From: Streptococcus ilei | GTDB taxonomy: Bacteria > Bacillota > Bacilli > Lactobacillales > Streptococcaceae | Assembly: GCF_000479335.1 (NCBI RefSeq) | Contig: NC_022584.1 | Coordinates: 930,001-994,000 of the forward strand | Direction: 5' to 3' | Length of the DNA: 64,000 nt | Shown here: positions 1-64,000 of the stretch, piece after piece | Layout of the letters: each line of letters opens with the position of its first letter | Numbering within the stretch: position 1 is the stretch's first letter | Made by a program: the position numbers and the translations under genes | The notes under the pieces: generated by a model | Seen by the model: only the letters and a program-made list of their open reading frames with translations | Told to the model about the DNA's origin: nothing | Database searches by the model: none

Positions 1-416
1 TTGTCATCGGGGCTGTCTTGATTCCTGGTGCAAAAGCTCCAAAATTAGTGACGGACGATATGGTCAAACAAATGCGTCCAGGTTCTGTGATCGTCGACGT
101 TGCAGTTGACCAAGGTGGGGTTATTGAGACAGCAGACCGTGTGACTACTCATACGGAGCCTGTTTACGAAAAACATGGTGTGCTCCACTATGCCGTTGCC
201 AATATTCCAGGTGCTGTCGCTCGCACGTCTACCATCGCCCTTACCAACGTAACTCTTCCTTATGTGGAAGCTTTAGCTGACAAAGGGTTCCATAAGGCTA
301 TCGCCCTTGATGAAGGCTTACGCCAAGGGGTTACTACTTATCAAGGCCACATCACTAGCCAACCGGTTGCAGAAGGCCTAGAGCGCGACTTCACACCAAT
401 CGACGAATTAGTATAA
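1..416 (+). CDS. ald: Alanine dehydrogenase, C-terminal part (5' end outside window)
   Basis: The frame is open from base 3 to the stop at 416 and encodes about 137 C-terminal residues. The protein oxidatively deaminates L-alanine to pyruvate with NAD in the cytoplasm. The piece begins inside the Rossmann domain: [17 protein letters not shown], then [15 protein letters not shown], then the late catalytic-domain stretch [16 protein letters not shown], all typical of alanine dehydrogenase and close to pyridine nucleotide transhydrogenase alpha. The end ([11 protein letters not shown]) matches the family C-terminus. It converges with phoH across a shared terminator. The upstream part cannot be judged here. 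Confidence 0.93.
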
Positions 417-428
417 TTTCTGACATTT

Positions 429-460
429 AAAAGGCAAAGATCACAAGATCTTTGCCTTTT
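429..460. terminator. Bidirectional terminator between ald and phoH
   Basis: A perfect 14-bp stem (AAAAGGCAAAGATC, loop ACAA, GATCTTTGCCTTTT) carries A-runs and T-runs on both sides. It can end ald on the plus strand and phoH on the minus strand; the phoH stop codon touches its edge. Confidence 0.85.
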
Positions 461-1458
461 TATTCTGCTTCTTCTTCCACATCCAGTTTTTCTTTGAACA
501 CTGGATTTGGGATTGGCTCGTAGGCCCGAATGATTTCTGCTACAACAGGATGGCGAACAACATCCTTAGCAGAGAAATGCACAAAGTCGATCTGAGAAAT
601 ATTTTTTAATTTCTCCTGGGCATCAATCAAGCCGGATTTGACATTTCGAGGTAGGTCAATCTGGCTGGTGTCTCCATTGACAATCATCTTGGAGTTAAAA
701 CCAAGACGGGTCAAGAACATCTTCATCTGCATGATGGTTGTATTTTGCGCTTCATCGAGAATGACGAAAGCATCATCCAAGGTCCGACCCCGCATATAAG
801 CTAAAGGAGCAATCTCAATAATCTCCCGTTCCATCATCCGAGTGGTCTGGTCCTTGCCCAAGATTTGGTAGAGGGCATCATAAACTGGACGTAGATAAGG
901 GTCTACCTTTTCCTTGAGATCCCCTGGAAGGAAACCAAGGCTTTCTCCTGCTTCTACAGCTGGACGTGTCAAAATGATCCGCTTGACTTGACCACGCTTG
1001 AGGGCGGTCACTGCCAAGGTCACCGCTAGAAAGGTCTTACCAGTCCCCGCTGGTCCAATCCCGAAGGTGACATCATGGTGCTTGACACTATCCACATAAA
1101 TCTTTTGACCCAGTGTTTTGACCCGAATGGGCTTGCCGTAGCTATCCTTGATGATTTCTTCTTCATACAAGGCAACAAACTTATCCAACTCATCATTACG
1201 AACCATTTGAATAGCTGTTACGACATCCGGCGTCCCGATAGTCATGCCACGATTCACCAAGATTAGCAAAGCCTCAATAACTTGTCTAGCTTTTTCACAA
1301 TCTTCTTCTTGACCGATGACCTGGACAATTTCTGTTCGGGCATGGATCACCACATCCAACTCTTGCTCCATCAAGCGCAAGTGACGTTCATTGGATCCAA
1401 ATAAATGGAAGAGATCATCTGGATGACTTAATTGAATATCAATTGAATGTTCTTTCAA
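460..1458 (-). CDS. phoH: PhoH family ATPase (PhoH-like protein)
   Basis: Cytoplasmic P-loop ATPase of the PhoH/YbeZ family, generally linked to RNA metabolism together with YbeY-type RNases; its substrate is not settled. Walker A is GPAGTGKT (about residues 135-142), and Walker B is VILDEAQNTT further on. I place the start at a TTG codon (1458) giving LKEHSIDIQLSHPDD, because a GAGAGG ribosome site lies just upstream and homologues begin at this KEHS motif. The longer frame to 1533 has no such support. The result is 332 residues, normal for the family. It follows yozE on the same strand with a 91-base gap. Confidence 0.9.
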   Translation of the reverse strand: MKEHSIDIQLSHPDDLFHLFGSNERHLRLMEQELDVVIHARTEIVQVIGQEEDCEKARQVIEALLILVNRGMTIGTPDVVTAIQMVRNDELDKFVALYEEEIIKDSYGKPIRVKTLGQKIYVDSVKHHDVTFGIGPAGTGKTFLAVTLAVTALKRGQVKRIILTRPAVEAGESLGFLPGDLKEKVDPYLRPVYDALYQILGKDQTTRMMEREIIEIAPLAYMRGRTLDDAFVILDEAQNTTIMQMKMFLTRLGFNSKMIVNGDTSQIDLPRNVKSGLIDAQEKLKNISQIDFVHFSAKDVVRHPVVAEIIRAYEPIPNPVFKEKLDVEEEAE

Positions 1459-1549
1459 ATAAAGAACCTCTCTATTTCTGTAAGTTTTCTCTATTATAAC
1501 AAAGAGACCGAGAATTGACCATCCCCGGCCCACTTTGTTTTTCTTGTGC

Positions 1550-1765
1550 TTAATGACCTAGGTATTCTTCCCAAATTGCATCAAAATCTCCTAAATTAAA
1601 GGAGAAACTGGCATGCTCTTCCAGAAAGCGACTCACCTCATCAAAATCATCTGTATGCTTTGGAAAGGCTGTCTCATGAAAGGCCAGATCTGCCAGAAGG
1701 GCCTTGGGAGCATTGCTTTTGGGATTGCGCTCTGTCATCAGCCAAGTATAAAATGATTTTCGCAT
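1550..1765 (-). CDS. YozE family (UPF0346) small protein
   Basis: A 71-residue protein of the YozE_SAM_like family, known in streptococci and bacilli as UPF0346; its fold resembles a sterile alpha motif and its role is unknown. Sequence marks are the N-terminal [14 protein letters not shown], the acidic middle, and the end [10 protein letters not shown]. The ATG has a clear AAGGGAG site. It begins 10 bases after the cvfB stop, so it is very likely cotranscribed with cvfB and probably phoH. Confidence 0.88.
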
Positions 1766-1775
1766 AGAACTCCCT

Positions 1776-2630
1776 TTATTTTAATTCTGTACCAAAGGCA
1801 TCCTGTGTAATTTTCCCTGCTTTCATCAAGCCTCCCAGAGCTTTTTTGAACTGCCCCTTGGAAATGCCAAAGATTGCCTTAATTTCTTCTGGGGAAGACT
1901 TATCATTCAAGGTCATAAAGCCTCCATTGCTTTCTAAATATGCCAAAATCATCTGTGCATCATTTTCCAGCATTTCAAACGAGCGTGGCTTTAGTGACAA
2001 GTTCAAGGTCCGATCCACCTCTCGGAAACCAATAACCCGAGCATCTAGGACTTGTCCCAAACGAGGTTCAGCATAGCGCTCACTTGGATGGATAAAGCCC
2101 AGCATATTGTTCTCAGGTAGATAAACAAAAGTCCCTGAAAGCTTTAAGCGATAGACGATAGCCGGCCAGTTTTGGTTCTGCATGTTATTGTAGGCTGGAC
2201 GGGCAATCCGTTGGAAGTCTTCTTGGTAAGCCAAGACACCCCAGATCCGGTCTTTTTTATCGACTTCCAGACGAACAAAGAGTTTATCACCTTTTTTCGG
2301 CCACAGATCCTTGATTTCTGGCAGGATATCAAGAGAGACGACGATCTCCTTGTCTGGTAAGCCCGTATCGACAAAAACACCCAGGTCCTTACGAACTTCT
2401 GTCACTGTCCCCCAGCCAAATTGGTCCTGACGTGCTGTGACTTCTAGAGTGGTCAAACGCAAACGTTGCTTCATATCAGTATAGGCAAAGCCTTTGACGG
2501 ATTCTCCAAGAGCATGCTCTCCTTCAGCCTTATCTAAGGCATAGGTCTGCCCATCCTTTTGGACAAAGTAAAAGCGGTCATTTTCATCCGTAACAAGGCC
2601 CACGATATCATGTGCGAGATTGGTATTCAT
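1776..2630 (-). CDS. cvfB: CvfB family S1-like RNA-binding protein
   Basis: A 284-residue protein of the CvfB/YitL family, cytoplasmic RNA-binding proteins known from Staphylococcus and Streptococcus as virulence-gene modulators. It should contain tandem S1-like OB folds (visible motifs: [29 protein letters not shown] and [21 protein letters not shown], about residues 70-200) and a C-terminal winged helix (about 220-280, [20 protein letters not shown]). The ATG is preceded by GAAGGAAG. It lies first in a probable cvfB-yozE-phoH unit. Confidence 0.9.
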
Positions 2631-2688
2631 TTCTTCCTTCTTTCTGGCTAATGATAATCAATAGCCCTTTAATGGAAATAAAACCCAG

Positions 2689-2732
2689 CCAGCAGTGCCA
2701 ACTGAGTTCATTTCCTCTGTAAACTGCTGGAA
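2689..2732 (-). terminator. Probable terminator of pyrH-frr
   Basis: An 8-bp perfect stem CCAGCAGT/ACTGCTGG with a long loop is followed on the minus strand by CTGGGTTTTATTT just after the frr stop. The loop of about 26 bases is large, so efficiency is uncertain. Confidence 0.5.
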
Positions 2733-2736
2733 ATGT

Positions 2737-3294
2737 TTAGACTTCAAGCAATTCTTTTTCTTTGTGTGCTGTCATTTCATCGATATGTTTCACAGCATCA
2801 TCCGTTACTTTTTGGATTTCTTTTTCGAGACCCTTCAATTCATCTTCAGTAATTTCTTTTGCTTTTTCTTGTTTCTTAGCTTCATCCATAGCATCACGAC
2901 GGATGTTACGGATGGCTACCTTAGCATTTTCACCAACTTTTTTTACTTCTTTGGCCAAGTCACGACGTGTTTCTTCTGTCAAAGCTGGGATGACCAAGCG
3001 GATAACAGATCCATCGTTAGCCGGAGTAATACCAAGATCAGAAGCATTCAAAGCATGCTCGATGTCTTTTAATGAAGATTTGTCAAAAGGTGTAATCAAC
3101 ATCACACGAGCTTCTGGAATCGTGATAGATGCAATTTGATTCAATGGTGTATCAACTCCGTAATATTGAACATAGATACGATCCAAGAGACTTGCATTTG
3201 CACGGCCTGCCCGGATACTTCCAAATTCACGTCCCAAACTTTGGTGAGACTGAGTCATTCTTTCTTTTGCTTTTTCTACGATTGGATTTGCCAT
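2737..3294 (-). CDS. frr: Ribosome recycling factor
   Basis: A 185-residue RRF, which with EF-G splits post-termination ribosomes. Length and sequence are typical: start [13 protein letters not shown], conserved [15 protein letters not shown] at about 26-40 (the ribosome-contacting helix), [16 protein letters not shown], and [16 protein letters not shown]. The ribosome site is AGAGGA. It lies 18 bases after pyrH, the usual pyrH-frr operon of Firmicutes. Confidence 0.98.
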
Positions 3295-3312
3295 TTTATT
3301 CCTCTAACTTCC

Positions 3313-4044
3313 TTATTTTTCTACATTATTTGAAACGGTGGTACCGATATTTTCTCCAAAGACAACACGTTTGATGTTACCTGGCTCATTCATGTTAAAG
3401 ACTACCAAGTCAATATCATTGTCCATTGAGATGGTTGATGCTGTCGAATCCATAATGCGAAGACCTTTATTAATCACATCGCGGTGAGTCAACTCCTCAA
3501 ACTTCACAGCTGTCTTATCTTTCTTTGGATCAGCATTATAAACGCCGTCGACACCATTCTTGGCCATTAAGATTGCGTCGGCTTCAATTTCAGCGGCACG
3601 AAGAGCAGCCGTTGTATCTGTTGAGAAGTATGGAGAACCAATTCCCGCTCCAAAAATGACGATGCGCTCTTTTTCTAAGTGACGAAGGGCACGGCCACGG
3701 ATATAAGGCTCAGCAACTTGTTGCATAGCAATCGCTGTTTGAACACGCGTATCTACTCCAACTTGTTGAAGAGAATCTGCCATCACCAAGGCGTTCATAA
3801 CTGTTCCAAGCATTCCAGTGTAATCTGCTTGAACGCGATCCATACCTGCTTCCGCCGCAGGTTCTCCACGCCAGAGGTTGCCTCCACCAATGACGAGAGC
3901 AATTTCAATTCCAAGGTCATGAACTTCTTTGATTTCAAGGGCCATCTTTTGAACCGTTTTGATATCAATTCCGACACCCCGTTCACCGGCTAACGCTTCA
4001 CCTGATAACTTAATTAAAATACGTTTATACTTAGGTTCTACCAT
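3313..4044 (-). CDS. pyrH: UMP kinase
   Basis: A 243-residue bacterial UMP kinase of the amino-acid-kinase fold, which phosphorylates UMP to UDP in pyrimidine nucleotide synthesis and acts as a hexamer. Motifs: [14 protein letters not shown] near the start (phosphate binding), [10 protein letters not shown] at about 52-61, [13 protein letters not shown] (UMP site), and [21 protein letters not shown]. The ATG has an AAGGAG site. Upstream on the minus strand is an extended -10 (TGGTAAAAT) with only a weak -35. Confidence 0.98.
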
Positions 4045-4275
4045 TTTGTCACTCCTTTTATGATCTGTATTATTTTACCACAAAAAGCGTTTTTTATATA
4101 GTGATATCTATCAAAAAAATTCTATCTTGTCGTCTTAAAATCGATTATTTTACCTCATACTTTTCTATTGACCATTTCTGAGTATGCCAGCTCGTATGAA
4201 TAGGTGATTCCCCCAAAAGTAGAACTTCCTTTCCACATTCCAAATTAATGAAGTTGTATAACTTTCTTGCCTATC

Positions 4276-4335
4276 AAAAAGAGCCTCTTGAAACAAACAG
4301 GTTGTAGCTTTTAACCTGTTTAGAACTTGAGGCTC
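4276..4335 (-). terminator. Composite long stem-loop with T-run, second stop for the adhesin transcript
   Basis: The outer stem GAGCCTC/GAGGCTC encloses a second stem AAACAGGTT/AACCTGTTT with an internal asymmetric loop. On the minus strand it ends in TTTTTG. It lies about 70 bases beyond the first adhesin terminator. It could be a backup terminator or a stable 3' RNA. Confidence 0.5.
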
Positions 4336-4380
4336 CTATTATAAAAATCTCATTGTGATAACTAAAGTGATTGACTGGTC

Positions 4381-4413
4381 TAAAAAAGGGGATGCATCAT
4401 CCCCTTTTTCAAG
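4381..4413 (-). terminator. Intrinsic terminator of the adhesin gene
   Basis: A perfect stem AAAAAGGGGATG / CATCCCCTTTTT with a 3-base loop, followed on the minus strand by a run of T. Confidence 0.85.
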
Positions 4414-4495
4414 GCCATAAAACCTTTTCTAGTCATCGAGTAGACCTTGCTATTTGGAATTCAGCAAAATCAATCTTTCACCAAAGAAAGAAGAA

Positions 4496-7400
4496 TTATT
4501 TTTCGTCTTCTTTTTTTCGACGACCAAATGCCACGAATCCTACAAGGCCTGCAACTAGTCCGAGTACAGTTGATCCTACAGATGTAGTTTCACCAGTATT
4601 TGGAAGTTGTCCTTTACCTGATGTTGGGTCCACTGGTTTACCTGGTGTTGGATTCACTGGTTTACCTGGTGTTGGGTCCACTGGTTTACCTGGTGTTGGG
4701 TCCACTGGTTTATCTGGTGTTGGATTCACTGGTTTATCTGGTGTTGGATCTACAGGCTTATCTGGTGTTGGATTCACTGGCTTGTCTGGAGTTGGCTCTA
4801 CAGGTTTGTCTGGAGTTGGTTCTACAGGCTTATCTGGAGTTGGTTCTACAGGCTTATCTGGAGTTGGTTCTACAGGTTTGTCTGGAGTTGGTTCTACAGG
4901 CTTGTCTGGAGTTGGTTCTACAGGTTTGTCTGGAGTTGGTTCTACAGGTTTGTCTGGAGTTGGTTCTACAGGCTTGTCTGGAGTTGGTTCTACAGGCTTA
5001 TCTGGAGTTGGTTCTACAGGTTTGTCTGGAGTTGGCTCTACAGGCTTATCTGGAGTTGGTTCTACAGGTTTGTCTGGAGTTGGCTCTACAGGCTTATCTG
5101 GAGTTGGTTCTACAGGTTTGTCTGGAGTTGGCTCTACAGGCTTGTCTGGAGTTGGTTCTACAGGCTTGTCTGGAGTTTCTTTAAGTTTGTATACATAAGT
5201 TACATTCTTATTGCCTTCGATAACTTTACCTGTTGTTGGGTCAGTAGACTTAAGGTGACCTTGGTCATCCACTTCACCTACTGTGTAGTTACCTGCTGGA
5301 ACTAATTCATAGGTCTTGCCTTCGAATTCGATCTCTTGTGGGCGGTTATCTACAACTGTGTCGTAGTCTTTGTCCACTGGTTGAGCTTCTTCATCCGTCA
5401 CATCTGACTTGATGGTCTTACCTTCTGTATCCACATAGTGAACATAGACGTTACCCTTCACTTCTTTATAGACGTAAGTGATGGTTGATTTTGGTTTGTC
5501 AACTTTACCTTTAACTGGATCAGATGATTCCAAGTGTCCATCTTCGTCAACTTTACCTACTGGGTAGTCACCTTTTGGTACGATCTTATAGGTCTTACCA
5601 TCTGGTGTCTTGATAGTATTCGGTTTTTCACCTTCCTCAGTAGTGTTATATGGTGTGTCATACGGTGAGTTTGGTGTATCTTGACGAGGTTTTTCGATTT
5701 CCTTACCATTTTCGTCTACATAAGTGATGACGACTTCACCCTTCTTCGGCTCAGCTGGGGTTTCCTTCAGTTTGTATACGTAGGTAACGTTCTTATCTCC
5801 TTCGATAACTTTACCTGTGGTAGGATCAGTAGACTTAAGGTGACCTTGATCATCTACTTCACCAACTGTGTAGTTACCTGCTGGTACCAATTCATAGGTC
5901 TTGCCTTCGAATTCAATCTCTTGTGGGCGGTTATCTACAACTGTGTCGTAGTCCTTGCCCACTGTTTGAGCCTCTTCATCCGTCACATCTGACTTGATGG
6001 TCTTACCTTCTGTATCCACATAGTGAACATAGACGTTACCCTTCACTTCTTTATAGACGTAAGTGATGGTTGATTTTGGTTTGTCAACTTTACCTTTAAC
6101 TGGATCAGATGATTCCAAGTGTCCATCTTCGTCAACTTTACCTACTGGGTAGTCACCTTTTGGTACGATCTTATAGGTCTTACCATCTGGTGTCTTGATA
6201 GTATTCGGTTTTTCACCTTCCTCAGTAGTGTTATATGGTGTGTCATACGGTGAGTTTGGTGTATCTTGACGAGGTTTTTCGATTTCCTTACCATTTTCGT
6301 CTACATAAGTGATGACGACTTCACCCTTCTTCGGCTCAGCTGGGGTTTCCTTCAGTTTGTATACGTAGGTAACGTTCTTATCTCCTTCGATAACTTTACC
6401 TGTGGTAGGATCAGTAGACTTAAGGTGACCTTGATCATCTACTTCACCAACTGTGTAGTTACCTGCTGGTACCAATTCATAGGTCTTGCCTTCGAATTCA
6501 ATCTCTTGTGGGCGGTTATCTACAACTGTGTCGTAGTCCTTGCCCACTGTTTGAGCCTCTTCATCCGTCACATCTGACTTGATGGTCTTACCTTCTGTAT
6601 CCACATAGTGAACATAGACGTTACCCTTCACTTCTTTATAGACGTAAGTGATGGTTGATTTTGGTTTGTCAACTTTACCTTTAACTGGATCAGATGATTC
6701 CAAGTGTCCATCTTCGTCAACTTTACCTACTGGGTAGTCACCTTTTGGTACGATCTTATAGGTCTTACCATCTGGTGTCTTGATAGTATTCGGTTTTTCA
6801 CCTTCCTCAGTAGTGTTATATGGTGTGTCATACGGTGAGTTTGGTGTATCTTGACGAGGTTTTTCGATTTCCTTACCATTTTCGTCTACATAAGTGATGA
6901 CGACTTCACCCTTCTTCGGCTCAGCTGGGGTTTCCTTCAGTTTGTATACGTAGGTAACGTTCTTATCTCCTTCGATAACTTTACCTGTGGTAGGATCAGT
7001 AGACTTAAGGTGACCTTGATCATCTACTTCACCAACTGTGTAGTTACCTGCTGGTACCAATTCATAGGTCTTGCCTTCGAATTCAATCTCTTGTGGGCGG
7101 TTATCTACAACTGTGTCGTAGTCCTTGCCCACTGTTTGAGCCTCTTCATCCGTCACATCTGACTTGATGGTCTTACCTTCTGTGGTCTTGCCTTCTGTAT
7201 CCACATAGTGAACATAAACGTTACCCTTAGGCTCAGCTGGTGTTTCCTTCAGTTTGTATACATAAGTGACATTCTTATCACCTTCGATGACTTTACCAGT
7301 TGTTGGGTCTGTTGACTTCAAGTGACCTTCTTTATCAACTTCACCTACTGTGTAGTTACCTGCTGGAACCAATTCATAAGTCTTACCTTCGAATTCAATC

Positions 7401-10261
7401 TCTTGTGGACGGTTGTCTACAACTGTGTCGTAGTCTTTGTCTACTGGTTGAGCTTTTTCGTCAGTTACATCTTCCTTGATGGTCTTGCCTTCTGTATCCA
7501 CATAGTGAACATAGACGTTACCCTTAGGTTCTTCTTTCACTTTGTATACATAGGTGACGTTCTTATCGCCTTCGATCACTTTACCTGTTGTAGGGTCTGT
7601 TGACTTGAGGTGACCTTGATCATCTACTTCACCGACAGTGTAGTTACCTGCTGGTACCAATTTATAAGTCTTACCTTCGAATTCAATCTCTTGTGGGCGG
7701 TTGTCTACCACTGTATCGTAGTCTTTATCCACTGGTTGAGCTTTTTCGTCAGTAACATCTGACTTGATGGTCTTGCCTTCTGTATCTACATAGTGAACAT
7801 AGACGTTACCCTTAGGCTCTTCTTTCAATTTGTAGATGTAGGTGACATTCTTATCTTGTTCAGCAACTTCTCCAGTTGTAGGATCTGAAGACTTCAAGTG
7901 ACCTTGGTCATCTACTTCACCAACTGTGTAGTTGCCTGCTGGTACCAATTCATAGGTCTTGCCATCTTTTTCTATTGTTTGTGGGCGGTTGTCTACGACT
8001 GTGTCATAGTGTTTGTTAATTGGCTGTTGATCTTCGTCAGTTACAGAATTTTTAAGGGTTGTTCCTTCAGTATCTTTATAGTGAACGAAGACATTTCCTT
8101 TAACATCAGACTTGACAAAGTAATAGTTCACATCAGTTGAAGGTTTAATCGCTGTTGGAATTGAGTAGTTGTTAGAGAATGATGCGTACCCCTTCAAATT
8201 AGAGTATACTTTTCCGTTTGGAGCTGTAGGATCATCTGCTACAGATCCGTCTGCTTGAATCACTGGAACTTTACCAGCAATGACATTGTAACTGTTGTTA
8301 CCAGCACCCGCAGGTGTCAATGATGTGCTTGGAGCACCTTTGAATGGACGTGGATAAGTGTGTAGAGTTCCATCCATTTGTTTATAAGTATCTGTCTCAG
8401 TAGTAGACGACCAACCACTGATAATGAGGGATTTACTTCCAGCAGTTTCGCTGACTTCAATATAGTAGTCGCCATTTTTGCTGTTTACTTTTGTAACTTT
8501 TGTCTCATCAGCCTTCCACTCTTCAGCAGCTTTGTTAACTTTACTTGTGTAGATGAGTGTATATTTCGATACATCTTCAGTACCAATATCTGATGTAGCA
8601 AAATTGTTCACTTGAGATGGATCAAGGGCGTAGAATTTCGTTACAGTTGAGCCATCAGTATCAACGATTTCAGAAATACGTTTCACGTAGTAGTGGTTGG
8701 CTCCACCTTGAAGTTCGACAAGTTTTTGTCCAACAACACCTTTACCAAGGATACCAGATGTTTTTTGAGTTGAGTCAGTTGTTGCTGCTACTTGTTTGTA
8801 ACCAGCAATCTCGCGATTGTTTGAAGCTGTGAATTGTTGCCCTGCAAGACCTGTTTGAGTATAGCTTGCAAGAACTGTTTCATTTCCAGTTGGTTTGTAT
8901 GGTTGTCCTTCTGTGTACTTGCTACTGTCAACAACTCTATAGTAAGTTGTTTGATCAGCTTTAGCATAAGGAACAGAGGTTTGAACGTTTTGTTTATCTT
9001 CACCTTCGTTACCTGGGTAGTTGGTATCACGAATTTGAAGTGTTTCATACTCAAGGTTCGCATTCACCAATGAGAAGGTTACGTTACCTGGATTAGTTCC
9101 GTTAGCAGCTGCGTATGTCAAAGTATTAGTTACATCAGAGTTGTTGTTGGTGATGTAGCTTGGAAGGGAGATATTGCTTTCTCCAGCTTTGAGGGTACGA
9201 GTGTAAACTTCTGATCCATCAGATTTCTTCACAATACGCAAGTAAACATCTGGATTAGTTGAAAGGCTACCAGTGATAGCTGAACGATCTACTGCAAGAG
9301 TAGCATAATAATCAAAGTTTGTTTTAGCTCCAGTAGCGTGGTTGGTTTTAAGGAATTGCCATACACCGAAAGTGAAACGATCAGCGTTTGGATCTAATGC
9401 ATAGCCTGCTTTGTTGAAGGCTGCATCTTCAATCGTTGCACCATTAGCATCTGAAATAACTGGGTTAGTAGCTACACTACCAGAAGTAGATGTTGAGATT
9501 GGTGCCAACTGAGCAGAAATTGCAGGTGCACCATTAACGGTTGTGTTTCCATTGAAACCTGCCGCCTTCAAGGTTTCCATCATGTCATCTACTGACTTGT
9601 TCAAGCGTGATCGTTGCTCAGCATATGATGGAGCATTCTCACCAGAATTGGTCGAAGCTTCTTTTGCTGGCAATTCTGATTGAACTTTAGCAACAGCCTC
9701 TTTGATAGCAGCTTTCTGTTCTGCATTTTGATGATTGGAAGCATATTTTTCTGCTATCTGATTCAATAATGCAGCCTCAGAAGCATTTTGTTCCAAAATA
9801 GCTTTATCATCCGATGCTACAGCACGTTCGACCACTTCAGATGAACTTACTGCTGAAGGTTGTGTTTCTGTAGCAGTTTCATTTTGAGGGGCTGAGACTT
9901 CTTTAGAGCCTTCTTCAGTTAATGGGGCAGCTTCAGGTGAAGTGGATGGAGCACTCACTGCCGTAGAGGAAGAAACTACTTCGTTTCCTACTTCATCCGC
10001 AAAGGTAGTATTTGCAACTGTAGTAGCACTTAGAACTGCCGCTGCCACTAAGATCCCTTTTACCAAGTGACGGCTCTTAGCAGAAACAGCATCTTCACGC
10101 ACCTCAGCTACAACTGTCTCTTCGACTTGACCACGAATCACTTTGAGCAAACCAAAGTTTGAAGTAGCTGCACGCAACCAGTTCTTACCTGACTTGATCA
10201 ACTTGAAACGAGTCACTCGATCAGTTTCACGGAATTCTCCGTTTGAACGTTTAAAAATCAT
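4496..10261 (-). CDS. Large MucBP-repeat adhesin, LPXTG-anchored, with KxYKxGKxW-type signal peptide
   Basis: A 1921-residue cell-wall surface protein. I use the ATG at 10261 (MIFKRSNGEFRETDRV) because AAGGAG lies 6 bases upstream; the frame also has a GTG nine codons earlier. Layout: a roughly 90-residue signal peptide carrying FKLIKSGKNWLRAATSNFG (KxYKxGKxW type) and ending near TTFADE; an N-terminal non-repeat region to about 710, presumably the binding part; ten MucBP-like domains at about 715-1690, of two types (GNVYVHYVDTEGKTIK and GEVVITYVDENGKEIE); a tract of about 23 copies of the octapeptide DKPVEPTP and variants; then LPNTG (about 1885), a hydrophobic helix and GRRKKEDEK. MucBP domains occur in mucin-binding proteins, but the ligand here is unknown. 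Part of the array is recently duplicated. Confidence 0.93.
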   Translation of the reverse strand: MIFKRSNGEFRETDRVTRFKLIKSGKNWLRAATSNFGLLKVIRGQVEETVVAEVREDAVSAKSRHLVKGILVAAAVLSATTVANTTFADEVGNEVVSSSTAVSAPSTSPEAAPLTEEGSKEVSAPQNETATETQPSAVSSSEVVERAVASDDKAILEQNASEAALLNQIAEKYASNHQNAEQKAAIKEAVAKVQSELPAKEASTNSGENAPSYAEQRSRLNKSVDDMMETLKAAGFNGNTTVNGAPAISAQLAPISTSTSGSVATNPVISDANGATIEDAAFNKAGYALDPNADRFTFGVWQFLKTNHATGAKTNFDYYATLAVDRSAITGSLSTNPDVYLRIVKKSDGSEVYTRTLKAGESNISLPSYITNNNSDVTNTLTYAAANGTNPGNVTFSLVNANLEYETLQIRDTNYPGNEGEDKQNVQTSVPYAKADQTTYYRVVDSSKYTEGQPYKPTGNETVLASYTQTGLAGQQFTASNNREIAGYKQVAATTDSTQKTSGILGKGVVGQKLVELQGGANHYYVKRISEIVDTDGSTVTKFYALDPSQVNNFATSDIGTEDVSKYTLIYTSKVNKAAEEWKADETKVTKVNSKNGDYYIEVSETAGSKSLIISGWSSTTETDTYKQMDGTLHTYPRPFKGAPSTSLTPAGAGNNSYNVIAGKVPVIQADGSVADDPTAPNGKVYSNLKGYASFSNNYSIPTAIKPSTDVNYYFVKSDVKGNVFVHYKDTEGTTLKNSVTDEDQQPINKHYDTVVDNRPQTIEKDGKTYELVPAGNYTVGEVDDQGHLKSSDPTTGEVAEQDKNVTYIYKLKEEPKGNVYVHYVDTEGKTIKSDVTDEKAQPVDKDYDTVVDNRPQEIEFEGKTYKLVPAGNYTVGEVDDQGHLKSTDPTTGKVIEGDKNVTYVYKVKEEPKGNVYVHYVDTEGKTIKEDVTDEKAQPVDKDYDTVVDNRPQEIEFEGKTYELVPAGNYTVGEVDKEGHLKSTDPTTGKVIEGDKNVTYVYKLKETPAEPKGNVYVHYVDTEGKTTEGKTIKSDVTDEEAQTVGKDYDTVVDNRPQEIEFEGKTYELVPAGNYTVGEVDDQGHLKSTDPTTGKVIEGDKNVTYVYKLKETPAEPKKGEVVITYVDENGKEIEKPRQDTPNSPYDTPYNTTEEGEKPNTIKTPDGKTYKIVPKGDYPVGKVDEDGHLESSDPVKGKVDKPKSTITYVYKEVKGNVYVHYVDTEGKTIKSDVTDEEAQTVGKDYDTVVDNRPQEIEFEGKTYELVPAGNYTVGEVDDQGHLKSTDPTTGKVIEGDKNVTYVYKLKETPAEPKKGEVVITYVDENGKEIEKPRQDTPNSPYDTPYNTTEEGEKPNTIKTPDGKTYKIVPKGDYPVGKVDEDGHLESSDPVKGKVDKPKSTITYVYKEVKGNVYVHYVDTEGKTIKSDVTDEEAQTVGKDYDTVVDNRPQEIEFEGKTYELVPAGNYTVGEVDDQGHLKSTDPTTGKVIEGDKNVTYVYKLKETPAEPKKGEVVITYVDENGKEIEKPRQDTPNSPYDTPYNTTEEGEKPNTIKTPDGKTYKIVPKGDYPVGKVDEDGHLESSDPVKGKVDKPKSTITYVYKEVKGNVYVHYVDTEGKTIKSDVTDEEAQPVDKDYDTVVDNRPQEIEFEGKTYELVPAGNYTVGEVDDQGHLKSTDPTTGKVIEGNKNVTYVYKLKETPDKPVEPTPDKPVEPTPDKPVEPTPDKPVEPTPDKPVEPTPDKPVEPTPDKPVEPTPDKPVEPTPDKPVEPTPDKPVEPTPDKPVEPTPDKPVEPTPDKPVEPTPDKPVEPTPDKPVEPTPDKPVEPTPDKPVNPTPDKPVDPTPDKPVNPTPDKPVDPTPGKPVDPTPGKPVNPTPGKPVDPTSGKGQLPNTGETTSVGSTVLGLVAGLVGFVAFGRRKKEDEK
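4618..5178 (-). repeat. 24-bp tandem repeat coding the Pro-rich wall-spanning tract
   Basis: About 23 units of 24 bp encode DKPVEPTP, with degenerate units (NPTP, DPTP, GKP) at the wall-proximal end and more uniform units toward the MucBP domains. Copy number is likely to vary between strains by slippage. Confidence 0.93.
5431..7185 (-). repeat. Three tandem near-identical 585-bp units inside the adhesin gene
   Basis: The same sequence starts at 5431, 6016 and 6601, exactly 585 bp apart. Each unit encodes 195 residues, one pair of MucBP-like domains (a GNVYVHY type and a GEVVITY type). The identity over long stretches shows recent duplication or gene conversion, while flanking MucBP domains have diverged. 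Confidence 0.95.
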
Positions 10262-10292
10262 TTGATTCTCCTTAATTTTTATTTTCACCTAT

Positions 10293-10320
10293 ATTATACC
10301 TTTTTCCTGTACTTATGCAA
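10293..10320 (-). promoter_or_regulatory. Promoter of the adhesin gene
   Basis: Minus strand: -35 TTGCAT (10315-10320), 16-base spacer, -10 TATAAT (10293-10298). It sits about 30 bases before the ATG at 10261. Confidence 0.75.
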
Positions 10321-10381
10321 GCGTTTTAATATTTTTCGTATTCATCATCAAGGTGGAAGCTTCTAAAATCATTCAAACAAA

Positions 10382-10411
10382 TAAAAAAAGCTACCCGAAG
10401 GTAGCTTTCAT
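10382..10411 (-). terminator. Terminator of rplA
   Basis: Stem AAAGCTACC / GGTAGCTTT with a CGAA tetraloop just after the rplA stop; on the minus strand it runs into TTTTTT. Confidence 0.85.
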
Positions 10412-10417
10412 TTCTAA

Positions 10418-11107
10418 TTAAAGTGAGTTAACATCCACTTTGATACCAGGACCTTGAGTTGTAGTCAAAGTCAAGCTAGTTACGTAAGTACCTTTAGCTG
10501 TAGCTGGTTTTGCTTTTTGAATAACATCGTTGAAAGCTTTGAAGTTTTCAACCAATTTATCAGCGTCAAATGACACTTTACCGATGATCGCTTGAACGAT
10601 ACCTGCACGGTCTGCACGGTAAGTGATTTTACCACCTTTAGACTCTTCAACTGCTTTAGCAACATCCATTGTTACAGTACCAGTCTTAGGGTTTGGCATC
10701 AAGTTACGTGGTCCAAGGACACGTCCAAGACGTCCAACAAGAGCCATCATGTCAGGTGTAGCGATAACTACGTCGAAGTCCAACCAACCATCGTTGATTT
10801 TCGCAACAAGGTCATCTTCACCTACGAAGTCTGCACCAGCAGCTTTTGCTTCTTCAGCTTTTGCACCACGTGCAAATACAAGAACGCGAGCTGTTTTACC
10901 AGTTCCGTTTGGCAATACCATTGCACCACGGATTTGTTGGTCAGCTTTTTTCACGTCGATGTTCAAGTTGTATGCAACTTCTACAGTTGCGTCAAATTTT
11001 GCAAAGTTAGTTTCTTTTGCAAGAGCTACAGCTTCTTCTACGCTGTATGCTTTTGTGCTGTCAATTTTTTCAAGTGCAGCACGAAGTTGTTTGCTTTTTT
11101 TAGCCAT
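10418..11107 (-). CDS. rplA: 50S ribosomal protein L1
   Basis: A 229-residue L1 protein that binds the L1 stalk of 23S rRNA and, in many bacteria, represses its own mRNA. Full length with typical motifs: [42 protein letters not shown], and [19 protein letters not shown] at about 120-140. The start ATG has an AAGGAG site. It follows rplK with a 97-base gap that carries its own L1-site-like structure. Confidence 0.98.
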
Positions 11108-11127
11108 TTTATCTTTCTCCTTGTAAT

Positions 11128-11154
11128 GTGGTCATATCGATTTTCATCTCCCAC
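11128..11154 (-). promoter_or_regulatory. Putative L1-binding mRNA structure before rplA
   Basis: On the minus strand, GTGGGAG starts and GACCAC ends a short hairpin: outer pairs GTGG/CCAC, asymmetric GA and GATATGA internal segments, inner GAT-GAAA-ATC. This copies the L1 target in 23S rRNA (GGUGGGAG ... GAAAUACCACC). It ends 20 bases before the rplA ATG, close to the AAGGAG site, so L1 binding could block translation. Confidence 0.55.
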
Positions 11155-11204
11155 GTCACTCGTCTCATGATCAAGTGTATTGCGGGCAAATAGGATTGTT
11201 ACAA

Positions 11205-11630
11205 TTAGTCAGTAACAGTGAATCCCATAGAACGAGCAGTACCTTCGATCATACGCATTGCAGACTCAATGTTTGCAGCGTTCAAATCTGGCATCTTAGT
11301 TTCAGCAATTTCTTGTACTTGTGCACGAGTAACTGTTGCAACTTTCGTTTTGTTAGGTGTACCTGATCCTTTTTCAACACCTGCAGCTTTTTTCAAAAGA
11401 ACAGCAGCTGGTGGTGTTTTTGTAACGAAATCAAATGATTTATCTTCATAAACAGTGATCACAACTGGGATAATCATACCAGCTTGGTCAGCTGTACGAG
11501 CGTTAAACTCTTTAGTGAATCCCATGATGTTGATACCTGCTTGACCAAGTGCTGGTCCAACCGGTGGAGCTGGAGTAGCTTTACCAGCAGGGATTTGCAA
11601 TTTTACAAGTTTTTCGACTTTTTTAGCCAT
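11205..11630 (-). CDS. rplK: 50S ribosomal protein L11
   Basis: A 141-residue L11 that shapes the GTPase-associated centre and is needed for RelA activation by stalled ribosomes. Textbook motifs: [30 protein letters not shown] near the start, [14 protein letters not shown], then [29 protein letters not shown] at the end. The start has an AAGGAGG site. It is the first gene of the rplK-rplA operon. Confidence 0.98.
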
Positions 11631-11645
11631 TTCTTAAATCCTCCT

Positions 11646-11686
11646 TTGTGGTTTTGGCGGTAATTACAGATTTTTACCTCCCACAA
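11646..11686 (-). promoter_or_regulatory. Putative L1-binding leader before rplK
   Basis: On the minus strand TTGTGGGAGGT ... ACCGCCAAAACCACAA forms outer TTGTGG/CCACAA and inner GGT/ACC pairs separated by an asymmetric loop, resembling the 23S rRNA L1 site. The distal strand lies directly before AAGGAGG, so binding could hide the ribosome site. A GTATGC/GCATAC hairpin precedes it. Confidence 0.55.
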
Positions 11687-11709
11687 GTATGCTCTGCGCA
11701 TACCTTTCT

Positions 11710-11737
11710 ATTATACACTATTTTCTTCCGAATGCAA
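11710..11737 (-). promoter_or_regulatory. Promoter of rplK-rplA
   Basis: Minus strand: -35 TTGCAT (11732-11737), 16-base spacer, perfect -10 TATAAT (11710-11715). The leader to the rplK ATG is about 75 bases. Confidence 0.75.
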
Positions 11738-11790
11738 GAAAAAATTTCATTTTCATCACACTTTTTTTTCTTTTGTGATAAAATGGAGGT

Positions 11791-12135
11791 ATGTTAATAA
11801 AAGTTGCTTCCCTTGTATTTATTTTTTTGACCCTCATTCTCAGTGGGATTATTATTCGAGTCTTTAAACTGCGCCGTTATGGCTGGAATTTTGCCGACCT
11901 GGCTTTTCCTCTGTTCGCGCTAGAGTACTATTTAATTTCAGATGCGGCTTACTACCATAATTTGTTGCCTCAATTATTATTGGCCTTGTCTCTTCTAGCT
12001 ATTGGCTTAACCACTTATTTTTTGAAAAAGAGACGCAGTTTTTACTATCCAAAGTTTTTTAAGTACTTTTGGCGAGCAGGCTTCCTCATTACCTTTTTCC
12101 TTTACCTCATTATGACAATCAGTCTCTTCATCTGA
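11791..12135 (+). CDS. DUF3397 family membrane protein
   Basis: A 114-residue integral membrane protein with four hydrophobic helices (about 1-24, 36-50, 58-76, 92-112) separated by Arg/Lys-rich turns (FKLRRYGWNF, LKKRRSFYYPKF). It matches what I know as DUF3397 in streptococci, with no known function. The start ATG directly follows GGAGGT. A -10-like TAAAAT ends 7 bases before the ATG, so a transcript from it would be almost leaderless. Confidence 0.8.
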   Translation: MLIKVASLVFIFLTLILSGIIIRVFKLRRYGWNFADLAFPLFALEYYLISDAAYYHNLLPQLLLALSLLAIGLTTYFLKKRRSFYYPKFFKYFWRAGFLITFFLYLIMTISLFI

Positions 12136-12146
12136 AATATAACAAT

Positions 12147-12193
12147 AAAAAAACGGTATGAACTAAAATCATAGTTCATACTGTTTTTTTTTT
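12147..12193. terminator. Bidirectional terminator between DUF3397 and the P-type ATPase
   Basis: Stem ACGGTATGAACTA / TAGTTCATACTGT with A-run and T-run flanks on both strands; it reaches the stop codon of the ATPase gene. Confidence 0.85.
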
Positions 12194-14537
12194 ATTTTAT
12201 TCTAGACTTATGCCGATGGGTCACCAAGCTATAGACAAGACGATTCATCAACCATAAGACTCCTTCCATGACCAACCCTAAGACAAGGGTCAAGATCCAA
12301 CCAGTAAAATGAAGACGACTGAGATTGAAAATGGAAGAAAAAACAAAGACCGATAAAGAAAAACCTGCCACATTAAGAAGAATGATTCCCAATTTCACAT
12401 GATTAAAGGGAAGACTGAGTTGGTATACTTTTGTAAATCCAATCAAAGCCAGCAAGTAGATGGAGATGGTCGAAATCTCTCCCTGACTTAATCCAAGGAA
12501 AGGACCCAGAACCACAAGGAAAAGGACTGAAATGAGATTGGTCAAGGCAGCCGGAAGAGCTTGCTCTATCACAGTCTCAACAAAGTCTCCTTCTATCCGG
12601 GCACGATTCTTCTCCAAGGCTAGTAAGAAACCGGGGATTCCAATGGTAAATCCACTGATCAAGGACATTTGAGAAGCCTGAATGGGATAAGTGAAACTAA
12701 AGAGAATAGCCAGTATAGCCAACAAAATTGAAAAGATATTCTTGACCAAAAAGAGACTGGCCGAACGCTGAATATTGTTAACCACTCGGCGACCTTCATC
12801 CACAATCGACGGCATGTGTGAGAAGTCTGAATCTAAAAGCACAACCTGAGCTACCTTTTTGGTCGCATCATGCCCCGTATTCATGGCAATACTACAATCT
12901 GCTTTTTTCATAGCGAGGATATCATTGACCCCATCCCCTGTCATCCCAACCTTATGGCCATCCGCTTGCAAGCTCTCTACGAGGATTTGTTTTTGTTCTG
13001 GACTAACTCGTCCAAAGACTGTGTAGATTCGTACCGCCTCTACTACCTCCTCACGCGTCCTGAGCTGACTCGCATCTACGACTTGATCCGCATCTGGAAT
13101 GCCTGCTTTCTGAGCTACGGCAGCAACTGTCACAGGATGATCCCCTGAAATAACCTTGATGGTCACCCCTTGTTTTTGGAAATAAGCAAAGGTTTCAGGA
13201 GCAGTCGTTCGTACAGGATTCTCCAAGACCAGGGCTAGAAGAGGGAGGACTGGAGCTTCTAATACTTCCGTCAACTGTTCCCCCTGGTATTGCCCAAAAA
13301 TGAGAACACGCGCCCCTCGTTCAATCTCTCGCTGCCACACTTCTTGGTAAGCATCGAGATCATCTCTCAGCAAAACATCTGGTGCCCCTAATAGGTAAAT
13401 CCCTTGTTGGAACTGAAGGCCCCCAAATTTCTTCTTAGATGAAAAAGGTAGGCGGTCTTGAACGGGCCATACTTGGGCGGGTTGGACAGAGTGATACTGC
13501 CGAATGGCCGAGATGGTATCATTCTGATCTTCACTTGCTTGGAGATAGTGACTTAATATTTCTTTGCCTTCTTTTTCCTCTAGCACCAAGGGTAGAAGCT
13601 CACTCACTTGCATCCTGTGTTCGGTAATGGTTCCCGTCTTATCTAGACAGAGGACGTCGATACGGGATAGGGTTTCAATCCCCTTCATACTGTTGAGTAG
13701 GACCTTTTGAAGGGCTAAACGGGTTGCCCCAAGCACCAAGGCCAGAGTCATTAAGAGGTAGAGACCTTCTGGAATCATCCCAATGATGGCACCGACCATA
13801 GAGGTGATGCTAACTTTGAGGGTTTCGTGATTTCCTAGATAGCTCTGCAAGAACAACAGTAAGCCAATCGGGATGAGAATCATTCCGATCATTCGGACAA
13901 GACCGTCCACTGCATGAACCATTTCGGATTCTTCGTGTCCCTTGACTTTTTTTGCAGAGAGACTCAGCTGATTAATATAAGACGCATCGCCTACTTGTTC
14001 CAAGACCGCAACTGCCTGGCCTGAAATAACAAAACTTCCTGACATGAGTGTCTGATGCTCAGCTTTAGGGATTTCATCTGCTTCTCCTGTCAATTGAGAC
14101 TCATCGACCATGATCGAGCCATCTAGAATCTTGGCATCCGCATAGATCTGATCCCCCGCTTGGAACAAGACGACATCTCCCTCTACCACCTGATGAACAG
14201 GAAGGTCTAACCGTTCTCCTTCACGAATCACTCGAGCTTTCTCCACTTGAAGGAGACGCATCTTATTCAAAATCCGACGGGACCGCAATTCTTGAACAAT
14301 CCCGATCAAGGAGTTAACGACGACAATAGGAACAAATAACATATTGTTCCAAGACCGTACTAGTATCAATAAAATAGCTAAAATACCAAAGACTAGGTTG
14401 AAATAAGTGAAGACATTTGAATAAACAATCTCTCTCGTCGACTTTTCTGCCGTAATGGTTACTCGATTTTGTTTGCCTTCTCTGATTCGGCTTTGGACTT
14501 GCTCATTCGTTAGCCCGCTATAGCGCTTCTCTTCCAT
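12192..14537 (-). CDS. Cation-translocating P-type ATPase, substrate not certain
   Basis: A 781-residue P-type ATPase in the plasma membrane. Motifs: actuator LTGEADEIP (about 149-157), transmembrane-4 PEGL (256-259), phosphorylation site LCLDKTGTIT (D299), hinge MTGDGVNDILAMKKADCSIAMN. The PEGL motif is of the Ca2+/Mn2+ type rather than the MgtA type seen in the second ATPase of this window. It has no heavy-metal-binding N-terminal domain and is shorter than PacL-type pumps (about 880-900). A substrate cannot be read from sequence. The upstream gap is 84 bases and the site GAAGAAA is weak. Confidence 0.88.
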   Translation of the reverse strand: MEEKRYSGLTNEQVQSRIREGKQNRVTITAEKSTREIVYSNVFTYFNLVFGILAILLILVRSWNNMLFVPIVVVNSLIGIVQELRSRRILNKMRLLQVEKARVIREGERLDLPVHQVVEGDVVLFQAGDQIYADAKILDGSIMVDESQLTGEADEIPKAEHQTLMSGSFVISGQAVAVLEQVGDASYINQLSLSAKKVKGHEESEMVHAVDGLVRMIGMILIPIGLLLFLQSYLGNHETLKVSITSMVGAIIGMIPEGLYLLMTLALVLGATRLALQKVLLNSMKGIETLSRIDVLCLDKTGTITEHRMQVSELLPLVLEEKEGKEILSHYLQASEDQNDTISAIRQYHSVQPAQVWPVQDRLPFSSKKKFGGLQFQQGIYLLGAPDVLLRDDLDAYQEVWQREIERGARVLIFGQYQGEQLTEVLEAPVLPLLALVLENPVRTTAPETFAYFQKQGVTIKVISGDHPVTVAAVAQKAGIPDADQVVDASQLRTREEVVEAVRIYTVFGRVSPEQKQILVESLQADGHKVGMTGDGVNDILAMKKADCSIAMNTGHDATKKVAQVVLLDSDFSHMPSIVDEGRRVVNNIQRSASLFLVKNIFSILLAILAILFSFTYPIQASQMSLISGFTIGIPGFLLALEKNRARIEGDFVETVIEQALPAALTNLISVLFLVVLGPFLGLSQGEISTISIYLLALIGFTKVYQLSLPFNHVKLGIILLNVAGFSLSVFVFSSIFNLSRLHFTGWILTLVLGLVMEGVLWLMNRLVYSLVTHRHKSRIK

Positions 14538-14621
14538 ATTTTCTTCTTTCTTTTTTCTGTATCTAGTTTAGCAAAAAGAATATCTTCTTGCTTCAGACTA
14601 GAGAACGAAGATTCTGTAGAC

Positions 14622-15008
14622 CTATTCGTGAAGTTCAAGAGGCAAGCCATCTGGATCAAAGAAGAAGGCCATTTTGCGCCCATCAAAATCATCCACCCGT
14701 AGCTCTGTATGAGGGATTCCTAATTGATCAAACTCTGCTAGACAGGCTTGAACGTCTTCTACTCGAAAAGCCAGATGACGGAGACCGGTATGCTCTGGAT
14801 GAGGGAGAAAGGGTCTCTTTGGAGCATCTGGTTTGATAAATATTTCCAAGGTCAGATTTCCCTTTCGAATATTAAAGAGAATATCCTGCTTTTCAGGCCG
14901 ATGGTGTTCGTCTAAAGGTTCAAAGCCTAATTTGTCGACATAAAATTCTCTGGTTTTATCATAATCGTGTCCAATAATGGCAATATGGTGAATAGTATCG
15001 AGCTGCAT
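14622..15008 (-). CDS. VOC (glyoxalase/bleomycin resistance) family protein
   Basis: A 128-residue vicinal-oxygen-chelate protein with the paired beta-alpha-beta-beta-beta modules: HHIAIIGHDYDKTREFYVDKLGF (about 6-28) and GLRHLAFRVEDVQACLAEFDQLGI. Putative metal ligands are His7 or His8, a Glu in LTLEIF, His in LRHLAF, and Glu in LPLELHE. It may be a lactoylglutathione lyase-like or dioxygenase-like enzyme; the substrate is unknown. I use ATG 15008 (MQLDTIHH) because GGAGA precedes it; the longer frame runs through the ftsK terminator. Confidence 0.85.
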   Translation of the reverse strand: MQLDTIHHIAIIGHDYDKTREFYVDKLGFEPLDEHHRPEKQDILFNIRKGNLTLEIFIKPDAPKRPFLPHPEHTGLRHLAFRVEDVQACLAEFDQLGIPHTELRVDDFDGRKMAFFFDPDGLPLELHE

Positions 15009-15034
15009 CTGCTCTCCTTTTCTTTTTTTCGTAA

Positions 15035-15063
15035 ACAAAACCTGCCCCTTGTACAGGCAGGCT
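15035..15063 (-). terminator. Terminator after ftsK
   Basis: Minus strand AAAGCCTGCC, loop, GGCAGGTTTTGTTT; the arms pair with one bulge, followed by T-rich sequence. It lies between the ftsK stop and the VOC gene start. Confidence 0.7.
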
Positions 15064-15108
15064 TTTGCTATTGTCAACTATCTCATTCCTTCTTCATTTA
15101 AAGAAAGA

Positions 15109-17460
15109 TTAATTGGTCTGCAAGACCTTTCTTGGCTTGGTTCCTTCAGCTGGTCCGATGACACCTGCTGCTTCCAAGTCTTCCATGAGGCGAGTTGCCC
15201 GGTTAAAGCCGACCGATAAGCGACGTTGGATCATTGACGCACTGGCTTTTTGAGTTTCAATCACAAGAGCCTTAGCCTCTTCAAAGAGTGGATCACCCTC
15301 GTCAGAGCCGCCCATGCCTCCGTCAAAGTCCGACTCGGATACTTCGCCTGGATCAAAGGCATCATCATAATCCGCTTCTGCTTGTTCCTTGACAAAGTTC
15401 ACAATCCGCTCGACATCGTCATCTGAGATAAAGGATCCTTGCAGACGAATCGGATGATTTTCATCGATCGGTTTAAAGAGCATGTCTCCACGACCGAGCA
15501 ATTTCTCTGCCCCATTTTCATCCAAGATGGTCCGTGAGTCAGTCCCAGATGATACCGCAAAAGCGACACGGGAAGGCACATTGGCCTTGATCAAACCTGA
15601 AATAACATCAACCGATGGCCGTTGGGTCGCAAGGATCATGTGGATCCCTGCTGCACGCGCCTTCTGTCCAAGACGAATAATAGCATCTTCCACTTCTTTA
15701 CTTGCAACCATCATCAAGTCTGCCAACTCGTCGACAATGACCACAATCAATGGGAGGGGTACTTGCTTCATCTCTGACTGGGTATTGTACTCAGCAACCT
15801 TGGCATTAAAACCAGCAATATTCCGAGCACCCACTTTCGAGAAGAGCTCATAGCGATTTTCCATCTCATCAACAACCTTTTGTAGGGCTCGACTGGCCTT
15901 GCGTGGGTTGGTCACAACTGGAATCAAGAGGTGAGGAATATCATTGTAAACAGAAAGTTCCACCATCTTTGGATCGACCATCATAAATTTGACTTCGTCC
16001 GGACGGGCCTTCATCAAAATACTCGAAATGATCCCATTGACCGCAACCGACTTACCAGATCCGGTAGAACCCGCTACCAAGAGATGGGGCATCCGGGCCA
16101 AATCAAAGGTCCGAGCTGAACCATCTACAGCCTTCCCAAGTGGAATCTCAAGGAGTTTAGCTGGGTCTGTCTTGGATTGCTCCCACAATTCACGGAAGGA
16201 AACTGTCGCAATCTCTGAGTTGGGAACTTCAATCCCGACCAGAGACTTCCCTGGAATCGGTGCTTCGATCCGCACATCCTTGGCTGCTAGGGCCAAGGCC
16301 AAATCATCTGCGAGGTTGGAGATGCGGTTGACCCGCACACCGACAGCCGGTTTGACTTCATACTTGGTAACAGATGGACCAATTTCCGCCCGCTCCACTG
16401 TCGCCTTGATGTTAAAGCTTGCAAAGGTTTCTTCCAGAATGCGGATATTCTGACGAACGATATTTTTCTCTTTGGATTGATTTTTAGGCTTGTCAGGTGC
16501 GAAGAGATCAATGGTTGGAAGTTTGTACTGAAGGAGTTCCTTAGGCGTGAAATCCACAGTGACTTCTTCATCCATATCCTCCTCAGTAAGTTCTTCCATC
16601 TCCTCTGGATCGTCTTCTGGCCAGTCTTCCGAATAGCCTTCTTCTTCATTTGGTAGATAGATCTGAGGGTAGGCCTCCTCAGCAGGCACTTCTGCTTCGA
16701 ACTCAGGTTCAATAACTTCACCTGTCTCAAGATCTACAGGATAGCCTTCCGTGCTCATGGGACTAGCTTCTGCAAGTTGCTCGATGCGGGCAGCCTCCTC
16801 TGCTTCTGCTTGAAGAGCCTTCTTCTCTTCACGCTCAGCAAAGCGCTCCTGGCGACGAACTTCCCGTTTTTCCATAAAGGAGTGAAAAGCTGCGACAGCT
16901 TGCTCATACACGTCATAAACCGAATAAGAACTCATCAAGAGAAGCCCTAATAGGATCAAGAGTCCTCCGATAAAGTAAGTCCCAATGTTAGAGAGCAAGA
17001 AAGCAACCGGCGTGTACAAGATTGCACCAAGCAAACCTCCTCCTGCAAAAGAAGAGACACGAAGATGCACGAGGTCTCCTAAGATACGTGATAAGGTTGG
17101 TCCCACTGAAGAACCTTCCAGTTTCAAAAGGGAGACAAAGTAAGCTTGATACATGAGTAGTAAGCCTGCAAAAAGACTTAAAAAGCCCGACAAGGTTCCC
17201 TCATGCTTCTCAATCCATTTGAAAAAGAAGAGGTAGAAAATAACAGCTGTCATTGCCACATAAGCCAGACTACCTACCAAGAGCCGGATAAGGTTGTAAG
17301 TCACTAAGCCTAAGGCTCCTAATCGTAAAAAGGCGAAAATGAAGACGAGAGTTAAGACAATCGTCATGATCATTCGGCGAATTGCTTTTTTTCTTTCTAT
17401 TTCTGCTTTAGACAGTCGTCTCGTCGACCGTGTTTTTTTTGATTGATTATTGTTTGCCAT
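15109..17460 (-). CDS. ftsK: DNA translocase FtsK/SpoIIIE
   Basis: A 783-residue septum-associated DNA pump that clears chromosomes during division. The basic N-terminus is followed by four or five membrane helices (about 28-180), an acidic linker (about 200-320, many Glu and Asp), then the RecA-like motor with Walker A GSTGSGKS and Walker [15 protein letters not shown], and the C-terminal gamma winged helix ([29 protein letters not shown]) that reads orientation sequences. The linker is short, as in streptococci. An extended -10 TGGTATAAT ends only 7 bases before the ATG, so transcripts from it may be leaderless. Confidence 0.96.
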
Positions 17461-17513
17461 AACCTTTATTATACCATATTTCTAAGCTAGTTCTCTAGTA
17501 AAATCCTTTTCTC

Positions 17514-17771
17514 TCATGTGCGAAATAAACAACAAAAACAGTACCTCTCAGGCACTGTTGATGATAGATTTTTCTTTGGAAGACGGCCAATGATAGCTTG
17601 ATAGTCTTTCAGCGCTTGCTTTCCTTTCTCCGTCAACTGATAGCCCCGAACCGTGAACTCTTGTGCTAGCTCTTCTTCTGTAAAGTGATCAGCCAAAGCT
17701 TGGTTCAAATCAGCTGCTTTCATCTTGGACAAGCCCGCGACCCCCTTCTTTTTGAGAATGGCTTTTTTCAT
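17514..17771 (-). CDS. Small protein of unknown function, C-terminus read through a terminator
   Basis: An 85-residue basic/amphipathic protein, MKKAILKKKGVAGLSKMKAADLNQALADHF and so on. I recognise a pattern common to small streptococcal proteins in which an Ala/Leu-rich helical segment precedes RGYQLTEKGKQAL, which looks like a winged-helix piece. No function is known to me. The ATG has a GAGGGAG site and there is a -10 TATAGT region upstream. The last 16 codons are Cys/Phe-rich and lie inside a terminator hairpin, so the original stop near KKN may have been lost. Confidence 0.6.
   Translation of the reverse strand: MKKAILKKKGVAGLSKMKAADLNQALADHFTEEELAQEFTVRGYQLTEKGKQALKDYQAIIGRLPKKNLSSTVPERYCFCCLFRT
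17531..17559 (-). terminator. Terminator overlapping the 3' end of the small ORF
   Basis: Minus strand AACAGTGCC, loop, GGTACTGTTTTTGTT; 8 to 9 bp with a G-T pair and a T-run. It lies upstream of the stop codon of the ORF that ends at 17514. Confidence 0.7.
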
Positions 17772-17930
17772 GATACTCCCTCGTTTTCTATTTTGCTAGG
17801 AAGCTTCACCCCCTTTGACAATGACTACTATATCCGAAAAAAAAGCCCAAACAATCAGTTTTGCTTATGAGGTAGACTCGACAAACTATGTGGTCAGAAT
17901 TTTATTATCAAGAAATTTTCATCACCATTA

Positions 17931-17957
17931 AAAAAGCCTGTCCTAAGACAAGGCTTT
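17931..17957 (-). terminator. Terminator of the ABC-2 transporter operon
   Basis: Minus strand AAAGCCTTGTC TTA GGACAGGCTTTTTT; 10 bp with one bulged base and a T-run, 13 bases after the last permease gene. Confidence 0.75.
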
Positions 17958-17970
17958 GAGATTCTTCCTC

Positions 17971-18756
17971 TTAGGATCCCGCACTTTCGTAGGCATCCAA
18001 TCCCCTGTCCCAGAGTTTGAGGGAAATGCCAAAGAAAACAAGGGAAATCAACATCAAACCACCGATATTAAAGAGCCCATTCTTGCCTTGCAAGAAATAG
18101 CTAGCAGGATAGTAAGCCGCAAAGGCAAATGGCACGATAAAACTGATCAACCAACGAAGGAGCGAATTGTAAATGGAAATAGGATACTTGGCAAAATCAT
18201 TGAACATATAGAAAATGTAAATCATGGCGCCTGACTGCTTGGTCCAAAAAGCAATACTGGCTGTCGCGATTTTCAAGGAAGTATAAATCAAGGTCGCAAA
18301 AGGAATACAGACTAGAAAAAGTAGGAATTTTGGAAGAGTCCAAGTAATGCTTGATACTGTTGTTCCCAATAGAATGCAACCGACCAAGAGTTCGCCCAAG
18401 GCATCAATCTGAAAGGTCTCAACCAGAATATGGAAGAGAGGATTGATGGGGCGAGTCAGGTACTTGTCAAACTCTCCTTTTCGCACTAAACGTTGTCCCA
18501 GAGCCCAGAGATTGTCAAAAAAGAGGTGGTCCAATCCCTTGGGAATCAAGGAAAAACCATAAATAAAGGCAATTTCTTGAAAGGTCCATCCTTCTAGCGA
18601 TGGAATGTGTTGAAAGAGTACATTGAGAAACAAGAGGTTCAAGCCTTGAGTCAGGAAAACACCTAAAACACCAACCACAAAATCGACCTTGTACTCCATG
18701 ATTTGCTTGATGTATTGTCTGATAAAAATCAGATGCATGCGTTGATATTTTTTCAT
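17971..18756 (-). CDS. ABC-2 type transporter permease (COG3694-like)
   Basis: A 261-residue permease with six predicted hydrophobic helices, basic start MKKYQRMHLIFIRQYIKQIMEYKVDF, and the family stretch GLDHLFFDNLWALGQRLVRKGEFDKYLTRPINPLFHIL in the middle. This is the second membrane subunit of an uncharacterised export system seen across Firmicutes together with COG4587 and COG4586 partners. Its ATG overlaps the end zone of the upstream permease (gap one base; GGGAGG site), which indicates translational coupling. The substrate is unknown. Confidence 0.85.
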   Translation of the reverse strand: MKKYQRMHLIFIRQYIKQIMEYKVDFVVGVLGVFLTQGLNLLFLNVLFQHIPSLEGWTFQEIAFIYGFSLIPKGLDHLFFDNLWALGQRLVRKGEFDKYLTRPINPLFHILVETFQIDALGELLVGCILLGTTVSSITWTLPKFLLFLVCIPFATLIYTSLKIATASIAFWTKQSGAMIYIFYMFNDFAKYPISIYNSLLRWLISFIVPFAFAAYYPASYFLQGKNGLFNIGGLMLISLVFFGISLKLWDRGLDAYESAGS

Positions 18757-18757
18757 A

Positions 18758-19576
18758 TTAACCTCCCTGAATGGTGATAAATGACTGGACTCGTTTCCAA
18801 ATCAACTGAGACAAGCCCACCATCACTAAGAGCCAGAAAAACTGCAAAACGAGTGCTTGAAAAATCTGACTAGCATCGTACTTTCCAACAATAATCATAA
18901 CCGGAGTGTAAATCAAGGATGAAAAAGGCAAAAAGGACAGAATATCTGAAACGATTTTAGGAAAGAAGGTCAAGGGAATCAAACTCCCAGACATAAAGTC
19001 AATCAGAGAATTCTTAAGCAGATTAGAGCCCCATAAATTTTTAAACACAAAGGCTGAAAATCCAAAGCAGATATTAAAGAAAAAGTTGATCAGGTAGGCT
19101 AGGATTAAGCTAAAGAGATAAAGGATGGTTAATCCTAGCACTTCTACAACCCCTTGCCTAGATAAAATTTTCATCAATACGATGACACTTAAAAATGGCA
19201 GTCCAACAGAGATAAAAATCAACCACTTGGATCCGAGTTCCGTAAAGAGGTAAGAAGCTGCAAAATGCACTGGTCTCAACAAACGCATGATAATGGAACC
19301 ATCCTTGACCTCCTCACCAATCATAAAGGAAGAATCCGACCTAGTCAGAAGATTAGTCAAAAAACTCATGATGATGTAGAGGGTGATATCTGCCATACTG
19401 AAACCCTGAATCAAAGACTCTTGCGAGGAATCAAAGACAGCCTTCCAGAGATAAAATTCCACAAAAGCACCCATGACATTGCCAATCCGATAAAGAAGAA
19501 AGTTGACTCGATAGGTAATCAACTCCTGAATCCCTGCATTGATAAAGGGTTTATAACGTCGCCACAATTTGACCAT
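18758..19576 (-). CDS. ABC-2 type transporter permease (COG4587-like)
   Basis: A 272-residue membrane subunit with six hydrophobic helices. I start at ATG 19576 (MVKLWRRYKPFINAGIQELITYRVNFLLYRIG) because AAAGGAG is well placed and this leaves a 1-base gap to the ATPase gene; the longer frame would overlap that gene. SDSSFMIGEEVKDGSIIMRLLRPVHF is the conserved loop that probably contacts the ATPase. It likely pairs with the next permease as a heterodimer. Confidence 0.85.
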   Translation of the reverse strand: MVKLWRRYKPFINAGIQELITYRVNFLLYRIGNVMGAFVEFYLWKAVFDSSQESLIQGFSMADITLYIIMSFLTNLLTRSDSSFMIGEEVKDGSIIMRLLRPVHFAASYLFTELGSKWLIFISVGLPFLSVIVLMKILSRQGVVEVLGLTILYLFSLILAYLINFFFNICFGFSAFVFKNLWGSNLLKNSLIDFMSGSLIPLTFFPKIVSDILSFLPFSSLIYTPVMIIVGKYDASQIFQALVLQFFWLLVMVGLSQLIWKRVQSFITIQGG

Positions 19577-19577
19577 C

Positions 19578-20570
19578 TTAGAGCTCCTTTCGATAGAAGC
19601 GACGGATAATATCTTCAATATCCGTATCTACCATCTTCAAATCACGGACTTCAAAATCAGATAAGGTTTGCTTGATAATATCAGCTGACTGGTAGCGGGA
19701 ACTATCAAATTCAATAGTCAGATTATTTCCTTGTCTATCAATGGACATATCAGGCAAGCCTTCATAGTGAGAGACTAAATGACTTTGACCTGGCATCAGA
19801 TCGAAGGAAAGAGTCTTCATCTTGCCGAAGGTTTCCTTGAGCTGACTCACCGTTCCATCAAAAATCTCTTGCCCCTTATCAATCATAAAAATCCGATCAC
19901 AGAGTTGCTCAATATCACTCAGGTCGTGAGTGGTCAAGAGAATGGTTGTTTCTTCCTCTTGATTGATCTGGGTGATAGCCCGACGAATGTTATCCTTGAC
20001 CGACACATCCAAACCAATAGTTGGCTCATCTAAAAAGAGAACCTTGGGATTGTGGAGCAAGGAAGCCGCAATATCCGCCCGCATCCGTTGACCCAATGAA
20101 AGAGTCCGCACAGGATCCTTAATAAATTCCTTCAAATCCAAGACTTCATTCAAAAAATCCATGCGCTTGTGAAAGAGCGAGTCTGGGACATCGTAAATCT
20201 CCTTCAAAACCGTGTAAGTCTCTTGCAGGGCCAAATCCCACCATAGCTGAGTTCGTTGTCCGAAGACTACTCCAATATCCTTGACATAATCCTGGCGATT
20301 ATCCTGTGGAATCTTGCCATTAATCCGACAAAAACCAGATGTCGGTTTTAAAATCCCTGTCAGCATTTTAATGGTGGTCGACTTCCCAGCACCATTTGCC
20401 CCGATAAAACCTAGAATCTGCCCCTTGGGCACCTCTAAGGTCAAATCCTTGACCGCTTCAAAGGTCTGCTTTTCAGGATGAATAAAGGAACGCAACGCTC
20501 CCTTCAGCCCTGGTTCCTTGACTGTCTTCACAAAATTTTTCTGAAGATGTTCCACTTCTATCATTGCCAT
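19578..20570 (-). CDS. ABC transporter ATP-binding protein (COG4586-like)
   Basis: A 330-residue ATPase that powers the two downstream permeases. Walker A GANGAGKST, Q-loop at GQRTQLWWDL, signature LSLGQRMR, Walker B VLFLDEPTIGLD, H-loop TTHD. A roughly 25-residue insert after KNFVKTVKEPGLKGALRSF is typical of this subfamily, and a C-terminal extra domain follows the core. The start ATG has GGGAG. The promoter is upstream (TTGGTT, 17, TATAAT). Confidence 0.88.
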   Translation of the reverse strand: MAMIEVEHLQKNFVKTVKEPGLKGALRSFIHPEKQTFEAVKDLTLEVPKGQILGFIGANGAGKSTTIKMLTGILKPTSGFCRINGKIPQDNRQDYVKDIGVVFGQRTQLWWDLALQETYTVLKEIYDVPDSLFHKRMDFLNEVLDLKEFIKDPVRTLSLGQRMRADIAASLLHNPKVLFLDEPTIGLDVSVKDNIRRAITQINQEEETTILLTTHDLSDIEQLCDRIFMIDKGQEIFDGTVSQLKETFGKMKTLSFDLMPGQSHLVSHYEGLPDMSIDRQGNNLTIEFDSSRYQSADIIKQTLSDFEVRDLKMVDTDIEDIIRRFYRKEL

Positions 20571-20686
20571 ATCAATCTCCCTTTAGTAAGAAATCAACAA
20601 ATCGCGTTTTTTAAACACAAAAAGCCAATTTCTCATCTCCTAAAATCTGCCTTCTTTATCACAGCAGAAGGCCGCAGTATGACTCT

Positions 20687-20715
20687 ATTATAAAGCAATT
20701 AAAAAAGGAAACCAA
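20687..20715 (-). promoter_or_regulatory. Promoter of the ABC-2 transporter operon
   Basis: Minus strand: -35 TTGGTT (20710-20715), 17-base spacer, -10 TATAAT (20687-20692). It leaves an untranslated leader of about 110 bases. Confidence 0.6.
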
Positions 20716-21056
20716 GATTTTTTCTCGCAAAAGAGAAAATAGTATTGATACTTGAATAAACAAAAAAAGACAGACTCAGATTGAAGACAAAGCCCTTAGA
20801 ACATAGATTTCAAATTCAGATTTTTGAATAGATAAAAAGACAAACCCAAAAAATGATGTTTGTCTTCGTTTTGAACCCCCTCATAGTTAAATGATACGAT
20901 AAATAATTAAGGGGAATATTTCTTTTCCAAAATTTTTAAATAGTGTGTTTTCTTAAATTGACAGGATAATGTTAACAGAACAAAGAAATACCTTTCCATC
21001 ATACCTTATTTTCCATAGGCCCGCAAGTTGAATATAGGCCCCTCCTATGACTAGAT

Positions 21057-21085
21057 TTGAATCAAATGAAAAATTAAGGTACAAT
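21057..21085 (+). promoter_or_regulatory. Promoter of slrA
   Basis: -35 TTGAAT (21057-21062), 17-base spacer, -10 TACAAT (21080-21085), about 25 bases of leader to the AAAGGA site and ATG at 21118. Confidence 0.75.
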
Positions 21086-21117
21086 AGAGGATAGACTAAT
21101 GTGTTGAAAGGATTAAT

Positions 21118-21942
21118 ATGAAAAAAATAATTGCCCTACTTGTATTTTCCGGTTTAGCTTTGGCAGGATGTGGCTCTCATCAATCAGATACAAAAACATC
21201 CTCTAGCTCGACTTCAGAAACTAAGCAAACGACTACTTCTAGTCAAGATGCTAGCGAACAAAAGAAATTAGAACAACTGCGCAAAGATTTTAACGATGCC
21301 ATGACCAATGAAAATGCAGTCTTTCCTCAGCTCTCAAATGAAGTTGCTGAAGATGAAGCGGTCGTGAAAATCACTACGAGCCAAGGAGACATTACAGTCA
21401 AACTCTTTCCTAAATACGCCCCTTTAGCCGTTGAGAATTTCTTAACCCACGCTAAGGAAGGTTATTATGACGGCCTCCTCTTCCACCGTGTCATTAACAA
21501 CTTTATGATCCAAACAGGAGACCCTAAAGGTGATGGTACGGGTGGGGAATCCATCTGGAAGGGCAAAGATAAATCTAAAGATTCAGGTACTGGTTTTGAG
21601 AATGAGTATTCTCCATATCTTTACAACCTTCGTGGAGCTCTAGCCATGGCCAATTCAGGTCCAAATACAAATGGTAGCCAATTCTACATCAACCAAAATA
21701 AGGCAGATATCTCCAGCAAGCTTCCAACAGACCGATTCCCAGCTAAAATCATCGAAGCCTATAAAAACGGAGGAAACCCTACTCTTGATGGTGGCAACTA
21801 CACCGTCTTTGGACAAGTCATCGACGGCATGGATGTAGTTGACAAAATTGCCGAAGTTGAAACAGACGACAAAGACAAACCAAAAGAAGATGTCAAAATT
21901 GAAAAAATGGAAGTCGTTAAAGACTACAACTTTAAAAAATAA
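21118..21942 (+). CDS. slrA: Peptidyl-prolyl isomerase lipoprotein (cyclophilin type, SlrA-like)
   Basis: A 274-residue lipoprotein that should catalyse prolyl isomerisation on the outer membrane face and assist secreted-protein folding. The signal peptide ends in lipobox LAGC (Cys18), followed by a Ser/Thr-rich linker. The cyclophilin domain is clear from about residue 75: [44 protein letters not shown], and [20 protein letters not shown], including the active-site Arg-Phe-Met-Gln residues. Pneumococcal SlrA is a close match. It is divergent from the ABC-2 operon. Confidence 0.9.
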
Positions 21943-21944
21943 CA

Positions 21945-22121
21945 AAAGAGGCTGGGCATAAAGTGTCCAGCCTTTTATATATGATAGTTATAACTGCAAG
22001 ACGCAGTAGCTGATTGGCATCTTTGTTCGCCTTTTAAACTCCAAAGATGACCTAATCAGCCTTGCGGGGGTGGGACAACGAACGATTTTTAGTCAAAATT
22101 CGTTCTGTCCCACTCCCTTTT
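21945..22121. repeat. Dispersed intergenic repeat, copy A (diverged)
   Basis: Starts with hairpin AGGCTGG/CCAGCCT, has AAGACGCAGTAGCTGATTGG in the middle and ends with hairpin GGGACAACGAACGA ... TCGTTCTGTCCC. The same three-part layout occurs at 23720, 29971, 35089, 53679 and 62688. The first arm ends slrA and the other could end the ABC-F gene. Confidence 0.8.
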
Positions 22122-22125
22122 ATGT

Positions 22126-23667
22126 TTAAGTCAATTCATTAAAGTCCCAGATCTGGTCCATCCAGCCTTCATAGAAATCTGGCTCGTGACAAACCATCAG
22201 GATAGATCCCTTGTACTCTTTAAGAGCCCGTTTCAACTCTTCTTTGGCATCCACATCCAAGTGGTTGGTCGGCTCGTCTAGTACCAAGACATTGTTTTCA
22301 CGGTTCATCAAGAGACAGAAGCGTACCTTGGCTTGCTCCCCACCGGATAGTACCTGAATTTGGCTCTCGATATGCTTGGTAGTCAAACCACAGCGGGCAA
22401 GAGCTGCACGAACTTCTGCTTGATTGAGAGCCGGAAAGGCATTCCAGACTGCCTCTACCGGTGTCTGACGATTGCCCCCTTCGACCTCTTGCTCGAAGTA
22501 GCCAAGCTCAAGATAATCCCCGCGCTCGACTTCACCAGCAATTGGTGGAATAATCCCTAGCAAGCTCTTCAAGAGAGTGGTTTTCCCGATTCCGTTGGCT
22601 CCGATAATGGCTACCTTTTGATTGCGCTCGAAGGTCAAGTTCAAAGGCTTAGTCAAAGGACGATCATAGCCAATCTGGAGATCCTTAGCCTGGAAGATAA
22701 AACGTCCTGGGGTACGGGCATTTTTAAATTCAAAGGAAGGCTTTGGTTTCTCACTTTGCAATTCAATCAGTTCCATCTTGTCCAGCTTCTTCTGACGAGA
22801 CATGGCCATATTCCGCGTTGCCACTCGCGCCTTATTTCGGGCTACGAAATCTTTGAGGTCAGCAATCTCTTTTTGCTGGCGCTCATAAGCCGCTTCCAAT
22901 TGTGATTTCTTCATTTCATAGACTTCGAGGAATTGGTAATAGTCTCCAGAATAGCGGGTCAATTGTTGATTTTCTACATGGTAGACGATGTTGATCACAT
23001 CATTCAAGAAAGGAATATCGTGGGAAATGAGGACAAAGGCATTTTCATAATTCTGCAAGTAGCGTTTAAGCCAATCGATGTGCTCTGCATCCAAGTAGTT
23101 GGTTGGCTCGTCCAAGAGAAGGATATCTGGTTTTTCAAGAAGGAGTTTCGCCAAGAGAACCTTGGTCCGTTGGCCACCTGAAAGGGCTGTGACATCCGTC
23201 TCCATCCCAAAATCCATAACGCCAAGAGCCCGTGCCACCTCATCAATCTTAGCATCCAAGGTATAGAAATCCCGACTCTCTAATCGACCCTGGAGCTCTC
23301 CGACCTCTTCCATGAGGGCATCCATATCCGCTCCATCTTCAGCCATTTCCATATAGAGGTCATTGATGCGAGCCTCTGCTTTAAAGAGTTCGTCGAAGGC
23401 TGTCCGTAAAACGTCGCGCACAGTTTGCCCTTCTTTCAAGACAGCGTGCTGGTCCAGATAACCAGCTGTCACATACTTAGACCACTCAACCTTTCCTTCG
23501 TCAGGCAACATCTTCCCTGTCACGATGCTCATGAAGGTAGATTTCCCTTCACCATTGGCTCCGACTAATCCGATATGCTCTCCCTTTAACAAACGGAAGG
23601 ACACATCCTCAAAAATAGCCCGGTCTCCAAAGCCGTGGCTTAAATTTTTTACCTCTAAAATACTCAT
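22126..23667 (-). CDS. ABC-F family ATP-binding protein
   Basis: A 513-residue soluble protein with two ABC domains and no membrane segments. Walker A sites GANGEGKST and GANGIGKTT, signatures LSGGQRTK and LSGGEQAK, Walker B ILLLDEPTNYLD and VLVLDEPTNHLD, with the ABC-F inter-domain linker (KKSQLEAAYERQQKEIADLKDFVARNKARVATRNMAMSRQKKLDKME). Such proteins act on ribosomes; it resembles the YbiT/YkpA group of housekeeping translation factors rather than an antibiotic-resistance type, but this is inference. In pneumococcus the same gene sits beside slrA. Confidence 0.88.
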   Translation of the reverse strand: MSILEVKNLSHGFGDRAIFEDVSFRLLKGEHIGLVGANGEGKSTFMSIVTGKMLPDEGKVEWSKYVTAGYLDQHAVLKEGQTVRDVLRTAFDELFKAEARINDLYMEMAEDGADMDALMEEVGELQGRLESRDFYTLDAKIDEVARALGVMDFGMETDVTALSGGQRTKVLLAKLLLEKPDILLLDEPTNYLDAEHIDWLKRYLQNYENAFVLISHDIPFLNDVINIVYHVENQQLTRYSGDYYQFLEVYEMKKSQLEAAYERQQKEIADLKDFVARNKARVATRNMAMSRQKKLDKMELIELQSEKPKPSFEFKNARTPGRFIFQAKDLQIGYDRPLTKPLNLTFERNQKVAIIGANGIGKTTLLKSLLGIIPPIAGEVERGDYLELGYFEQEVEGGNRQTPVEAVWNAFPALNQAEVRAALARCGLTTKHIESQIQVLSGGEQAKVRFCLLMNRENNVLVLDEPTNHLDVDAKEELKRALKEYKGSILMVCHEPDFYEGWMDQIWDFNELT

Positions 23668-23719
23668 GATTGACTCTCTTTCATTGATTTCACTCGTATG
23701 ATTATATCATCTTCACAGC

Positions 23720-23895
23720 AAAATGGGAGTGGGAAAGAACTCTAACTGGTTAAAAAGAGTTCGTTTTCCCACCCCCGCACAGTTGATTAGGTCATCTTTG
23801 GAGCTTAAAAAGCGAACGAAGATACCAATCAACCACTGCGTTATACAGTTACGCCTATTAAACATCGAAAGCTGGACAATTTTTGCCCAGAATCT
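23720..23895. repeat. Dispersed intergenic repeat, copy B (inverted, diverged)
   Basis: Reverse-orientation copy: GGGAGTGGGAAAGAAC ... GTTCGTTTTCCCAC hairpin, then CCGCACAGTTGATTAGG, AACCACTGCGT, and a remnant of the GCTGGACA/TTGCCCAG arm. It lies between the ABC-F and ArsC-like genes. Confidence 0.7.
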
Positions 23896-23896
23896 C

Positions 23897-24250
23897 TTAC
23901 AAACCTAAGTCCGAGTATGGTTTCCGATAGCCCACTTGAACAATTTTCCCATCCTTCACTAATAGTGGGCGTTTGATCAGCATGCCATCACTAGCTAAAA
24001 GATCTGCCGCTTCTTTCACTGTCAGTTGGGCCACCTTGTCTTTCAAGCCCAATTCCCGATACTTCATCCCACTCGTATTAAAGAATGATTTAATTGGTAG
24101 GGAAGATTCCGTCATCCAGGTTTGCAATTGCTCACTGGTCGGGGTATCTACCACGATATCTTGGCTATCAAACTCACAACCTAAACTCGTTAACTCCGAT
24201 TTCGCCTTGCGGCAAGTCGAACATTTTGGGTATTCAATAAATGATAACAT
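23897..24250 (-). CDS. ArsC/Spx-family thioredoxin-like protein
   Basis: A 117-residue protein of the ArsC/Spx superfamily. The N-terminal YPKCSTCRKA gives a CxxC pair (Cys10, Cys13), as in Spx and YffB-like proteins. The later IKRPLLV contains the conserved Arg-Pro. It lacks the C-terminal RNA-polymerase-binding features of full-length Spx (about 131 aa), and at 117 residues it fits the arsenate-reductase-like group better. The activity is unknown. The ATG has AAGGAG and it follows ogt by 9 bases, so it is the last gene of the operon starting at tmk. Confidence 0.8.
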   Translation of the reverse strand: MLSFIEYPKCSTCRKAKSELTSLGCEFDSQDIVVDTPTSEQLQTWMTESSLPIKSFFNTSGMKYRELGLKDKVAQLTVKEAADLLASDGMLIKRPLLVKDGKIVQVGYRKPYSDLGL

Positions 24251-24259
24251 TTTTTCTCC

Positions 24260-24748
24260 TTATTCTTTCCAAGATATGGCCTCATGATTCAACAGCCAAC
24301 GTTTGCGGTCTAATCCAGCCGCATAGCCAGTCAATTTATTCTCCATCCCCAGCACTCGGTGACATGGGATAAGGAGGATAAAGGGATTCCGTCCTACTGC
24401 TTGACCGATTGCTTGGGCCGATCTGCAAGACAGGGCTTGAGCAATCTCTCCGTAAGTCCGACTTTCCCCATAGGGAATCTGAGCTAGGTAGGTCCAAACT
24501 CTTTGTTGAAACTCTGTCCCTTGAGGAGACAGGGCAATGGGGATGGGAAGATCTTCCCCTAAAAAGTACTGATCCAGCCATTCAAAGACAGCTTCATGAA
24601 GAGGACGACACTTTTCTTCAATGTGATCAATCCCTTGCTCACAATTAGCTTGGTCACAAAACCAGATCCCAACTAAGCTTTCCTCATCCACCACAATAGA
24701 TAGAGGTCCCAAGGGACTCTGATAGAGTCGCCGATAGAACCTAGTCAT
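24260..24748 (-). CDS. ogt: Methylated-DNA--protein-cysteine methyltransferase
   Basis: A 162-residue suicide enzyme that removes alkyl groups from O6-alkylguanine. The acceptor motif IPCHRV is present (Cys about 129), preceded by GEIAQALSCRSAQAIGQAVGRNPF. The start at ATG 24748 (MTRFYRRLYQSPLGPLSIV) overlaps the end of the GNAT gene by 8 bases and uses a GGAG site at 11 bases; the longer frame to 24784 is unlikely. Confidence 0.92.
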   Translation of the reverse strand: MTRFYRRLYQSPLGPLSIVVDEESLVGIWFCDQANCEQGIDHIEEKCRPLHEAVFEWLDQYFLGEDLPIPIALSPQGTEFQQRVWTYLAQIPYGESRTYGEIAQALSCRSAQAIGQAVGRNPFILLIPCHRVLGMENKLTGYAAGLDRKRWLLNHEAISWKE

Positions 24749-25313
24749 TTTGAGATTGCTCCGCACGGTAGTCCCATCGATCATCTTCGCTAATCACTTG
24801 GAAAAGGCTAGTTTCTGCCTTCCGTTTAATCTTCTGATAAGCGAGACGAACACCATCAATTGGTACCTTCCCACAGTAATGGAAGCCTAACTTCTCTAAA
24901 AGATGCTGCATGACCTTGTTGTCAGGATGGGTATCACAGCGAAAGTCTGGACCTTTCTCTCCTTCGATCAAACCTTGAAGGAAAGTTTGGGCTACGCCTC
25001 GACCTGCGGCTTCTTTGGCAACAGCGACTCGGTGGAAACTGATATAGAGATAGTTATCATGTTCCCATTTTCCATCATAAATGTCATTATAGGCAGCTTC
25101 ATTTCCCTTGTGGAGAGCGGCATAGGCCACGACTTCTTGATTTTCTACAGCCACATAACCACGGCTCTCTAGGATATCCTCAAAAATAATTTCTTGATCC
25201 GGATAACCATCCTGCCATTGGTCCACTCCAGCTGCGGCTAAACTGTCCTTACCATCTTGAATGATTTCCATAATCCGATTGATTTCATTGGGATAGGCCA
25301 TTCTAATTTCCAT
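24741..25313 (-). CDS. GNAT family N-acetyltransferase
   Basis: A 190-residue acetyltransferase of unknown substrate. GNAT motif A is visible as FHRVAVAKEAAGRGVAQTFLQGLIEGEKG, with a Asp/Gly-rich N-terminus MEIRMAYPNEINRIMEII and the end LLEKLGFHYCGKV. I begin at ATG 25313 with an AAAGGAG site; it overlaps the rsmI stop by 11 bases, an operon arrangement. The longer frame to 25388 lies within rsmI. Confidence 0.85.
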   Translation of the reverse strand: MEIRMAYPNEINRIMEIIQDGKDSLAAAGVDQWQDGYPDQEIIFEDILESRGYVAVENQEVVAYAALHKGNEAAYNDIYDGKWEHDNYLYISFHRVAVAKEAAGRGVAQTFLQGLIEGEKGPDFRCDTHPDNKVMQHLLEKLGFHYCGKVPIDGVRLAYQKIKRKAETSLFQVISEDDRWDYRAEQSQND

Positions 25314-26187
25314 CAGCTTCTCCTTTTTCTTCCTCTTGGTGGTAACGGGCATAAAGATCACTCTTTTGTAGCCCAAATTGTTTGGCAACCTGTTTGATTG
25401 CCTGGTTCTTTTTTATGCCAGACTGGACCAGAAGATCAATCTCTTGGATCAAATCCACTTCTTCTAGATTAGCTTCCTGCTCACTGGCCCCCTCCACAAT
25501 CAAGAGACACTCTCCCTTCAGGGGATTTTCCTCTAGGTAAGCTACTAACTCCGCAATGGTCCCTCGCGTGTACTCTTCATAGATCTTGGTCAGTTCTCGG
25601 ACTAGCACAACTGGACGGTCCCCATAAACTGCCAGCATATTTTGAAGCGTCGCACGTACCCGGTGCGGTGACTCATAAAAGATTTGGGTCTCAGGATAGT
25701 CTCGTTTCTCTTGGAAAAAAGCCTTTTGCTGCCCTTCCTTTCGCGGGAGAAATCCATAAAAGATATGAGGCTGGGGAGCCAATCCACTCGCAATTAGACC
25801 CGTAATACCGGCGCTCGGACCAGGAACCGCCACAACGGGAATTTCTCGCTCAATGGCTGCCTTGACTAAGTCATGACCTGGATCCGAAATACTTGGCAAT
25901 CCAGCATCCGATACCTGAGCCACATTCTTTCCAGATTCCAAATGAGCTAGTAAATCAGGAATTTTCTCCATAGCATTATGCTCATGAAAGCTGATTTGTG
26001 GCGTCCTAATCTCAAAATGCTTGAGCAAGAGTCCTGTATTGCGTGTATCTTCCGCAGCGATCAGATCTACCTCTTTTAAGGTTTGGATCATACGATAGCT
26101 CATGTCGTCCCGATTGCCAATCGGAGTCGGCACCAAAAAGAGGGTTCCTGTCTCTCTTTGGTCTTTAAAACTTCGTTGAATCTGCAT
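25303..26187 (-). CDS. rsmI: 16S rRNA (cytidine(1402)-2'-O)-methyltransferase
   Basis: A 294-residue tetrapyrrole-methylase-fold enzyme that methylates C1402 at the ribosomal P site. Motifs: FLVPTPIGNRDDMSYRMIQTL near the start, AAEDTRNTGLLLKHF, SDAGLPSISDPGHDLVKAA, and VPGPSAGITGLIASGL. A C-terminal extension of about 60 residues looks like a winged-helix segment (LQEIDLLVQSGIKKNQAIKQVA). It lies after yabA by 2 bases. Confidence 0.95.
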   Translation of the reverse strand: MQIQRSFKDQRETGTLFLVPTPIGNRDDMSYRMIQTLKEVDLIAAEDTRNTGLLLKHFEIRTPQISFHEHNAMEKIPDLLAHLESGKNVAQVSDAGLPSISDPGHDLVKAAIEREIPVVAVPGPSAGITGLIASGLAPQPHIFYGFLPRKEGQQKAFFQEKRDYPETQIFYESPHRVRATLQNMLAVYGDRPVVLVRELTKIYEEYTRGTIAELVAYLEENPLKGECLLIVEGASEQEANLEEVDLIQEIDLLVQSGIKKNQAIKQVAKQFGLQKSDLYARYHQEEEKGEADGN

Positions 26188-26189
26188 AC

Positions 26190-26510
26190 TTACTCCCTAA
26201 ATAACAATTCATCACAGAAAATACACTCTTCATCGTTTTCACGGCGTTGACCATAGGAATCTGTACAAACATGAAATCCGTCATTGTAAATTCTTTGCAA
26301 ATTTTCACGACCGTTTCGATGGAATTTAGGAGAGCTGGTTTTCTCCACTTCTCCTAACCGTTCTCTCAATTTATCATTTTCAAGACGGAGAGCAGTGTTT
26401 TCCTCGACAATGAGTTTGAGATTTTTCTTAATGGCTTCAACCTCTGCTAATGTAACCAGCAATTCCTGGGAGAAGCCATCCAAAGCATCAAATAATTCTT
26501 TTTTATTCAT
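26190..26510 (-). CDS. yabA: DNA replication initiation control protein YabA
   Basis: A 106-residue regulator that binds DnaA and DnaN to limit initiation. The N-terminal half is a leucine-zipper coiled coil ([35 protein letters not shown]), and the C-terminus holds a zinc cluster ([12 protein letters not shown] ... CIFCDELL) with a His and three Cys. The gene lies between holB and rsmI, the usual Firmicute order. Confidence 0.95.
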
Positions 26511-26514
26511 CTCT

Positions 26515-27414
26515 TTACCTTCTATTTTTCAACTGCAGGACCATAAACTCAAGAGCATTTTGAAAACTCACATTACGTTCCCACATCTGTTTGGCTAAGA
26601 CTAATTTTTCTAGATAGTCTCTTCCTAGGGACAGACTGATGGAGCGTGCAAAGAACACTTCCATCAAGCGAAAGGCTTGGGCCTGCTTTTCTTTATCATC
26701 CGTCTCTTGGACCAAGCGAGAGACCAACAAGTAAACATGCGGATCTGCTTTTAGACAAGCTGTGACGAAACGCTCACACTCCCTCGCCAGATCGAAAAAG
26801 GATGTATTCTGGGCGAGACTTTGGGCCTCATGAAAACCTTGGCTAAAGTTGGCTAACAGATCTGCTTGTTGAAGCAACAAACCTTCCTGAAGGAGATACT
26901 CTTTTAGGAAATCTTGGTTTTTCGGGAAATGAACCTGCTGCGCCCGACTTTTAATAGTCGGGAGAACCAACTGCTCATCTGCTGTCAGCAGAAAGATATG
27001 TACTTCACTCTGAGGTTCTTCAATCACTTTTAGGAGAGAATTGGCCGCATTGACGTGCATCCGGTCTGCATCGCAAATGATAAAGACTTGCTTAGATCCT
27101 TCATAGCCTGACTGAGAAAAATTCTGGATCAAGTCTCGGATCCGATCTGTCTTAATGATGTGATTGACCGGTCGTACAACTGTTACATCTGAGAATTCAT
27201 CCTCTTCAATCAAGCGACAAGCCCGACAAGTCCCACAGGGCCAGACACCCTTCTTATCCGTACAAAAAAGACTTTGGGACAAGAGCTGGGCCATCTCAAA
27301 ACTGCCAAAATCACCTGTAAAGAGATAGGCGTGGCTCAATCGTCCCTGTTCTAAAACAGCTTGGAAGCGATCTACTAACTGAGGTTGAAGTTTTTGCACT
27401 TGTTCTAACTTCAT
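26515..27414 (-). CDS. holB: DNA polymerase III subunit delta prime
   Basis: A 299-residue clamp-loader subunit. The position of the P-loop reads GDFGSFEM, not GxxGxGK, so it is ATPase-inactive, as expected for delta prime. The zinc site [17 protein letters not shown] is intact, and [22 protein letters not shown] corresponds to the sensor-1 SRC-like region. It overlaps tmk by 4 bases (ATGA), indicating coupling. Confidence 0.94.
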
Positions 27415-28049
27415 TCACTGATCTCCAAGACTTCTTTGAGTAGAACCCAAGTATCCTCGACCACCTTGTCAAAACTTTGACTGGCATCAATTTTCACCAC
27501 ACGTTGCGGTTCTTTTTCGAGGATGGCCAGATAGCCTTGACGGACTTTCTGATGAAGACTGAGGCCTTCTAAATCCAAGCGATTGACTTCACGACTAGCA
27601 CTCTTAGCAATTCGAGCCAATCCTTCTTCTACATCAATGTCAAAATAGAAGGTCCGGTTTGGCTTGAGACCATCGGTCGCAAACTGGTTTAACCATTCAA
27701 TATCCGCTACTGCTAATCCACGGCCAAAACCTTGATAAGCTACCGAACTGTCGATAAACCGGTCCATAATGACTAGCTTCCCTGCTTCCAAAGCTGGAAG
27801 GACGCGTTCTGCCAAGTGTTGGCGACGACTGGCGATATAAAGAAGCAATTCTGTCTTAGGATCCATTTCCGTATGGGATGGATCAAGAATAACTTCGCGT
27901 ATTTTTTCTGCTATTCCTACGCCACCTGGTTCCCGCGTGGTAATATAGGCAATCCCTGCCTTTTCCAAGCGTGGTAACAAGGCTTCTAAAACGGAGGATT
28001 TCCCTGCTCCTTCTGGGCCTTCAATTGAAATTAATGTTCCCTGTTTCAT
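27411..28049 (-). CDS. tmk: Thymidylate kinase
   Basis: A 212-residue dTMP kinase that makes dTDP for DNA synthesis. P-loop [10 protein letters not shown], dTMP-binding [33 protein letters not shown], and the lid [17 protein letters not shown]. It heads the tmk-holB-yabA-rsmI operon on the minus strand, which then continues through the GNAT and ogt genes to the ArsC-like gene. Confidence 0.97.
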
Positions 28050-28221
28050 TCTCTTATCTTATCTTTCTATACTCATTTCTCTAACATGCATCACTTCTAT
28101 TTATTTTACCAAAAATAGGGGTAAAAATCCTGTCCGAATTCGTGAAAATGGATGAAAATTATTTCCTATTTTTCATTTTTTTTGGTAAAATGTATGGTGA
28201 AAAACGATTAGGAGAACGAGC

Positions 28222-29109
28222 ATGTTTAAGGCAAAAAATATTCTAGCTATTATTTTTGGGGCTGGCATTTTTTCTTTTGGAATCTTCTTTCTAGTAATTC
28301 CATTTCACTTTTATGAAGGAGGGGCTACAGGGATTACCCTGATTACTTACTACCTCTTTAAAATTCCCGTTTCGGTCATGAACTTGGCCATCAATATCCC
28401 CCTCTTTTTTCTGGCTTGGAAATTACTTGGCCTCCGCTCTCTCTACCTGAGTTTGATAGGAACCTTCTCTGTTTCTTCTTGGATGGCTATTTTCGAGATG
28501 ATTCCAGGGAGTCATCATCTCCAGAATGCGATTTACACTGCTTTAGATGGCGATATTCTCCTAGCCTGCATCGGATCAGGGGTTATCCTTGGAACTGGAC
28601 TAGGGATCATCTTCAACGCAGGCGGTACAACAGGTGGAACCGATATCGTCGCTCGTATCTTTAACAAGTATACGACACTTTCTATGGGACGCCTCATGTT
28701 GATTGTGGATGCCATCGTCTTGACAACTGTTTTGATTGTCTTTAAGGACTTCCGAATTGCGGCCTATACCCTCCTCTTTATCCTGATTGACACCGTCGTC
28801 ATTGATATCGTCGGTGAAGGAGGTTTTGCAGGAAAAGGGTTCCTCGTGGTTACTTCCAAACCGGATGAAATTGCTAAACAAATCACGACTGATTTGGGTC
28901 GAGGGGTCACATTCATGAACGGTATGGGCTATTATAGCCAACAAGAAATGAAGATCGTCTACTGCGTCGTCTCTCGGAACGAAATGAAACAAATGAAAGA
29001 TTTGATTAATAAAATTGATCCATTCGCCTTCATTACCATTACAGAAGCCCACGAAATACTGGGAGAAGGATTTACCTTGGATACCAACAAGCAACCCATT
29101 GCTCGCTAA
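28222..29109 (+). CDS. YitT family membrane protein
   Basis: A 295-residue protein with a DUF161-type membrane half (helices in about 1-200, with GGATGITLITYYLF and NAGGTTGGTDIVARI) and a C-terminal soluble DUF2179 half (about 205-290, GFLVVTSKPDEIAKQITTDLGRGVTFMNGMGYYS). YitT proteins are poorly understood. The ATG has AGGAGAAC. It is a single gene, convergent with the CBS-ACT gene. Confidence 0.85.
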   Translation: MFKAKNILAIIFGAGIFSFGIFFLVIPFHFYEGGATGITLITYYLFKIPVSVMNLAINIPLFFLAWKLLGLRSLYLSLIGTFSVSSWMAIFEMIPGSHHLQNAIYTALDGDILLACIGSGVILGTGLGIIFNAGGTTGGTDIVARIFNKYTTLSMGRLMLIVDAIVLTTVLIVFKDFRIAAYTLLFILIDTVVIDIVGEGGFAGKGFLVVTSKPDEIAKQITTDLGRGVTFMNGMGYYSQQEMKIVYCVVSRNEMKQMKDLINKIDPFAFITITEAHEILGEGFTLDTNKQPIAR

Positions 29110-29112
29110 GAC

Positions 29113-29149
29113 AAATAAAGAGCCTGAGAGATTCTCAGGCTCTTTATTT
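29113..29149. terminator. Bidirectional terminator between yitT and the CBS-ACT gene
   Basis: A perfect 17-bp stem AAATAAAGAGCCTGAGA / TCTCAGGCTCTTTATTT with a 3-base loop; A and T flanks allow both directions. Confidence 0.9.
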
Positions 29150-29805
29150 TAGAAGGCTTTTGCAGATGTGCGACTAATTTCGTCCACACGGATACCATTT
29201 TCTTCAAACTTCTTCTTGATGGCTTCAGTATCGGTAATCCCATCAATCTGAACTTCAATGACGACATGATCATCTTTGGTTGGGATATTGACTGTATTGG
29301 CAATATTGTATCCTTCTTCTACAATTAAATGAATGATTTGCTCTAGGACCCCAACCTTGTCTTCTGTCACGAAACGAACCCGCACTCCTTCTTCTCCATA
29401 ACCGGATACTTCAAGGAAGGCACGGAAAACATCACGGTCTGTAATCACACCAGAAACTTGATCATTGTCCACGACTGGAAGAATGCCAACCTTGTTCTTA
29501 TACATGAGGTAGGTCGCGTCTTCTAGGCTAGCAAATTTCGAGACAGTGATTACGTCACGAAGCATGACATCCTTAACTTTGGTTTTGTTGAGTAGGTAAT
29601 TCATTTCAAAAATGGAAAGACTGGTCGCTTTTGATGGACTAGCTTCTGCAATGGTACCTTCTGTCACCAAGCCGACCAATTTGTCATTTTCAATAACTGG
29701 CAAACGGTGCAAACCTTGTTCCCGCATCAAATCTGCCGCATGGGCAATGGTAGTCTCAGGACTAATGTACACTACTTTACGGGTCATAAAATCTTTAACA
29801 GCCAT
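29149..29805 (-). CDS. CBS-CBS-ACT domain protein (AcuB-like)
   Basis: A 218-residue cytoplasmic protein with two CBS motifs (about 5-60 and 75-130, GLHRLPVIENDKLVGLVTEGTI and VGILPVVDNDQVSGVITDRDVF) and a C-terminal ACT domain (about 142-215, VRVRFVTEDKVGVLEQIIHLIVEEGYNI). CBS pairs sense adenosyl nucleotides and ACT domains sense amino acids. Its place next to the liv operon is conserved in streptococci and hints at amino acid sensing. I use the second ATG (29805) with GGAGA 6 bases upstream. Confidence 0.87.
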   Translation of the reverse strand: MAVKDFMTRKVVYISPETTIAHAADLMREQGLHRLPVIENDKLVGLVTEGTIAEASPSKATSLSIFEMNYLLNKTKVKDVMLRDVITVSKFASLEDATYLMYKNKVGILPVVDNDQVSGVITDRDVFRAFLEVSGYGEEGVRVRFVTEDKVGVLEQIIHLIVEEGYNIANTVNIPTKDDHVVIEVQIDGITDTEAIKKKFEENGIRVDEISRTSAKAF

Positions 29806-29970
29806 AATCATTCTCCTATGCTTTTATTAGTTTTATTATACTTGATTTTATGTTTGATTTCAAACGCTTTCAGCAGTTTTCTCTTGTTTTCAAAATTCAG
29901 AATTGCCTAATAATCCTTGCATTCTCCCCATTGAAAACTAGATTTTTCCAATCGAAGCGAAACCATTTTT

Positions 29971-30093
29971 AAAGAGGCTGGGACAAAAGTCCTAGCCTCT
30001 CAATTGTCTTTGGAGTATGGAGCAAGACGCAGTGGTTGAGTGGGACGACGAAATCGAATTCTAACGAATTACCGATTTCTGTCCCACTCCCTT
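29971..30093. repeat. Dispersed intergenic repeat, copy C (internal deletion)
   Basis: Arms AAAGAGGCTGGGACAAAAGT and GGGACGACGAAATCG ... CGATTTCTGTCCCACTCCC are intact and the AGCAAGACGCAGTGGTTGAG centre is present, but the middle of about 55 bases found in copies E and F is missing. Confidence 0.85.
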
Positions 30094-30100
30094 AATCTAT

Positions 30101-30811
30101 TTATCCACCAAGGTAGGCCTTGCGGACTTCTTCTGAGGCTAAGAGTTCTTTTCCTGTTCCGGACAGAACGACTTTCCCTGTTTCCAAAACATAACCGCGG
30201 TCTGCGATGGCAAGAGCCTTGTTGGCATTTTGCTCAATCAAGAGAACGGTTGTACCTTGTTTTTGAATATCTTGGATGATATCAAAGATTTCCTGGATAA
30301 AGATAGGTGCCAATCCCATGGAAGGTTCATCCAGAAGCAAGAGTTTTGGCGTCGACATGAGGGCACGACCCATTGCAAGCATTTGTTGTTCCCCACCAGA
30401 TAGGGTAGCTGCATCTTGGTTCTTCCGTTCTTCCAAACGTGGGAAACGTGAGAAGACCTTCTTCAAGTTCGCTTGATTTTCTTCTCGATCCTTCTTCAAG
30501 AAAGCTCCCATTTCCAAGTTTTCCATAACGGTCAAGCCTGGAAAGACGTGGCGGCCTTCTGGAACTTGAGAGAGCCCAGCAGCTACAATTTTTTGAGCCG
30601 GAACCTTTTGAATCTCCTGACCCAAAAACTCGATTTTCCCAGCACTTGGACGCACCAAACCTGAAATGGTACGAAGAATAGATGTTTTCCCAGCGCCATT
30701 GGCACCGATCAAGGAAACAACTTCCCCTTCATTGACTTCGAAACTGACATCACGGACAGCCTGGATCATGCCATAGTGTACAGAAAGATTTTCAACTTTT
30801 AACATAGACAT
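30101..30811 (-). CDS. livF: Branched-chain amino acid ABC transporter ATPase LivF
   Basis: A 236-residue ATPase. Walker A GANGAGKTS, signature LSGGEQQM, Walker B LLLLDEPSMGLAP, all LivF style (the GLAP ending is diagnostic). It is the last gene of livJHMGF and overlaps livG by one base (TAATG). Confidence 0.95.
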   Translation of the reverse strand: MSMLKVENLSVHYGMIQAVRDVSFEVNEGEVVSLIGANGAGKTSILRTISGLVRPSAGKIEFLGQEIQKVPAQKIVAAGLSQVPEGRHVFPGLTVMENLEMGAFLKKDREENQANLKKVFSRFPRLEERKNQDAATLSGGEQQMLAMGRALMSTPKLLLLDEPSMGLAPIFIQEIFDIIQDIQKQGTTVLLIEQNANKALAIADRGYVLETGKVVLSGTGKELLASEEVRKAYLGG

Positions 30812-31575
30812 TAGGCTTCACCTCCTAGATATGCTTCGATTACACGTTTGTTGGACTTAATTTCATCTGGCGTACCATGGGCAATCAAGCGACCATATTC
30901 CAATACATAAATCCGCTCTGTTACTTCCATGACCAAACTCATATCGTGCTCGATCAGCATGATCGTAATATTAAATTCTTTTTGAATGCGACGGATCAGT
31001 TGGGTTAATTCTGCGGTTTCTTGAGGGTTCATCCCTGCAGCAGGCTCATCCAAGAAGAGGATTTTTGGCTCTGTAGCAAGGGCACGAACGATCTCTAAGT
31101 GACGTTGTTGACCGTAAGCTAAGTTTTTGGCCAAGGTAGCTGCTTCTTTTTCCAAACCAAATATCGCTAACAATTCGAGGGCTTTTGCTTTCAATGCTTC
31201 TTCATTTTTGTAATAGCTTGGCAAACGGAAAAGACTAGCAAAAACATGTGGTTTGTGGTGATTGGCAAAGGCAATCAAGACATTGTCCAAAACACTCAAA
31301 TCTTTAAAGAGACGGATATTTTGGAAGGTCCGTCCAAGACCACCAGCAGCGATTTTATAAGGGGCTTTCCCGTTTAAAAGGTGCCCATCTAAAGTAATGG
31401 TCCCTTCACTTGGCTCATACACTCCTGTTAGGAGGTTGAAGAGGGTTGTTTTACCGGCACCGTTGGGTCCAATCAAACCAACCAATTCCCCTTCATTGAG
31501 TTCCATGGTCACATCCCCAACGGCTGTCAAACCACCAAAGTTTTTTGTTAAATTTTTTACTTCAAGAAGTGCCAT
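30811..31575 (-). CDS. livG: Branched-chain amino acid ABC transporter ATPase LivG
   Basis: A 254-residue ATPase with Walker A GPNGAGKTT, the LivG-type insert between Walker A and signature (PHVFASLFRLPSYYKNEEA), signature LAYGQQRHLEIVRAL and Walker B ILFLDEPAAGMNP. It pairs with LivF under the LivHM channel. Its start overlaps the livM stop (TAATG). Confidence 0.95.
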   Translation of the reverse strand: MALLEVKNLTKNFGGLTAVGDVTMELNEGELVGLIGPNGAGKTTLFNLLTGVYEPSEGTITLDGHLLNGKAPYKIAAGGLGRTFQNIRLFKDLSVLDNVLIAFANHHKPHVFASLFRLPSYYKNEEALKAKALELLAIFGLEKEAATLAKNLAYGQQRHLEIVRALATEPKILFLDEPAAGMNPQETAELTQLIRRIQKEFNITIMLIEHDMSLVMEVTERIYVLEYGRLIAHGTPDEIKSNKRVIEAYLGGEA

Positions 31576-32522
31576 TAGTTAGCCTCCTTTTTTGAGAGTA
31601 GTTTTTTCAAGCTAAATTCCCATGTTCCAAGAAGACCACCTGGGCGGAAGATCATTACGAGAATCAAGGCTAATGAGTAAATGATCATACGGATGCTTGA
31701 GAAGTCTTGAAGCACCATGTTCAAAATCCCCAAGACGATGGCTGCCACAACTGTTCCTGACATCGATCCCAAACCACCGAAAACGACAATGATCAAGACA
31801 TTAATGGTATTGGTGAAAGAGTAATCTTTCGGAACAACAGAACCGATAAAGCCGGCTTGAAGAGATCCAGCAATCGCCGCTGTGATCGCACCAAATACAA
31901 AGGCAATGACTTTAACTTTGGTCGTATTGATCCCAACAGATTCTGCGGCGATTTCATCTTCACGAACAGAAAGGGTAGAACGCCCAATTGGACTGCGTAA
32001 GAAGTTGATGGTAAAAATAGTCGTAATGACAACAAATATGTATACCAATTGCCAGGTTGTAAAAGCTGGTAAACCAAGGATCCCCGCGGCACCATTTGTT
32101 AGAGTACCACCATTGACGATCAAGATCCGGATGATTTCTGAAACCCCAAGTGTTGCAATCGCCAGATAATCTCCTTTCAACCGAAGGGTTGGTACCCCAA
32201 CGATCAAGGCAACGATACCAGCGATCAAGGCTCCTAAAACCATAGCGCCAAAAAAAGCGCCGTAGGTTGGTGATTTAGAACCGAGAATAGCTGCAGAATA
32301 GGCACCAATCGCCATAAATCCAGCGTGTCCGAGCGAGAATTGACCTGAAAAACCAACGATGAGGTTCAAACCAACCGCAAGAATGATATTAATCCCGATT
32401 TGTTCCAAAATTTGGATATAGAAGAGGTTGAGGACACCTGCTGCAACCAAGACTTGGATCAAGGCAAAACCTGCTACCAAAAGACCAAGCCAGACTAAAT
32501 TCACTTTTAAATTTTGTTTCAT
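31575..32522 (-). CDS. livM: Branched-chain amino acid ABC transporter permease LivM
   Basis: A 315-residue membrane protein with about nine hydrophobic helices. The family stretches are NLIVGFSGQFSLGHAGFMAIGAY (about 52-74), IGVPTLRLKGDYLAIATLGVSEI, and the late VVFGGLGSMSGTVVAAIVLG with the ATPase-contact helix. It forms the translocation pore with LivH and is 3 bases after livH. Confidence 0.94.
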   Translation of the reverse strand: MKQNLKVNLVWLGLLVAGFALIQVLVAAGVLNLFYIQILEQIGINIILAVGLNLIVGFSGQFSLGHAGFMAIGAYSAAILGSKSPTYGAFFGAMVLGALIAGIVALIVGVPTLRLKGDYLAIATLGVSEIIRILIVNGGTLTNGAAGILGLPAFTTWQLVYIFVVITTIFTINFLRSPIGRSTLSVREDEIAAESVGINTTKVKVIAFVFGAITAAIAGSLQAGFIGSVVPKDYSFTNTINVLIIVVFGGLGSMSGTVVAAIVLGILNMVLQDFSSIRMIIYSLALILVMIFRPGGLLGTWEFSLKKLLSKKEAN

Positions 32523-32525
32523 GGC

Positions 32526-33395
32526 TTACACCTTCTCTTTCACATTTTTACCGAGGATACCTGCAGGACGGATGAGCAAGATCACAATCAAGATGGCATA
32601 CACAATGGCATCACGGAAATCTGAGAGACCGATCGCTGTAGCGAAGGTTTCCAACAAACCGATGACAAATCCACCTAGAGCCGCACCTGGGATGATTCCG
32701 ATTCCTCCAAGAACGGCTGCGACAAAGGCTTTGATCCCTGGTGTCATCCCCATCAAAGGTTCGATCGAGTTGTAGTACAAACCGATCAAGACACCACCAG
32801 CACCCGCTAAGGCTGATCCCAAAGCAAAGGTAAAGCTGATGGTCCGGTTGACGTTAATCCCCATCAATTGAGCAGCATCGCTATCAACGGAAACGGCACG
32901 CATGGCTTTCCCCATCTTTGTCTTTTGGATAATAAATTGAAGAGCAACCATCAAGAAAATAGACACTCCTAAAATCATCAATTGAATGTTGGAGATTGAA
33001 ATAGGACCAAAGTTGTAACGAACAATTTCAATGACTTGCGGGAAGGAACGGGTATTGGCCCCTACAAAGAAGACCATCCCATATTCGAGCAAGAAGGAAA
33101 CCCCGATGGCTGTGATCAAGGCTGCAATCCGAGTTGAATGACGAAGCGGACGATAAGCCAGGTATTCAATCACAACCCCTAAAATAGCTGTCCCAACCAT
33201 CGCCAGAAGCAAGGCTACAAAGAAGTTAACTTTCAATGAGTTCAATAAGAAATATCCCATAAAGGCACCTACCATGTAGATATCCCCATGGGCAAAGTTG
33301 ATCAATTTGATAATTCCATACACCATGGTATAACCAAGGGCTAAGAGTGCATAGACACTTCCCAAGATTAGACCGTTCACTAATTGCTGGAGCAT
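32526..33395 (-). CDS. livH: Branched-chain amino acid ABC transporter permease LivH
   Basis: A 289-residue membrane protein with the LivH hallmarks GLILGSVYALLALGYTMVYGIIKLINFAHGDIYM near the start and AAVLGGIGIIPGAALGGFVIG near the end. I start at ATG 33395 (MLQQLVNGL), with AAAGGA 8 bases upstream; the frame also opens seven codons earlier. It follows livJ after an attenuator-like hairpin. Confidence 0.94.
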   Translation of the reverse strand: MLQQLVNGLILGSVYALLALGYTMVYGIIKLINFAHGDIYMVGAFMGYFLLNSLKVNFFVALLLAMVGTAILGVVIEYLAYRPLRHSTRIAALITAIGVSFLLEYGMVFFVGANTRSFPQVIEIVRYNFGPISISNIQLMILGVSIFLMVALQFIIQKTKMGKAMRAVSVDSDAAQLMGINVNRTISFTFALGSALAGAGGVLIGLYYNSIEPLMGMTPGIKAFVAAVLGGIGIIPGAALGGFVIGLLETFATAIGLSDFRDAIVYAILIVILLIRPAGILGKNVKEKV

Positions 33396-33414
33396 TTGAA
33401 CCATCCTTTCTAAC

Positions 33415-33454
33415 AATAAAGAGCGAGGCCAGGAATTTTCATTCTCCCAGCCTC
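33415..33454 (-). terminator. Attenuator-like hairpin between livJ and livH
   Basis: Minus strand GAGGCTGGG, loop, CCTGGCCTCGCTCTTT: 9 pairs, two of them G-U, then a short T-run. It lies inside the operon and could raise livJ mRNA above the membrane genes, as is usual for binding-protein transporters. Confidence 0.6.
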
Positions 33455-33476
33455 TTGTACAAACAACAAATGATAA

Positions 33477-34634
33477 TTAAGGTTTAACCGACTCAACTGA
33501 CTCAACTTTACCATCTTTTAAGCCAATCATAAGTGCAGATTTAACCGGATTATGGTCTTTGTCAATAGACATTGTACCAGTAACACCTTCCAAGTCTTTC
33601 AACTTCGCAAGGTTGTCTTTCAATTCAACAGAGTTCTTAGCACCTTTAGATGCTTCTGCAATCATGTAAACTGAATCATATGCCAAAGCCGCAAACATTG
33701 AAGGTTCTTCGTTGTATTTCGCTTTATAAGCTTCTACGAATTTCTTGGCTTTATCAGTCATTTCACCTTCAGTAGAGAATCCAGCTACGTAGTAGATATC
33801 TGTAGCTGCAGCAGGTGTTGCTTGTTCAACGAATTTCGCATCACTAAATCCATCACCACCGATGATTGGTTGTTTGATTCCCATACCACGTGCTTGGTTT
33901 ACGATTTTACCAGTTTCAGTGTAGTACCCTGGAAGAACAATCGCGTCGAAGTCTTTATCTTTGATTTTTGTAAGGGCAGCTTGGAAGTCTGTATCCTTAG
34001 ATTGGAAAGTTTCTGTCGCTACGATTTCACCTTTATAAGATTTCTTAAAGGCTTCAGCAATCCCTTTCGCATAGTCAGATGAGTTATCATAGTAAAGAAC
34101 AACTTTCTTCGCTTTCAAGTTCTCAGTTGTGTATTTTGAAATGATTTGTCCTTGGAAGCTATCGATGAAGGTTGCACGGAAAAGGTAATCTTGACCTTTT
34201 GTCAAATTATCTTGTGTTGCAGATGGGGTTACCAATGGAACACCTGCTTTACCAGCATTCGCAACCGCTGCGGCAGTGGCACCTGAAGTTGCAGGTCCTA
34301 CAAGAGCGTTCACTTTTGATTGAGTGACAAGATTTGTAGTGATTGTAGCTGCTTCAGCTGTTTCAGATTTGTTATCTTTGTCTGTGACAACAATCTTCTT
34401 ACCATCGGCTCCACCATTAGCATTGATTTCATCAACGGCCAATTGAGCACCTTTTTGTTCAGCACTACCATATGCTGCTACTTCACCAGTTTTTTCAAAG
34501 TTAAAACCGATTTTTAGTTCTTTGCCGATTTCGTTACCAGTTGTGTTTGAACCTGAAGTTGAAACTTCACCACAGGCAGCAAGAAGAGCGACACTTGCAA
34601 TTGTTAAAAATGAAAGAGCAAATTTATTCTTCAT
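33477..34634 (-). CDS. livJ: Branched-chain amino acid ABC transporter substrate-binding lipoprotein LivJ
   Basis: A 385-residue lipoprotein: signal MKNKFALSFLTIASVALLAAC with lipobox LAAC (Cys21), then a periplasmic-binding-protein type I fold (LKIGFNFEKTGEVAAYGSAEQKG, VNALVGPATSGATAAA, GDGFSDAKFV, MFAALAYDSVYMIAEA). It captures Leu, Ile and Val outside the membrane. It has its own strong promoter overlapped by a CodY-like box. Confidence 0.95.
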   Translation of the reverse strand: MKNKFALSFLTIASVALLAACGEVSTSGSNTTGNEIGKELKIGFNFEKTGEVAAYGSAEQKGAQLAVDEINANGGADGKKIVVTDKDNKSETAEAATITTNLVTQSKVNALVGPATSGATAAAVANAGKAGVPLVTPSATQDNLTKGQDYLFRATFIDSFQGQIISKYTTENLKAKKVVLYYDNSSDYAKGIAEAFKKSYKGEIVATETFQSKDTDFQAALTKIKDKDFDAIVLPGYYTETGKIVNQARGMGIKQPIIGGDGFSDAKFVEQATPAAATDIYYVAGFSTEGEMTDKAKKFVEAYKAKYNEEPSMFAALAYDSVYMIAEASKGAKNSVELKDNLAKLKDLEGVTGTMSIDKDHNPVKSALMIGLKDGKVESVESVKP

Positions 34635-34680
34635 TTGTAATAATCTCCTTAAATAATTCTTTAAATAAATAGATATTAAG

Positions 34681-34709
34681 AATATACCGAATTATCTGAA
34701 AATTGTCAA
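34681..34709 (-). promoter_or_regulatory. livJ promoter with overlapping CodY box
   Basis: Minus strand: -35 TTGACA (34704-34709), 17-base spacer, -10 TATATT (34681-34686). Within the spacer, AATTTTCAGATAATT (34690-34704) matches the CodY consensus AATTTTCWGAAAATT at 14 of 15 positions. CodY represses branched-chain uptake in rich conditions in related streptococci, so repression here is expected. Confidence 0.78.
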
Positions 34710-34712
34710 TAT

Positions 34713-34745
34713 AAAAAACGCAATCCTTTAAATGATTGCGTTTTC
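34713..34745 (-). terminator. Terminator of ylbG, overlapping its last codons
   Basis: Minus strand AAAACGCAATC, loop, GATTGCGTTTTTT. The 5' arm lies within the last ylbG codons (ENAII). Confidence 0.8.
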
Positions 34746-35012
34746 TCCTTGTGTTTCATCCTTTTGACGATGCAAACTTCCCACAAAATCACGATCCAAT
34801 TCTTGAATATGGCAAATTTGTACCTTCTTTACAAAGCGTTCTTTTTTTAATTGCTGCACGATTTCAAGGACTTGAGGACTATCGACATAGACCTGTACAT
34901 AGCGCATTTTTTTGGAATGATAGATCACATCCCCAATTCCCTGTAATTTCTTTGCATCTCGATTATAATACAATTTTACAATTAAGCCTGTTCTAGCTTG
35001 CTTCTCAAACAT
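34728..35012 (-). CDS. ylbG: YlbG family protein (UPF0298)
   Basis: A 94-residue cytoplasmic protein of the UPF0298 family, conserved in Firmicutes with no settled function. Typical start MFEKQARTGLIVKLYYNRDAKKL and middle HSKKMRYVQVYVDSPQ. I use the ATG at 35012, with AAGGGA 6 bases upstream; an in-frame TTG lies two codons earlier. It sits between clpP and livJ, as in pneumococcus. Confidence 0.88.
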   Translation of the reverse strand: MFEKQARTGLIVKLYYNRDAKKLQGIGDVIYHSKKMRYVQVYVDSPQVLEIVQQLKKERFVKKVQICHIQELDRDFVGSLHRQKDETQGENAII

Positions 35013-35088
35013 ATACAATCCCTTTCTGCTTCTGTTACAAGTATAGCAAATTTTAGGTAAAAATTCTATCTTTTTCTAGAAAGACTAA

Positions 35089-35160
35089 AAAAGAGGCTGG
35101 GACAAAAGTCCTAGCCTCTCAATTATCTTTGGATTGTCGAGCAAGACGCAGTGGTTGAGT
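35089..35160. repeat. Dispersed intergenic repeat, copy D (half element)
   Basis: Only the AAGAGGCTGGGACAAAAGTC arm and the AGCAAGACGCAGTGGTTGAG centre remain; the sequence stops 5 bases before the clpP stop codon. The surviving arm can serve as the clpP terminator. Confidence 0.85.
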
Positions 35161-35164
35161 TTCC

Positions 35165-35755
35165 TTATCCAAGATTGTTGTTGGCCATGATTTCATCGAT
35201 GAAACCATAAGCTAAGGTTTCTTCTGCAGTCATCCAATTATCCCGTTCTGCATCAGCATGGATTTTCTTGATGGTTTGACCTGAATTCTCTGCCAAGATT
35301 TTTTCCAATCTGTGACGTGTTTTCAACAAGTGTTCTGCAGCAATCGCCATATCTGTTTGTTGGGTACCGCCACCAGTACCACCCATTGGTTGGTGGATCA
35401 TGTACTCAGCATTTGGCAACATGAAACGTTTGCCTTTGGCACCACTTGATGCAATCACAGTTCCCATTGAAGCAGCCATCCCCATAACAATAGTTTGGAC
35501 GTCTGATTTGATAAAGTTCATGGTATCGACGATAGCCAACCCTGCAGAGACAGAGCCTCCTGGCGTATTGATATACATATAGATATCTTTGGTATTATCT
35601 TGGGCATCCAAGAAGAGCAATTGGGCAATAATCGAATTGGCCATTTGATCTTCTACCGGTCCTGTTACCATGATAATACGGTCTTTTAATAAGCGGGAAT
35701 AGATGTCGTACGAGCGTTCGCCACGACTGGTTTGTTCAATAACTACTGGAATCAT
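35165..35755 (-). CDS. clpP: ATP-dependent Clp protease proteolytic subunit
   Basis: A 196-residue serine protease forming the tetradecameric ClpP barrel. Catalytic Ser96 (GMAASMG), His121 (YMIHQPMGG) and Asp172 (RDNWM) are all present, as is the [16 protein letters not shown] strand. Driven by a TATAAT promoter with a CtsR operator across its -35, so heat and protein-damage induction is expected. Confidence 0.97.
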
Positions 35756-35853
35756 TCATTCATCTCCTTTTATCCATTATAACCGGCACCACCTCATGAG
35801 TTTCATCCGGTTGATTCGAGAGGCTAACTCTCCTTCCAATCTTTATAAAAGCT

Positions 35854-35883
35854 ATTATATCCCATTGGTCAACAAAGGTCAAT
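35854..35883 (-). promoter_or_regulatory. clpP promoter with CtsR operator
   Basis: Minus strand: -35 TTGACC (35877-35882), 17-base spacer, -10 TATAAT (35854-35859). On the plus strand 35867-35883 reads GGTCAACAAAGGTCAAT, two CtsR heptads spaced by three bases, close to the consensus GGTCAAANANGGTCAAA. CtsR would repress by covering the -35. Confidence 0.85.
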
Positions 35884-35917
35884 TTTTTACTTTCCCAAAG
35901 AAGGATTGGATAGGCGC

Positions 35918-36547
35918 TTATTTGGTACCAAACAAGCGGTCCCCAGCATCTCCAAGGCCTGGAACAATGTAGCCATGATCATTCAAGTGGTCGTCGAGGG
36001 CTGCTGTAAAGATATCAACATCTGGATGAGCTTCTTGAAGAGCTTTCACCCCTTCAGGTGCTGCCACCAAGCAGACAAACTTGATGTGGCTAGCTCCACG
36101 TTTTTTCAAAGAATCAATCGCAAGAATAGCTGATCCACCAGTTGCAAGCATTGGATCTACTACAAAGATGCGACGTTGATCAATATCTTCTGGCAATTTC
36201 ACCAAGTATTCAACTGGCTTCAAGGTTTCTTCATCGCGGTACATCCCGATATGCCCAACTTTGGCAGCCGGTACCAAACTCAAGAGCCCATCTACCATCC
36301 CGATTCCTGCACGAAGGATTGGGACAATTGCTAGTTTTTTACCAGCAATTTGTTTTTGAACCGTTTTTGTGATAGGTGTTTCGATTTCTACATCTTCAAG
36401 AGGAAGTTCGCGCAACACCTCGTAGCCCATCAACATAGCAATTTCATCAACTAATTCACGAAAAGCCTTTGTAGAGGTATCAGTCCGACGCAAAATAGAC
36501 AATTTATGCTGAATAAGTGGATGTTTAATAACTTCAAGTTTTCCCAT
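35918..36547 (-). CDS. upp: Uracil phosphoribosyltransferase
   Basis: A 209-residue salvage enzyme that makes UMP from uracil and PRPP. PRPP-binding loop [12 protein letters not shown] (about 127-138), [16 protein letters not shown], and the uracil site [18 protein letters not shown] at the end. I start at ATG 36547 ([10 protein letters not shown]) with an AGAAGGAA site; the longer frame lacks support. It lies just after mgtA. Confidence 0.96.
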
Positions 36548-36647
36548 TGTGGTTCCTTCTTTCTCTATATTCATCTTATTATATCAAAAAGGAAGAAAAA
36601 GGCCTACAAATATGCAAACCTTTTCTTTTCTTATTTTAATAGCTATC

Positions 36648-39308
36648 TTATAGCCACTCCTTGTACTTACCAATATAATAGTGTTTGACCAGGGTGACGC
36701 TTGCCATATAAAGGAAGAGAATCCCCGCTAGTAATAGGAAATAGAGAGCATTCAGTGGCGCTACTTTTAACAAGGAAGCCAATGGGCCATATGGTAAGAA
36801 GGTAACCAAGAGCGCGCCCAATAGGGTCGTTGCCATGACAGCAAAAGCTGGTCGACTTTGAACAAAGGGCAATTTTGGAGAACGAAGCATGTAGATTACC
36901 ATGGTTTGGGACCACATGGACTCGATAAACCAGCCTGTTTGAAAGAGCATAATGAAGAGTCCTGCACTATCTGCACCATGGACATAGCCATATCCCGTAA
37001 TCATTGGTACGATAACAAAGTAGAGAATGATAAAGGTCAGGATGTCAAAGACAGAGGAAATAGGTCCGAACCAGGCCATAAAGCGGGTAATGGATTTTGC
37101 TTCCCAGATTCTTGGTTTCTTCAAAAAGTCCTTATCCACCCGGTCGAAAGGCAAGGCGATACAGGAAAGGTCGTAAACCAAGTTCAAAACGATGAGATGG
37201 ATAGGGGCCATCGGAAGGAAAGGAAGGAAAATACTGGCAAAGAGAAGAGAGAAGATATTCCCAAAGTTGGAAGAAACGGTCATCTTGATGTACTTGGTCA
37301 TGTTGGCATAGACTTTGCGTCCTTCTACCAAGCCTTTTTCAAGGACCATCAAGTCCTTATCCAGAAGGATAACATCTGCTGTTTCTTTAGCAATATCAAC
37401 GGCTGTATCAACCGAGATCCCCACATCTGCCACCTTCATGGATGGAGCATCGTTGATACCATCTCCCATATAGCCGACCTTGTGGCCATTTGCTTTGAGT
37501 TGAAGGATAATGCGTGCTTTTTGATCCGGAGACAATTTTGCAAAGACGGTAGTGGTTTCGACTGCCTGGGCCAACTCTGGATCAGAAAGACTGTCAATAT
37601 CGCTACCCAGCAAAATGCGGTCCACATCCAGACCCACCTTTTCACAGACAGCTTGGGTCACTTTTTCATTGTCACCCGTAAGGATTTTCGTGGCAACTCC
37701 GTATTCAGCAAGGATATTGATGGCTGGTGCTGCAGATGGTTTTGGTGGGTCCAAGAAAGCAAGATAGCCCGTCAAGATCATATCCGCTTCATCCGCTACT
37801 TCAAAGGCATAGCCTTCCTCAAGGTTTGATTTGTAGCTGACACCTAGCACGCGTAAACCTTGCTCATTAAGCTGAGCTACTTCTGCCAAGACTTCTTCTC
37901 GCACTTGGTCTGTTAGGGGAATAATCTCATCCTTGTATTCTACATAACGAGACACTGCTAACATTTCTTCCAAGGCTCCCTTGGTGACCATGCTCACAAG
38001 GCCTTGCTCATCCTTGACGATGACACTCATCCGCCGGCGTTCAAAGTCAAAAGGCAGTTCATCAATCTTTTGGAAGCTTTGATCTAAACCTCTGACGATT
38101 TCATGTTTCTTAGCTTCTCGTTCTGTCCGACTGATAATGGCCCGGTCCATCAAATTTTTAAGACCCGTTTGGAAGTAAGAGTTGAGATAGGCCCGACGAA
38201 GGACGGACAAATCAAGCTCCCCATGAATATCAAGGGGGTATTCGAGTACAATCTCATCTTGAGTCAAGGTTCCCGTCTTATCCGTACAGAGGATATCGAT
38301 AGCCCCTAGGTCTTGGATGGCGTTGAGCTTTTTGATGACCACTTTTTCTTTGGCCATGATAATGGAGCCCTTGGCCAAGCTAGCAGTGATAATCATCGGA
38401 AGCATTTCCGGAGTCAAGCCTACCCCCACACTGAGGGCAAAGACGCCCGCTTCTAGCCAGTCCCCATCTGTCAAGCCATTGAAAAAGAAGACAATGGGCA
38501 CCATCACCATCATCAGTCGAATCAACAACCAAGAGATGGTGTTCATTTCTCGTTCAAAAGAGGTTGGTTCATCGTAGGTATTGATGGTTTGTTCAATCGC
38601 TCCCATCATGGTTTCATCCCCAACCACTAAAACTAAGGCTGTTGCTCGACCTGAGATAACGTTGGTCCCCATGAAAGCCAGACTCTCACTCTCTAGGAGA
38701 CTGTCTAGATTTTGGCTAGTCGCCTTTTTTAAACAAACTTTTTCGACAGCATCACTCTCACCAGTCAAGCCGGATTGTTGAACGAAAAAGTCTCGTGAAT
38801 CTAGTAAGACCACATCTGCTGGAATCATATCACCTGCACTCAGTTTGATCAAGTCGCCCACAACGATTTCATCGATAGGGATTTCTGCTTCCTTGCCTTC
38901 TCGAATCACCGTTGCTGTATTGACAATCATTCGAGAGAGGTTACTAGCAGCCTTGTCACTTCGCAATTCTTGGACAAAGCGAATCCCTCCAGAGAGGAGA
39001 ACGAGAACGACAATAATGAGAGAAGTCGTTGGGTCTTCCTCTCCTGGTTTGGCTAACCAAACATTGGTCACCAGAGAAACAAGGGCAATGAGAAGCAGGA
39101 TGACTGTGAAGGGATTAATGATGGATTCAACAATCCGTTTCCAGATAGAGCTTTCCTGTCCCTTTGTGAGGACATTTTCTCCATAGCTATCCCGGTTCTC
39201 CTCTACTTGGTCTTCCGTCAAGCCAGACCAGCTAGATTGATAGGTTGCTAAGGTTTTTGTTTCTGCATCTTGTAATGCAGCAATGAGTCTTTCTTTTGTT
39301 GTTTGCAT
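36648..39308 (-). CDS. mgtA: Magnesium-transporting P-type ATPase MgtA
   Basis: An 886-residue P3B-type ATPase that imports Mg2+ across the plasma membrane. Motifs: TGES (LTGESDAVEK), diagnostic transmembrane-4 GLTPEMLPMIITASLA, phosphorylation DILCTDKTGTLTQDE, hinge MGDGINDAPSMKVADVGISVD. It has the MgtA-type ten helices and C-terminal extension. It stands behind an M-box Mg2+ riboswitch and a short leader ORF, which support the Mg2+ assignment. AAGGAG lies 6 bases before the ATG. Confidence 0.95.
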   Translation of the reverse strand: MQTTKERLIAALQDAETKTLATYQSSWSGLTEDQVEENRDSYGENVLTKGQESSIWKRIVESIINPFTVILLLIALVSLVTNVWLAKPGEEDPTTSLIIVVLVLLSGGIRFVQELRSDKAASNLSRMIVNTATVIREGKEAEIPIDEIVVGDLIKLSAGDMIPADVVLLDSRDFFVQQSGLTGESDAVEKVCLKKATSQNLDSLLESESLAFMGTNVISGRATALVLVVGDETMMGAIEQTINTYDEPTSFEREMNTISWLLIRLMMVMVPIVFFFNGLTDGDWLEAGVFALSVGVGLTPEMLPMIITASLAKGSIIMAKEKVVIKKLNAIQDLGAIDILCTDKTGTLTQDEIVLEYPLDIHGELDLSVLRRAYLNSYFQTGLKNLMDRAIISRTEREAKKHEIVRGLDQSFQKIDELPFDFERRRMSVIVKDEQGLVSMVTKGALEEMLAVSRYVEYKDEIIPLTDQVREEVLAEVAQLNEQGLRVLGVSYKSNLEEGYAFEVADEADMILTGYLAFLDPPKPSAAPAINILAEYGVATKILTGDNEKVTQAVCEKVGLDVDRILLGSDIDSLSDPELAQAVETTTVFAKLSPDQKARIILQLKANGHKVGYMGDGINDAPSMKVADVGISVDTAVDIAKETADVILLDKDLMVLEKGLVEGRKVYANMTKYIKMTVSSNFGNIFSLLFASIFLPFLPMAPIHLIVLNLVYDLSCIALPFDRVDKDFLKKPRIWEAKSITRFMAWFGPISSVFDILTFIILYFVIVPMITGYGYVHGADSAGLFIMLFQTGWFIESMWSQTMVIYMLRSPKLPFVQSRPAFAVMATTLLGALLVTFLPYGPLASLLKVAPLNALYFLLLAGILFLYMASVTLVKHYYIGKYKEWL

Positions 39309-39314
39309 TGGAAT

Positions 39315-39332
39315 CTCCTTTTAAATCAGGAG
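39315..39332 (-). promoter_or_regulatory. Hairpin covering the mgtA ribosome binding site
   Basis: Minus strand CTCCT (39332-39328), loop GATTTAAA, AGGAG (39319-39315): five pairs that hide the mgtA Shine-Dalgarno. It begins 9 bases past the leader ORF stop, so a ribosome finishing the leader would lie close to it. Confidence 0.5.
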
Positions 39333-39340
39333 CCAAACGC

Positions 39341-39415
39341 TTATAGAGTCCCGATGACACAAATCAGCGATTGGCTGGCTATGTGCGGTTCGGGATGATC
39401 ATCGATTTGTATCAT
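39341..39415 (-). CDS. Putative 24-residue leader peptide of mgtA
   Basis: ATG 39415 to TAA 39341, with a perfect AAGGAG 6 to 7 bases upstream. It reads MIQIDDHPEPH, then IASQSLICVIGTL. The acidic and proline cluster DDHPEP near the start resembles the EPDP-type sequence of enterobacterial MgtL, where low Mg2+ destabilises the translating ribosome. It sits after the M-box terminator and 32 bases before mgtA. Within it ACAAATC (39410-39404) can pair with GATTTGT (39365-39359), and TCCCGA (39395-39390) with TCGGGA (39354-39349), in crossing order. Function is inferred only. Confidence 0.55.
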   Translation of the reverse strand: MIQIDDHPEPHIASQSLICVIGTL

Positions 39416-39460
39416 AGTGCTCTCCTTCTCTACTTGATAGGTGAGAGGCTTCTTAAGCAT

Positions 39461-39495
39461 AAGAAAAGAGCCCTCCCCTTTTACAGGTAGGACTC
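39461..39495 (-). terminator. M-box expression-platform terminator
   Basis: Minus strand GAGTCCTACC, loop, GGGGAGGGCTC, then TTTTCTT: about 10 pairs with one mismatch. Mg2+-bound M-box aptamers favour termination. Confidence 0.75.
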
Positions 39496-39540
39496 ATTAA
39501 ACTCGTCGTTTATTTTTTAATAAAAATTCTCAAAAAATAG

Positions 39541-39683
39541 ACCGTCCAAGCTTTAGCTCCGCAAGGCAATGAAATGAGCTTAGTCTTGACCTTTGCGATC
39601 AGGACTGTTGACCAACGAGTAGTGTCTCCACTGCTTTGCGGTAGTCATCCGTATCCTTGTGGTAGCCTCACCTACCGTTATTC
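39541..39683 (-). promoter_or_regulatory. M-box (ykoK) Mg2+ riboswitch of mgtA
   Basis: Minus strand contains the M-box core blocks in order: GGTAGGTGAGGCTACC, ACAAGGATACGG, TTGGTCAACAGTC, then CATTGCCTTGCGGAGCTAAAGC. These correspond to conserved M-box positions (AGGUGAGGCU, the AC-rich L4/L5 parts and the CAAUGCUAAAGCU end). It follows a consensus promoter and precedes a terminator and mgtA. Confidence 0.9.
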
Positions 39684-39689
39684 CCCTTG

Positions 39690-39718
39690 AGTATACTCCT
39701 CCCCTATAGAAAAGTCAA
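39690..39718 (-). promoter_or_regulatory. mgtA promoter
   Basis: Minus strand: -35 TTGACT (39713-39718), 17-base spacer, -10 TATACT (39690-39695). The leader to mgtA is about 370 bases. Confidence 0.85.
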
Positions 39719-39727
39719 CCCTTAAAA

Positions 39728-40897
39728 TCAACCTTTTTTAGGAAAATTTGTTACGATCCGATCGACAATCTCTTGGACTAGGGTTTTCGGAGCTGCCACA
39801 TTCAAACGGGCATGTTGCTTCCCTTCTACTCCAAAGTCTGTCCCTTTATTGAGGATGACCTTGGCCTGGTCATGAAGTCGAGCATGGAGTTCTTCCTCTG
39901 ACAAACCGTAGGCAGAAAAATCAAGCCAGAGTAGATAGGTCCCTTGCGGTTTCATTACACCAATATCTGTCTGCTCACGCAAAACTTCTACAGTGTAATC
40001 GATATTTTCTTCCAAGACTTCCTTTAAGTCCTCTAACCAAGCCTTTCCATTCTGATAGGCTACTTCGGTGGCTATAAAGCCAAGGGCAGAAATTTCATGT
40101 TGATTGTTTCGCAACTGCTGAGCTTGGAAGGATTTTCTTAGTGCATCATTTTCGATGATGGCATAGGAATTTTTTGTCCCTGCGATGTTGAAGGTTTTGG
40201 TCGCACTCGATAAGACAAGGGTGAAATCCTTAAAGCTTGGATCTACCGTATTAAAACATACGTGTCGATTTCCAAATAGCGCCAAGTCTTGGTGAATTTC
40301 ATCTGAAACAAGCAAGACCCCATATTTTTGACAAAGGCGACCAATCTTTTCTAGGACTTCTCGTTCCCAGACGCGACCGCCTGGGTTATGAGGATTGCAC
40401 AGGATGTAGAGCTTGACTTGGTGCTCCACAAAGTCTTTTTCCAATTGCTCAAAATCAATTTGGAAGAGTCCATCCACTTCTACTAAGGAATTGGTCACTA
40501 ATTTGCGTTGATTGAGGCGGACGCTACGGGCAAAGGGTGGATAAACTGGCGTATTGATGAGAACAGCCTCGCCTTCCTTGGTGAAAGCCTGAATAGCCGT
40601 TGAAATAGAGGGAACAACTCCTTCCATAAAGACAATCGCTTCCTTCTCAAACACATATCCATGTTCTGTCTTTTCCCATTCTTGAACAGCTCGGTAAAGT
40701 TCCTCACTAGGATAGGTATAGCCGTAGACTAATTGATCCGCGTAATCTCGAATGGCTTGTCGAACCGCAGGCAAGGATTCAAAATCCATATCTGCAATCC
40801 AAGCAGGAAGAAGTTCTGGATCTTGCTCTGACTCCTTCCACTTGCTAGTATGATGCCCCAAACGATTAGGGACAGTCAAAAATTGTTCTTTTCCCAT
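39728..40897 (-). CDS. MalY/PatB family aminotransferase (probable cystathionine beta-lyase)
   Basis: A 389-residue fold-type I PLP enzyme. Motifs: DWIADMDFESLPAVRQAI near the start, YILCNPHNPGGRVW, and PLP lysine SSATKTFNIAGTKNS (Lys about 235). Such enzymes cleave cystathionine or cysteine to thiol or sulfide plus pyruvate; oral streptococcal C-S lyases belong here and make hydrogen sulfide. It follows the metB-like gene by 9 bases, under the MET-box upstream. Confidence 0.87.
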   Translation of the reverse strand: MGKEQFLTVPNRLGHHTSKWKESEQDPELLPAWIADMDFESLPAVRQAIRDYADQLVYGYTYPSEELYRAVQEWEKTEHGYVFEKEAIVFMEGVVPSISTAIQAFTKEGEAVLINTPVYPPFARSVRLNQRKLVTNSLVEVDGLFQIDFEQLEKDFVEHQVKLYILCNPHNPGGRVWEREVLEKIGRLCQKYGVLLVSDEIHQDLALFGNRHVCFNTVDPSFKDFTLVLSSATKTFNIAGTKNSYAIIENDALRKSFQAQQLRNNQHEISALGFIATEVAYQNGKAWLEDLKEVLEENIDYTVEVLREQTDIGVMKPQGTYLLWLDFSAYGLSEEELHARLHDQAKVILNKGTDFGVEGKQHARLNVAAPKTLVQEIVDRIVTNFPKKG

Positions 40898-40906
40898 GAT
40901 GGACTC

Positions 40907-42001
40907 CTATCTAGCCAATGCTTGTTCTAAATCCTCAATCAAATCCCGTGCATCTTCAATTCCGATGGAAAGGCGAAGCAAGTCATCCGTTAACCCATAG
41001 GAATGACGAACCTCTGCAGGAATATCTGCGTGGGTCTGTGTTGTTGGGTAGGTAATCAAACTCTCCACTCCACCCAAGCTTTCTGCAAAGGTAAAGACCT
41101 GCAAGTGGTTGAGAATGGTTGGAATTTTTTCTTGGTGGCTTACTTTAAAGGAAACCATGCCTCCCTTGCCAGTATACAAGACTTCCTTAACAGCTGGATG
41201 CCCCTTCAAGAACTCTACTACCTTCTGCGCATTTTCAGTGGAGCGCTCCATACGAAGAGCCAAGGTTTTTAAACCGCGAATCAATTGGTAGCTGTCAAAA
41301 GGAGAGAGAACAGCTCCTGTTGTGTTGAGATTATAAAAGAGTTGCTCATAGAGTCCTTCATCATCAGTCACAACAACACCAGCCAACACGTCATTATGCC
41401 CCGCTAGATACTTGGTCGCTGAGTGGAGGACGATATCTGCTCCTTCTTCAATTGGACGTTGGTAGATAGGGCTATAGAAGGTATTGTCTACAATCACTTT
41501 TGCCCCTTTTTCATGAGCTAAGGCAGCTAGTTTCTGGATATCAAACTCTAGCATGAGCGGGTTAGTCGGCGTTTCAATATAGAGGATATCCACTTCCTCT
41601 TTCAATCCCTCTACCAATTCTGCTTCTGAATTTGCATAGGTAAAGAAAAAGCGTCCTTCTTGTTCCTTCTGGTTGAACCAGCGGAAAGAGCCCCCATAAA
41701 GATCCCGTACTGCCAAGACCTTACTGCCAACAGGAAAAATACTAAAGGCTAAGACAATAGCAGACATACCTGAGCTCGTCACCAAGGCATGCTTTGCACT
41801 CTCAATGGCTGCCAAGGTCTTTTCAGCGTTTACCCGAGTCGGATTCTTGGTACGAATATAGTCAAAACCAGTAGATTGACCAAACTCTGGATGCTGGTAA
41901 GTGGTTGAAAAATGAAGCGGAGTAATCAAAGCCCCCGTTGCTGGATCTGACTTAATTCCCGCTTGAGCTAGGATGGTGTTAATGTTTTTTTTGTGACTCA
42001 T
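40907..42001 (-). CDS. metB: Trans-sulfuration PLP enzyme (cystathionine gamma-synthase or lyase type)
   Basis: A 364-residue Cys/Met metabolism enzyme. Motifs: YIRTKNPTRVNAEKTLAAIE, IYIETPTNPLMLEFDIQKL, and PLP lysine HSATKYLAGHNDVLAG. Family length and sequence do not tell synthase (MetB/MetI) from beta-lyase (MetC), but the partner downstream looks like the beta-lyase, so a gamma-synthase role is likely. I start at ATG 42001 (MSHKKNIN), with TGGAGG upstream. Confidence 0.83.
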   Translation of the reverse strand: MSHKKNINTILAQAGIKSDPATGALITPLHFSTTYQHPEFGQSTGFDYIRTKNPTRVNAEKTLAAIESAKHALVTSSGMSAIVLAFSIFPVGSKVLAVRDLYGGSFRWFNQKEQEGRFFFTYANSEAELVEGLKEEVDILYIETPTNPLMLEFDIQKLAALAHEKGAKVIVDNTFYSPIYQRPIEEGADIVLHSATKYLAGHNDVLAGVVVTDDEGLYEQLFYNLNTTGAVLSPFDSYQLIRGLKTLALRMERSTENAQKVVEFLKGHPAVKEVLYTGKGGMVSFKVSHQEKIPTILNHLQVFTFAESLGGVESLITYPTTQTHADIPAEVRHSYGLTDDLLRLSIGIEDARDLIEDLEQALAR

Positions 42002-42036
42002 ACAAACCTCCAATGGACGTAAATTCAATTGTCTCT

Positions 42037-42103
42037 ATTGTATCACTTCTTTAGAGGATTCGGTTTTTCCTTTTTCAAGAGCTAGATATAGCTTCAAACT
42101 ATA
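42037..42103 (-). promoter_or_regulatory. metB promoter region with MET-box (MetR/MtaR site)
   Basis: Minus strand: TATAGTTTGAAGCTATA at 42103-42087 matches the streptococcal MET-box TATAGTTTnAAACTATA with one mismatch. An extended -10 TGATACAAT (TACAAT 42042-42037) lies about 45 bases downstream, so the box is centred near -65, a normal place for a LysR-type activator. The -35 is weak, which suits activation. Confidence 0.72.
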
Positions 42104-42105
42104 AT

Positions 42106-42140
42106 GAAAAAAAGAGGTGGGTACGGACCCAACCTCTACT
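42106..42140 (-). terminator. Terminator of murJ
   Basis: Minus strand AGAGGTTGGGT, CCGT loop, ACCCACCTCTTTTTTT; a stem of about 11 pairs with T-run just after the stop. Confidence 0.8.
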
Positions 42141-42142
42141 GG

Positions 42143-43771
42143 TTATGAAATATGAAATTTATTTCGAAGACTAGCCGCCTTGCTACCGATGAAGCGATCT
42201 AAGAAACGAAGACGAAGACCGAGGCCACCATAAACGATGATCCCCACACCGCCAATCACAGCTACATAGATCATACTCGTCACTCGACCATTTGGTTTGA
42301 TGACCAAGCCAAGGATAAAGCCTGCAACTAGGACCACCAAGAGCATGATCAAGGTTAAAATAGCTGTTAATAAGCTCCGTTTAAAGACAGTCTTTCGATT
42401 AAATTTAGTTACGACATGGATTTCTTTATACATGAGGACGATTGGAATCATTAAACCAATCGTAGTAGAAAGAAGAGGGCCATAGGCTTTAAAGAAATAG
42501 ATGAAAGGCACTTGTAGAATCAGTTTCACCAACACTCCATAGCCAAAGTAAAGAATCGCCTTCCGATTTTGGAAAAGAGCCTGGATCATAGGAGAAAGTA
42601 CCGTATACAAGCCTAAAATAATAGTCTGTAGCATCGCTAGGATAAAGAGTCCCAAAGCGAGGGAATCTGGTTTCCCGTAAAAGACAGTATAAAGCGGCTC
42701 TGCAATGGCTACTGCTCCAATCGTCGCTGGAAGCAAGAAAGCTACTAACATGGTCAAATTATCTTGAACCAGCTTACCCGCAGCCCGGAAATCTCCCTTG
42801 ACATAGTTCTCTGTAAGAAGAGGAATCCCCACTCCTCCAATAGAGGTCGCTACCGCAATCAAAATCATGGTGATTTTATTTGGATTTGCTGAAAAGTAGC
42901 TGAACTGAACCAAGAGTTCTGAACGACTGAAGTTGGTAAACCAAGACATGACATTGCTATAGGTCATCTGGTCGATAATTTGGAAGAGCTGGATGGCTGA
43001 TCCTGTTACAATGAACGGAATCGCTTCACGAATGGTATCCCACAAGAGAGCCTTAGTATCGATCTCATTATCAGACTCTGGTCGATGGATAATGTGCTGT
43101 AGAAGTCCTGTTTTCCAGAGGTAATAGAGGAGGACAAGGAGACTCGCTCCCATCCCAATAAAGGCTGCAAAAGTGGACTGGGTCACGGCTTCAACGTAAT
43201 CACCTGAGCCGACCTTCATAATGAAGTAGGCTGTCAAGAGCATCCAGATAACCCGAATCACTTGCTCAGCAATTTGACTGATGGCATAAGGTTTCAGATT
43301 GTTATGACCTTGGAAGAAGCCTCGAATAACACTCATGGAAGGGAAAATCAAGACTGCCCAAGAAAGGCTCTGCATGACAGGGATTAAGTCCTTCCCACCT
43401 CCAGACAAGTTTGCAAATACTGGAGAAAGCAAATACATGATAATGGCAAAAACCAAGCCCAATAAAGACATGAACTTAAGGAAGCCACGAATCATGGCAA
43501 AACTGTGTTCTTCTTGACCCTTTGTATTGTACTTGGCCACTTGCTTAGCAACCGCTACAGGAACTCCTGCTGTTGAAATCAGCAAAAACCAAGCGTAGAT
43601 ATTGTAGCCCATGGTAAAGAGACCGTTTGCCTCTGCACCATGTTTGCCCATCCAGATATACCAAGGGATGATATAGGCCGCTCCTAAGAGACGACTAATG
43701 AAATTACTGGCTGTTAACCAGACAGTTCCACGGAGCATTTGGGCCTGTTGATTACTTGTTTCGTTACTCAT
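42143..43771 (-). CDS. murJ: Lipid II flippase MurJ (YtgP type)
   Basis: A 542-residue membrane protein of the MOP exporter superfamily, with about 14 helices. YtgP-type marks: MLRGTVWLTASNFISRLLGAAYIIPWYIWMG, FFQGHNNLKPYAISQIAEQVIRV, and IPLLTENYVKGD. Streptococcal YtgP can replace E. coli MurJ, so it likely flips lipid II. Divergent from murE, which uses the same pathway. The ATG has AGGAAAC. Confidence 0.88.
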   Translation of the reverse strand: MSNETSNQQAQMLRGTVWLTASNFISRLLGAAYIIPWYIWMGKHGAEANGLFTMGYNIYAWFLLISTAGVPVAVAKQVAKYNTKGQEEHSFAMIRGFLKFMSLLGLVFAIIMYLLSPVFANLSGGGKDLIPVMQSLSWAVLIFPSMSVIRGFFQGHNNLKPYAISQIAEQVIRVIWMLLTAYFIMKVGSGDYVEAVTQSTFAAFIGMGASLLVLLYYLWKTGLLQHIIHRPESDNEIDTKALLWDTIREAIPFIVTGSAIQLFQIIDQMTYSNVMSWFTNFSRSELLVQFSYFSANPNKITMILIAVATSIGGVGIPLLTENYVKGDFRAAGKLVQDNLTMLVAFLLPATIGAVAIAEPLYTVFYGKPDSLALGLFILAMLQTIILGLYTVLSPMIQALFQNRKAILYFGYGVLVKLILQVPFIYFFKAYGPLLSTTIGLMIPIVLMYKEIHVVTKFNRKTVFKRSLLTAILTLIMLLVVLVAGFILGLVIKPNGRVTSMIYVAVIGGVGIIVYGGLGLRLRFLDRFIGSKAASLRNKFHIS

Positions 43772-43857
43772 ATGTTTCCTCTACTTTATAGTCTTCTTTC
43801 ATTATAAACTTTTCCTTTACACTTGTAAAATAAGGGCTTTCAGTTTAAAATAGGATT

Positions 43858-45303
43858 ATGATGAAGATAGAAACTGTACTAAACATTTTAAAAGAGGATC
43901 ACAACTTTCGTGAGATCCTGCAAGACGGAGAATACCACTATTCTGCAAGTGGTGTTTCTTTTAATCAAATTAGCTACGATAGTCGAAAGGTCAACGCTGA
44001 GACCCTCTTTTTTGTGAAGGGGGCAAATTTCAAGAAGGAATTTTTGGAGCAAGCGATCGAGCAAGGTTTACAGTGGTATGTCGCTGAGCAGGACTTTGAG
44101 GTCAGCATCCCGGCCATTATCGTTACGGACATTAAACAGGCTATGAGCTTAATTGCCATGGAATTCTATGGCCACCCTGAGCGCCAGCTAAAACTCTTAG
44201 CTTTTACAGGGACCAAGGGCAAAACCACTTCTGCTTACTATGCCTACAAGATTCTTGAGCAAGGCCATCGTCCTGCCATGCTATCCACTATGAATACAAC
44301 CTTGGATGGCAAGACCTTCTTCAAATCAACCTTGACCACCCCAGAAAGTATCGATTTGTTTGAAATGATGGCCCAGGCAGTTGCCCATGATCGGACTCAC
44401 CTGATTATGGAGGTCTCTAGTCAGGCCTATCTAGTCAAACGTGTTTACGGACTCACATTCGATGTTGGTGTCTTCCTCAACATCAGCCCTGACCATATTG
44501 GACCGATTGAGCATCCAAGTTTCGAAGACTACTTCTACCATAAACGTCTCTTGATGGAAAATAGTCGTGCTGTTGTCGTCAATAGTGATATGGACCATTT
44601 TAACATTCTTGCGGAGCAGGTGACTGAGCAAGACCACGACTTCTACGGTAGTCAATCGACCAACCAAGTCCACAACTCAAAAGCCTTTAGCTTTTCTGTC
44701 ACTGGCAAGCTGGCAGGGGATTATGATACCCAGCTCATCGGCCACTTCAATCAAGAAAATGCTGTAGCTGCAGGTCTCGCCTGCCTTCGTCTAGGAGCGA
44801 GTCTTGAAGACATCAAAAAGGGGATTGCCAAAACCCGTGTTCCTGGCCGGATGGAAGTCTTGACTCAAAAGAATGGGGCAAAAGTTTTTATTGACTATGC
44901 CCATAATGGAGATAGCTTGAAAAAACTGCTCTCTGTTGTTGAAACCCATCAGACAGGAACGATTTCACTGGTCCTTGGATCAACTGGGAATAAAGGAGAG
45001 AGCCGCCGCAAGGACTTTGGCCTGCTCTTAGAAGACCATCCTGAGATCCAAGTCTTCCTCACAGCGGATGACCCCAACTATGAAGATCCTTTGGCTATCG
45101 CTGAAGAGATTAGCAGCTTTATCACGCGCCCTGTCGAGAAAATTGCAGATCGCGAGCAAGCCATTCAACTGGCGATGGCAACTACCAGCAAGCCTGAAGA
45201 TGCCGTCATTATCGCTGGAAAAGGAGCTGACTGCTACCAAATCGTCAATGGCGTCAAAGAAGAATATCCAGGTGATGCTGCTATTGCTGAACGTTATCTC
45301 TAA
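43858..45303 (+). CDS. murE: UDP-N-acetylmuramoyl-tripeptide synthetase, L-lysine adding
   Basis: A 481-residue Mur ligase that adds L-lysine to UDP-MurNAc-L-Ala-D-Glu. ATP loop [15 protein letters not shown] (about 118-132), [27 protein letters not shown], and the specificity region [17 protein letters not shown], which is of the Lys type (DNPR is the m-DAP type). The first of two ATGs follows AGGATT. The promoter -10 TAAAAT ends 7 bases before the ATG. Confidence 0.95.
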
Positions 45304-45308
45304 TCAAA

Positions 45309-45337
45309 TAAGGCTAGGAAAATTTCCTAGCCTTTTC
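45309..45337. terminator. Bidirectional terminator between murE and the DUF1803 gene
   Basis: AAGGCTAGGA / TCCTAGCCTT stem with A and T flanks; convergent genes meet here. Confidence 0.85.
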
Positions 45338-45987
45338 TAGTGTTTCAAAAATATCAGTCTTTCCTTGTCCAAGTCCACTGCTAATTCATATTTGCCTTCA
45401 TCATTTTTTCGGATATAGCCTAAGACCTCTAAACTATCGACAAAGATGTCTCTGCGCTTTTGCTGGACTTCATCTTTTTTGAGGAACTTGAGCAAAAAGC
45501 TGGTCATATACTTGAGTGCATATTCGGGATTGACATCTCCCAAGATGGCATAGAGTTTCTCTTGAACCTCCGTCAAAGGGTATTGGTGTTTCACCTTGTA
45601 AAAGTAATTGGACAGGGTCTGTGCCTTTCGCTCAAAGTCTGTCTCTTCTATGAGAATCGCTGTATTGGTCGTGTTGCGAAGTTCCGTTTGGAAGACCTTG
45701 GCTTTCAGTTCCTGATAAAGGTCACTCTCCTCTCGGACAAAGACTTCTTGATCCAAGTCGACTGCTTCAGCAGATTCCAAGAAAGGCAGGCTGAGGATGT
45801 AGCGTTTATTTTCTCGAAGGATGAAGCCCGCTTTGATATATTCTTCCATCAGCTTGTCCACCGGCTGATCTGGAAATTGGGCCTTGATTTGCCGCAGGAT
45901 CACATCATTCTGCTGATCCAGATAGTTGATCAAATCCTTAAAAAAAGGCTGACGTGTCAAACGTGTGGGATTAATGATTGTAATCAT
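45337..45987 (-). CDS. DUF1803 family protein
   Basis: A 216-residue cytoplasmic protein, mostly helical, with start MITIINPTRLTRQPFFKDLINYL and end YELAVDLDKERLIFLKH. I recognise it as DUF1803, found in streptococci next to a YiiX-like amidase; the function is unknown. Its start overlaps the YiiX-like gene by 17 bases, so the two are made together. Confidence 0.8.
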   Translation of the reverse strand: MITIINPTRLTRQPFFKDLINYLDQQNDVILRQIKAQFPDQPVDKLMEEYIKAGFILRENKRYILSLPFLESAEAVDLDQEVFVREESDLYQELKAKVFQTELRNTTNTAILIEETDFERKAQTLSNYFYKVKHQYPLTEVQEKLYAILGDVNPEYALKYMTSFLLKFLKKDEVQQKRRDIFVDSLEVLGYIRKNDEGKYELAVDLDKERLIFLKH

Positions 45988-46483
45988 CCGTATATCTTTC
46001 TTTAAACTGTAGACGGGGAGACTGGGCTAACTGACTGGGATTAGTACCAGGCTGATTCAGAGGTACAGCTAATCCTAGTTCTTTATAGTAATCTCTCCAG
46101 AAATCACTAATCTGCTGCTCATCATCACCAAACTTCATGGGAATGGTCTCAAAGATAGGGAGCAGTTCAGCGATGAACTGGGAACAATAGAAGCCATCTC
46201 CATTTGGGTAAAAGGAAACATTGTAGGGAGCACCTAAAAGGTTTTCTGCTCGCTTTTTGACTTCTTTGTCATCAATCTCTGCATAGCGGTATAGGTCATA
46301 TACCTTCTCAGTTTCAAAGAAATCTTCAGAGGACTGGGCCAGGACGCCACCTTCCACCGTGGCATGATAGAACTTTCCATCCAAAAAGATGGCCACATGG
46401 CTATAGTTCCCAGTAGATGCCTGGATGGCCTGTCCCATTTCCGTATGATCCCTCACAAAAATCAAATCGCCAGATTCTAACAT
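45971..46483 (-). CDS. YiiX-like permuted papain (NlpC/P60 superfamily) protein
   Basis: A 170-residue protein with the permuted-papain pattern: His in GNYSHVAIFLDG (about 28-39), an acidic GDGFYCSQFIAELL with the catalytic Cys, and an N-terminal SGDLIFVRD. No signal peptide, so it is cytoplasmic. Such enzymes cleave amide or ester bonds in lipids, peptidoglycan or proteins; the substrate is unknown. The ATG has TAGGAGG. Confidence 0.78.
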   Translation of the reverse strand: MLESGDLIFVRDHTEMGQAIQASTGNYSHVAIFLDGKFYHATVEGGVLAQSSEDFFETEKVYDLYRYAEIDDKEVKKRAENLLGAPYNVSFYPNGDGFYCSQFIAELLPIFETIPMKFGDDEQQISDFWRDYYKELGLAVPLNQPGTNPSQLAQSPRLQFKERYTDDYNH

Positions 46484-46497
46484 AGTCTCCTCCTAGC

Positions 46498-46523
46498 AAA
46501 AAAGGAGCCGAAACTCCTTTTTT
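46498..46523 (-). terminator. Terminator after ppaC
   Basis: AAAAAAGGAG / CTCCTTTTTT stem with a CCGAAA loop, between the ppaC stop and the YiiX-like gene. Confidence 0.85.
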
Positions 46524-46547
46524 AACAATGGGTTATCCCGTTTATCA

Positions 46548-47483
46548 TTAAGCATTAAAGCTTTCAGTCAATTGTGGTACCACTTGTTTCTTACGAGAAA
46601 CAGCACCTGGAAGGAAAGCGTGGTTGTTTTCAAGTTTGAAGTTGAAGGCTGCTTCCACCTTGTCCATATTAGCACCAAGAGCCAAAATTTCTGAGTTAGA
46701 GTTGACGATGTCTGTAATCATCAAGACAAAGTCAGAGTATCCGTTAGTTGCAATTGCGACTTGGATAGCTGCTTCGATTTCAGCTTGACGTTCCAATACT
46801 TCGGCAATATCAACTGTATTGACTTGAGCCACACGGACATTGTTGCCGTTCAATTCAAAAGTCTTAGCATCGATGTCGATCAATTCTTCTGCAGATTTGC
46901 TTGCCAAGTTTGTACCAGCCTTGAGCATGGCAAGACCGTATTCTTCCAAGTTCACACCAGCCAATTCAGCCAATTCAGGCGCAATCACTTTATCAGATGG
47001 GTGAGTTGTTGGAGATTTCAAAAGAAGGGTATCTGAAATCAAACCTGAAAGCATCAAACCTGCAATTTCTTTTGGAACAGCTACACCGTGTTCTTTGAAC
47101 ATGCGGTAAACGATAGAAGATGTTGATCCAACTGGTTCCAAACGCATGTAAAGTGGGCTTGCAGTTTCAAAGTTAGCCACACGGTGGTGATCTACCACAC
47201 CGTAAACTTCTACTTCAGCGATATCTGAAACAGATTGTTGGAATTCATTGTGGTCCGTCAAGATGACTTGCTCTACACCTTCTGCCTTAGCAGATGTAAT
47301 CACGCGTGGCGCTTCCACACCAAAATAATCCAATACAAAGGCTGTTTCTTCATTTGGAGTTCCAAGAGCCACTGCTTCTGTATCCAAACCATAAGCTTCT
47401 TTTGCAAGATAAGCAAAGGCTACAGATGAGCCAATAGCATCTGAATCAGGGTTTTGGTGACCCAAAACAAGAATTTTTGACAT
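46548..47483 (-). CDS. ppaC: Manganese-dependent inorganic pyrophosphatase
   Basis: A 311-residue family-II pyrophosphatase of the DHH/DHHA2 fold. Mn-binding motifs: [14 protein letters not shown] (N-terminal), ILTDHNEF, and [10 protein letters not shown]. It drives biosynthesis by removing PPi and depends on Mn2+. Standard streptococcal length. It has its own terminator on the downstream side and is monocistronic in appearance. Confidence 0.97.
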
Positions 47484-47574
47484 GTTTCTACCTCTTCATT
47501 TTCATTTATAGATTCACTCTATTTTAGCACGTTTTTCCGTTTAAAGAAAGGGAATAGTGATGCATTTCATCAGA

Positions 47575-47602
47575 AAAAAGACAGCTGGAAGAACCAACTG
47601 TC
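47575..47602 (-). terminator. Terminator of pflA
   Basis: Minus strand GACAGTTGG, TTCTT loop, CCAGCTGTCTTTTTT; a 9-bp stem with one G-U and a T-run. Confidence 0.85.
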
Positions 47603-47611
47603 TCGATCTAT

Positions 47612-48406
47612 TTATCCTTTAACCCGTTTCAAGTAATCTTGGTAGCTTTCAGTTTCCATCAAGTCCTTAGCATTCTGAACTCGTTCTTTTGTTGGAGGTT
47701 TTACTCCTTCTAGGGAATAAGGAATGCCCAATTCTCGCCATTTGAACTCACCCATGGTATGGTAGGGAAGAATTTCAAATTTATCAACATTTTTAAGGGT
47801 TTTGACAAATTTACCAAGTTCGATCAAATCATCATCTCGGTCTGTCAAACCTGGCACCAAGACGTGACGAATCCATACTGGTTTGCCAATATCAGACAAA
47901 TACTTGGCACAGGCCAAAATATTCTTGTTTGTTTGACTGGTTACAAATCTGTGACGTTCATCATTGATTTCCTTAATATCAAGGAGCACCAAATCGGTCA
48001 CTGCCATCAGTTTGTCAAATTTTTCCAAGTAACGAGGGGTATTTCGGAAAGGCAGAGCACAGGTGTCTAAAGTACAGTGGATGCCCAGCTCTTGAGCCTT
48101 GGTAAAGAAGGCAATCAAGAAGTCAATCTGAAGCAGGGCTTCTCCGCCACTGACAGTGATCCCACCTTTTTGGCCCCAAAAACCACGATAGCGAAGGGCT
48201 TCTTCCAATACATCATCTACTGTTCGTTCACGAGACTTGTTGGTTTCCATAGCCCAAGTATCCGGGTTATGGCAATACTGACACCGCATTTGACAGCCTT
48301 GAAGAAAGACAATAAAACGGATCCCTGGTCCATCTACAGCACCGAAGCTTTCCGTAGAGTGTACCATTCCTGTTACTTTTCCATAGTCAACTGTTTCATT
48401 TTCCAT
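47612..48406 (-). CDS. pflA: Pyruvate formate-lyase-activating enzyme
   Basis: A 264-residue radical-SAM enzyme that makes the glycyl radical on pyruvate formate-lyase in anaerobic mixed-acid fermentation. The cluster motif CQMRCQYC (CxxxCxxC) is at about 35-42, with FGAVDGPGIRFIVFLQGC before it and KGGITVSGGEALLQ after it. The leader has an extended -10 TATAAT and a near-consensus cre site at the start of transcription. Confidence 0.96.
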   Translation of the reverse strand: MENETVDYGKVTGMVHSTESFGAVDGPGIRFIVFLQGCQMRCQYCHNPDTWAMETNKSRERTVDDVLEEALRYRGFWGQKGGITVSGGEALLQIDFLIAFFTKAQELGIHCTLDTCALPFRNTPRYLEKFDKLMAVTDLVLLDIKEINDERHRFVTSQTNKNILACAKYLSDIGKPVWIRHVLVPGLTDRDDDLIELGKFVKTLKNVDKFEILPYHTMGEFKWRELGIPYSLEGVKPPTKERVQNAKDLMETESYQDYLKRVKG

Positions 48407-48422
48407 GTCTTGTCCTTCTCTC

Positions 48423-48449
48423 TTGAAAACGTTTTATGGTCTTATTATA
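48423..48449 (-). promoter_or_regulatory. pflA promoter and cre-like site
   Basis: Minus strand -10 TGTTATAAT (TATAAT 48449-48444). The site TTGAAAACGTTTTAT (48423-48437, plus reading) matches cre WTGNAANCGNWNNCW except one position. It covers the likely transcription start, so CcpA repression is plausible. Confidence 0.5.
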
Positions 48450-48657
48450 ACATGATTCCTTGTGAATAAAAGGATTTTGACTAGTTTTTAGAAAATAAAC
48501 TGTTTTTCAATTTCATACCATTGTATTAGTACAGGTCATTCCAGTCGGCCTTACTCTTACCGATTCTCTATGGCAAAAATCAATAGCTTATTTATCTCCT
48601 ATTTCTCTACTATTTTAAGAAATAACACTCTCAAATATGCATCTTACCTAAATGCTA

Positions 48658-48745
48658 TTGACATTTTCCTGTTTCCCTATTAAATTGGATATGATAGAAA
48701 TAAATATGAAGGGACTGTCTTTAATCAATAATGTAAGCGGTCTCA
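48658..48745 (+). promoter_or_regulatory. Fucosidase promoter with a perfect cre site
   Basis: -35 TTGACA (48658-48663), 17-base spacer, -10 TAAATT (48681-48686). In the leader, ATGTAAGCGGTCTCA (48731-48745) fits the cre consensus WTGNAANCGNWNNCW at every defined position. Placed about 40 to 50 bases into the transcript, CcpA would act as a roadblock under good sugar supply. Confidence 0.72.
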
Positions 48746-48765
48746 AAAAAATAGAGGAGAGTTCT

Positions 48766-51700
48766 ATGGACCAAAGATTTTGGGAAACATCCTGTCGTTA
48801 TAGTATCCGCAAACTAACAGTTGGCACTGCTTCTGTTTTACTAGGTGCATTTTTTCTCAGCTCACACCAGGTAGATGCTGATAGTATTGTTGGAAGTCAA
48901 AACGAAAGCAACCACCTTGAAGCTGCCCCATCACTAGAGAGTCCGACTGACAGAACTGGAGGATCCAAGTCAGAGAATCCACATATCGCTCCTATTTCTG
49001 AAGAAAGAAGCTCAACTCCTGATAGAGCTGTTGAAAGTCATCATACAGACGATTCGACTACTTCGATTGAGACGAATAAAGATAAGGAAACGATGAAAGT
49101 TGAGACTCCTGTGGCAAAACAAACAGATTATCAATTAAGTTACAATCAACCTGCTGCTGCTACCTATGATGGTTGGGAAAAACAAGCCCTTCCAGTCGGG
49201 AACGGGGAAATGGGGGCTAAGGTTTTCGGACTCATCGGTGAAGAAAGAATCCAATACAACGAAAAAACTCTTTGGTCTGGAGGACCACAACCAGATAGCA
49301 CCGACTACAACGGAGGAAACTATCAGGATCGTTATAAGATTTTGGCAGAAATCCGTAAGGCCCTTGAAGCTGGAGACCGCCAAAAAGCGAAACAGTTAGC
49401 CGAAGAAAATCTAGTAGGACCAAACAACGCTCAATACGGACGCTACTTATCTTTCGGTGATATCTTTATGGTCTTTAACAACCAAAAGAAAGGTTTGGAG
49501 AACGTTACCGACTATCACCGTGACTTAGATATTACAGAAGCTATCACAACTACTTCTTATAGCCAGGATGGAACCACCTTTAAACGCGAAACCTTCTCTA
49601 GCTATCCGGATGATGTTACTGTGACCCATTTGAGTAAAAAAGGGGATAAGACCCTCGATTTTACCCTTTGGAATAGCTTGACAGAGGATTTACTTGCGAA
49701 TGGTGACTACTCTTGGGAATATTCGAACTATAAACAAGGGGCAGTCATGACCGATTCAAATGGTATCTTGCTCAAGGGGACTGTCAAAGACAATGGCCTT
49801 CAATTTGCCTCCTATCTTGGAATCAAGACAGACGGACAAGTCACTGCCCAAGATGGCTATTTGACTGTCACTGGAGCCAGCTATGCGACCCTTTTACTCA
49901 GTGCCAAGACTAATTATGCTCAAAATCCAAAAACTAATTACCGCAAGGATATTGATGTAGAAAATACTGTTAAGTCTATCGTAGAAGCTGCCAAGGCAAA
50001 AGATTATGAAACTCTGAAACATGACCACATCGAGGACTACCAGCGTCTCTTCAATCGTGTCCAACTGAATCTTGGCGGTAATAAGTCTAGCCAAACGACA
50101 AAAGAAGCTCTCCAAACCTATGATCCTACAAAAGGACAAGAACTAGAAGAGCTCTTCTTCCAATACGGCCGTTACCTCCTCATCAGCTCTTCTCGTGACC
50201 GGACAGATGCCCTTCCTGCTAACTTGCAAGGTGTCTGGAATGCTGTAGACAATCCACCTTGGAACGCTGACTACCACCTCAATGTCAATCTACAAATGAA
50301 CTATTGGCCTGCCTATATGAGTAATCTCGCAGAAACGGCTAAGCCAATGGTCAATTATATCGATGACATGCGCTACTATGGTCGTATCGCTGCTAAAGAA
50401 TATGCCGGCATCGAGTCTAAAGAAGGCCAAGAAAACGGATGGCTGGTTCATACTCAGGCAACACCATTTGGCTGGACAACTCCAGGTTGGAATTATTACT
50501 GGGGTTGGTCTCCTGCTGCCAATGCTTGGATGATGCAGAACGTCTATGACTACTACAAATTTACCAAGGATGAAACCTATCTCAAAGAAAAGATTTATCC
50601 AATGCTCAAGGAAACAGCCAAGTTCTGGAATTCCTTCTTGCACTTCGACAAATCTAGTGACCGTTGGGTATCTTCTCCATCCTATTCACCAGAGCATGGA
50701 ACCATTACGATTGGAAATACCTTCGACCAATCTCTGGTTTGGCAACTATTCCACGACTATATGGAAGCAGCCAATCATCTCAATGTCGACCAAGACTTGG
50801 TTACCGAAGTGAAGGCTAAATTTGACAAGCTCAAACCACTTCATATCAACCAAGATGGCCGCATCAAGGAATGGTACGAAGAAGACAGTCCTCAATTTAC
50901 GAATGAAGGCATTGAAAATCACCACCGTCACGTTTCTCATCTGGTTGGTCTCTTCCCAGGTACTTTATTTGACAAGGATCAGCCTGAATACCTAGAGGCG
51001 GCACGCGCAACCTTAAACCACCGTGGAGATGGTGGAACGGGTTGGTCTAAGGCCAATAAAATCAACCTCTGGGCTCGTCTGCTTGATGGAAATCGTGCCC
51101 ATCGTTTATTGGCAGAACAGCTCAAATCCTCAACCCTAGAAAATCTCTGGGATACCCACGAGCCTTTCCAAATCGATGGTAACTTTGGTGCCACTAGCGG
51201 GATGGCAGAAATGCTCCTTCAATCCCACACTGGCTACATTGCCCCATTACCAGCCCTTCCAGATGCCTGGAAAGACGGGCAAGTTTCAGGTCTCGTGGCA
51301 CGTGGCAACTTTGAAGTCAGCATGAAATGGAAAGAAAAGAATCTAGAGACATTAGCTTTCCTTTCCCATGCAGGTGGAGATTTAGTCGTCGATTATCCAG
51401 ACATCGAGTCGAGTATTGTCAAGATTAACGGGAAAGAAATCAAACCAACTCTTCTGAAAGGCAATCGGATTCAGATTGCCACTCAAAAAGGGGATCAGGT
51501 TACCTTTGAAAAGTTACCAGAGAGGGTCACCCGCCTATCTGCCGTGAGAAAAGATGCTGTAACAGCAGAACTCGATTTCAATCCAGTTAAAGATGCGACT
51601 CACTATATCATTCGTCGAGAAAGCAAAGATGAAAGCAGCGACGCTCCTTCTGTCAAAGAATTCCTAACCAATGTCACTCATTTCATTGACCGTTCCATTG

Positions 51701-53652
51701 ATTCTCTTCATAGCTATAGTTATAGCGTTAAAGCTATGATTGGGGAGCGCTCAAGGCAAACATCAGAAGCCGCATCAATCCAACCAGTTGTCGAATTGAT
51801 GGACGATAGAGATCCTCGTGTTCAATACGGTCCTGCCTTCAATAACTGGGAAGATGCTGACTTGTATGCAGGAACTGAAAAATACGCCGACCTATCCCTT
51901 GATAGCTACTCTGACAAAGATGCAACTGCTAGCATCTCTTTCAATGGACGAGGAATTGAAATCTATGGTCTCAAATCGTCTGAATTGGGCCTAGCAGAAG
52001 TCCAAATCGATGGAAAAAAAGTGGGAAATCTGGATTTCTACACATCTGGAGAAACGGAAAAAAGCGCTCTAATCGGTCGTTTTACAGGACTTCCTGATGG
52101 AGATCACCTCCTAACTCTGACCGTGAAGAAGGAGCACTTAAACCGTGGGAATGAACGCTCAAAAATTTCCTTGGATTATTTTAAAATCTATCCTGGTCAA
52201 GGCGCGACTGTTGAAAAGATGGATGACAGAGATCCTCGTATCCACTATGGTTCTTTGTTCAAAGACTGGAATGAATCAGGCTTATATCAAACGACAGAAA
52301 AATACGCGACTCTCCAAAATGTGGATCCATCTCAGTATTCTGAGGCCAAGGCAATCATTCCTTTCACTGGTACAGGTATCCGTATCTACGGCTTAAAATC
52401 TTCTGACTATGGAAAAGCCTTAGTAACCCTAGATGGAAAAGAAATGCCAAGTTTGGACTTTTACTCCAGTGCTGACTATGAAAAGAATGTATTGATTGGC
52501 GAGTATACAAACTTAAGCAATGGAGATCATATTCTCACCTTGACAGTGGATCCTAACTCTCCAGATGGTAGAAAGATGATTTCTCTGGATTCATTTGACA
52601 TATTGAAGCCAGCAACCGTATCCCTAGATACTCCAAGCCTAGCCCCAATACAAGCAGGCGATCAAACCATTACCCTCACACTTCCGTCTGGAGAATGGGA
52701 TGCTATTGCTGTACAATTCCCAGGTACAAAAGATCCTGTTTTCCTCAAGAAAACCGATGACCAACACGTCACCCTATCAGATGGAAATCGAGTGTTGCCG
52801 ATTAAAAACCAGCAAATTGAACTCCCAATCCCAGAAACTGCTCATCAAAAACAAGATCAGATCATCTCAGCCTATGCCATCCGAGGGAAAACCATCACTA
52901 GTCCAGTCGTCTCTCTCTTACCTTCTCTTGTGACAAGTTTGGGAGAGGAAGAAGCACCTGTAGTGACCCTTCCTGAGTACACTGATCCAATCGGCACAGC
53001 TGGACAAGAAGCACCTATCCTTTCTCTACCAGAATATGTCCTTCGGGTACTGAAAGACCAAGCCAGCAAGGTAGAGGTCATTAGTGGAGAAAATGAGATT
53101 GGAACAGAAAGTCATTTAGAGATCCAAAAGGTCCTTGACCAAGGTCTCTTCGGCAAGACCTACGATGCTTTCAACCTTCAACTGAGGGATAAAGAGGGAA
53201 ATCCAGTTCCAGTGAAGGGAAGTGTATTGGTTCGACTTCCACTATCCAGAGAAGTGAAGCAACTTTATGTCTTGACTCCTGATCAAGGTCTCCAACCATT
53301 AGAATTTACACTTCGAGAGGGCATGATTGAATTCATGGTCCAAGAATTAGGAACCTATGCTATTGTCTATAAGACAAAATTAGAAACTGGACCATTCATT
53401 TCAAGTCTTCCTGAAAAAGTGGATTCTGCTTTTTCTGGAAGCAAGGGACAATATACTCCTCTTTTAGAGCATCCTAGTCCAACGAATACCAGTGATGCTT
53501 TGATGAGTGTTCCAACCTCTAAACAAGATCAGACTTCGCAAGGACAACTTCCAAGAACGAATACAGAACACAGTAGTTCATACCTACTCTTCTTAGCGGG
53601 TCTTAACCTTGTTCTCGCAGCTAGCTTCCTAGAGAAAAAGAAACAGGATTAG
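48766..53652 (+). CDS. Cell-wall-anchored GH95 alpha-L-fucosidase
   Basis: A 1628-residue secreted enzyme that should remove alpha-1,2-linked fucose from host glycans. I start at ATG 48766 (MDQRFWETSCRYSIRK) with GAGGAG upstream. Layout: YSIRK signal peptide (about 12-40), Ser/Thr-rich linker, GH95 domain (about 100-880), two tandem sandwich modules of about 140 residues (each starting MDDRDPRxxYG), a C-terminal region, then LPRTN, a hydrophobic helix and KKKQD. GH95 active-site residues known from Bifidobacterium AfcA have counterparts: Asn506 and Asn508 (NVNLQMNYW), Glu643 (SPEHG), Asp804 (IDGNFG). The sorting signal ends TN rather than TG. Confidence 0.92.
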   Translation: MDQRFWETSCRYSIRKLTVGTASVLLGAFFLSSHQVDADSIVGSQNESNHLEAAPSLESPTDRTGGSKSENPHIAPISEERSSTPDRAVESHHTDDSTTSIETNKDKETMKVETPVAKQTDYQLSYNQPAAATYDGWEKQALPVGNGEMGAKVFGLIGEERIQYNEKTLWSGGPQPDSTDYNGGNYQDRYKILAEIRKALEAGDRQKAKQLAEENLVGPNNAQYGRYLSFGDIFMVFNNQKKGLENVTDYHRDLDITEAITTTSYSQDGTTFKRETFSSYPDDVTVTHLSKKGDKTLDFTLWNSLTEDLLANGDYSWEYSNYKQGAVMTDSNGILLKGTVKDNGLQFASYLGIKTDGQVTAQDGYLTVTGASYATLLLSAKTNYAQNPKTNYRKDIDVENTVKSIVEAAKAKDYETLKHDHIEDYQRLFNRVQLNLGGNKSSQTTKEALQTYDPTKGQELEELFFQYGRYLLISSSRDRTDALPANLQGVWNAVDNPPWNADYHLNVNLQMNYWPAYMSNLAETAKPMVNYIDDMRYYGRIAAKEYAGIESKEGQENGWLVHTQATPFGWTTPGWNYYWGWSPAANAWMMQNVYDYYKFTKDETYLKEKIYPMLKETAKFWNSFLHFDKSSDRWVSSPSYSPEHGTITIGNTFDQSLVWQLFHDYMEAANHLNVDQDLVTEVKAKFDKLKPLHINQDGRIKEWYEEDSPQFTNEGIENHHRHVSHLVGLFPGTLFDKDQPEYLEAARATLNHRGDGGTGWSKANKINLWARLLDGNRAHRLLAEQLKSSTLENLWDTHEPFQIDGNFGATSGMAEMLLQSHTGYIAPLPALPDAWKDGQVSGLVARGNFEVSMKWKEKNLETLAFLSHAGGDLVVDYPDIESSIVKINGKEIKPTLLKGNRIQIATQKGDQVTFEKLPERVTRLSAVRKDAVTAELDFNPVKDATHYIIRRESKDESSDAPSVKEFLTNVTHFIDRSIDSLHSYSYSVKAMIGERSRQTSEAASIQPVVELMDDRDPRVQYGPAFNNWEDADLYAGTEKYADLSLDSYSDKDATASISFNGRGIEIYGLKSSELGLAEVQIDGKKVGNLDFYTSGETEKSALIGRFTGLPDGDHLLTLTVKKEHLNRGNERSKISLDYFKIYPGQGATVEKMDDRDPRIHYGSLFKDWNESGLYQTTEKYATLQNVDPSQYSEAKAIIPFTGTGIRIYGLKSSDYGKALVTLDGKEMPSLDFYSSADYEKNVLIGEYTNLSNGDHILTLTVDPNSPDGRKMISLDSFDILKPATVSLDTPSLAPIQAGDQTITLTLPSGEWDAIAVQFPGTKDPVFLKKTDDQHVTLSDGNRVLPIKNQQIELPIPETAHQKQDQIISAYAIRGKTITSPVVSLLPSLVTSLGEEEAPVVTLPEYTDPIGTAGQEAPILSLPEYVLRVLKDQASKVEVISGENEIGTESHLEIQKVLDQGLFGKTYDAFNLQLRDKEGNPVPVKGSVLVRLPLSREVKQLYVLTPDQGLQPLEFTLREGMIEFMVQELGTYAIVYKTKLETGPFISSLPEKVDSAFSGSKGQYTPLLEHPSPTNTSDALMSVPTSKQDQTSQGQLPRTNTEHSSSYLLFLAGLNLVLAASFLEKKKQD

Positions 53653-53678
53653 CTAAATGTGGCTAACAACATCAATAC

Positions 53679-53858
53679 AAAGAGGCTGGGACAAAAGTCC
53701 TAGCCTCTCAATTGTTTTTGGATTGTCGAGCAAGACGCAGTGGTTGAGTGGCCTCTACTACGCTGATTTCATCAGCTTTTACAGCCCTACTCGACTGTGC
53801 GGAGGTAGGACGACGAAATCGAATTCTAACGAATGACCGATTTCTGTCCCACTATCTT
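53679..53858. repeat. Dispersed intergenic repeat, copy E (full length)
   Basis: Arm AGAGGCTGGGAC/GTCCTAGCCTC, centre AGCAAGACGCAGTGGTTGAG with GCTGAT-TTC-ATCAGC hairpin and CTACTCGACTGTGCGG, and far arm GGACGACGAAATCG ... CGATTTCTGTCC. The first arm is the likely fucosidase terminator and the second could stop the ABC gene on the other strand. Confidence 0.88.
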
Positions 53859-53862
53859 TATT

Positions 53863-54666
53863 TTATCCCAAAACCAATTCGTCACTCACCAAGGTTTCAC
53901 CACTATTCTGATGAAAAAGGCGCATCAAGTCTTCAACCGTCAGGTTCTTCTTTTCTTCCCCTTTAACGTCGACCACAATTTTGCCTTGGTAGAGCATGAT
54001 CAAACGATTGCCATATGCGATGGCATGGTTCATATCATGCGTAATCATCAAGGTTGTCAAATCATGACTTTCCACGATCTTTTGCGTCAATTCCATGACC
54101 ATTTCACTGGTCTTGGGATCGAGCGCTGAGGTATGTTCATCCAGTAGCAAGAGTTTTGGTTTGACCAAGGCAGCCATGACCAAGGTCAAAGCTTGCCGTT
54201 GTCCCCCTGATAAATATTGCGTGTCCACTTTGAGGCGATTTTCCAAACCAATATTGAGTTCCTTCAAAGCCGTTTTAAATTCTTCGCGGTCTTTTTCTTT
54301 AACCCCCCAACTGAGTCCCCGTCTTGCTCCCCGTTTTTTAGCAATGGCCATATTTTCTTCAATGGTCAAGCGGGAAGCCGTCCCCATCTTAGGATCCTGG
54401 AAAACACGGGCGATCTCCTTAGCACGCTTCCGAACACTGGTCTGCTTAATAGATTTTCCTTCTAACAGGATATCTCCTTGGTCCACTTGCAAGCCACCTG
54501 CCAGAATGTTCATCAATGTCGATTTCCCTGCTCCATTTCCTCCGATGACGGAAATGAAATCTCCTTCTTCTACTGTCAGGTCCAAGCCTTTGAGAACATG
54601 GTTTTCATTGACTGTTCCTGCTTCAAATGTCTTATGTATATCTTCGATTTTTAACAATGTTGCCAT
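53863..54666 (-). CDS. ABC transporter ATP-binding protein (TrpZ/COG1101 type)
   Basis: A 267-residue ATPase. Walker A GGNGAGKST, signature LSGGQRQALTLVMAAL, Walker B LLLLDEHTSALDP (His where Pro is usual, as in COG1101), H-loop ITHD. It serves the COG2984/COG4120 permease family thought to import aromatic amino acids, especially tryptophan. Third gene after the substrate-binding and permease genes. The ATG has AAAGGAG. Confidence 0.87.
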   Translation of the reverse strand: MATLLKIEDIHKTFEAGTVNENHVLKGLDLTVEEGDFISVIGGNGAGKSTLMNILAGGLQVDQGDILLEGKSIKQTSVRKRAKEIARVFQDPKMGTASRLTIEENMAIAKKRGARRGLSWGVKEKDREEFKTALKELNIGLENRLKVDTQYLSGGQRQALTLVMAALVKPKLLLLDEHTSALDPKTSEMVMELTQKIVESHDLTTLMITHDMNHAIAYGNRLIMLYQGKIVVDVKGEEKKNLTVEDLMRLFHQNSGETLVSDELVLG

Positions 54667-54679
54667 TTATCTTCTCCTT

Positions 54680-55576
54680 TTAGTTGCTGGTTAATTTTAA
54701 TCCACGAATCTTGAGACGTTTCTGGGCTTCTGGTGCAAACAAGACCAAGGCCAAGAGAATAGCATTAAACAAACGGACTAAGTTTTGATCTAAGTTTGGA
54801 ATTTCATAGATATTGAGGATAATGAGGCGGTAAACAATTGCCCCCACTCCAATCGAAAGTAAGCGTCCTCCAATGGTCAAATCATGGATCAAGACTTCTG
54901 CTAGAATAACGGCGCTAAGTCCTACGACGATGGTCCCTGTACCAGAAGTCACGTCTGAGAAGCCATCTGTCTGAGCGAAGAGAGCCCCACACAATGCAAC
55001 CAGTCCATTAGAAATCATATAACCGAAAATCTTCATGGTGTCCACATTCACCCCATTGGCCTCACTCATTGGGATATTGTCACCCGTTGAACGAAGAACC
55101 AAGCCAATCTGAGTTTTCATTAAGAGGGTCAAAATCAGACAGACCAATAACAAACAAGAAAGACTAACAGCAAAGACAGCAGCCTCATTGGACAAACCCA
55201 GCCCCATCACAGACTTGAAGATGGTACTTGAATCTCCAATGGATAAATTAGGAACACCTCCCATGATCTTAATATTGATCGAATAGAGACCCGTCAGGGT
55301 CACAATCCCTGTTAAGAGTGCGGGGATCTTCATCTTAGTATGAAGGAGGCCAGAAACTAGACCTGCTAACATCCCTGCAAAAATAGAAAAGAGGGTCGCT
55401 AACCATGGGTTTTGACCTGCTTGAATTTGGGATGCAACGACTGCCGCTCCAAGCGGGAAAGCCCCTTCTGCTGTCATATCCGCTATATCTAAAATGCGGA
55501 ATGTTAAGAATATACCAATGGCCATAATCGACCACAATAAACCTTCAGATAAACTTGATAATACTAAATCCATCAT
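54680..55576 (-). CDS. ABC transporter permease (TrpY/COG4120 type)
   Basis: A 298-residue membrane protein with about nine hydrophobic helices. Marks: FRILDIADMTAEGAFPLGAAVVAS (about 26-49), LSGLLHTKMKIPALLTGIVTLTGLYSINI, and VLRSTGDNIPMSEANGVNVDTMKIFGY, all typical of this family. Two adjacent ATGs follow AGGAG (second at 55573, 7 bases away); the true start is one of these. Confidence 0.87.
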   Translation of the reverse strand: MMDLVLSSLSEGLLWSIMAIGIFLTFRILDIADMTAEGAFPLGAAVVASQIQAGQNPWLATLFSIFAGMLAGLVSGLLHTKMKIPALLTGIVTLTGLYSINIKIMGGVPNLSIGDSSTIFKSVMGLGLSNEAAVFAVSLSCLLLVCLILTLLMKTQIGLVLRSTGDNIPMSEANGVNVDTMKIFGYMISNGLVALCGALFAQTDGFSDVTSGTGTIVVGLSAVILAEVLIHDLTIGGRLLSIGVGAIVYRLIILNIYEIPNLDQNLVRLFNAILLALVLFAPEAQKRLKIRGLKLTSN

Positions 55577-55583
55577 CCATCTC

Positions 55584-56558
55584 CTATTTCTTTTCGTTTA
55601 TACCAGAGAGATCAATTCCTAATTTCTTAGCCATCTCTTTGTTGACATATAATTCTAAATTCTTAGGGGCTTCCACTGCCAGATCGGCTACCTTTTCCCC
55701 TTTCAGGATACGAATCGCCATCCGGGCAGATTGACGACCCAACTCGGTGTAGTCTGTCCCATAGGTATAGAGCCCTCCTACTTGAGCCATTTCAATTGAA
55801 CCTCCAATGACTGGAACTTTGTGTTTTAAAGAAACTTGTTTGATCGTTTCCATCGTAGAGGAAATAATGTTGTCTGTTGGAATAAAGACTAGATCGACCT
55901 CTGACATCAAACTGTCCGCTGCTGCTTTCACATTATTACTGTCTAAGATGGTTTTCTCTACGACACGGTAGCCTTTAGCCTCAAGAACCTTCTTGGCTTC
56001 CTCTTTTTGAACGACTGAGTTGGGTTCACTTTGCGTATAGAGGATCCCAATCGTCTTAGCTGTTGGCAAAACCTTTTGAATCAGATCGACTTGCGTAGCA
56101 ATGGCATCTGAAGATTGGTCGCTCGTTCCTGTCACATTGCCACTAGGACGATCCAAGTTCTTGACCAACTTAGCAGCCAGAGGGTCCGTCACTGCAGAAA
56201 AGACTACAGGGGTTCTTTTGCTCGTATTGGCAATACTTTGTGCCGATGGAGTCGCAATGGCAAACACAAGGTCACTTTCCTGTGATAATTGATTTGAAAT
56301 GTTTTTCAAATTTCTCTGCTCCCCTTGAGCATTTTGATAATCAATTTCAATCTCTTCTCCATCTACATAGCCTTGTTTTGCTAACTCTTCCACAAAGCCT
56401 TTTCGAGTTGTATCAAGAGACTTATGGGTAATATACTGAGAAATCCCAATCTTAATCTTTTGATGCTTAGAGGTCTTCAAGTGATGGAGGCTCAAGAGAG
56501 AGGTCATCAATAGACCAACTACCAGAACCGGGGCAATTAACTTCTTTACAACTTTCAT
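55584..56558 (-). CDS. ABC transporter substrate-binding protein (TrpX/COG2984 type)
   Basis: A 324-residue binding protein: N-terminal anchor MKVVKKLIAPVLVVGLLMTSLLSL without a lipobox Cys, so it may be a membrane-tethered or cleaved form. Domain marks: KIGISQYITHKSLDTTRKGF, VFAIATPSAQSIANTSKRTPVVFSAVTDPLAAKLV, NVTGTSDQSS, and YTYGTDYTELGRQSARMA. COG2984 proteins bind tryptophan or other aromatics in related streptococci. I start at ATG 56558 with AAGGAG; earlier codons in the frame run through the attenuator and are not coding. Confidence 0.85.
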   Translation of the reverse strand: MKVVKKLIAPVLVVGLLMTSLLSLHHLKTSKHQKIKIGISQYITHKSLDTTRKGFVEELAKQGYVDGEEIEIDYQNAQGEQRNLKNISNQLSQESDLVFAIATPSAQSIANTSKRTPVVFSAVTDPLAAKLVKNLDRPSGNVTGTSDQSSDAIATQVDLIQKVLPTAKTIGILYTQSEPNSVVQKEEAKKVLEAKGYRVVEKTILDSNNVKAAADSLMSEVDLVFIPTDNIISSTMETIKQVSLKHKVPVIGGSIEMAQVGGLYTYGTDYTELGRQSARMAIRILKGEKVADLAVEAPKNLELYVNKEMAKKLGIDLSGINEKK

Positions 56559-56597
56559 GAAACATGTCTCCTTCTCTAAAACATTCAAACAGCATAC

Positions 56598-56627
56598 AAA
56601 AAACCGTTTAGATGATTCTAAACGGTT
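56598..56627 (-). terminator. Attenuator terminator before the TrpX-like gene
   Basis: Minus strand AACCGTTTAGA, loop ATCA, TCTAAACGGTT, then a T-run. It lies 40 bases before the ATG and inside the transcript. Confidence 0.9.
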
Positions 56628-56774
56628 GGTATCATTCCTCACAAACTTAAAAGTATGCCAGCATTGCCGTCCATTTAGATATCATCTATATGGACCACAA
56701 TCAAAAATCTTAGCCACATAGATACAAACAAATTGCTCGTTTCGTTTGCATCCATGAGTTCATGTCTACAAACA

Positions 56775-56834
56775 CTATCTAAAGTAGCTAAAGTAAAAGT
56801 TTTGATTCAACAATGTGGAGTTCGTGTTTTTCAT
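56775..56834 (-). CDS. Putative Phe/Tyr-rich leader peptide
   Basis: ATG 56834 to TAG 56775, reading MKNTNSTLLNQNFYFSYFR. Five of the last seven residues are Phe or Tyr, coded TTT TAC TTT AGC TAC TTT. The stop codon is 1 base before segment a of the hairpin chain, so a ribosome at the stop would cover a, while one stalled at the first aromatic codons would leave it free. The ribosome site AAAGCAG is weak. There is no Trp codon here. Confidence 0.6.
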   Translation of the reverse strand: MKNTNSTLLNQNFYFSYFR

Positions 56835-56865
56835 AAAATTCTGCTTTCGTTTTTTTATGTTGACT

Positions 56866-56894
56866 ATCTTACCGAAATTTTTTCAGGCTGTCAA
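56866..56894 (-). promoter_or_regulatory. Promoter of the TrpX-like operon
   Basis: -35 TTGACA (56889-56894), 17-base spacer, -10 TAAGAT (56866-56871). It puts the transcript start about 25 bases before the leader ATG. Confidence 0.85.
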
Positions 56895-56950
56895 GCCTAA
56901 ATTCAGAATTTTTTTAATTATCTTATATTTTCTTCATTACCAAACAAAAA

Positions 56951-56972
56951 AGTGCCCGATGAGGGCACTAAA
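56951..56972 (-). terminator. Short hairpin after paralogue 1
   Basis: Minus strand AGTGCCC, loop TCATCG, GGGCACTTTTTTG: a 7-bp stem with a T-run after the paralogue 1 stop. Confidence 0.75.
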
Positions 56973-56984
56973 TGAGCGAATATC

Positions 56985-58025
56985 TTATTTTTTAAAGGTG
57001 AATTTAAAATCATCCTCTTCATTCTGATAAACCGTTAAGATTCCGTTTACCAATTTATATTTGAGATTGTATTGCATTACAAAGTTTCCACCACTATCTA
57101 CAAGAAATTCATGAGTTTTTTCAGATAACTCGCCTTCAAATAACACCATATCTATGGTTCCTTTTTTAACATCAATTTCAACTCCTATTTCCTTCAAGTA
57201 ACCCCATTTGCTTCGTTCCTCAATGTACTCCAATGCATTTTCCACAGAATTTAAATAACTTTTATCGCCTTCAAGGAGTTTTTTTGCTGCTCCTTTAAAA
57301 TCAACTTTTCCTGATGTAGAAATTTTTACATTGTTACCCTCTACTTCCACAATCATTTCGACATCTTTAAAAAATTCACCAGAGATATCTAAAGTCGAGG
57401 TGAAACTTTCTTTAAAACCAGATGTCATTTCTTTCTTCACTTCAGGAGTAGCTGACCATTTCCCTTGAATACTATTTGGATTTTTAGCAAATAACAAAAA
57501 GGCAAGCACAGACAAAACTGCAACGGCAACTAGACTACATAATCCAATAATAAGCCCTTTTTTAGACTTCTTCACTGGCATTGGACCTTGGCCCATATAT
57601 GAGGAATTAGTCTGGTAATTCAGTTGCCCATTGTTTGGATAGCCACCCTGCATCTGAGCATTGGTATAGGATGTGAAGGGCGCTCCCTCTTGAGCCGACT
57701 CCTGAACAGGAGCTTGTGGCTGGATTCCACCTTGACCAAAAGCTTGTCCTTGTTGTTGAAACGGACTTGTTGCACCTTGGAATTGATTTGGAGCTGAACT
57801 TGCACCTCCAAATGGGGCTTGGGTCGGAGTTGGACCTCCGAACTGTGCTTGTTCTGGTGATGGCGTCGCACCTTCAAATGGAGATTGAATTGGATTTACC
57901 AGCGTATCCTGTGTCGCTTGTGTTTCTGGACTTTCAAACTGACCAAAAACCTGTTCGATTTCCTCCTGATTGGCCGGTCGACCATGGACTCTCTCGAACT
58001 CTGCTAACCATTCTTCTGGTTTCAT
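56985..58025 (-). CDS. Membrane protein of unknown function, paralogue 1
   Basis: A 346-residue protein whose N-terminus MKPEEWLAEFERVHGRPANQEEIEQVFGQFE is nearly the same as that of the gene upstream. Layout: this 30-residue cytoplasmic motif, a Pro/Gln/Gly-rich linker (about 31-150), basic KKSKKG, one membrane helix (about 158-180), then an outer domain of about 165 residues starting NPNSIQGKWSATPE. No family is recognised. The start is ATG 58025 with AGAAGG; GTG three codons earlier is possible. It has diverged from paralogue 2 most in the outer domain. Confidence 0.75.
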   Translation of the reverse strand: MKPEEWLAEFERVHGRPANQEEIEQVFGQFESPETQATQDTLVNPIQSPFEGATPSPEQAQFGGPTPTQAPFGGASSAPNQFQGATSPFQQQGQAFGQGGIQPQAPVQESAQEGAPFTSYTNAQMQGGYPNNGQLNYQTNSSYMGQGPMPVKKSKKGLIIGLCSLVAVAVLSVLAFLLFAKNPNSIQGKWSATPEVKKEMTSGFKESFTSTLDISGEFFKDVEMIVEVEGNNVKISTSGKVDFKGAAKKLLEGDKSYLNSVENALEYIEERSKWGYLKEIGVEIDVKKGTIDMVLFEGELSEKTHEFLVDSGGNFVMQYNLKYKLVNGILTVYQNEEDDFKFTFKK

Positions 58026-58130
58026 GACTATCACCTTCTAACCTTTACTTATTTTATTATAAAGGAAATTCATAGGAGAAGCAAACCCTACTAAAATGAG
58101 TATAAAAATCAGGAAAAACCTTGATTTTAT

Positions 58131-58280
58131 GGCTCTATAATTTCTGTAGTGGATAATATCACCATAGGAATTATGGAGCCTATTTTGTTGTAGAAAACAA
58201 GAACATCAAAAAGGAGAGAACCAATTTGGTCCTCTCCAGGGTATAACTTTTCATCAACCCACTACAGTTGACAAAGAGCC
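58131..58280. mobile_element. 150-bp remnant or MITE with ISL3-like inverted ends
   Basis: Begins GGCTCTATAATTTCTGTAGT and ends, on the other strand, GGCTCTTTGTCAACTGTAGT followed by GGGTTGATGAAAAG. These ends resemble terminal repeats of ISL3-family elements such as IS1167 and IS1193 in streptococci. No transposase remains, only a GGAGAGAACCA/TGGTCCTCTCC hairpin. I see no clear target duplication. Confidence 0.6.
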
Positions 58281-58296
58281 TAAATAAGCGAATATC

Positions 58297-59520
58297 TTAT
58301 TTTTTAAAGGAGTATTCAATTCCATAATCATTTCCATCCACGGAAACTTTCAGCGTTCCATTTTCAATTTTATACTTGAGATCGTATTTAAGGAAATGAC
58401 TCGCATCTTCATCCTGAATGAATCGGTGATCTTTTTCATCCACCTCACCTTCAAAGGCTACCATTTTAAGAGTGCCTTTTTTCACATCGATTTCAAGTCC
58501 CATATCCTCTAAATAGGAATTCTCACTGTTTTCTTGGATATAGTCTAAGGCATCCTCAACAGAGTAAAAATCATTGTCCCCATCATCATAGAGTTCCTTT
58601 GCAGCTCCCTTGAAATCAATCTTACCAATCACACTGATGGTTACTTTTTTCCCCTTTACCTCTACGATCATATCCATATCTTTTACAAATTCACTAGAAA
58701 TATCTGATGTAGTAGAGAAAGTGCCTGCAAAAGCAGACTTCATTGTCTTTTTCATTTCAGGAGTAGCCGACCATTTTCCTTGAATACTATTTGGATTTTT
58801 AGTAAAAAAGAAAAATGCAAGCACAGATAAAACTGCAACAGCAACAAGACTACATAAACCAATAATCAGCCCTTTTTTAGACTTCTTACCTGGTATTGGA
58901 GCTTGGCCCATATATGGAGAATTAGCCTGGTAATTCAGTTGCCCATTGTTTGGGTAGCCTCCCTGCATCTGAGTGTTGTTATAAGATGCGAAGGGCGCTC
59001 CTGTTTGAGCCGCCTCCTGAACAGGAGCTTGTGGCTGAGTTCCACCTTGCCCAAAAGCTTGTTCTTGATGTTGATACTGACTTGCTCCACCTTGGAATTG
59101 ATTTGGAGCTGGGCTTGCACCTCCAAATGGGGCTTGGGCCGGAGCTGGACCTCCGAACTGTGCTTGTTCTGGTGGTGGCGTCACACCTCCAAACTGTGTT
59201 TGCTCTGAAGTTGGCGCTGCTCCTCCAAATGGCGTTTGCTCTGGAGTTGGCGCTGCATCTCCGAACTGGGTTTGTTCTGGGGCTGGCGCTGCTCCTCCAA
59301 ATTTAGCTTGTTCTGGAAACGGTAAAGGGCCTCCAAATTGTCCTTGATTGGAAACAGGTGCTGCACCTTCAAATGGAGATTGGATTGGGTTTACGGGCGT
59401 ATTCGGTGTCGTTTGTGTTTCTGGACTTCCAAACGTACCAAAAGCCTGTTGGATTTCCTCCTGATTGGCCGGTCGACCATGAACCCTCTCAAACTCTGCT
59501 AACCATTCTTCTTGTTTCAT
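58297..59520 (-). CDS. Membrane protein of unknown function, paralogue 2
   Basis: A 407-residue relative of the next gene. N-terminus MKQEEWLAEFERVHGRPANQEEIQQAFG, then a longer linker with about eight irregular repeats of the kind PAPEQTQFGG (about 50-140), basic GKKSKKG, a membrane helix (217-239), and an outer domain from NPNSIQGKWSATPEMKK. The linker is low-complexity and the ends of both proteins, including 3' flanks (GCGAATATCTTATTTTTTAA), are alike, so this is a tandem duplication. Function unknown. The ATG follows AAGGAGATC. Confidence 0.78.
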   Translation of the reverse strand: MKQEEWLAEFERVHGRPANQEEIQQAFGTFGSPETQTTPNTPVNPIQSPFEGAAPVSNQGQFGGPLPFPEQAKFGGAAPAPEQTQFGDAAPTPEQTPFGGAAPTSEQTQFGGVTPPPEQAQFGGPAPAQAPFGGASPAPNQFQGGASQYQHQEQAFGQGGTQPQAPVQEAAQTGAPFASYNNTQMQGGYPNNGQLNYQANSPYMGQAPIPGKKSKKGLIIGLCSLVAVAVLSVLAFFFFTKNPNSIQGKWSATPEMKKTMKSAFAGTFSTTSDISSEFVKDMDMIVEVKGKKVTISVIGKIDFKGAAKELYDDGDNDFYSVEDALDYIQENSENSYLEDMGLEIDVKKGTLKMVAFEGEVDEKDHRFIQDEDASHFLKYDLKYKIENGTLKVSVDGNDYGIEYSFKK

Positions 59521-59595
59521 TGTGATCTCCTTCTACCTTTATTTATTTTATTATAAAGGAATTTCATGAGAGATGCAAATCCGTCTAAAATGAGC

Positions 59596-59624
59596 ATAAA
59601 AAAATCAGGGAAACTCCCTGATTT
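59596..59624 (-). terminator. Terminator of the CorC/TlyC-like gene
   Basis: Minus strand AAATCAGGGA, GTT loop, TCCCTGATTTTTTT. Confidence 0.85.
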
Positions 59625-59631
59625 GATGTTC

Positions 59632-60981
59632 TTATTCTTGACCTTTTGTCGCTTGCTCATCTTCATCGACTAGGTCACTGACCTCAACCTTCACCTTGGT
59701 GACACGACCATTTTTTACCTTATCGTTTGTAAGGATCAGATGCTTCTTCATACTGTCTACTTCAAAACTCAAGCGTTCCTTGTGACCTGGAATCCGTCCG
59801 ACACCAGTCAGGTAGTAGCCTGCAATGGTATCCACATCATCACTTTCCAACTTCACATCAAAATACTCATTGAAATCATTTAGAGTCACAATCCCCTGCA
59901 CAATATAGAGGTTAGGCTCAATTTCAAAAACATCATTCTCAGCCTTATCGGTTTCATCATCGATTTCCCCGACAATTTCCTCAAGAAGGTCTTCCAAGGT
60001 TACCAGACCAGCCATTCCTCCATACTCATCCAGCAAAATGGCCATCTGATTTTGTGTATTCCGGAGCTCCTTCAAGAGATCATCTACAAAGATTGTTTCC
60101 GGTACAAAGAGCGGTTCCTGAAGGATCTTGCGAAGAGCAATATTATCAAATCCATTCACAAAACCTTCATTAAGCAAACGTTTGGTATGGATCAGACCAA
60201 TGACATTGTCCTTGTCATCATCATAGACAGGAATACGAGAAAAATTCTGTTTTAAGATGCTTTCGATGATTTCTCTGGTATCATCTTGGATATCCACCAT
60301 AAAGGCATCCGTACGAGGAACCATTAGCTCACGCGCCATCAGCTCATCTAGTGAAAAGACTCCTTGCAACATTTCAATCTCGTCAGCATCCAGACTTGTT
60401 TCACTCTTAGCCAGCATATAGGCAATCTCATCTCGTGACATCTCTTCGTCTGCATCATCGAATTGCATAGGAGTCAGACGACTGACCAGATTGGTTGATG
60501 CCGATAAGAGCCAGACAAAGGGGCTAACGATTTTTCCTAGTAAAATCACAATTGGAGCCGTTCGAATAGCCAAGCTATCTTTCAGATTCATGGCAATACG
60601 CTTCGGATATAACTCACCAAATACAATCGAAATATAGGTCAGAAAAGCCAGTGAGAGGAAGCTAGCTATCGCACGTGCTGTCTCCGTATTTCCCATCCAA
60701 GAAGCGATTACTTTCCCAAGATCATCAGCTAAGCTTGCCCCAGACAAGATGGTAATCAAGGTAATACCAACCTGAATCGTAGATAAAAAGTGGTTGGGAT
60801 TTTCCAATACCTTTAAGAGACGAATATATTTTTTATCGCCTTCCTCAGCCTTTTGCTCTACGCGAGAACGGTTCAGCGATACCATCGACATCTCCGTTGC
60901 AGAGAAAAATGCATTTAATAAGGTCAATACAAATAGTAAAACAAATTGCAGTATTAAATCCTGACTGCCAGGGTCTTCCAT
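59632..60981 (-). CDS. CNNM/CorC/TlyC family protein (DUF21-CBS-CorC_HlyC)
   Basis: A 449-residue membrane protein: DUF21 membrane domain (about 10-195, FSATEMSMVSLNRSRVEQKAEEGDKKY), a CBS pair (about 210-330, ELMVPRTDAFMVDI and DDLLKELRNTQNQMAILLDEYGGMAGLVTLEDLLEEIVGEI), then a C-terminal CorC_HlyC fold (about 345-430). Members export Mg2+ or sense divalent ions, but the older haemolysin label is unproven. ATG 60981 with GAGGAG; the longer frame is unlikely. It stands near a Mga-like regulator but is not part of its operon. Confidence 0.87.
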   Translation of the reverse strand: MEDPGSQDLILQFVLLFVLTLLNAFFSATEMSMVSLNRSRVEQKAEEGDKKYIRLLKVLENPNHFLSTIQVGITLITILSGASLADDLGKVIASWMGNTETARAIASFLSLAFLTYISIVFGELYPKRIAMNLKDSLAIRTAPIVILLGKIVSPFVWLLSASTNLVSRLTPMQFDDADEEMSRDEIAYMLAKSETSLDADEIEMLQGVFSLDELMARELMVPRTDAFMVDIQDDTREIIESILKQNFSRIPVYDDDKDNVIGLIHTKRLLNEGFVNGFDNIALRKILQEPLFVPETIFVDDLLKELRNTQNQMAILLDEYGGMAGLVTLEDLLEEIVGEIDDETDKAENDVFEIEPNLYIVQGIVTLNDFNEYFDVKLESDDVDTIAGYYLTGVGRIPGHKERLSFEVDSMKKHLILTNDKVKNGRVTKVKVEVSDLVDEDEQATKGQE

Positions 60982-61050
60982 GGATATTCTCCTCAATGTA
61001 TAGTAATAATGCCCATTATATCATATTTTTTGAAATGGTGCATAGTCGCA

Positions 61051-61078
61051 AAAATTTCCCTCCTAAAAGAGGAGGGAA
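61051..61078 (-). terminator. Terminator of the Mga-like gene
   Basis: Minus strand TTCCCTCCT, CTTTT loop, AGGAGGGAAATTTTTG. Confidence 0.85.
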
Positions 61079-61085
61079 GGCTCAG

Positions 61086-62567
61086 TTATACTCCATAACG
61101 TGTGAAATCATAAAAGAGTACATTCAGTTTTTCTACAAGTTCCAAAAGGGTCAAACTACTTGTACAAATAAATTTTTTCCCTTTGATATTCGGAATCATA
61201 AAGTTGGCAACAATAACATCATATTCGGTATGCTCTAGTTCATGAAGATTAAAGTCATGCTTGATGACCTGTGAAAACTCAAAGTTATCCGTACAATAGA
61301 ATTTTAAGAAATCAATCATGGACTTGGCATGGTGGTCATCGTATCGGCTAATGATTAAGACCTTGACAGCTGTCCGTCTCCTTAATAGTTGAGGCAATAG
61401 ATTTTCCCAATGTGAAAATACGGTATAAATCTGATGCTTGAGGTTTTCAGGATTTTCATGAAAGCCCATCTCTTTGAGATAGTGATACAAACCTGTTTCA
61501 ACATCCTGATAAAATTTAGGGAAGAGGGTTCGATAATCCTCATTGGTATAGCTCTTGGTATCATAGAGAAGAAATTCACCAAAGATTTCACGCCGCTCCA
61601 AATAGGCGGTGTTGTGAATATGCATAATCATCTCTTCATAATTCTCAAGTTCTAAACCATAAGATTCACTCAGGTGATCAAGAAATTGAGAGGCTAAAAT
61701 ATAGGATTTTTTTGTAACAGCATCTTCCTCAGTGGAGTCAATCAGATCCTGTGGGGTAAAATAGAAGCGTTTCTGTAGGAAGATAATAAAGAGCTGTTCT
61801 ATGATTTCTTCGTTAAATTCTACACCCAGCTGCAAACCAAAATAACGAAGCATCTCATTGATTTTTGGGAGCTCTTGATAGAGATAGGCGTATTGTTCAA
61901 AATTATTGGCCCCTTCAATCCGATACCCTTGCTTGATCCGGTAAAGATAGACCGTCAGCATAATTTTATAAGAATGAAAGATCGAATAAGTCAGTGGGAT
62001 TTCCGTCAGTTTATAGAAGAAGGTGATGAAATCAATGATGACTTGTTCTCTGATATCTGGAAATGGCCACTCTAAATAATAATACCGCTCTGCAAAATAT
62101 TGGGAATAGAAAAAGCGAATATCGACTTCGTCTCCCACGACATTTAGAGGATTCAAGGTGATTCGAATATTGTACTTTTCCTGAATAATCTGGTTAATGT
62201 TTCGAATCAAGCGATAAAATGATTGTTGACTGAGATCATATCGTCTACAAATTAAGTCACTGGAAACGTCCTTATGGAAGAACAAGTATTCCAAGAGGGA
62301 GAAAGCTGTAGATTCTTTAAAGAAGTGATGGTAGACCACCTCAATCCCAACCGAATCATCATAGCTGATCTTAATGCCATTTGTCGAAGACTCAATCAAG
62401 AACTCTTTAAAGACCGTTCGTAAATTTGAAAGATCCTCCTTCAATGACCGTTCTGTACAATCTAACATTTCTGCGAGTTCCTTCAAATGAAACCAGCGCT
62501 TCTCTCGAATTAATGTTTCTAGCAAACGCATTTGGCGTCGCTGCTTTTTGGCAAGCAATTCTATCAT
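61086..62567 (-). CDS. Mga/RofA family transcription regulator
   Basis: A 493-residue regulator of the Mga class. N-terminal helix-turn-helix (about 10-60, RLLETLIREKRWFHLKELAEMLDCTERSLKEDLSNLR), a second winged helix (about 90-150, LFFHKDVSSDLICRRYDLSQQSFYRLIRNINQII), PRD-like middle domains, and an EIIB-like C-terminus (about 405-490, VKVLIISRYDDHHAKSMIDFLK). Such proteins control surface and sugar genes in streptococci. The ATG has AAGGAG, 10 bases away. Its -10 is TGTTATAAT. Targets are not visible here; the surface genes in this window are candidates only. Confidence 0.88.
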   Translation of the reverse strand: MIELLAKKQRRQMRLLETLIREKRWFHLKELAEMLDCTERSLKEDLSNLRTVFKEFLIESSTNGIKISYDDSVGIEVVYHHFFKESTAFSLLEYLFFHKDVSSDLICRRYDLSQQSFYRLIRNINQIIQEKYNIRITLNPLNVVGDEVDIRFFYSQYFAERYYYLEWPFPDIREQVIIDFITFFYKLTEIPLTYSIFHSYKIMLTVYLYRIKQGYRIEGANNFEQYAYLYQELPKINEMLRYFGLQLGVEFNEEIIEQLFIIFLQKRFYFTPQDLIDSTEEDAVTKKSYILASQFLDHLSESYGLELENYEEMIMHIHNTAYLERREIFGEFLLYDTKSYTNEDYRTLFPKFYQDVETGLYHYLKEMGFHENPENLKHQIYTVFSHWENLLPQLLRRRTAVKVLIISRYDDHHAKSMIDFLKFYCTDNFEFSQVIKHDFNLHELEHTEYDVIVANFMIPNIKGKKFICTSSLTLLELVEKLNVLFYDFTRYGV

Positions 62568-62687
62568 CTTATAGAAACTCCTTGATTTTCTATCATTACT
62601 AATTCATTATAACATATTTTCTTAAAGGAAAGGTAAAAGTTAACGATTCAAGTACTTAGCTTACCCTTTCTTAGTCTATATTCAAAA

Positions 62688-62865
62688 GAGAGTGGGACAG
62701 AAATCGGTCATTCGTTAGAATTCGATTTCGTCGTCCCACCTCCGCACAGTTGAGTAGGATTGTAAAAGCTGATGAAATCAGCGTAGTAGAGCCCACTCAA
62801 CCACTGCGTCTTGCTCGACATTCCAAAGACACTTAAGAGGCTAGGACTTTTGTCCCAGCCTCTTA
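62688..62865. repeat. Dispersed intergenic repeat, copy F (full length, inverted)
   Basis: Reverse copy of E: GTGGGACAGAAATCGG ... CGATTTCGTCGTCCCAC, CCGCACAGTTGAGTAGG, GCTGAT-GAA-ATCAGC, CCACTGCGTCTTGCTCGAC, then GAGGCTAGGAC/GTCCCAGCCTC. The final arm is the probable terminator of the AI-2E gene. Confidence 0.9.
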
Positions 62866-62874
62866 TTTATTCTG

Positions 62875-64000
62875 TTAGGATTTATTAATGATTCCAAACT
62901 CTTCTTGCTTGCGCTGCTCTTGTGTCTTTTTATGGTTTTCATACAAGGCCACCAAGAATTTAACGATTTCTTTACCAATCGAATAAACCGGAATCGCCAC
63001 GATCATTCCAATGACACCATAGATGTTACTGGATAAGAGCAAGAGAACCATGATAGTAATGGGATGCACCTTCATCACCCCTCCCACAATCCGTGGATAA
63101 AGGATATTTCCATCGATTTGTTGAACAATCAACATGAAGATGACTGCTTTGATCATCATATTGAAATCTGTAAAGGCATAGGTAACCACCATAGGAGTCA
63201 AGCCAATCGTCGGTCCAATGTAAGGAATGAAGATAGCCAAGGCTGAGAAAATGGCAAAGACCAAGGCATACTTCAAACCGATAAAACTGTAGCCAATAAA
63301 GGCTAAAGTCCCGATGATTAAAGCATCGATAGAAATCCCACTAATATAGCGAGAAACTGTTTGGTTGAGACTCACTAAGAGAGAGGTAATATTCCGCCGG
63401 TCATTTTTCAGGATCGTCCGCTCTAACATCGGAAGTAACTTCTTCCCATCAATCAAGAAGTAAACCAGGAAGATCGGCGTCATAACCAGAATGAAGAGTG
63501 TATTGACAATCGTTGACACCACACTACCCAAACTATTGGTCACACTGTTTAGGATATTTTGTAGAATATCCACATAAGATAGGTTTAACTGCTGAATGGT
63601 TGATTGGATATTGATACTCTGAAAGGCTGGATTCTTCGATAACTTCGTCACAAAACTTTGCACTTCCCAATACAAGCCTTGGGTTGAATTAATCAAGCTT
63701 GTCAACTGGTTGATCAAAATAGGCAGGATATAAACAATCCCATAAATAATCAATCCAAAAAGGGTTACCAAGGTTAATAGAATACCCAAAATTCGATTTA
63801 GATGAAATTTCTTTTCCAAAAATTCTACGATTGGATTGGTGATGTAGTACAAGAAACCAGCAATCAAAAATGGAAGAATAATGGTATTCAGAACGGATAC
63901 AAAGGGAGAGATCAGGCTTCCCATACTTCCCCAAATATAGAATATAATCGTTAATAATAGGACTTCACAGGTCCAGAAAAATAATTTACTTTTATGAAAC
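62875..64000 (-). CDS. AI-2E family transporter (5' end outside window)
   Basis: The frame is open from the stop at 62875 to the window edge, giving 374 residues or more. An ATG at 63924 exists, but upstream codons continue a normal membrane start (KSKLFFWTCEVLLLTIIFYIW), so the real start lies beyond 64000. Eight hydrophobic segments and the family stretches PIFLVYFLIDGKKLLP, FIPYIGPTIGLTPMVVTYAF, and PRIVGGVMKVHPITIMVLLLLSSNIYGVIGMIVAIP are visible. The name does not prove AI-2 export; relatives include TqsA and Na+/H+ type carriers. Confidence 0.9.
   Translation of the reverse strand, partial: FHKSKLFFWTCEVLLLTIIFYIWGSMGSLISPFVSVLNTIILPFLIAGFLYYITNPIVEFLEKKFHLNRILGILLTLVTLFGLIIYGIVYILPILINQLTSLINSTQGLYWEVQSFVTKLSKNPAFQSINIQSTIQQLNLSYVDILQNILNSVTNSLGSVVSTIVNTLFILVMTPIFLVYFLIDGKKLLPMLERTILKNDRRNITSLLVSLNQTVSRYISGISIDALIIGTLAFIGYSFIGLKYALVFAIFSALAIFIPYIGPTIGLTPMVVTYAFTDFNMMIKAVIFMLIVQQIDGNILYPRIVGGVMKVHPITIMVLLLLSSNIYGVIGMIVAIPVYSIGKEIVKFLVALYENHKKTQEQRKQEEFGIINKS

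Follow-up and report, generated by a model that had tools for sequence, protein, structure and literature searches.

In Escherichia coli, the leaders of the trp, phe and his operons are ribosome-mediated attenuators, drawn with about four segments. A short ORF with regulatory codons is common to these trp-type attenuators, to Rli60 of Listeria and to the locus described here; in the trp-type attenuators and Rli60 the position of the ribosome selects the antiterminator or the terminator, as it would at this locus. Rli60 lies 5' of ilv-leu, and the loss of its start codon is reported to lower expression (PMC5864092, excerpts). A comparable Gram-positive case is the Ile/Leu leader peptide 5' of the branched-chain operon ilv-leu in S. 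aureus, although the antiterminator proposed there sequesters the poly-U and leaves the terminator stem-loop intact, and the excerpts of PMC5794164 contain no comparable relay. For trpXYZ, a paralogous ABC importer from the protein family of the one studied here, the response to amino-acid supply is exerted by a Trp T-box (PMC9382623, excerpts), and trpX carries this T-box in S. suis and S. pneumoniae (PMC9382623 and PMC10942264, excerpts). This leader differs in sensing tRNA, and in the present genome it is found before a Trp-type paralogue and not before the operon of interest.

The window is a stretch of 64,000 nt of Streptococcus ilei (NC_022584.1), and all coordinates given are window-based. 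The whole putative attenuator element reads on the minus strand, from 56894 down to 56598. Compared with trp-type attenuators and Rli60, it has seven segments (a to g) plus an additional one (L), its leader codons take part in a covarying helix with segment c, and its chassis is conserved in sequence from one genus to the next, with different codons set into it. The promoter, the leader ORF with its aromatic end, the seven segments with all six pairings between neighbours and the intrinsic terminator named in a preliminary description, made from the letters alone, are all present (Table 1). The 11-bp terminator was recovered by a separate terminator scan as well (2 found in the region against 0.3 expected) and ends 43 bases 5' of the ATG at 56558. 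The folding energy of 56850-56590(-) has a z of -6.4, no shuffle of 200 being equally good. The Shine-Dalgarno of the leader appears weak, and a second, overlapping ORF of 26 aa with one Trp is found inside the element, at 56755-56675(-).

Table 1. Parts of the putative attenuator element and genes of the downstream operon in the window.
Feature	Position	Strand	Remarks
Promoter TTGACA-17-TAAGAT	56866..56894	-	10/12 consensus bases
Leader ORF, 19 codons	56775..56834	-	MKNTNSTLLNQNFYFSYFR followed by the stop codon; ends FYFSYFR
Regulatory codons TTT TAC TTT AGC TAC TTT	56781..56798	-	codons -7 to -2 before the stop
Segment L	56776..56793	-	final codons of the leader ORF; partner is the 3' part of c (56724-56709)
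Segment a	56761..56773	-	partner b; begins one base past the leader stop
Segment b	56744..56753	-	partner a or c
Segment c	56709..56729	-	partner L, b or d
Segment d	56684..56695	-	partner c or e
Segment e	56669..56680	-	partner d or f
Segment f	56617..56627	-	5' arm of the terminator; partner e or g
Segment g	56598..56612	-	3' terminator arm (56602-56612) and T run
ABC substrate-binding protein (SBP)	55584..56558	-	PF04392, 266 bits; Phe/Tyr-type pocket residue
ABC permease	54680..55576	-	PF02653
ABC ATPase	53863..54666	-	PF00005

Other features of the window were recorded in passing. Two tandem paralogues with near-identical starts (KPEEWLAEFERVHGRPANQEEI and KQEEWLAEFERVHGRPANQEEI) and no Pfam match lie at 56985-58034(-) and 58297-59520(-), and a match to Rfam Srn266 (RF02822) is found between them, at 58131-58230(-). 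An M-box magnesium riboswitch (RF00380, 87 bits) is present at 39532-39686(-), and a Mga-type regulator (PF08270, PF05043, PF08280) at 61086-62567(-).

We are fairly confident that the element is a ribosome-mediated transcription attenuator, by which a shortage of charged tRNA-Phe or tRNA-Tyr switches on the ABC importer for aromatic amino acids. Segment c would have three rival partners: b, d and L, the latter formed by the final codons of the leader itself. With no ribosome, L would take c, so that d pairs with e and f is left to g, resulting in termination. A ribosome at the stop codon would mask both L and a, in which case b would take c, with d-e, f-g and termination again following. A ribosome held on the Phe/Tyr codons would mask L and expose a, leading to a-b, c-d and e-f and to no terminator. 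The relay would work as an AND gate, requiring that the leader is under translation and that its end is unreached, and the amino-acid specificity would reside in codons about -7 to -2. That the leader ORF is translated and that the operon in fact responds to starvation is inferred, as are the kinetics and the ribosome footprint. The core claims of the preliminary description, which had already read the locus as an attenuator, hold in silico, but the L-c helix had been missed, and with it that the untranslated state should terminate too.

The L-c helix is seen in the minimum-energy fold. In an alignment (A1) of 46 of 49 diverse leaders (L035, L094 and L104 left out), its 16 pairs have 98.0% of cells paired, with double changes at 5 pairs, among them AU/UA at columns 17-106 and 23-99 and UA/CG at 18-105. 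Leaders with UUC (Phe) in place of UAC (Tyr) mostly carry GAG instead of GUG in c. Taken together, L-c, a-b and d-e have 95.7% of cells paired in A1, against at most 45.4% in slid versions, and 116 double-change cells, a value that none of 500 shuffles attained (mean 50.7). The core helix of a-b is 99.7% paired with no double changes, which are found at the helix base, and A1 has most of its invariant columns in a, b, c and the end of L. One of the leaders left out, L035 (G209), has an additional hairpin between c and d-e and a stretch of 181 nt; the remaining 48 of the diverse set have 137-153.

Automatic segmentation succeeded for 122 of 128 Streptococcus leaders (all but L006, L051, L056, L078, L089 and L090), and 98 unique ones remained for the covariation counts after 24 of the 122 were removed as duplicates. 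Double-change cells exceed the shuffle maximum for L-c (106 vs 56), a-b (31 vs 11), d-e (127 vs 90), e-f (35 vs 22) and f-g (171 vs 79). The terminator helix f-g is in addition 88.0% paired, against a shuffle maximum of 81.7%, and is the sole helix beyond every shuffle when pairs with a double change are counted (12 vs a maximum of 9). The same count does not lift L-c (29 of 300 shuffles reach its value), a-b (272), d-e (139) or e-f (25) clear of the shuffles. No excess was found for c-d within Streptococcus (80.9% paired vs 81.8% in shuffles), its core UCUA/UAGA being nearly invariant, nor for c-d and a-b jointly (0.083 against 0.084), and c-d appears short in the pyogenes-like group. Segments b and c hardly vary where they pair, so covariation is uninformative on b-c. 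The compensatory changes that the preliminary description had proposed to look for in a to g are therefore present, as double-change cells, in a-b, d-e, e-f and f-g, but not in c-d within Streptococcus, while b-c is invariant.

The pairing was also compared between native and swapped segments in a mixed set of 87 leaders, 19 of them from Streptococcus, of which one was lost. In the remaining 86, native e-f has -11.75 kcal/mol against -7.33 in swapped combinations, and native c-d, d-e and f-g are likewise better than swapped (0 of 5000 permutations for each of the four helices, in tests that ignore the relatedness of the leaders). The antiterminator e-f overlaps both d-e and f-g and is thus mutually exclusive with them. 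A hairpin followed by a T run is present in 87/87 leaders of the mixed set, a count made without a shuffled control.

The consequences of the ribosome position were simulated for the 122 segmented Streptococcus leaders, folded at equilibrium with the RNA ended at the end of f, by removing everything up to 13 nt past the first A-site base, which corresponds to a 13-nt ribosome footprint. Without ribosome, L-c (0.62) and d-e (0.85) prevail and the mean P(e-f) is 0.11; termination in this state of the simulation results from the L-c helix. The mean P(e-f) rises to 0.52, 0.56, 0.68, 0.75, 0.77 and 0.69 when the A site is placed in turn at each codon from -8 to -3; at codons -7 to -3, a-b has 0.59-0.79 and c-d 0.55-0.75. 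Most of e-f is lost by codon -2, the last Phe (0.26), and with the A site at Arg and at the stop, b-c reaches 1.00 and d-e 0.78, while e-f falls to 0.20 and 0.19. Counted by leader, P(e-f) exceeds 0.5 in 10/122 without ribosome, in 70, 69, 84, 92, 96 and 85 at codons -8 to -3, and in 28, 20 and 13 of 122 at -2, -1 and the stop. The value of 0.52 belongs to codon -8, which is mostly not Phe/Tyr and is the furthest-upstream position simulated.

A ribosome on or just before most Phe/Tyr codons thus gives the antiterminator while both extremes do not, the behaviour of an AND gate in which c is the segment competed for. The parity suggested in the preliminary description is reproduced to a large extent, as a ribosome on the aromatic codons leads to a-b, c-d and e-f, and one at the stop to b-c and d-e with f free, but codon -2 does not conform (0.26), and in this model a stall on that last Phe codon would be mostly silent. 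The outcome of such an equilibrium calculation follows from the pairings put into it, so it is no independent proof of them. A blunter simulation of leaders outside Streptococcus shows the same trend, weaker. There, f is paired at 0.50 without ribosome, 0.67-0.69 at codons -7 to -3 and 0.51 at the stop in 52 aromatic leaders, and at 0.44, 0.69-0.71 and 0.57 in 16 branched-chain leaders, only 14/52 and 4/16 of which exceed both OFF states by 0.2.

In the genus Streptococcus, a DNA search with the element matched 150 of 284 genomes, two of them spuriously (L101 and L116, with no leader at the match), and the element is absent from part of the genomes. From the 130 loci fetched for these matches, L101 and L116 were left out. 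The preliminary description had predicted a leader ORF in relatives, and one with conserved aromatic codons was indeed found in 128/130 loci, by an expression that presumes an end of the type [FY][FY][FY][SG][FY]FR followed by the stop (exchanges allowed), ORFs having also been listed without that motif. The N-terminal part of the peptide varies freely across the 128 leaders, and the Phe/Tyr codons are kept, with F and Y exchanged. A promoter-like site (at least 10/12) is found within 110 nt of the leader ATG in 123/128 leaders, against 6/128 mononucleotide-shuffled controls. A homologue of the window SBP is present in the fetched flank of 125/128 leaders; two of the others were ended by contig ends and the third is L073 (G013). 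In this locus a transposase-like ORF, which we take to be of IS200 type by its appearance, lies 3' of the leader with no SBP in 1.9 kb, and the operon seems interrupted or gone. Two leader copies near each other were found in each of two genomes (L283 in G049; L115 in G061). Those of G049 are one Phe-rich (TFFNFSFFR) and one Tyr-rich (SYYYFSFFR), each 5' of an SBP.

A wider collection of 143 unique leaders anchored on AGATAG contains an in-frame ATG ORF of at least 12 codons in 140, with a Shine-Dalgarno-like motif in only 83 of these 140. Codons -7 to -2 are mostly aromatic, in relatives also Ile/Leu/Val, and no Trp is found at codons -7 to -1 in any of the 143. The other two frames gave 0 and 4 in a control, which is partly trivial because TTTAGA closes one frame. 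Comparison among genomes, in short, carries the ORF, its codon class, most helices, the terminator and the match between codons and operon described below.

Regarding the substrate, the SBP of the window scores 320.3 bits with the NCBIfam equivalog for TrpX (NF041285), below its cut-off of 390, and the closest solved structure is 6HNI (the Tyr-binding CD0873 of C. difficile), followed by 3LFT (Trp-binding). Selectivity depends on a residue that is Tyr279 or Tyr262 in Tyr and Phe binders and Gln284 in the Trp binder (PMC6816091, excerpts). The window SBP has Tyr at this position, not the Trp-type Gln, and shares with CD0873 the Tyr at 279 that is said to exclude Trp, but it has Ser in place of Glu263, which in CD0873 binds the Tyr hydroxyl (PMC6816091, excerpts). 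Among 123 alignable SBPs linked to a leader, the selectivity position is Tyr in 115, Phe in 8 and Gln in none; in a second alignment, the 279 column holds Tyr/Phe in 188/197, a gap in 8 and a different residue only in the ORF of L073, which is no SBP. The Glu263 column, on which we base nothing, has Ser or Asp by clade in one alignment and mostly Ser in the second, and no convincing link was found between the Tyr content of the leaders and the pocket residues of the SBPs. The SBP below the TrpX cut-off, Tyr instead of Gln in the pocket and leaders devoid of Trp codons led us to reject Trp specificity. As the preliminary description had proposed from the leader, the TrpX-like system of the window is probably a Phe/Tyr importer, judging from these residues and codons.

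The same genome contains one further match to the SBP family, outside the window (G000:C1:817402-818731; L346, L353), with the Trp-type Gln and 76.9% identity to SP1069. The match of this paralogue starts 168 bases behind a T-box match with UGG in its specifier region (read by eye). In one genome, then, the Trp importer seems to be under a T-box and the Phe/Tyr importer under the attenuator.

At the level of the family, a covariance model built from A1 matched 162/335 genomes, all but one of which belong to Streptococcus. A codon-agnostic pattern, in which AGATAG, two GUUUGU blocks and UAUCUAU are fixed and the codons before AGATAG are free, matched at least 117 stretches in public genomes. 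Among the matches listed are lactobacilli (Levilactobacillus, Lactiplantibacillus, Companilactobacillus), Vagococcus, Globicatella, Ruoffia, Hutsoniella, Eremococcus, Falseniella, Ignavigranum, Fundicoccus, Dolosicoccus, Aerococcus, Aliicoccus and two Clostridia/Clostridium MAGs. Across an evenly drawn sample of Lactobacillales, 74/395 genomes and 17/80 genera carried the pattern, with up to 4 copies per genome, and the reversed pattern is not among the matches listed for the same draw of the order. Neither this operon nor the mitis group is alone in having the switch, which occurs in several families of Lactobacillales and sporadically beyond.

The peptide ends of these leaders, all running up to the stop codon, differ with the genes that follow. 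Leaders of lactobacilli ending in FAFSFFFR precede the same ABC operon; SLYFSYYR and NFYFSYYR are found 5' of aroE and a DAHP synthase (L170, L329), and SFYFSYFR 5' of a DAHP synthase and a prephenate dehydratase-like protein (L202). On the other side, IIISIIIR, VIISIVIR and LLLSLIIR precede livJ-like binding proteins (L222-L224, L233, L177), ATIISIIR precedes ilvE (L183, L265, L318) and NIIISIIR precedes ilvA and ilvB (L217, GTG start). A single genome (G562, L316) has NLLLISVIR 5' of ilvB and PLIISIIR 5' of ilvA, and a similar pair is present in a second genome (L317). NCBIfam models applied to ten representative proteins gave scores above the curated cut-off for aroE, DAHP synthase, ilvE, ilvA and ilvB; the prephenate dehydratase-like protein falls below it, as do the livJ-like proteins (151-187 bits vs 477 for the E. 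coli-type family). In 72 unique leaders (not identical over 130 bases; 5 from Streptococcus), 50 have aromatic codons and an aromatic-class gene as the first ORF, 16 have Ile/Leu/Val codons and a branched-chain gene as the first ORF, none is discordant and 6 are unclassifiable or lack an ORF, although the loci that define the gene classes are themselves among the 72.

Segment c changes along with the codons. The codon part of L-c has -11.56 kcal/mol in native combinations, -8.73 when swapped within a codon class and -6.00 when swapped across classes; none of 5000 permutations does as well as the native combination in these 87 leaders, in a test that likewise ignores their relatedness. Leaders with Ile/Leu/Val were seen in one family of the draw only, six of the seven named genera being Aerococcaceae (Eremococcus is ambiguous), so the recoding may have been one event followed by duplications. 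It seems to us a reasonable bet, short of confidence, that this is an old portable attenuator chassis working as an AND gate, present at many operons in Lactobacillales and in some relatives outside the order, in which 5-6 codons and the matching bases of c are rewritten and duplicates sense different amino acids. The same RNA chassis, with Ile/Leu/Val codons, would serve branched-chain operons in relatives. Its copies would read Phe/Tyr for import or for aro-phe-tyr synthesis, Ile for ilvA, Leu/Ile/Val for ilvB, and Ile for ilvE and liv import.

Some leaders of this collection have particular features. Asn is found among the regulatory codons in RFFFSNFR, VFFSSNFR, RFFNNYFR and VFFNSNFR (L180, L164, L247, L320, L322, L324); these leaders stand 5' of TrpX-like binding proteins, an unclassified 332-aa ORF coming first in L324. 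Lactobacillus versions (L161, L184, L235, L271 and others) carry a palindromic stretch, TCGGGCCCGA, between e and f. In a Clostridia MAG (L251, on a 5.6-kb contig), a Tyr-rich YIYYYSQFR precedes a permease, an ATPase and an SBP with the pocket pair Glu/Tyr of CD0873, and a T-box lies on the same contig.

Other explanations were weighed against these results. In a simpler attenuator, only d-e, e-f and f-g would switch, with a, b and c as decoration or protection of the RNA, as could be proposed from the lack of a covariation excess in c-d within Streptococcus and from the invariance of b-c. We regard this as unlikely, given that a, b, c and the end of L contain most of the invariant columns of A1, that the simulated switch between codons -3 and -1 accompanies the masking of a, and that native c-d beats swapped c-d in the 86 leaders. 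The conserved end of the peptide (XXXSXXR before the stop) might instead stall the ribosome by nascent-peptide arrest in response to a free amino acid, as the arrest peptide TnaC does in response to tryptophan. Arg is the last residue in 125/128 leaders of the genus, and Ser or Gly is found at -4 in 119 of the 143 unique leaders; the Arg at -1 in 143/143 of the latter proves nothing, since the AGATAG anchor fixes it. Against arrest, the sensor residues are exchanged freely (F/Y and I/L/V) and the AGATAG bases pair with c. Moreover, five loci (L094, L100, L104, L207 and L240) reach the stop one base earlier, losing the Arg codon but keeping AGATAG, so that the constraint there is on the RNA and not on the peptide. 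With a peptide sequence that is not conserved, the F/Y/I/L/V exchanges and Arg lost in these five, TnaC-like arrest was rejected as the main mechanism and appears very improbable.

No Rfam family reaches its gathering score at the locus. A relative is RF02863, "Enterococcus sRNA 2410", which matches the element end to end with 52.6 bits (E 5.7e-8), short of the 61 set as its gathering score. L247 (62.6) is the one sequence above that threshold among 19 relatives scanned. The consensus structure of RF02863 draws L-c, a-b and d-e, like the window element, but the family is typed "Gene; sRNA", not leader or attenuator. The E. faecium RNA named as this family has 195 nt, with two transcripts on Northern blots (PMC5593968, excerpts), and no word beginning with leader or attenuat occurs in the main text of that paper. 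A small RNA acting in trans, to which the downstream operon would be incidental, could account for the match over the whole element and for an RNA of about 195 nt on the blots (PMC5593968, excerpts). However, the same SBP lies 3' of 125/128 leaders and the codons predict the operon class elsewhere, and a terminated leader would resemble an sRNA anyway, so this appearance is no argument against an attenuator. We give a trans-acting RNA almost no weight; the leader may have a second role in trans, and the "sRNA" family RF02863 is likely an attenuator itself. Hardly worth more consideration is a T-box, a metabolite riboswitch or control by tryptophan, for which the resemblance of the SBP to TrpX could speak. 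A T-box of this genome precedes the other member of the SBP family, the leader lacks Trp codons and the pocket residue is wrong for Trp. In agreement with the preliminary description, which had named such a match as contrary evidence, a covariance search for T-box (RF00230) and riboswitches gave no match for the locus at gathering, a threshold at which the T-box has no match in the whole window, and no match is listed there up to E = 10. A ribosome-mediated attenuator with a relay remains our preferred reading.

The class of mechanism is known in Bacillota. On the other hand, the seven-segment relay with a codon helix, the conservation of the chassis and the swapping of its codons appear to be new, as searches of the openly licensed literature brought up no description of them; a supplementary table (e.g. 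of PMC8632094 or PMC6296669) may contain an entry. The preliminary description held that no six-hairpin relay had been published, and none was found in the literature searched, but a relative exists in Rfam as RF02863, filed as an sRNA.

Amino-acid operons of Gram-positive bacteria are often explained by T-boxes, and here a translated leader seems to serve instead. One RNA re-coded for different amino acids amounts to a natural codon-swap experiment, and the leader alone yields predictions of substrate for poorly annotated importers, as for the TrpX-like system of this genome. The seven-segment relay offers a test of how far decisions made in co-transcriptional folding can travel down an RNA, and it could serve as a template for amino-acid sensors.
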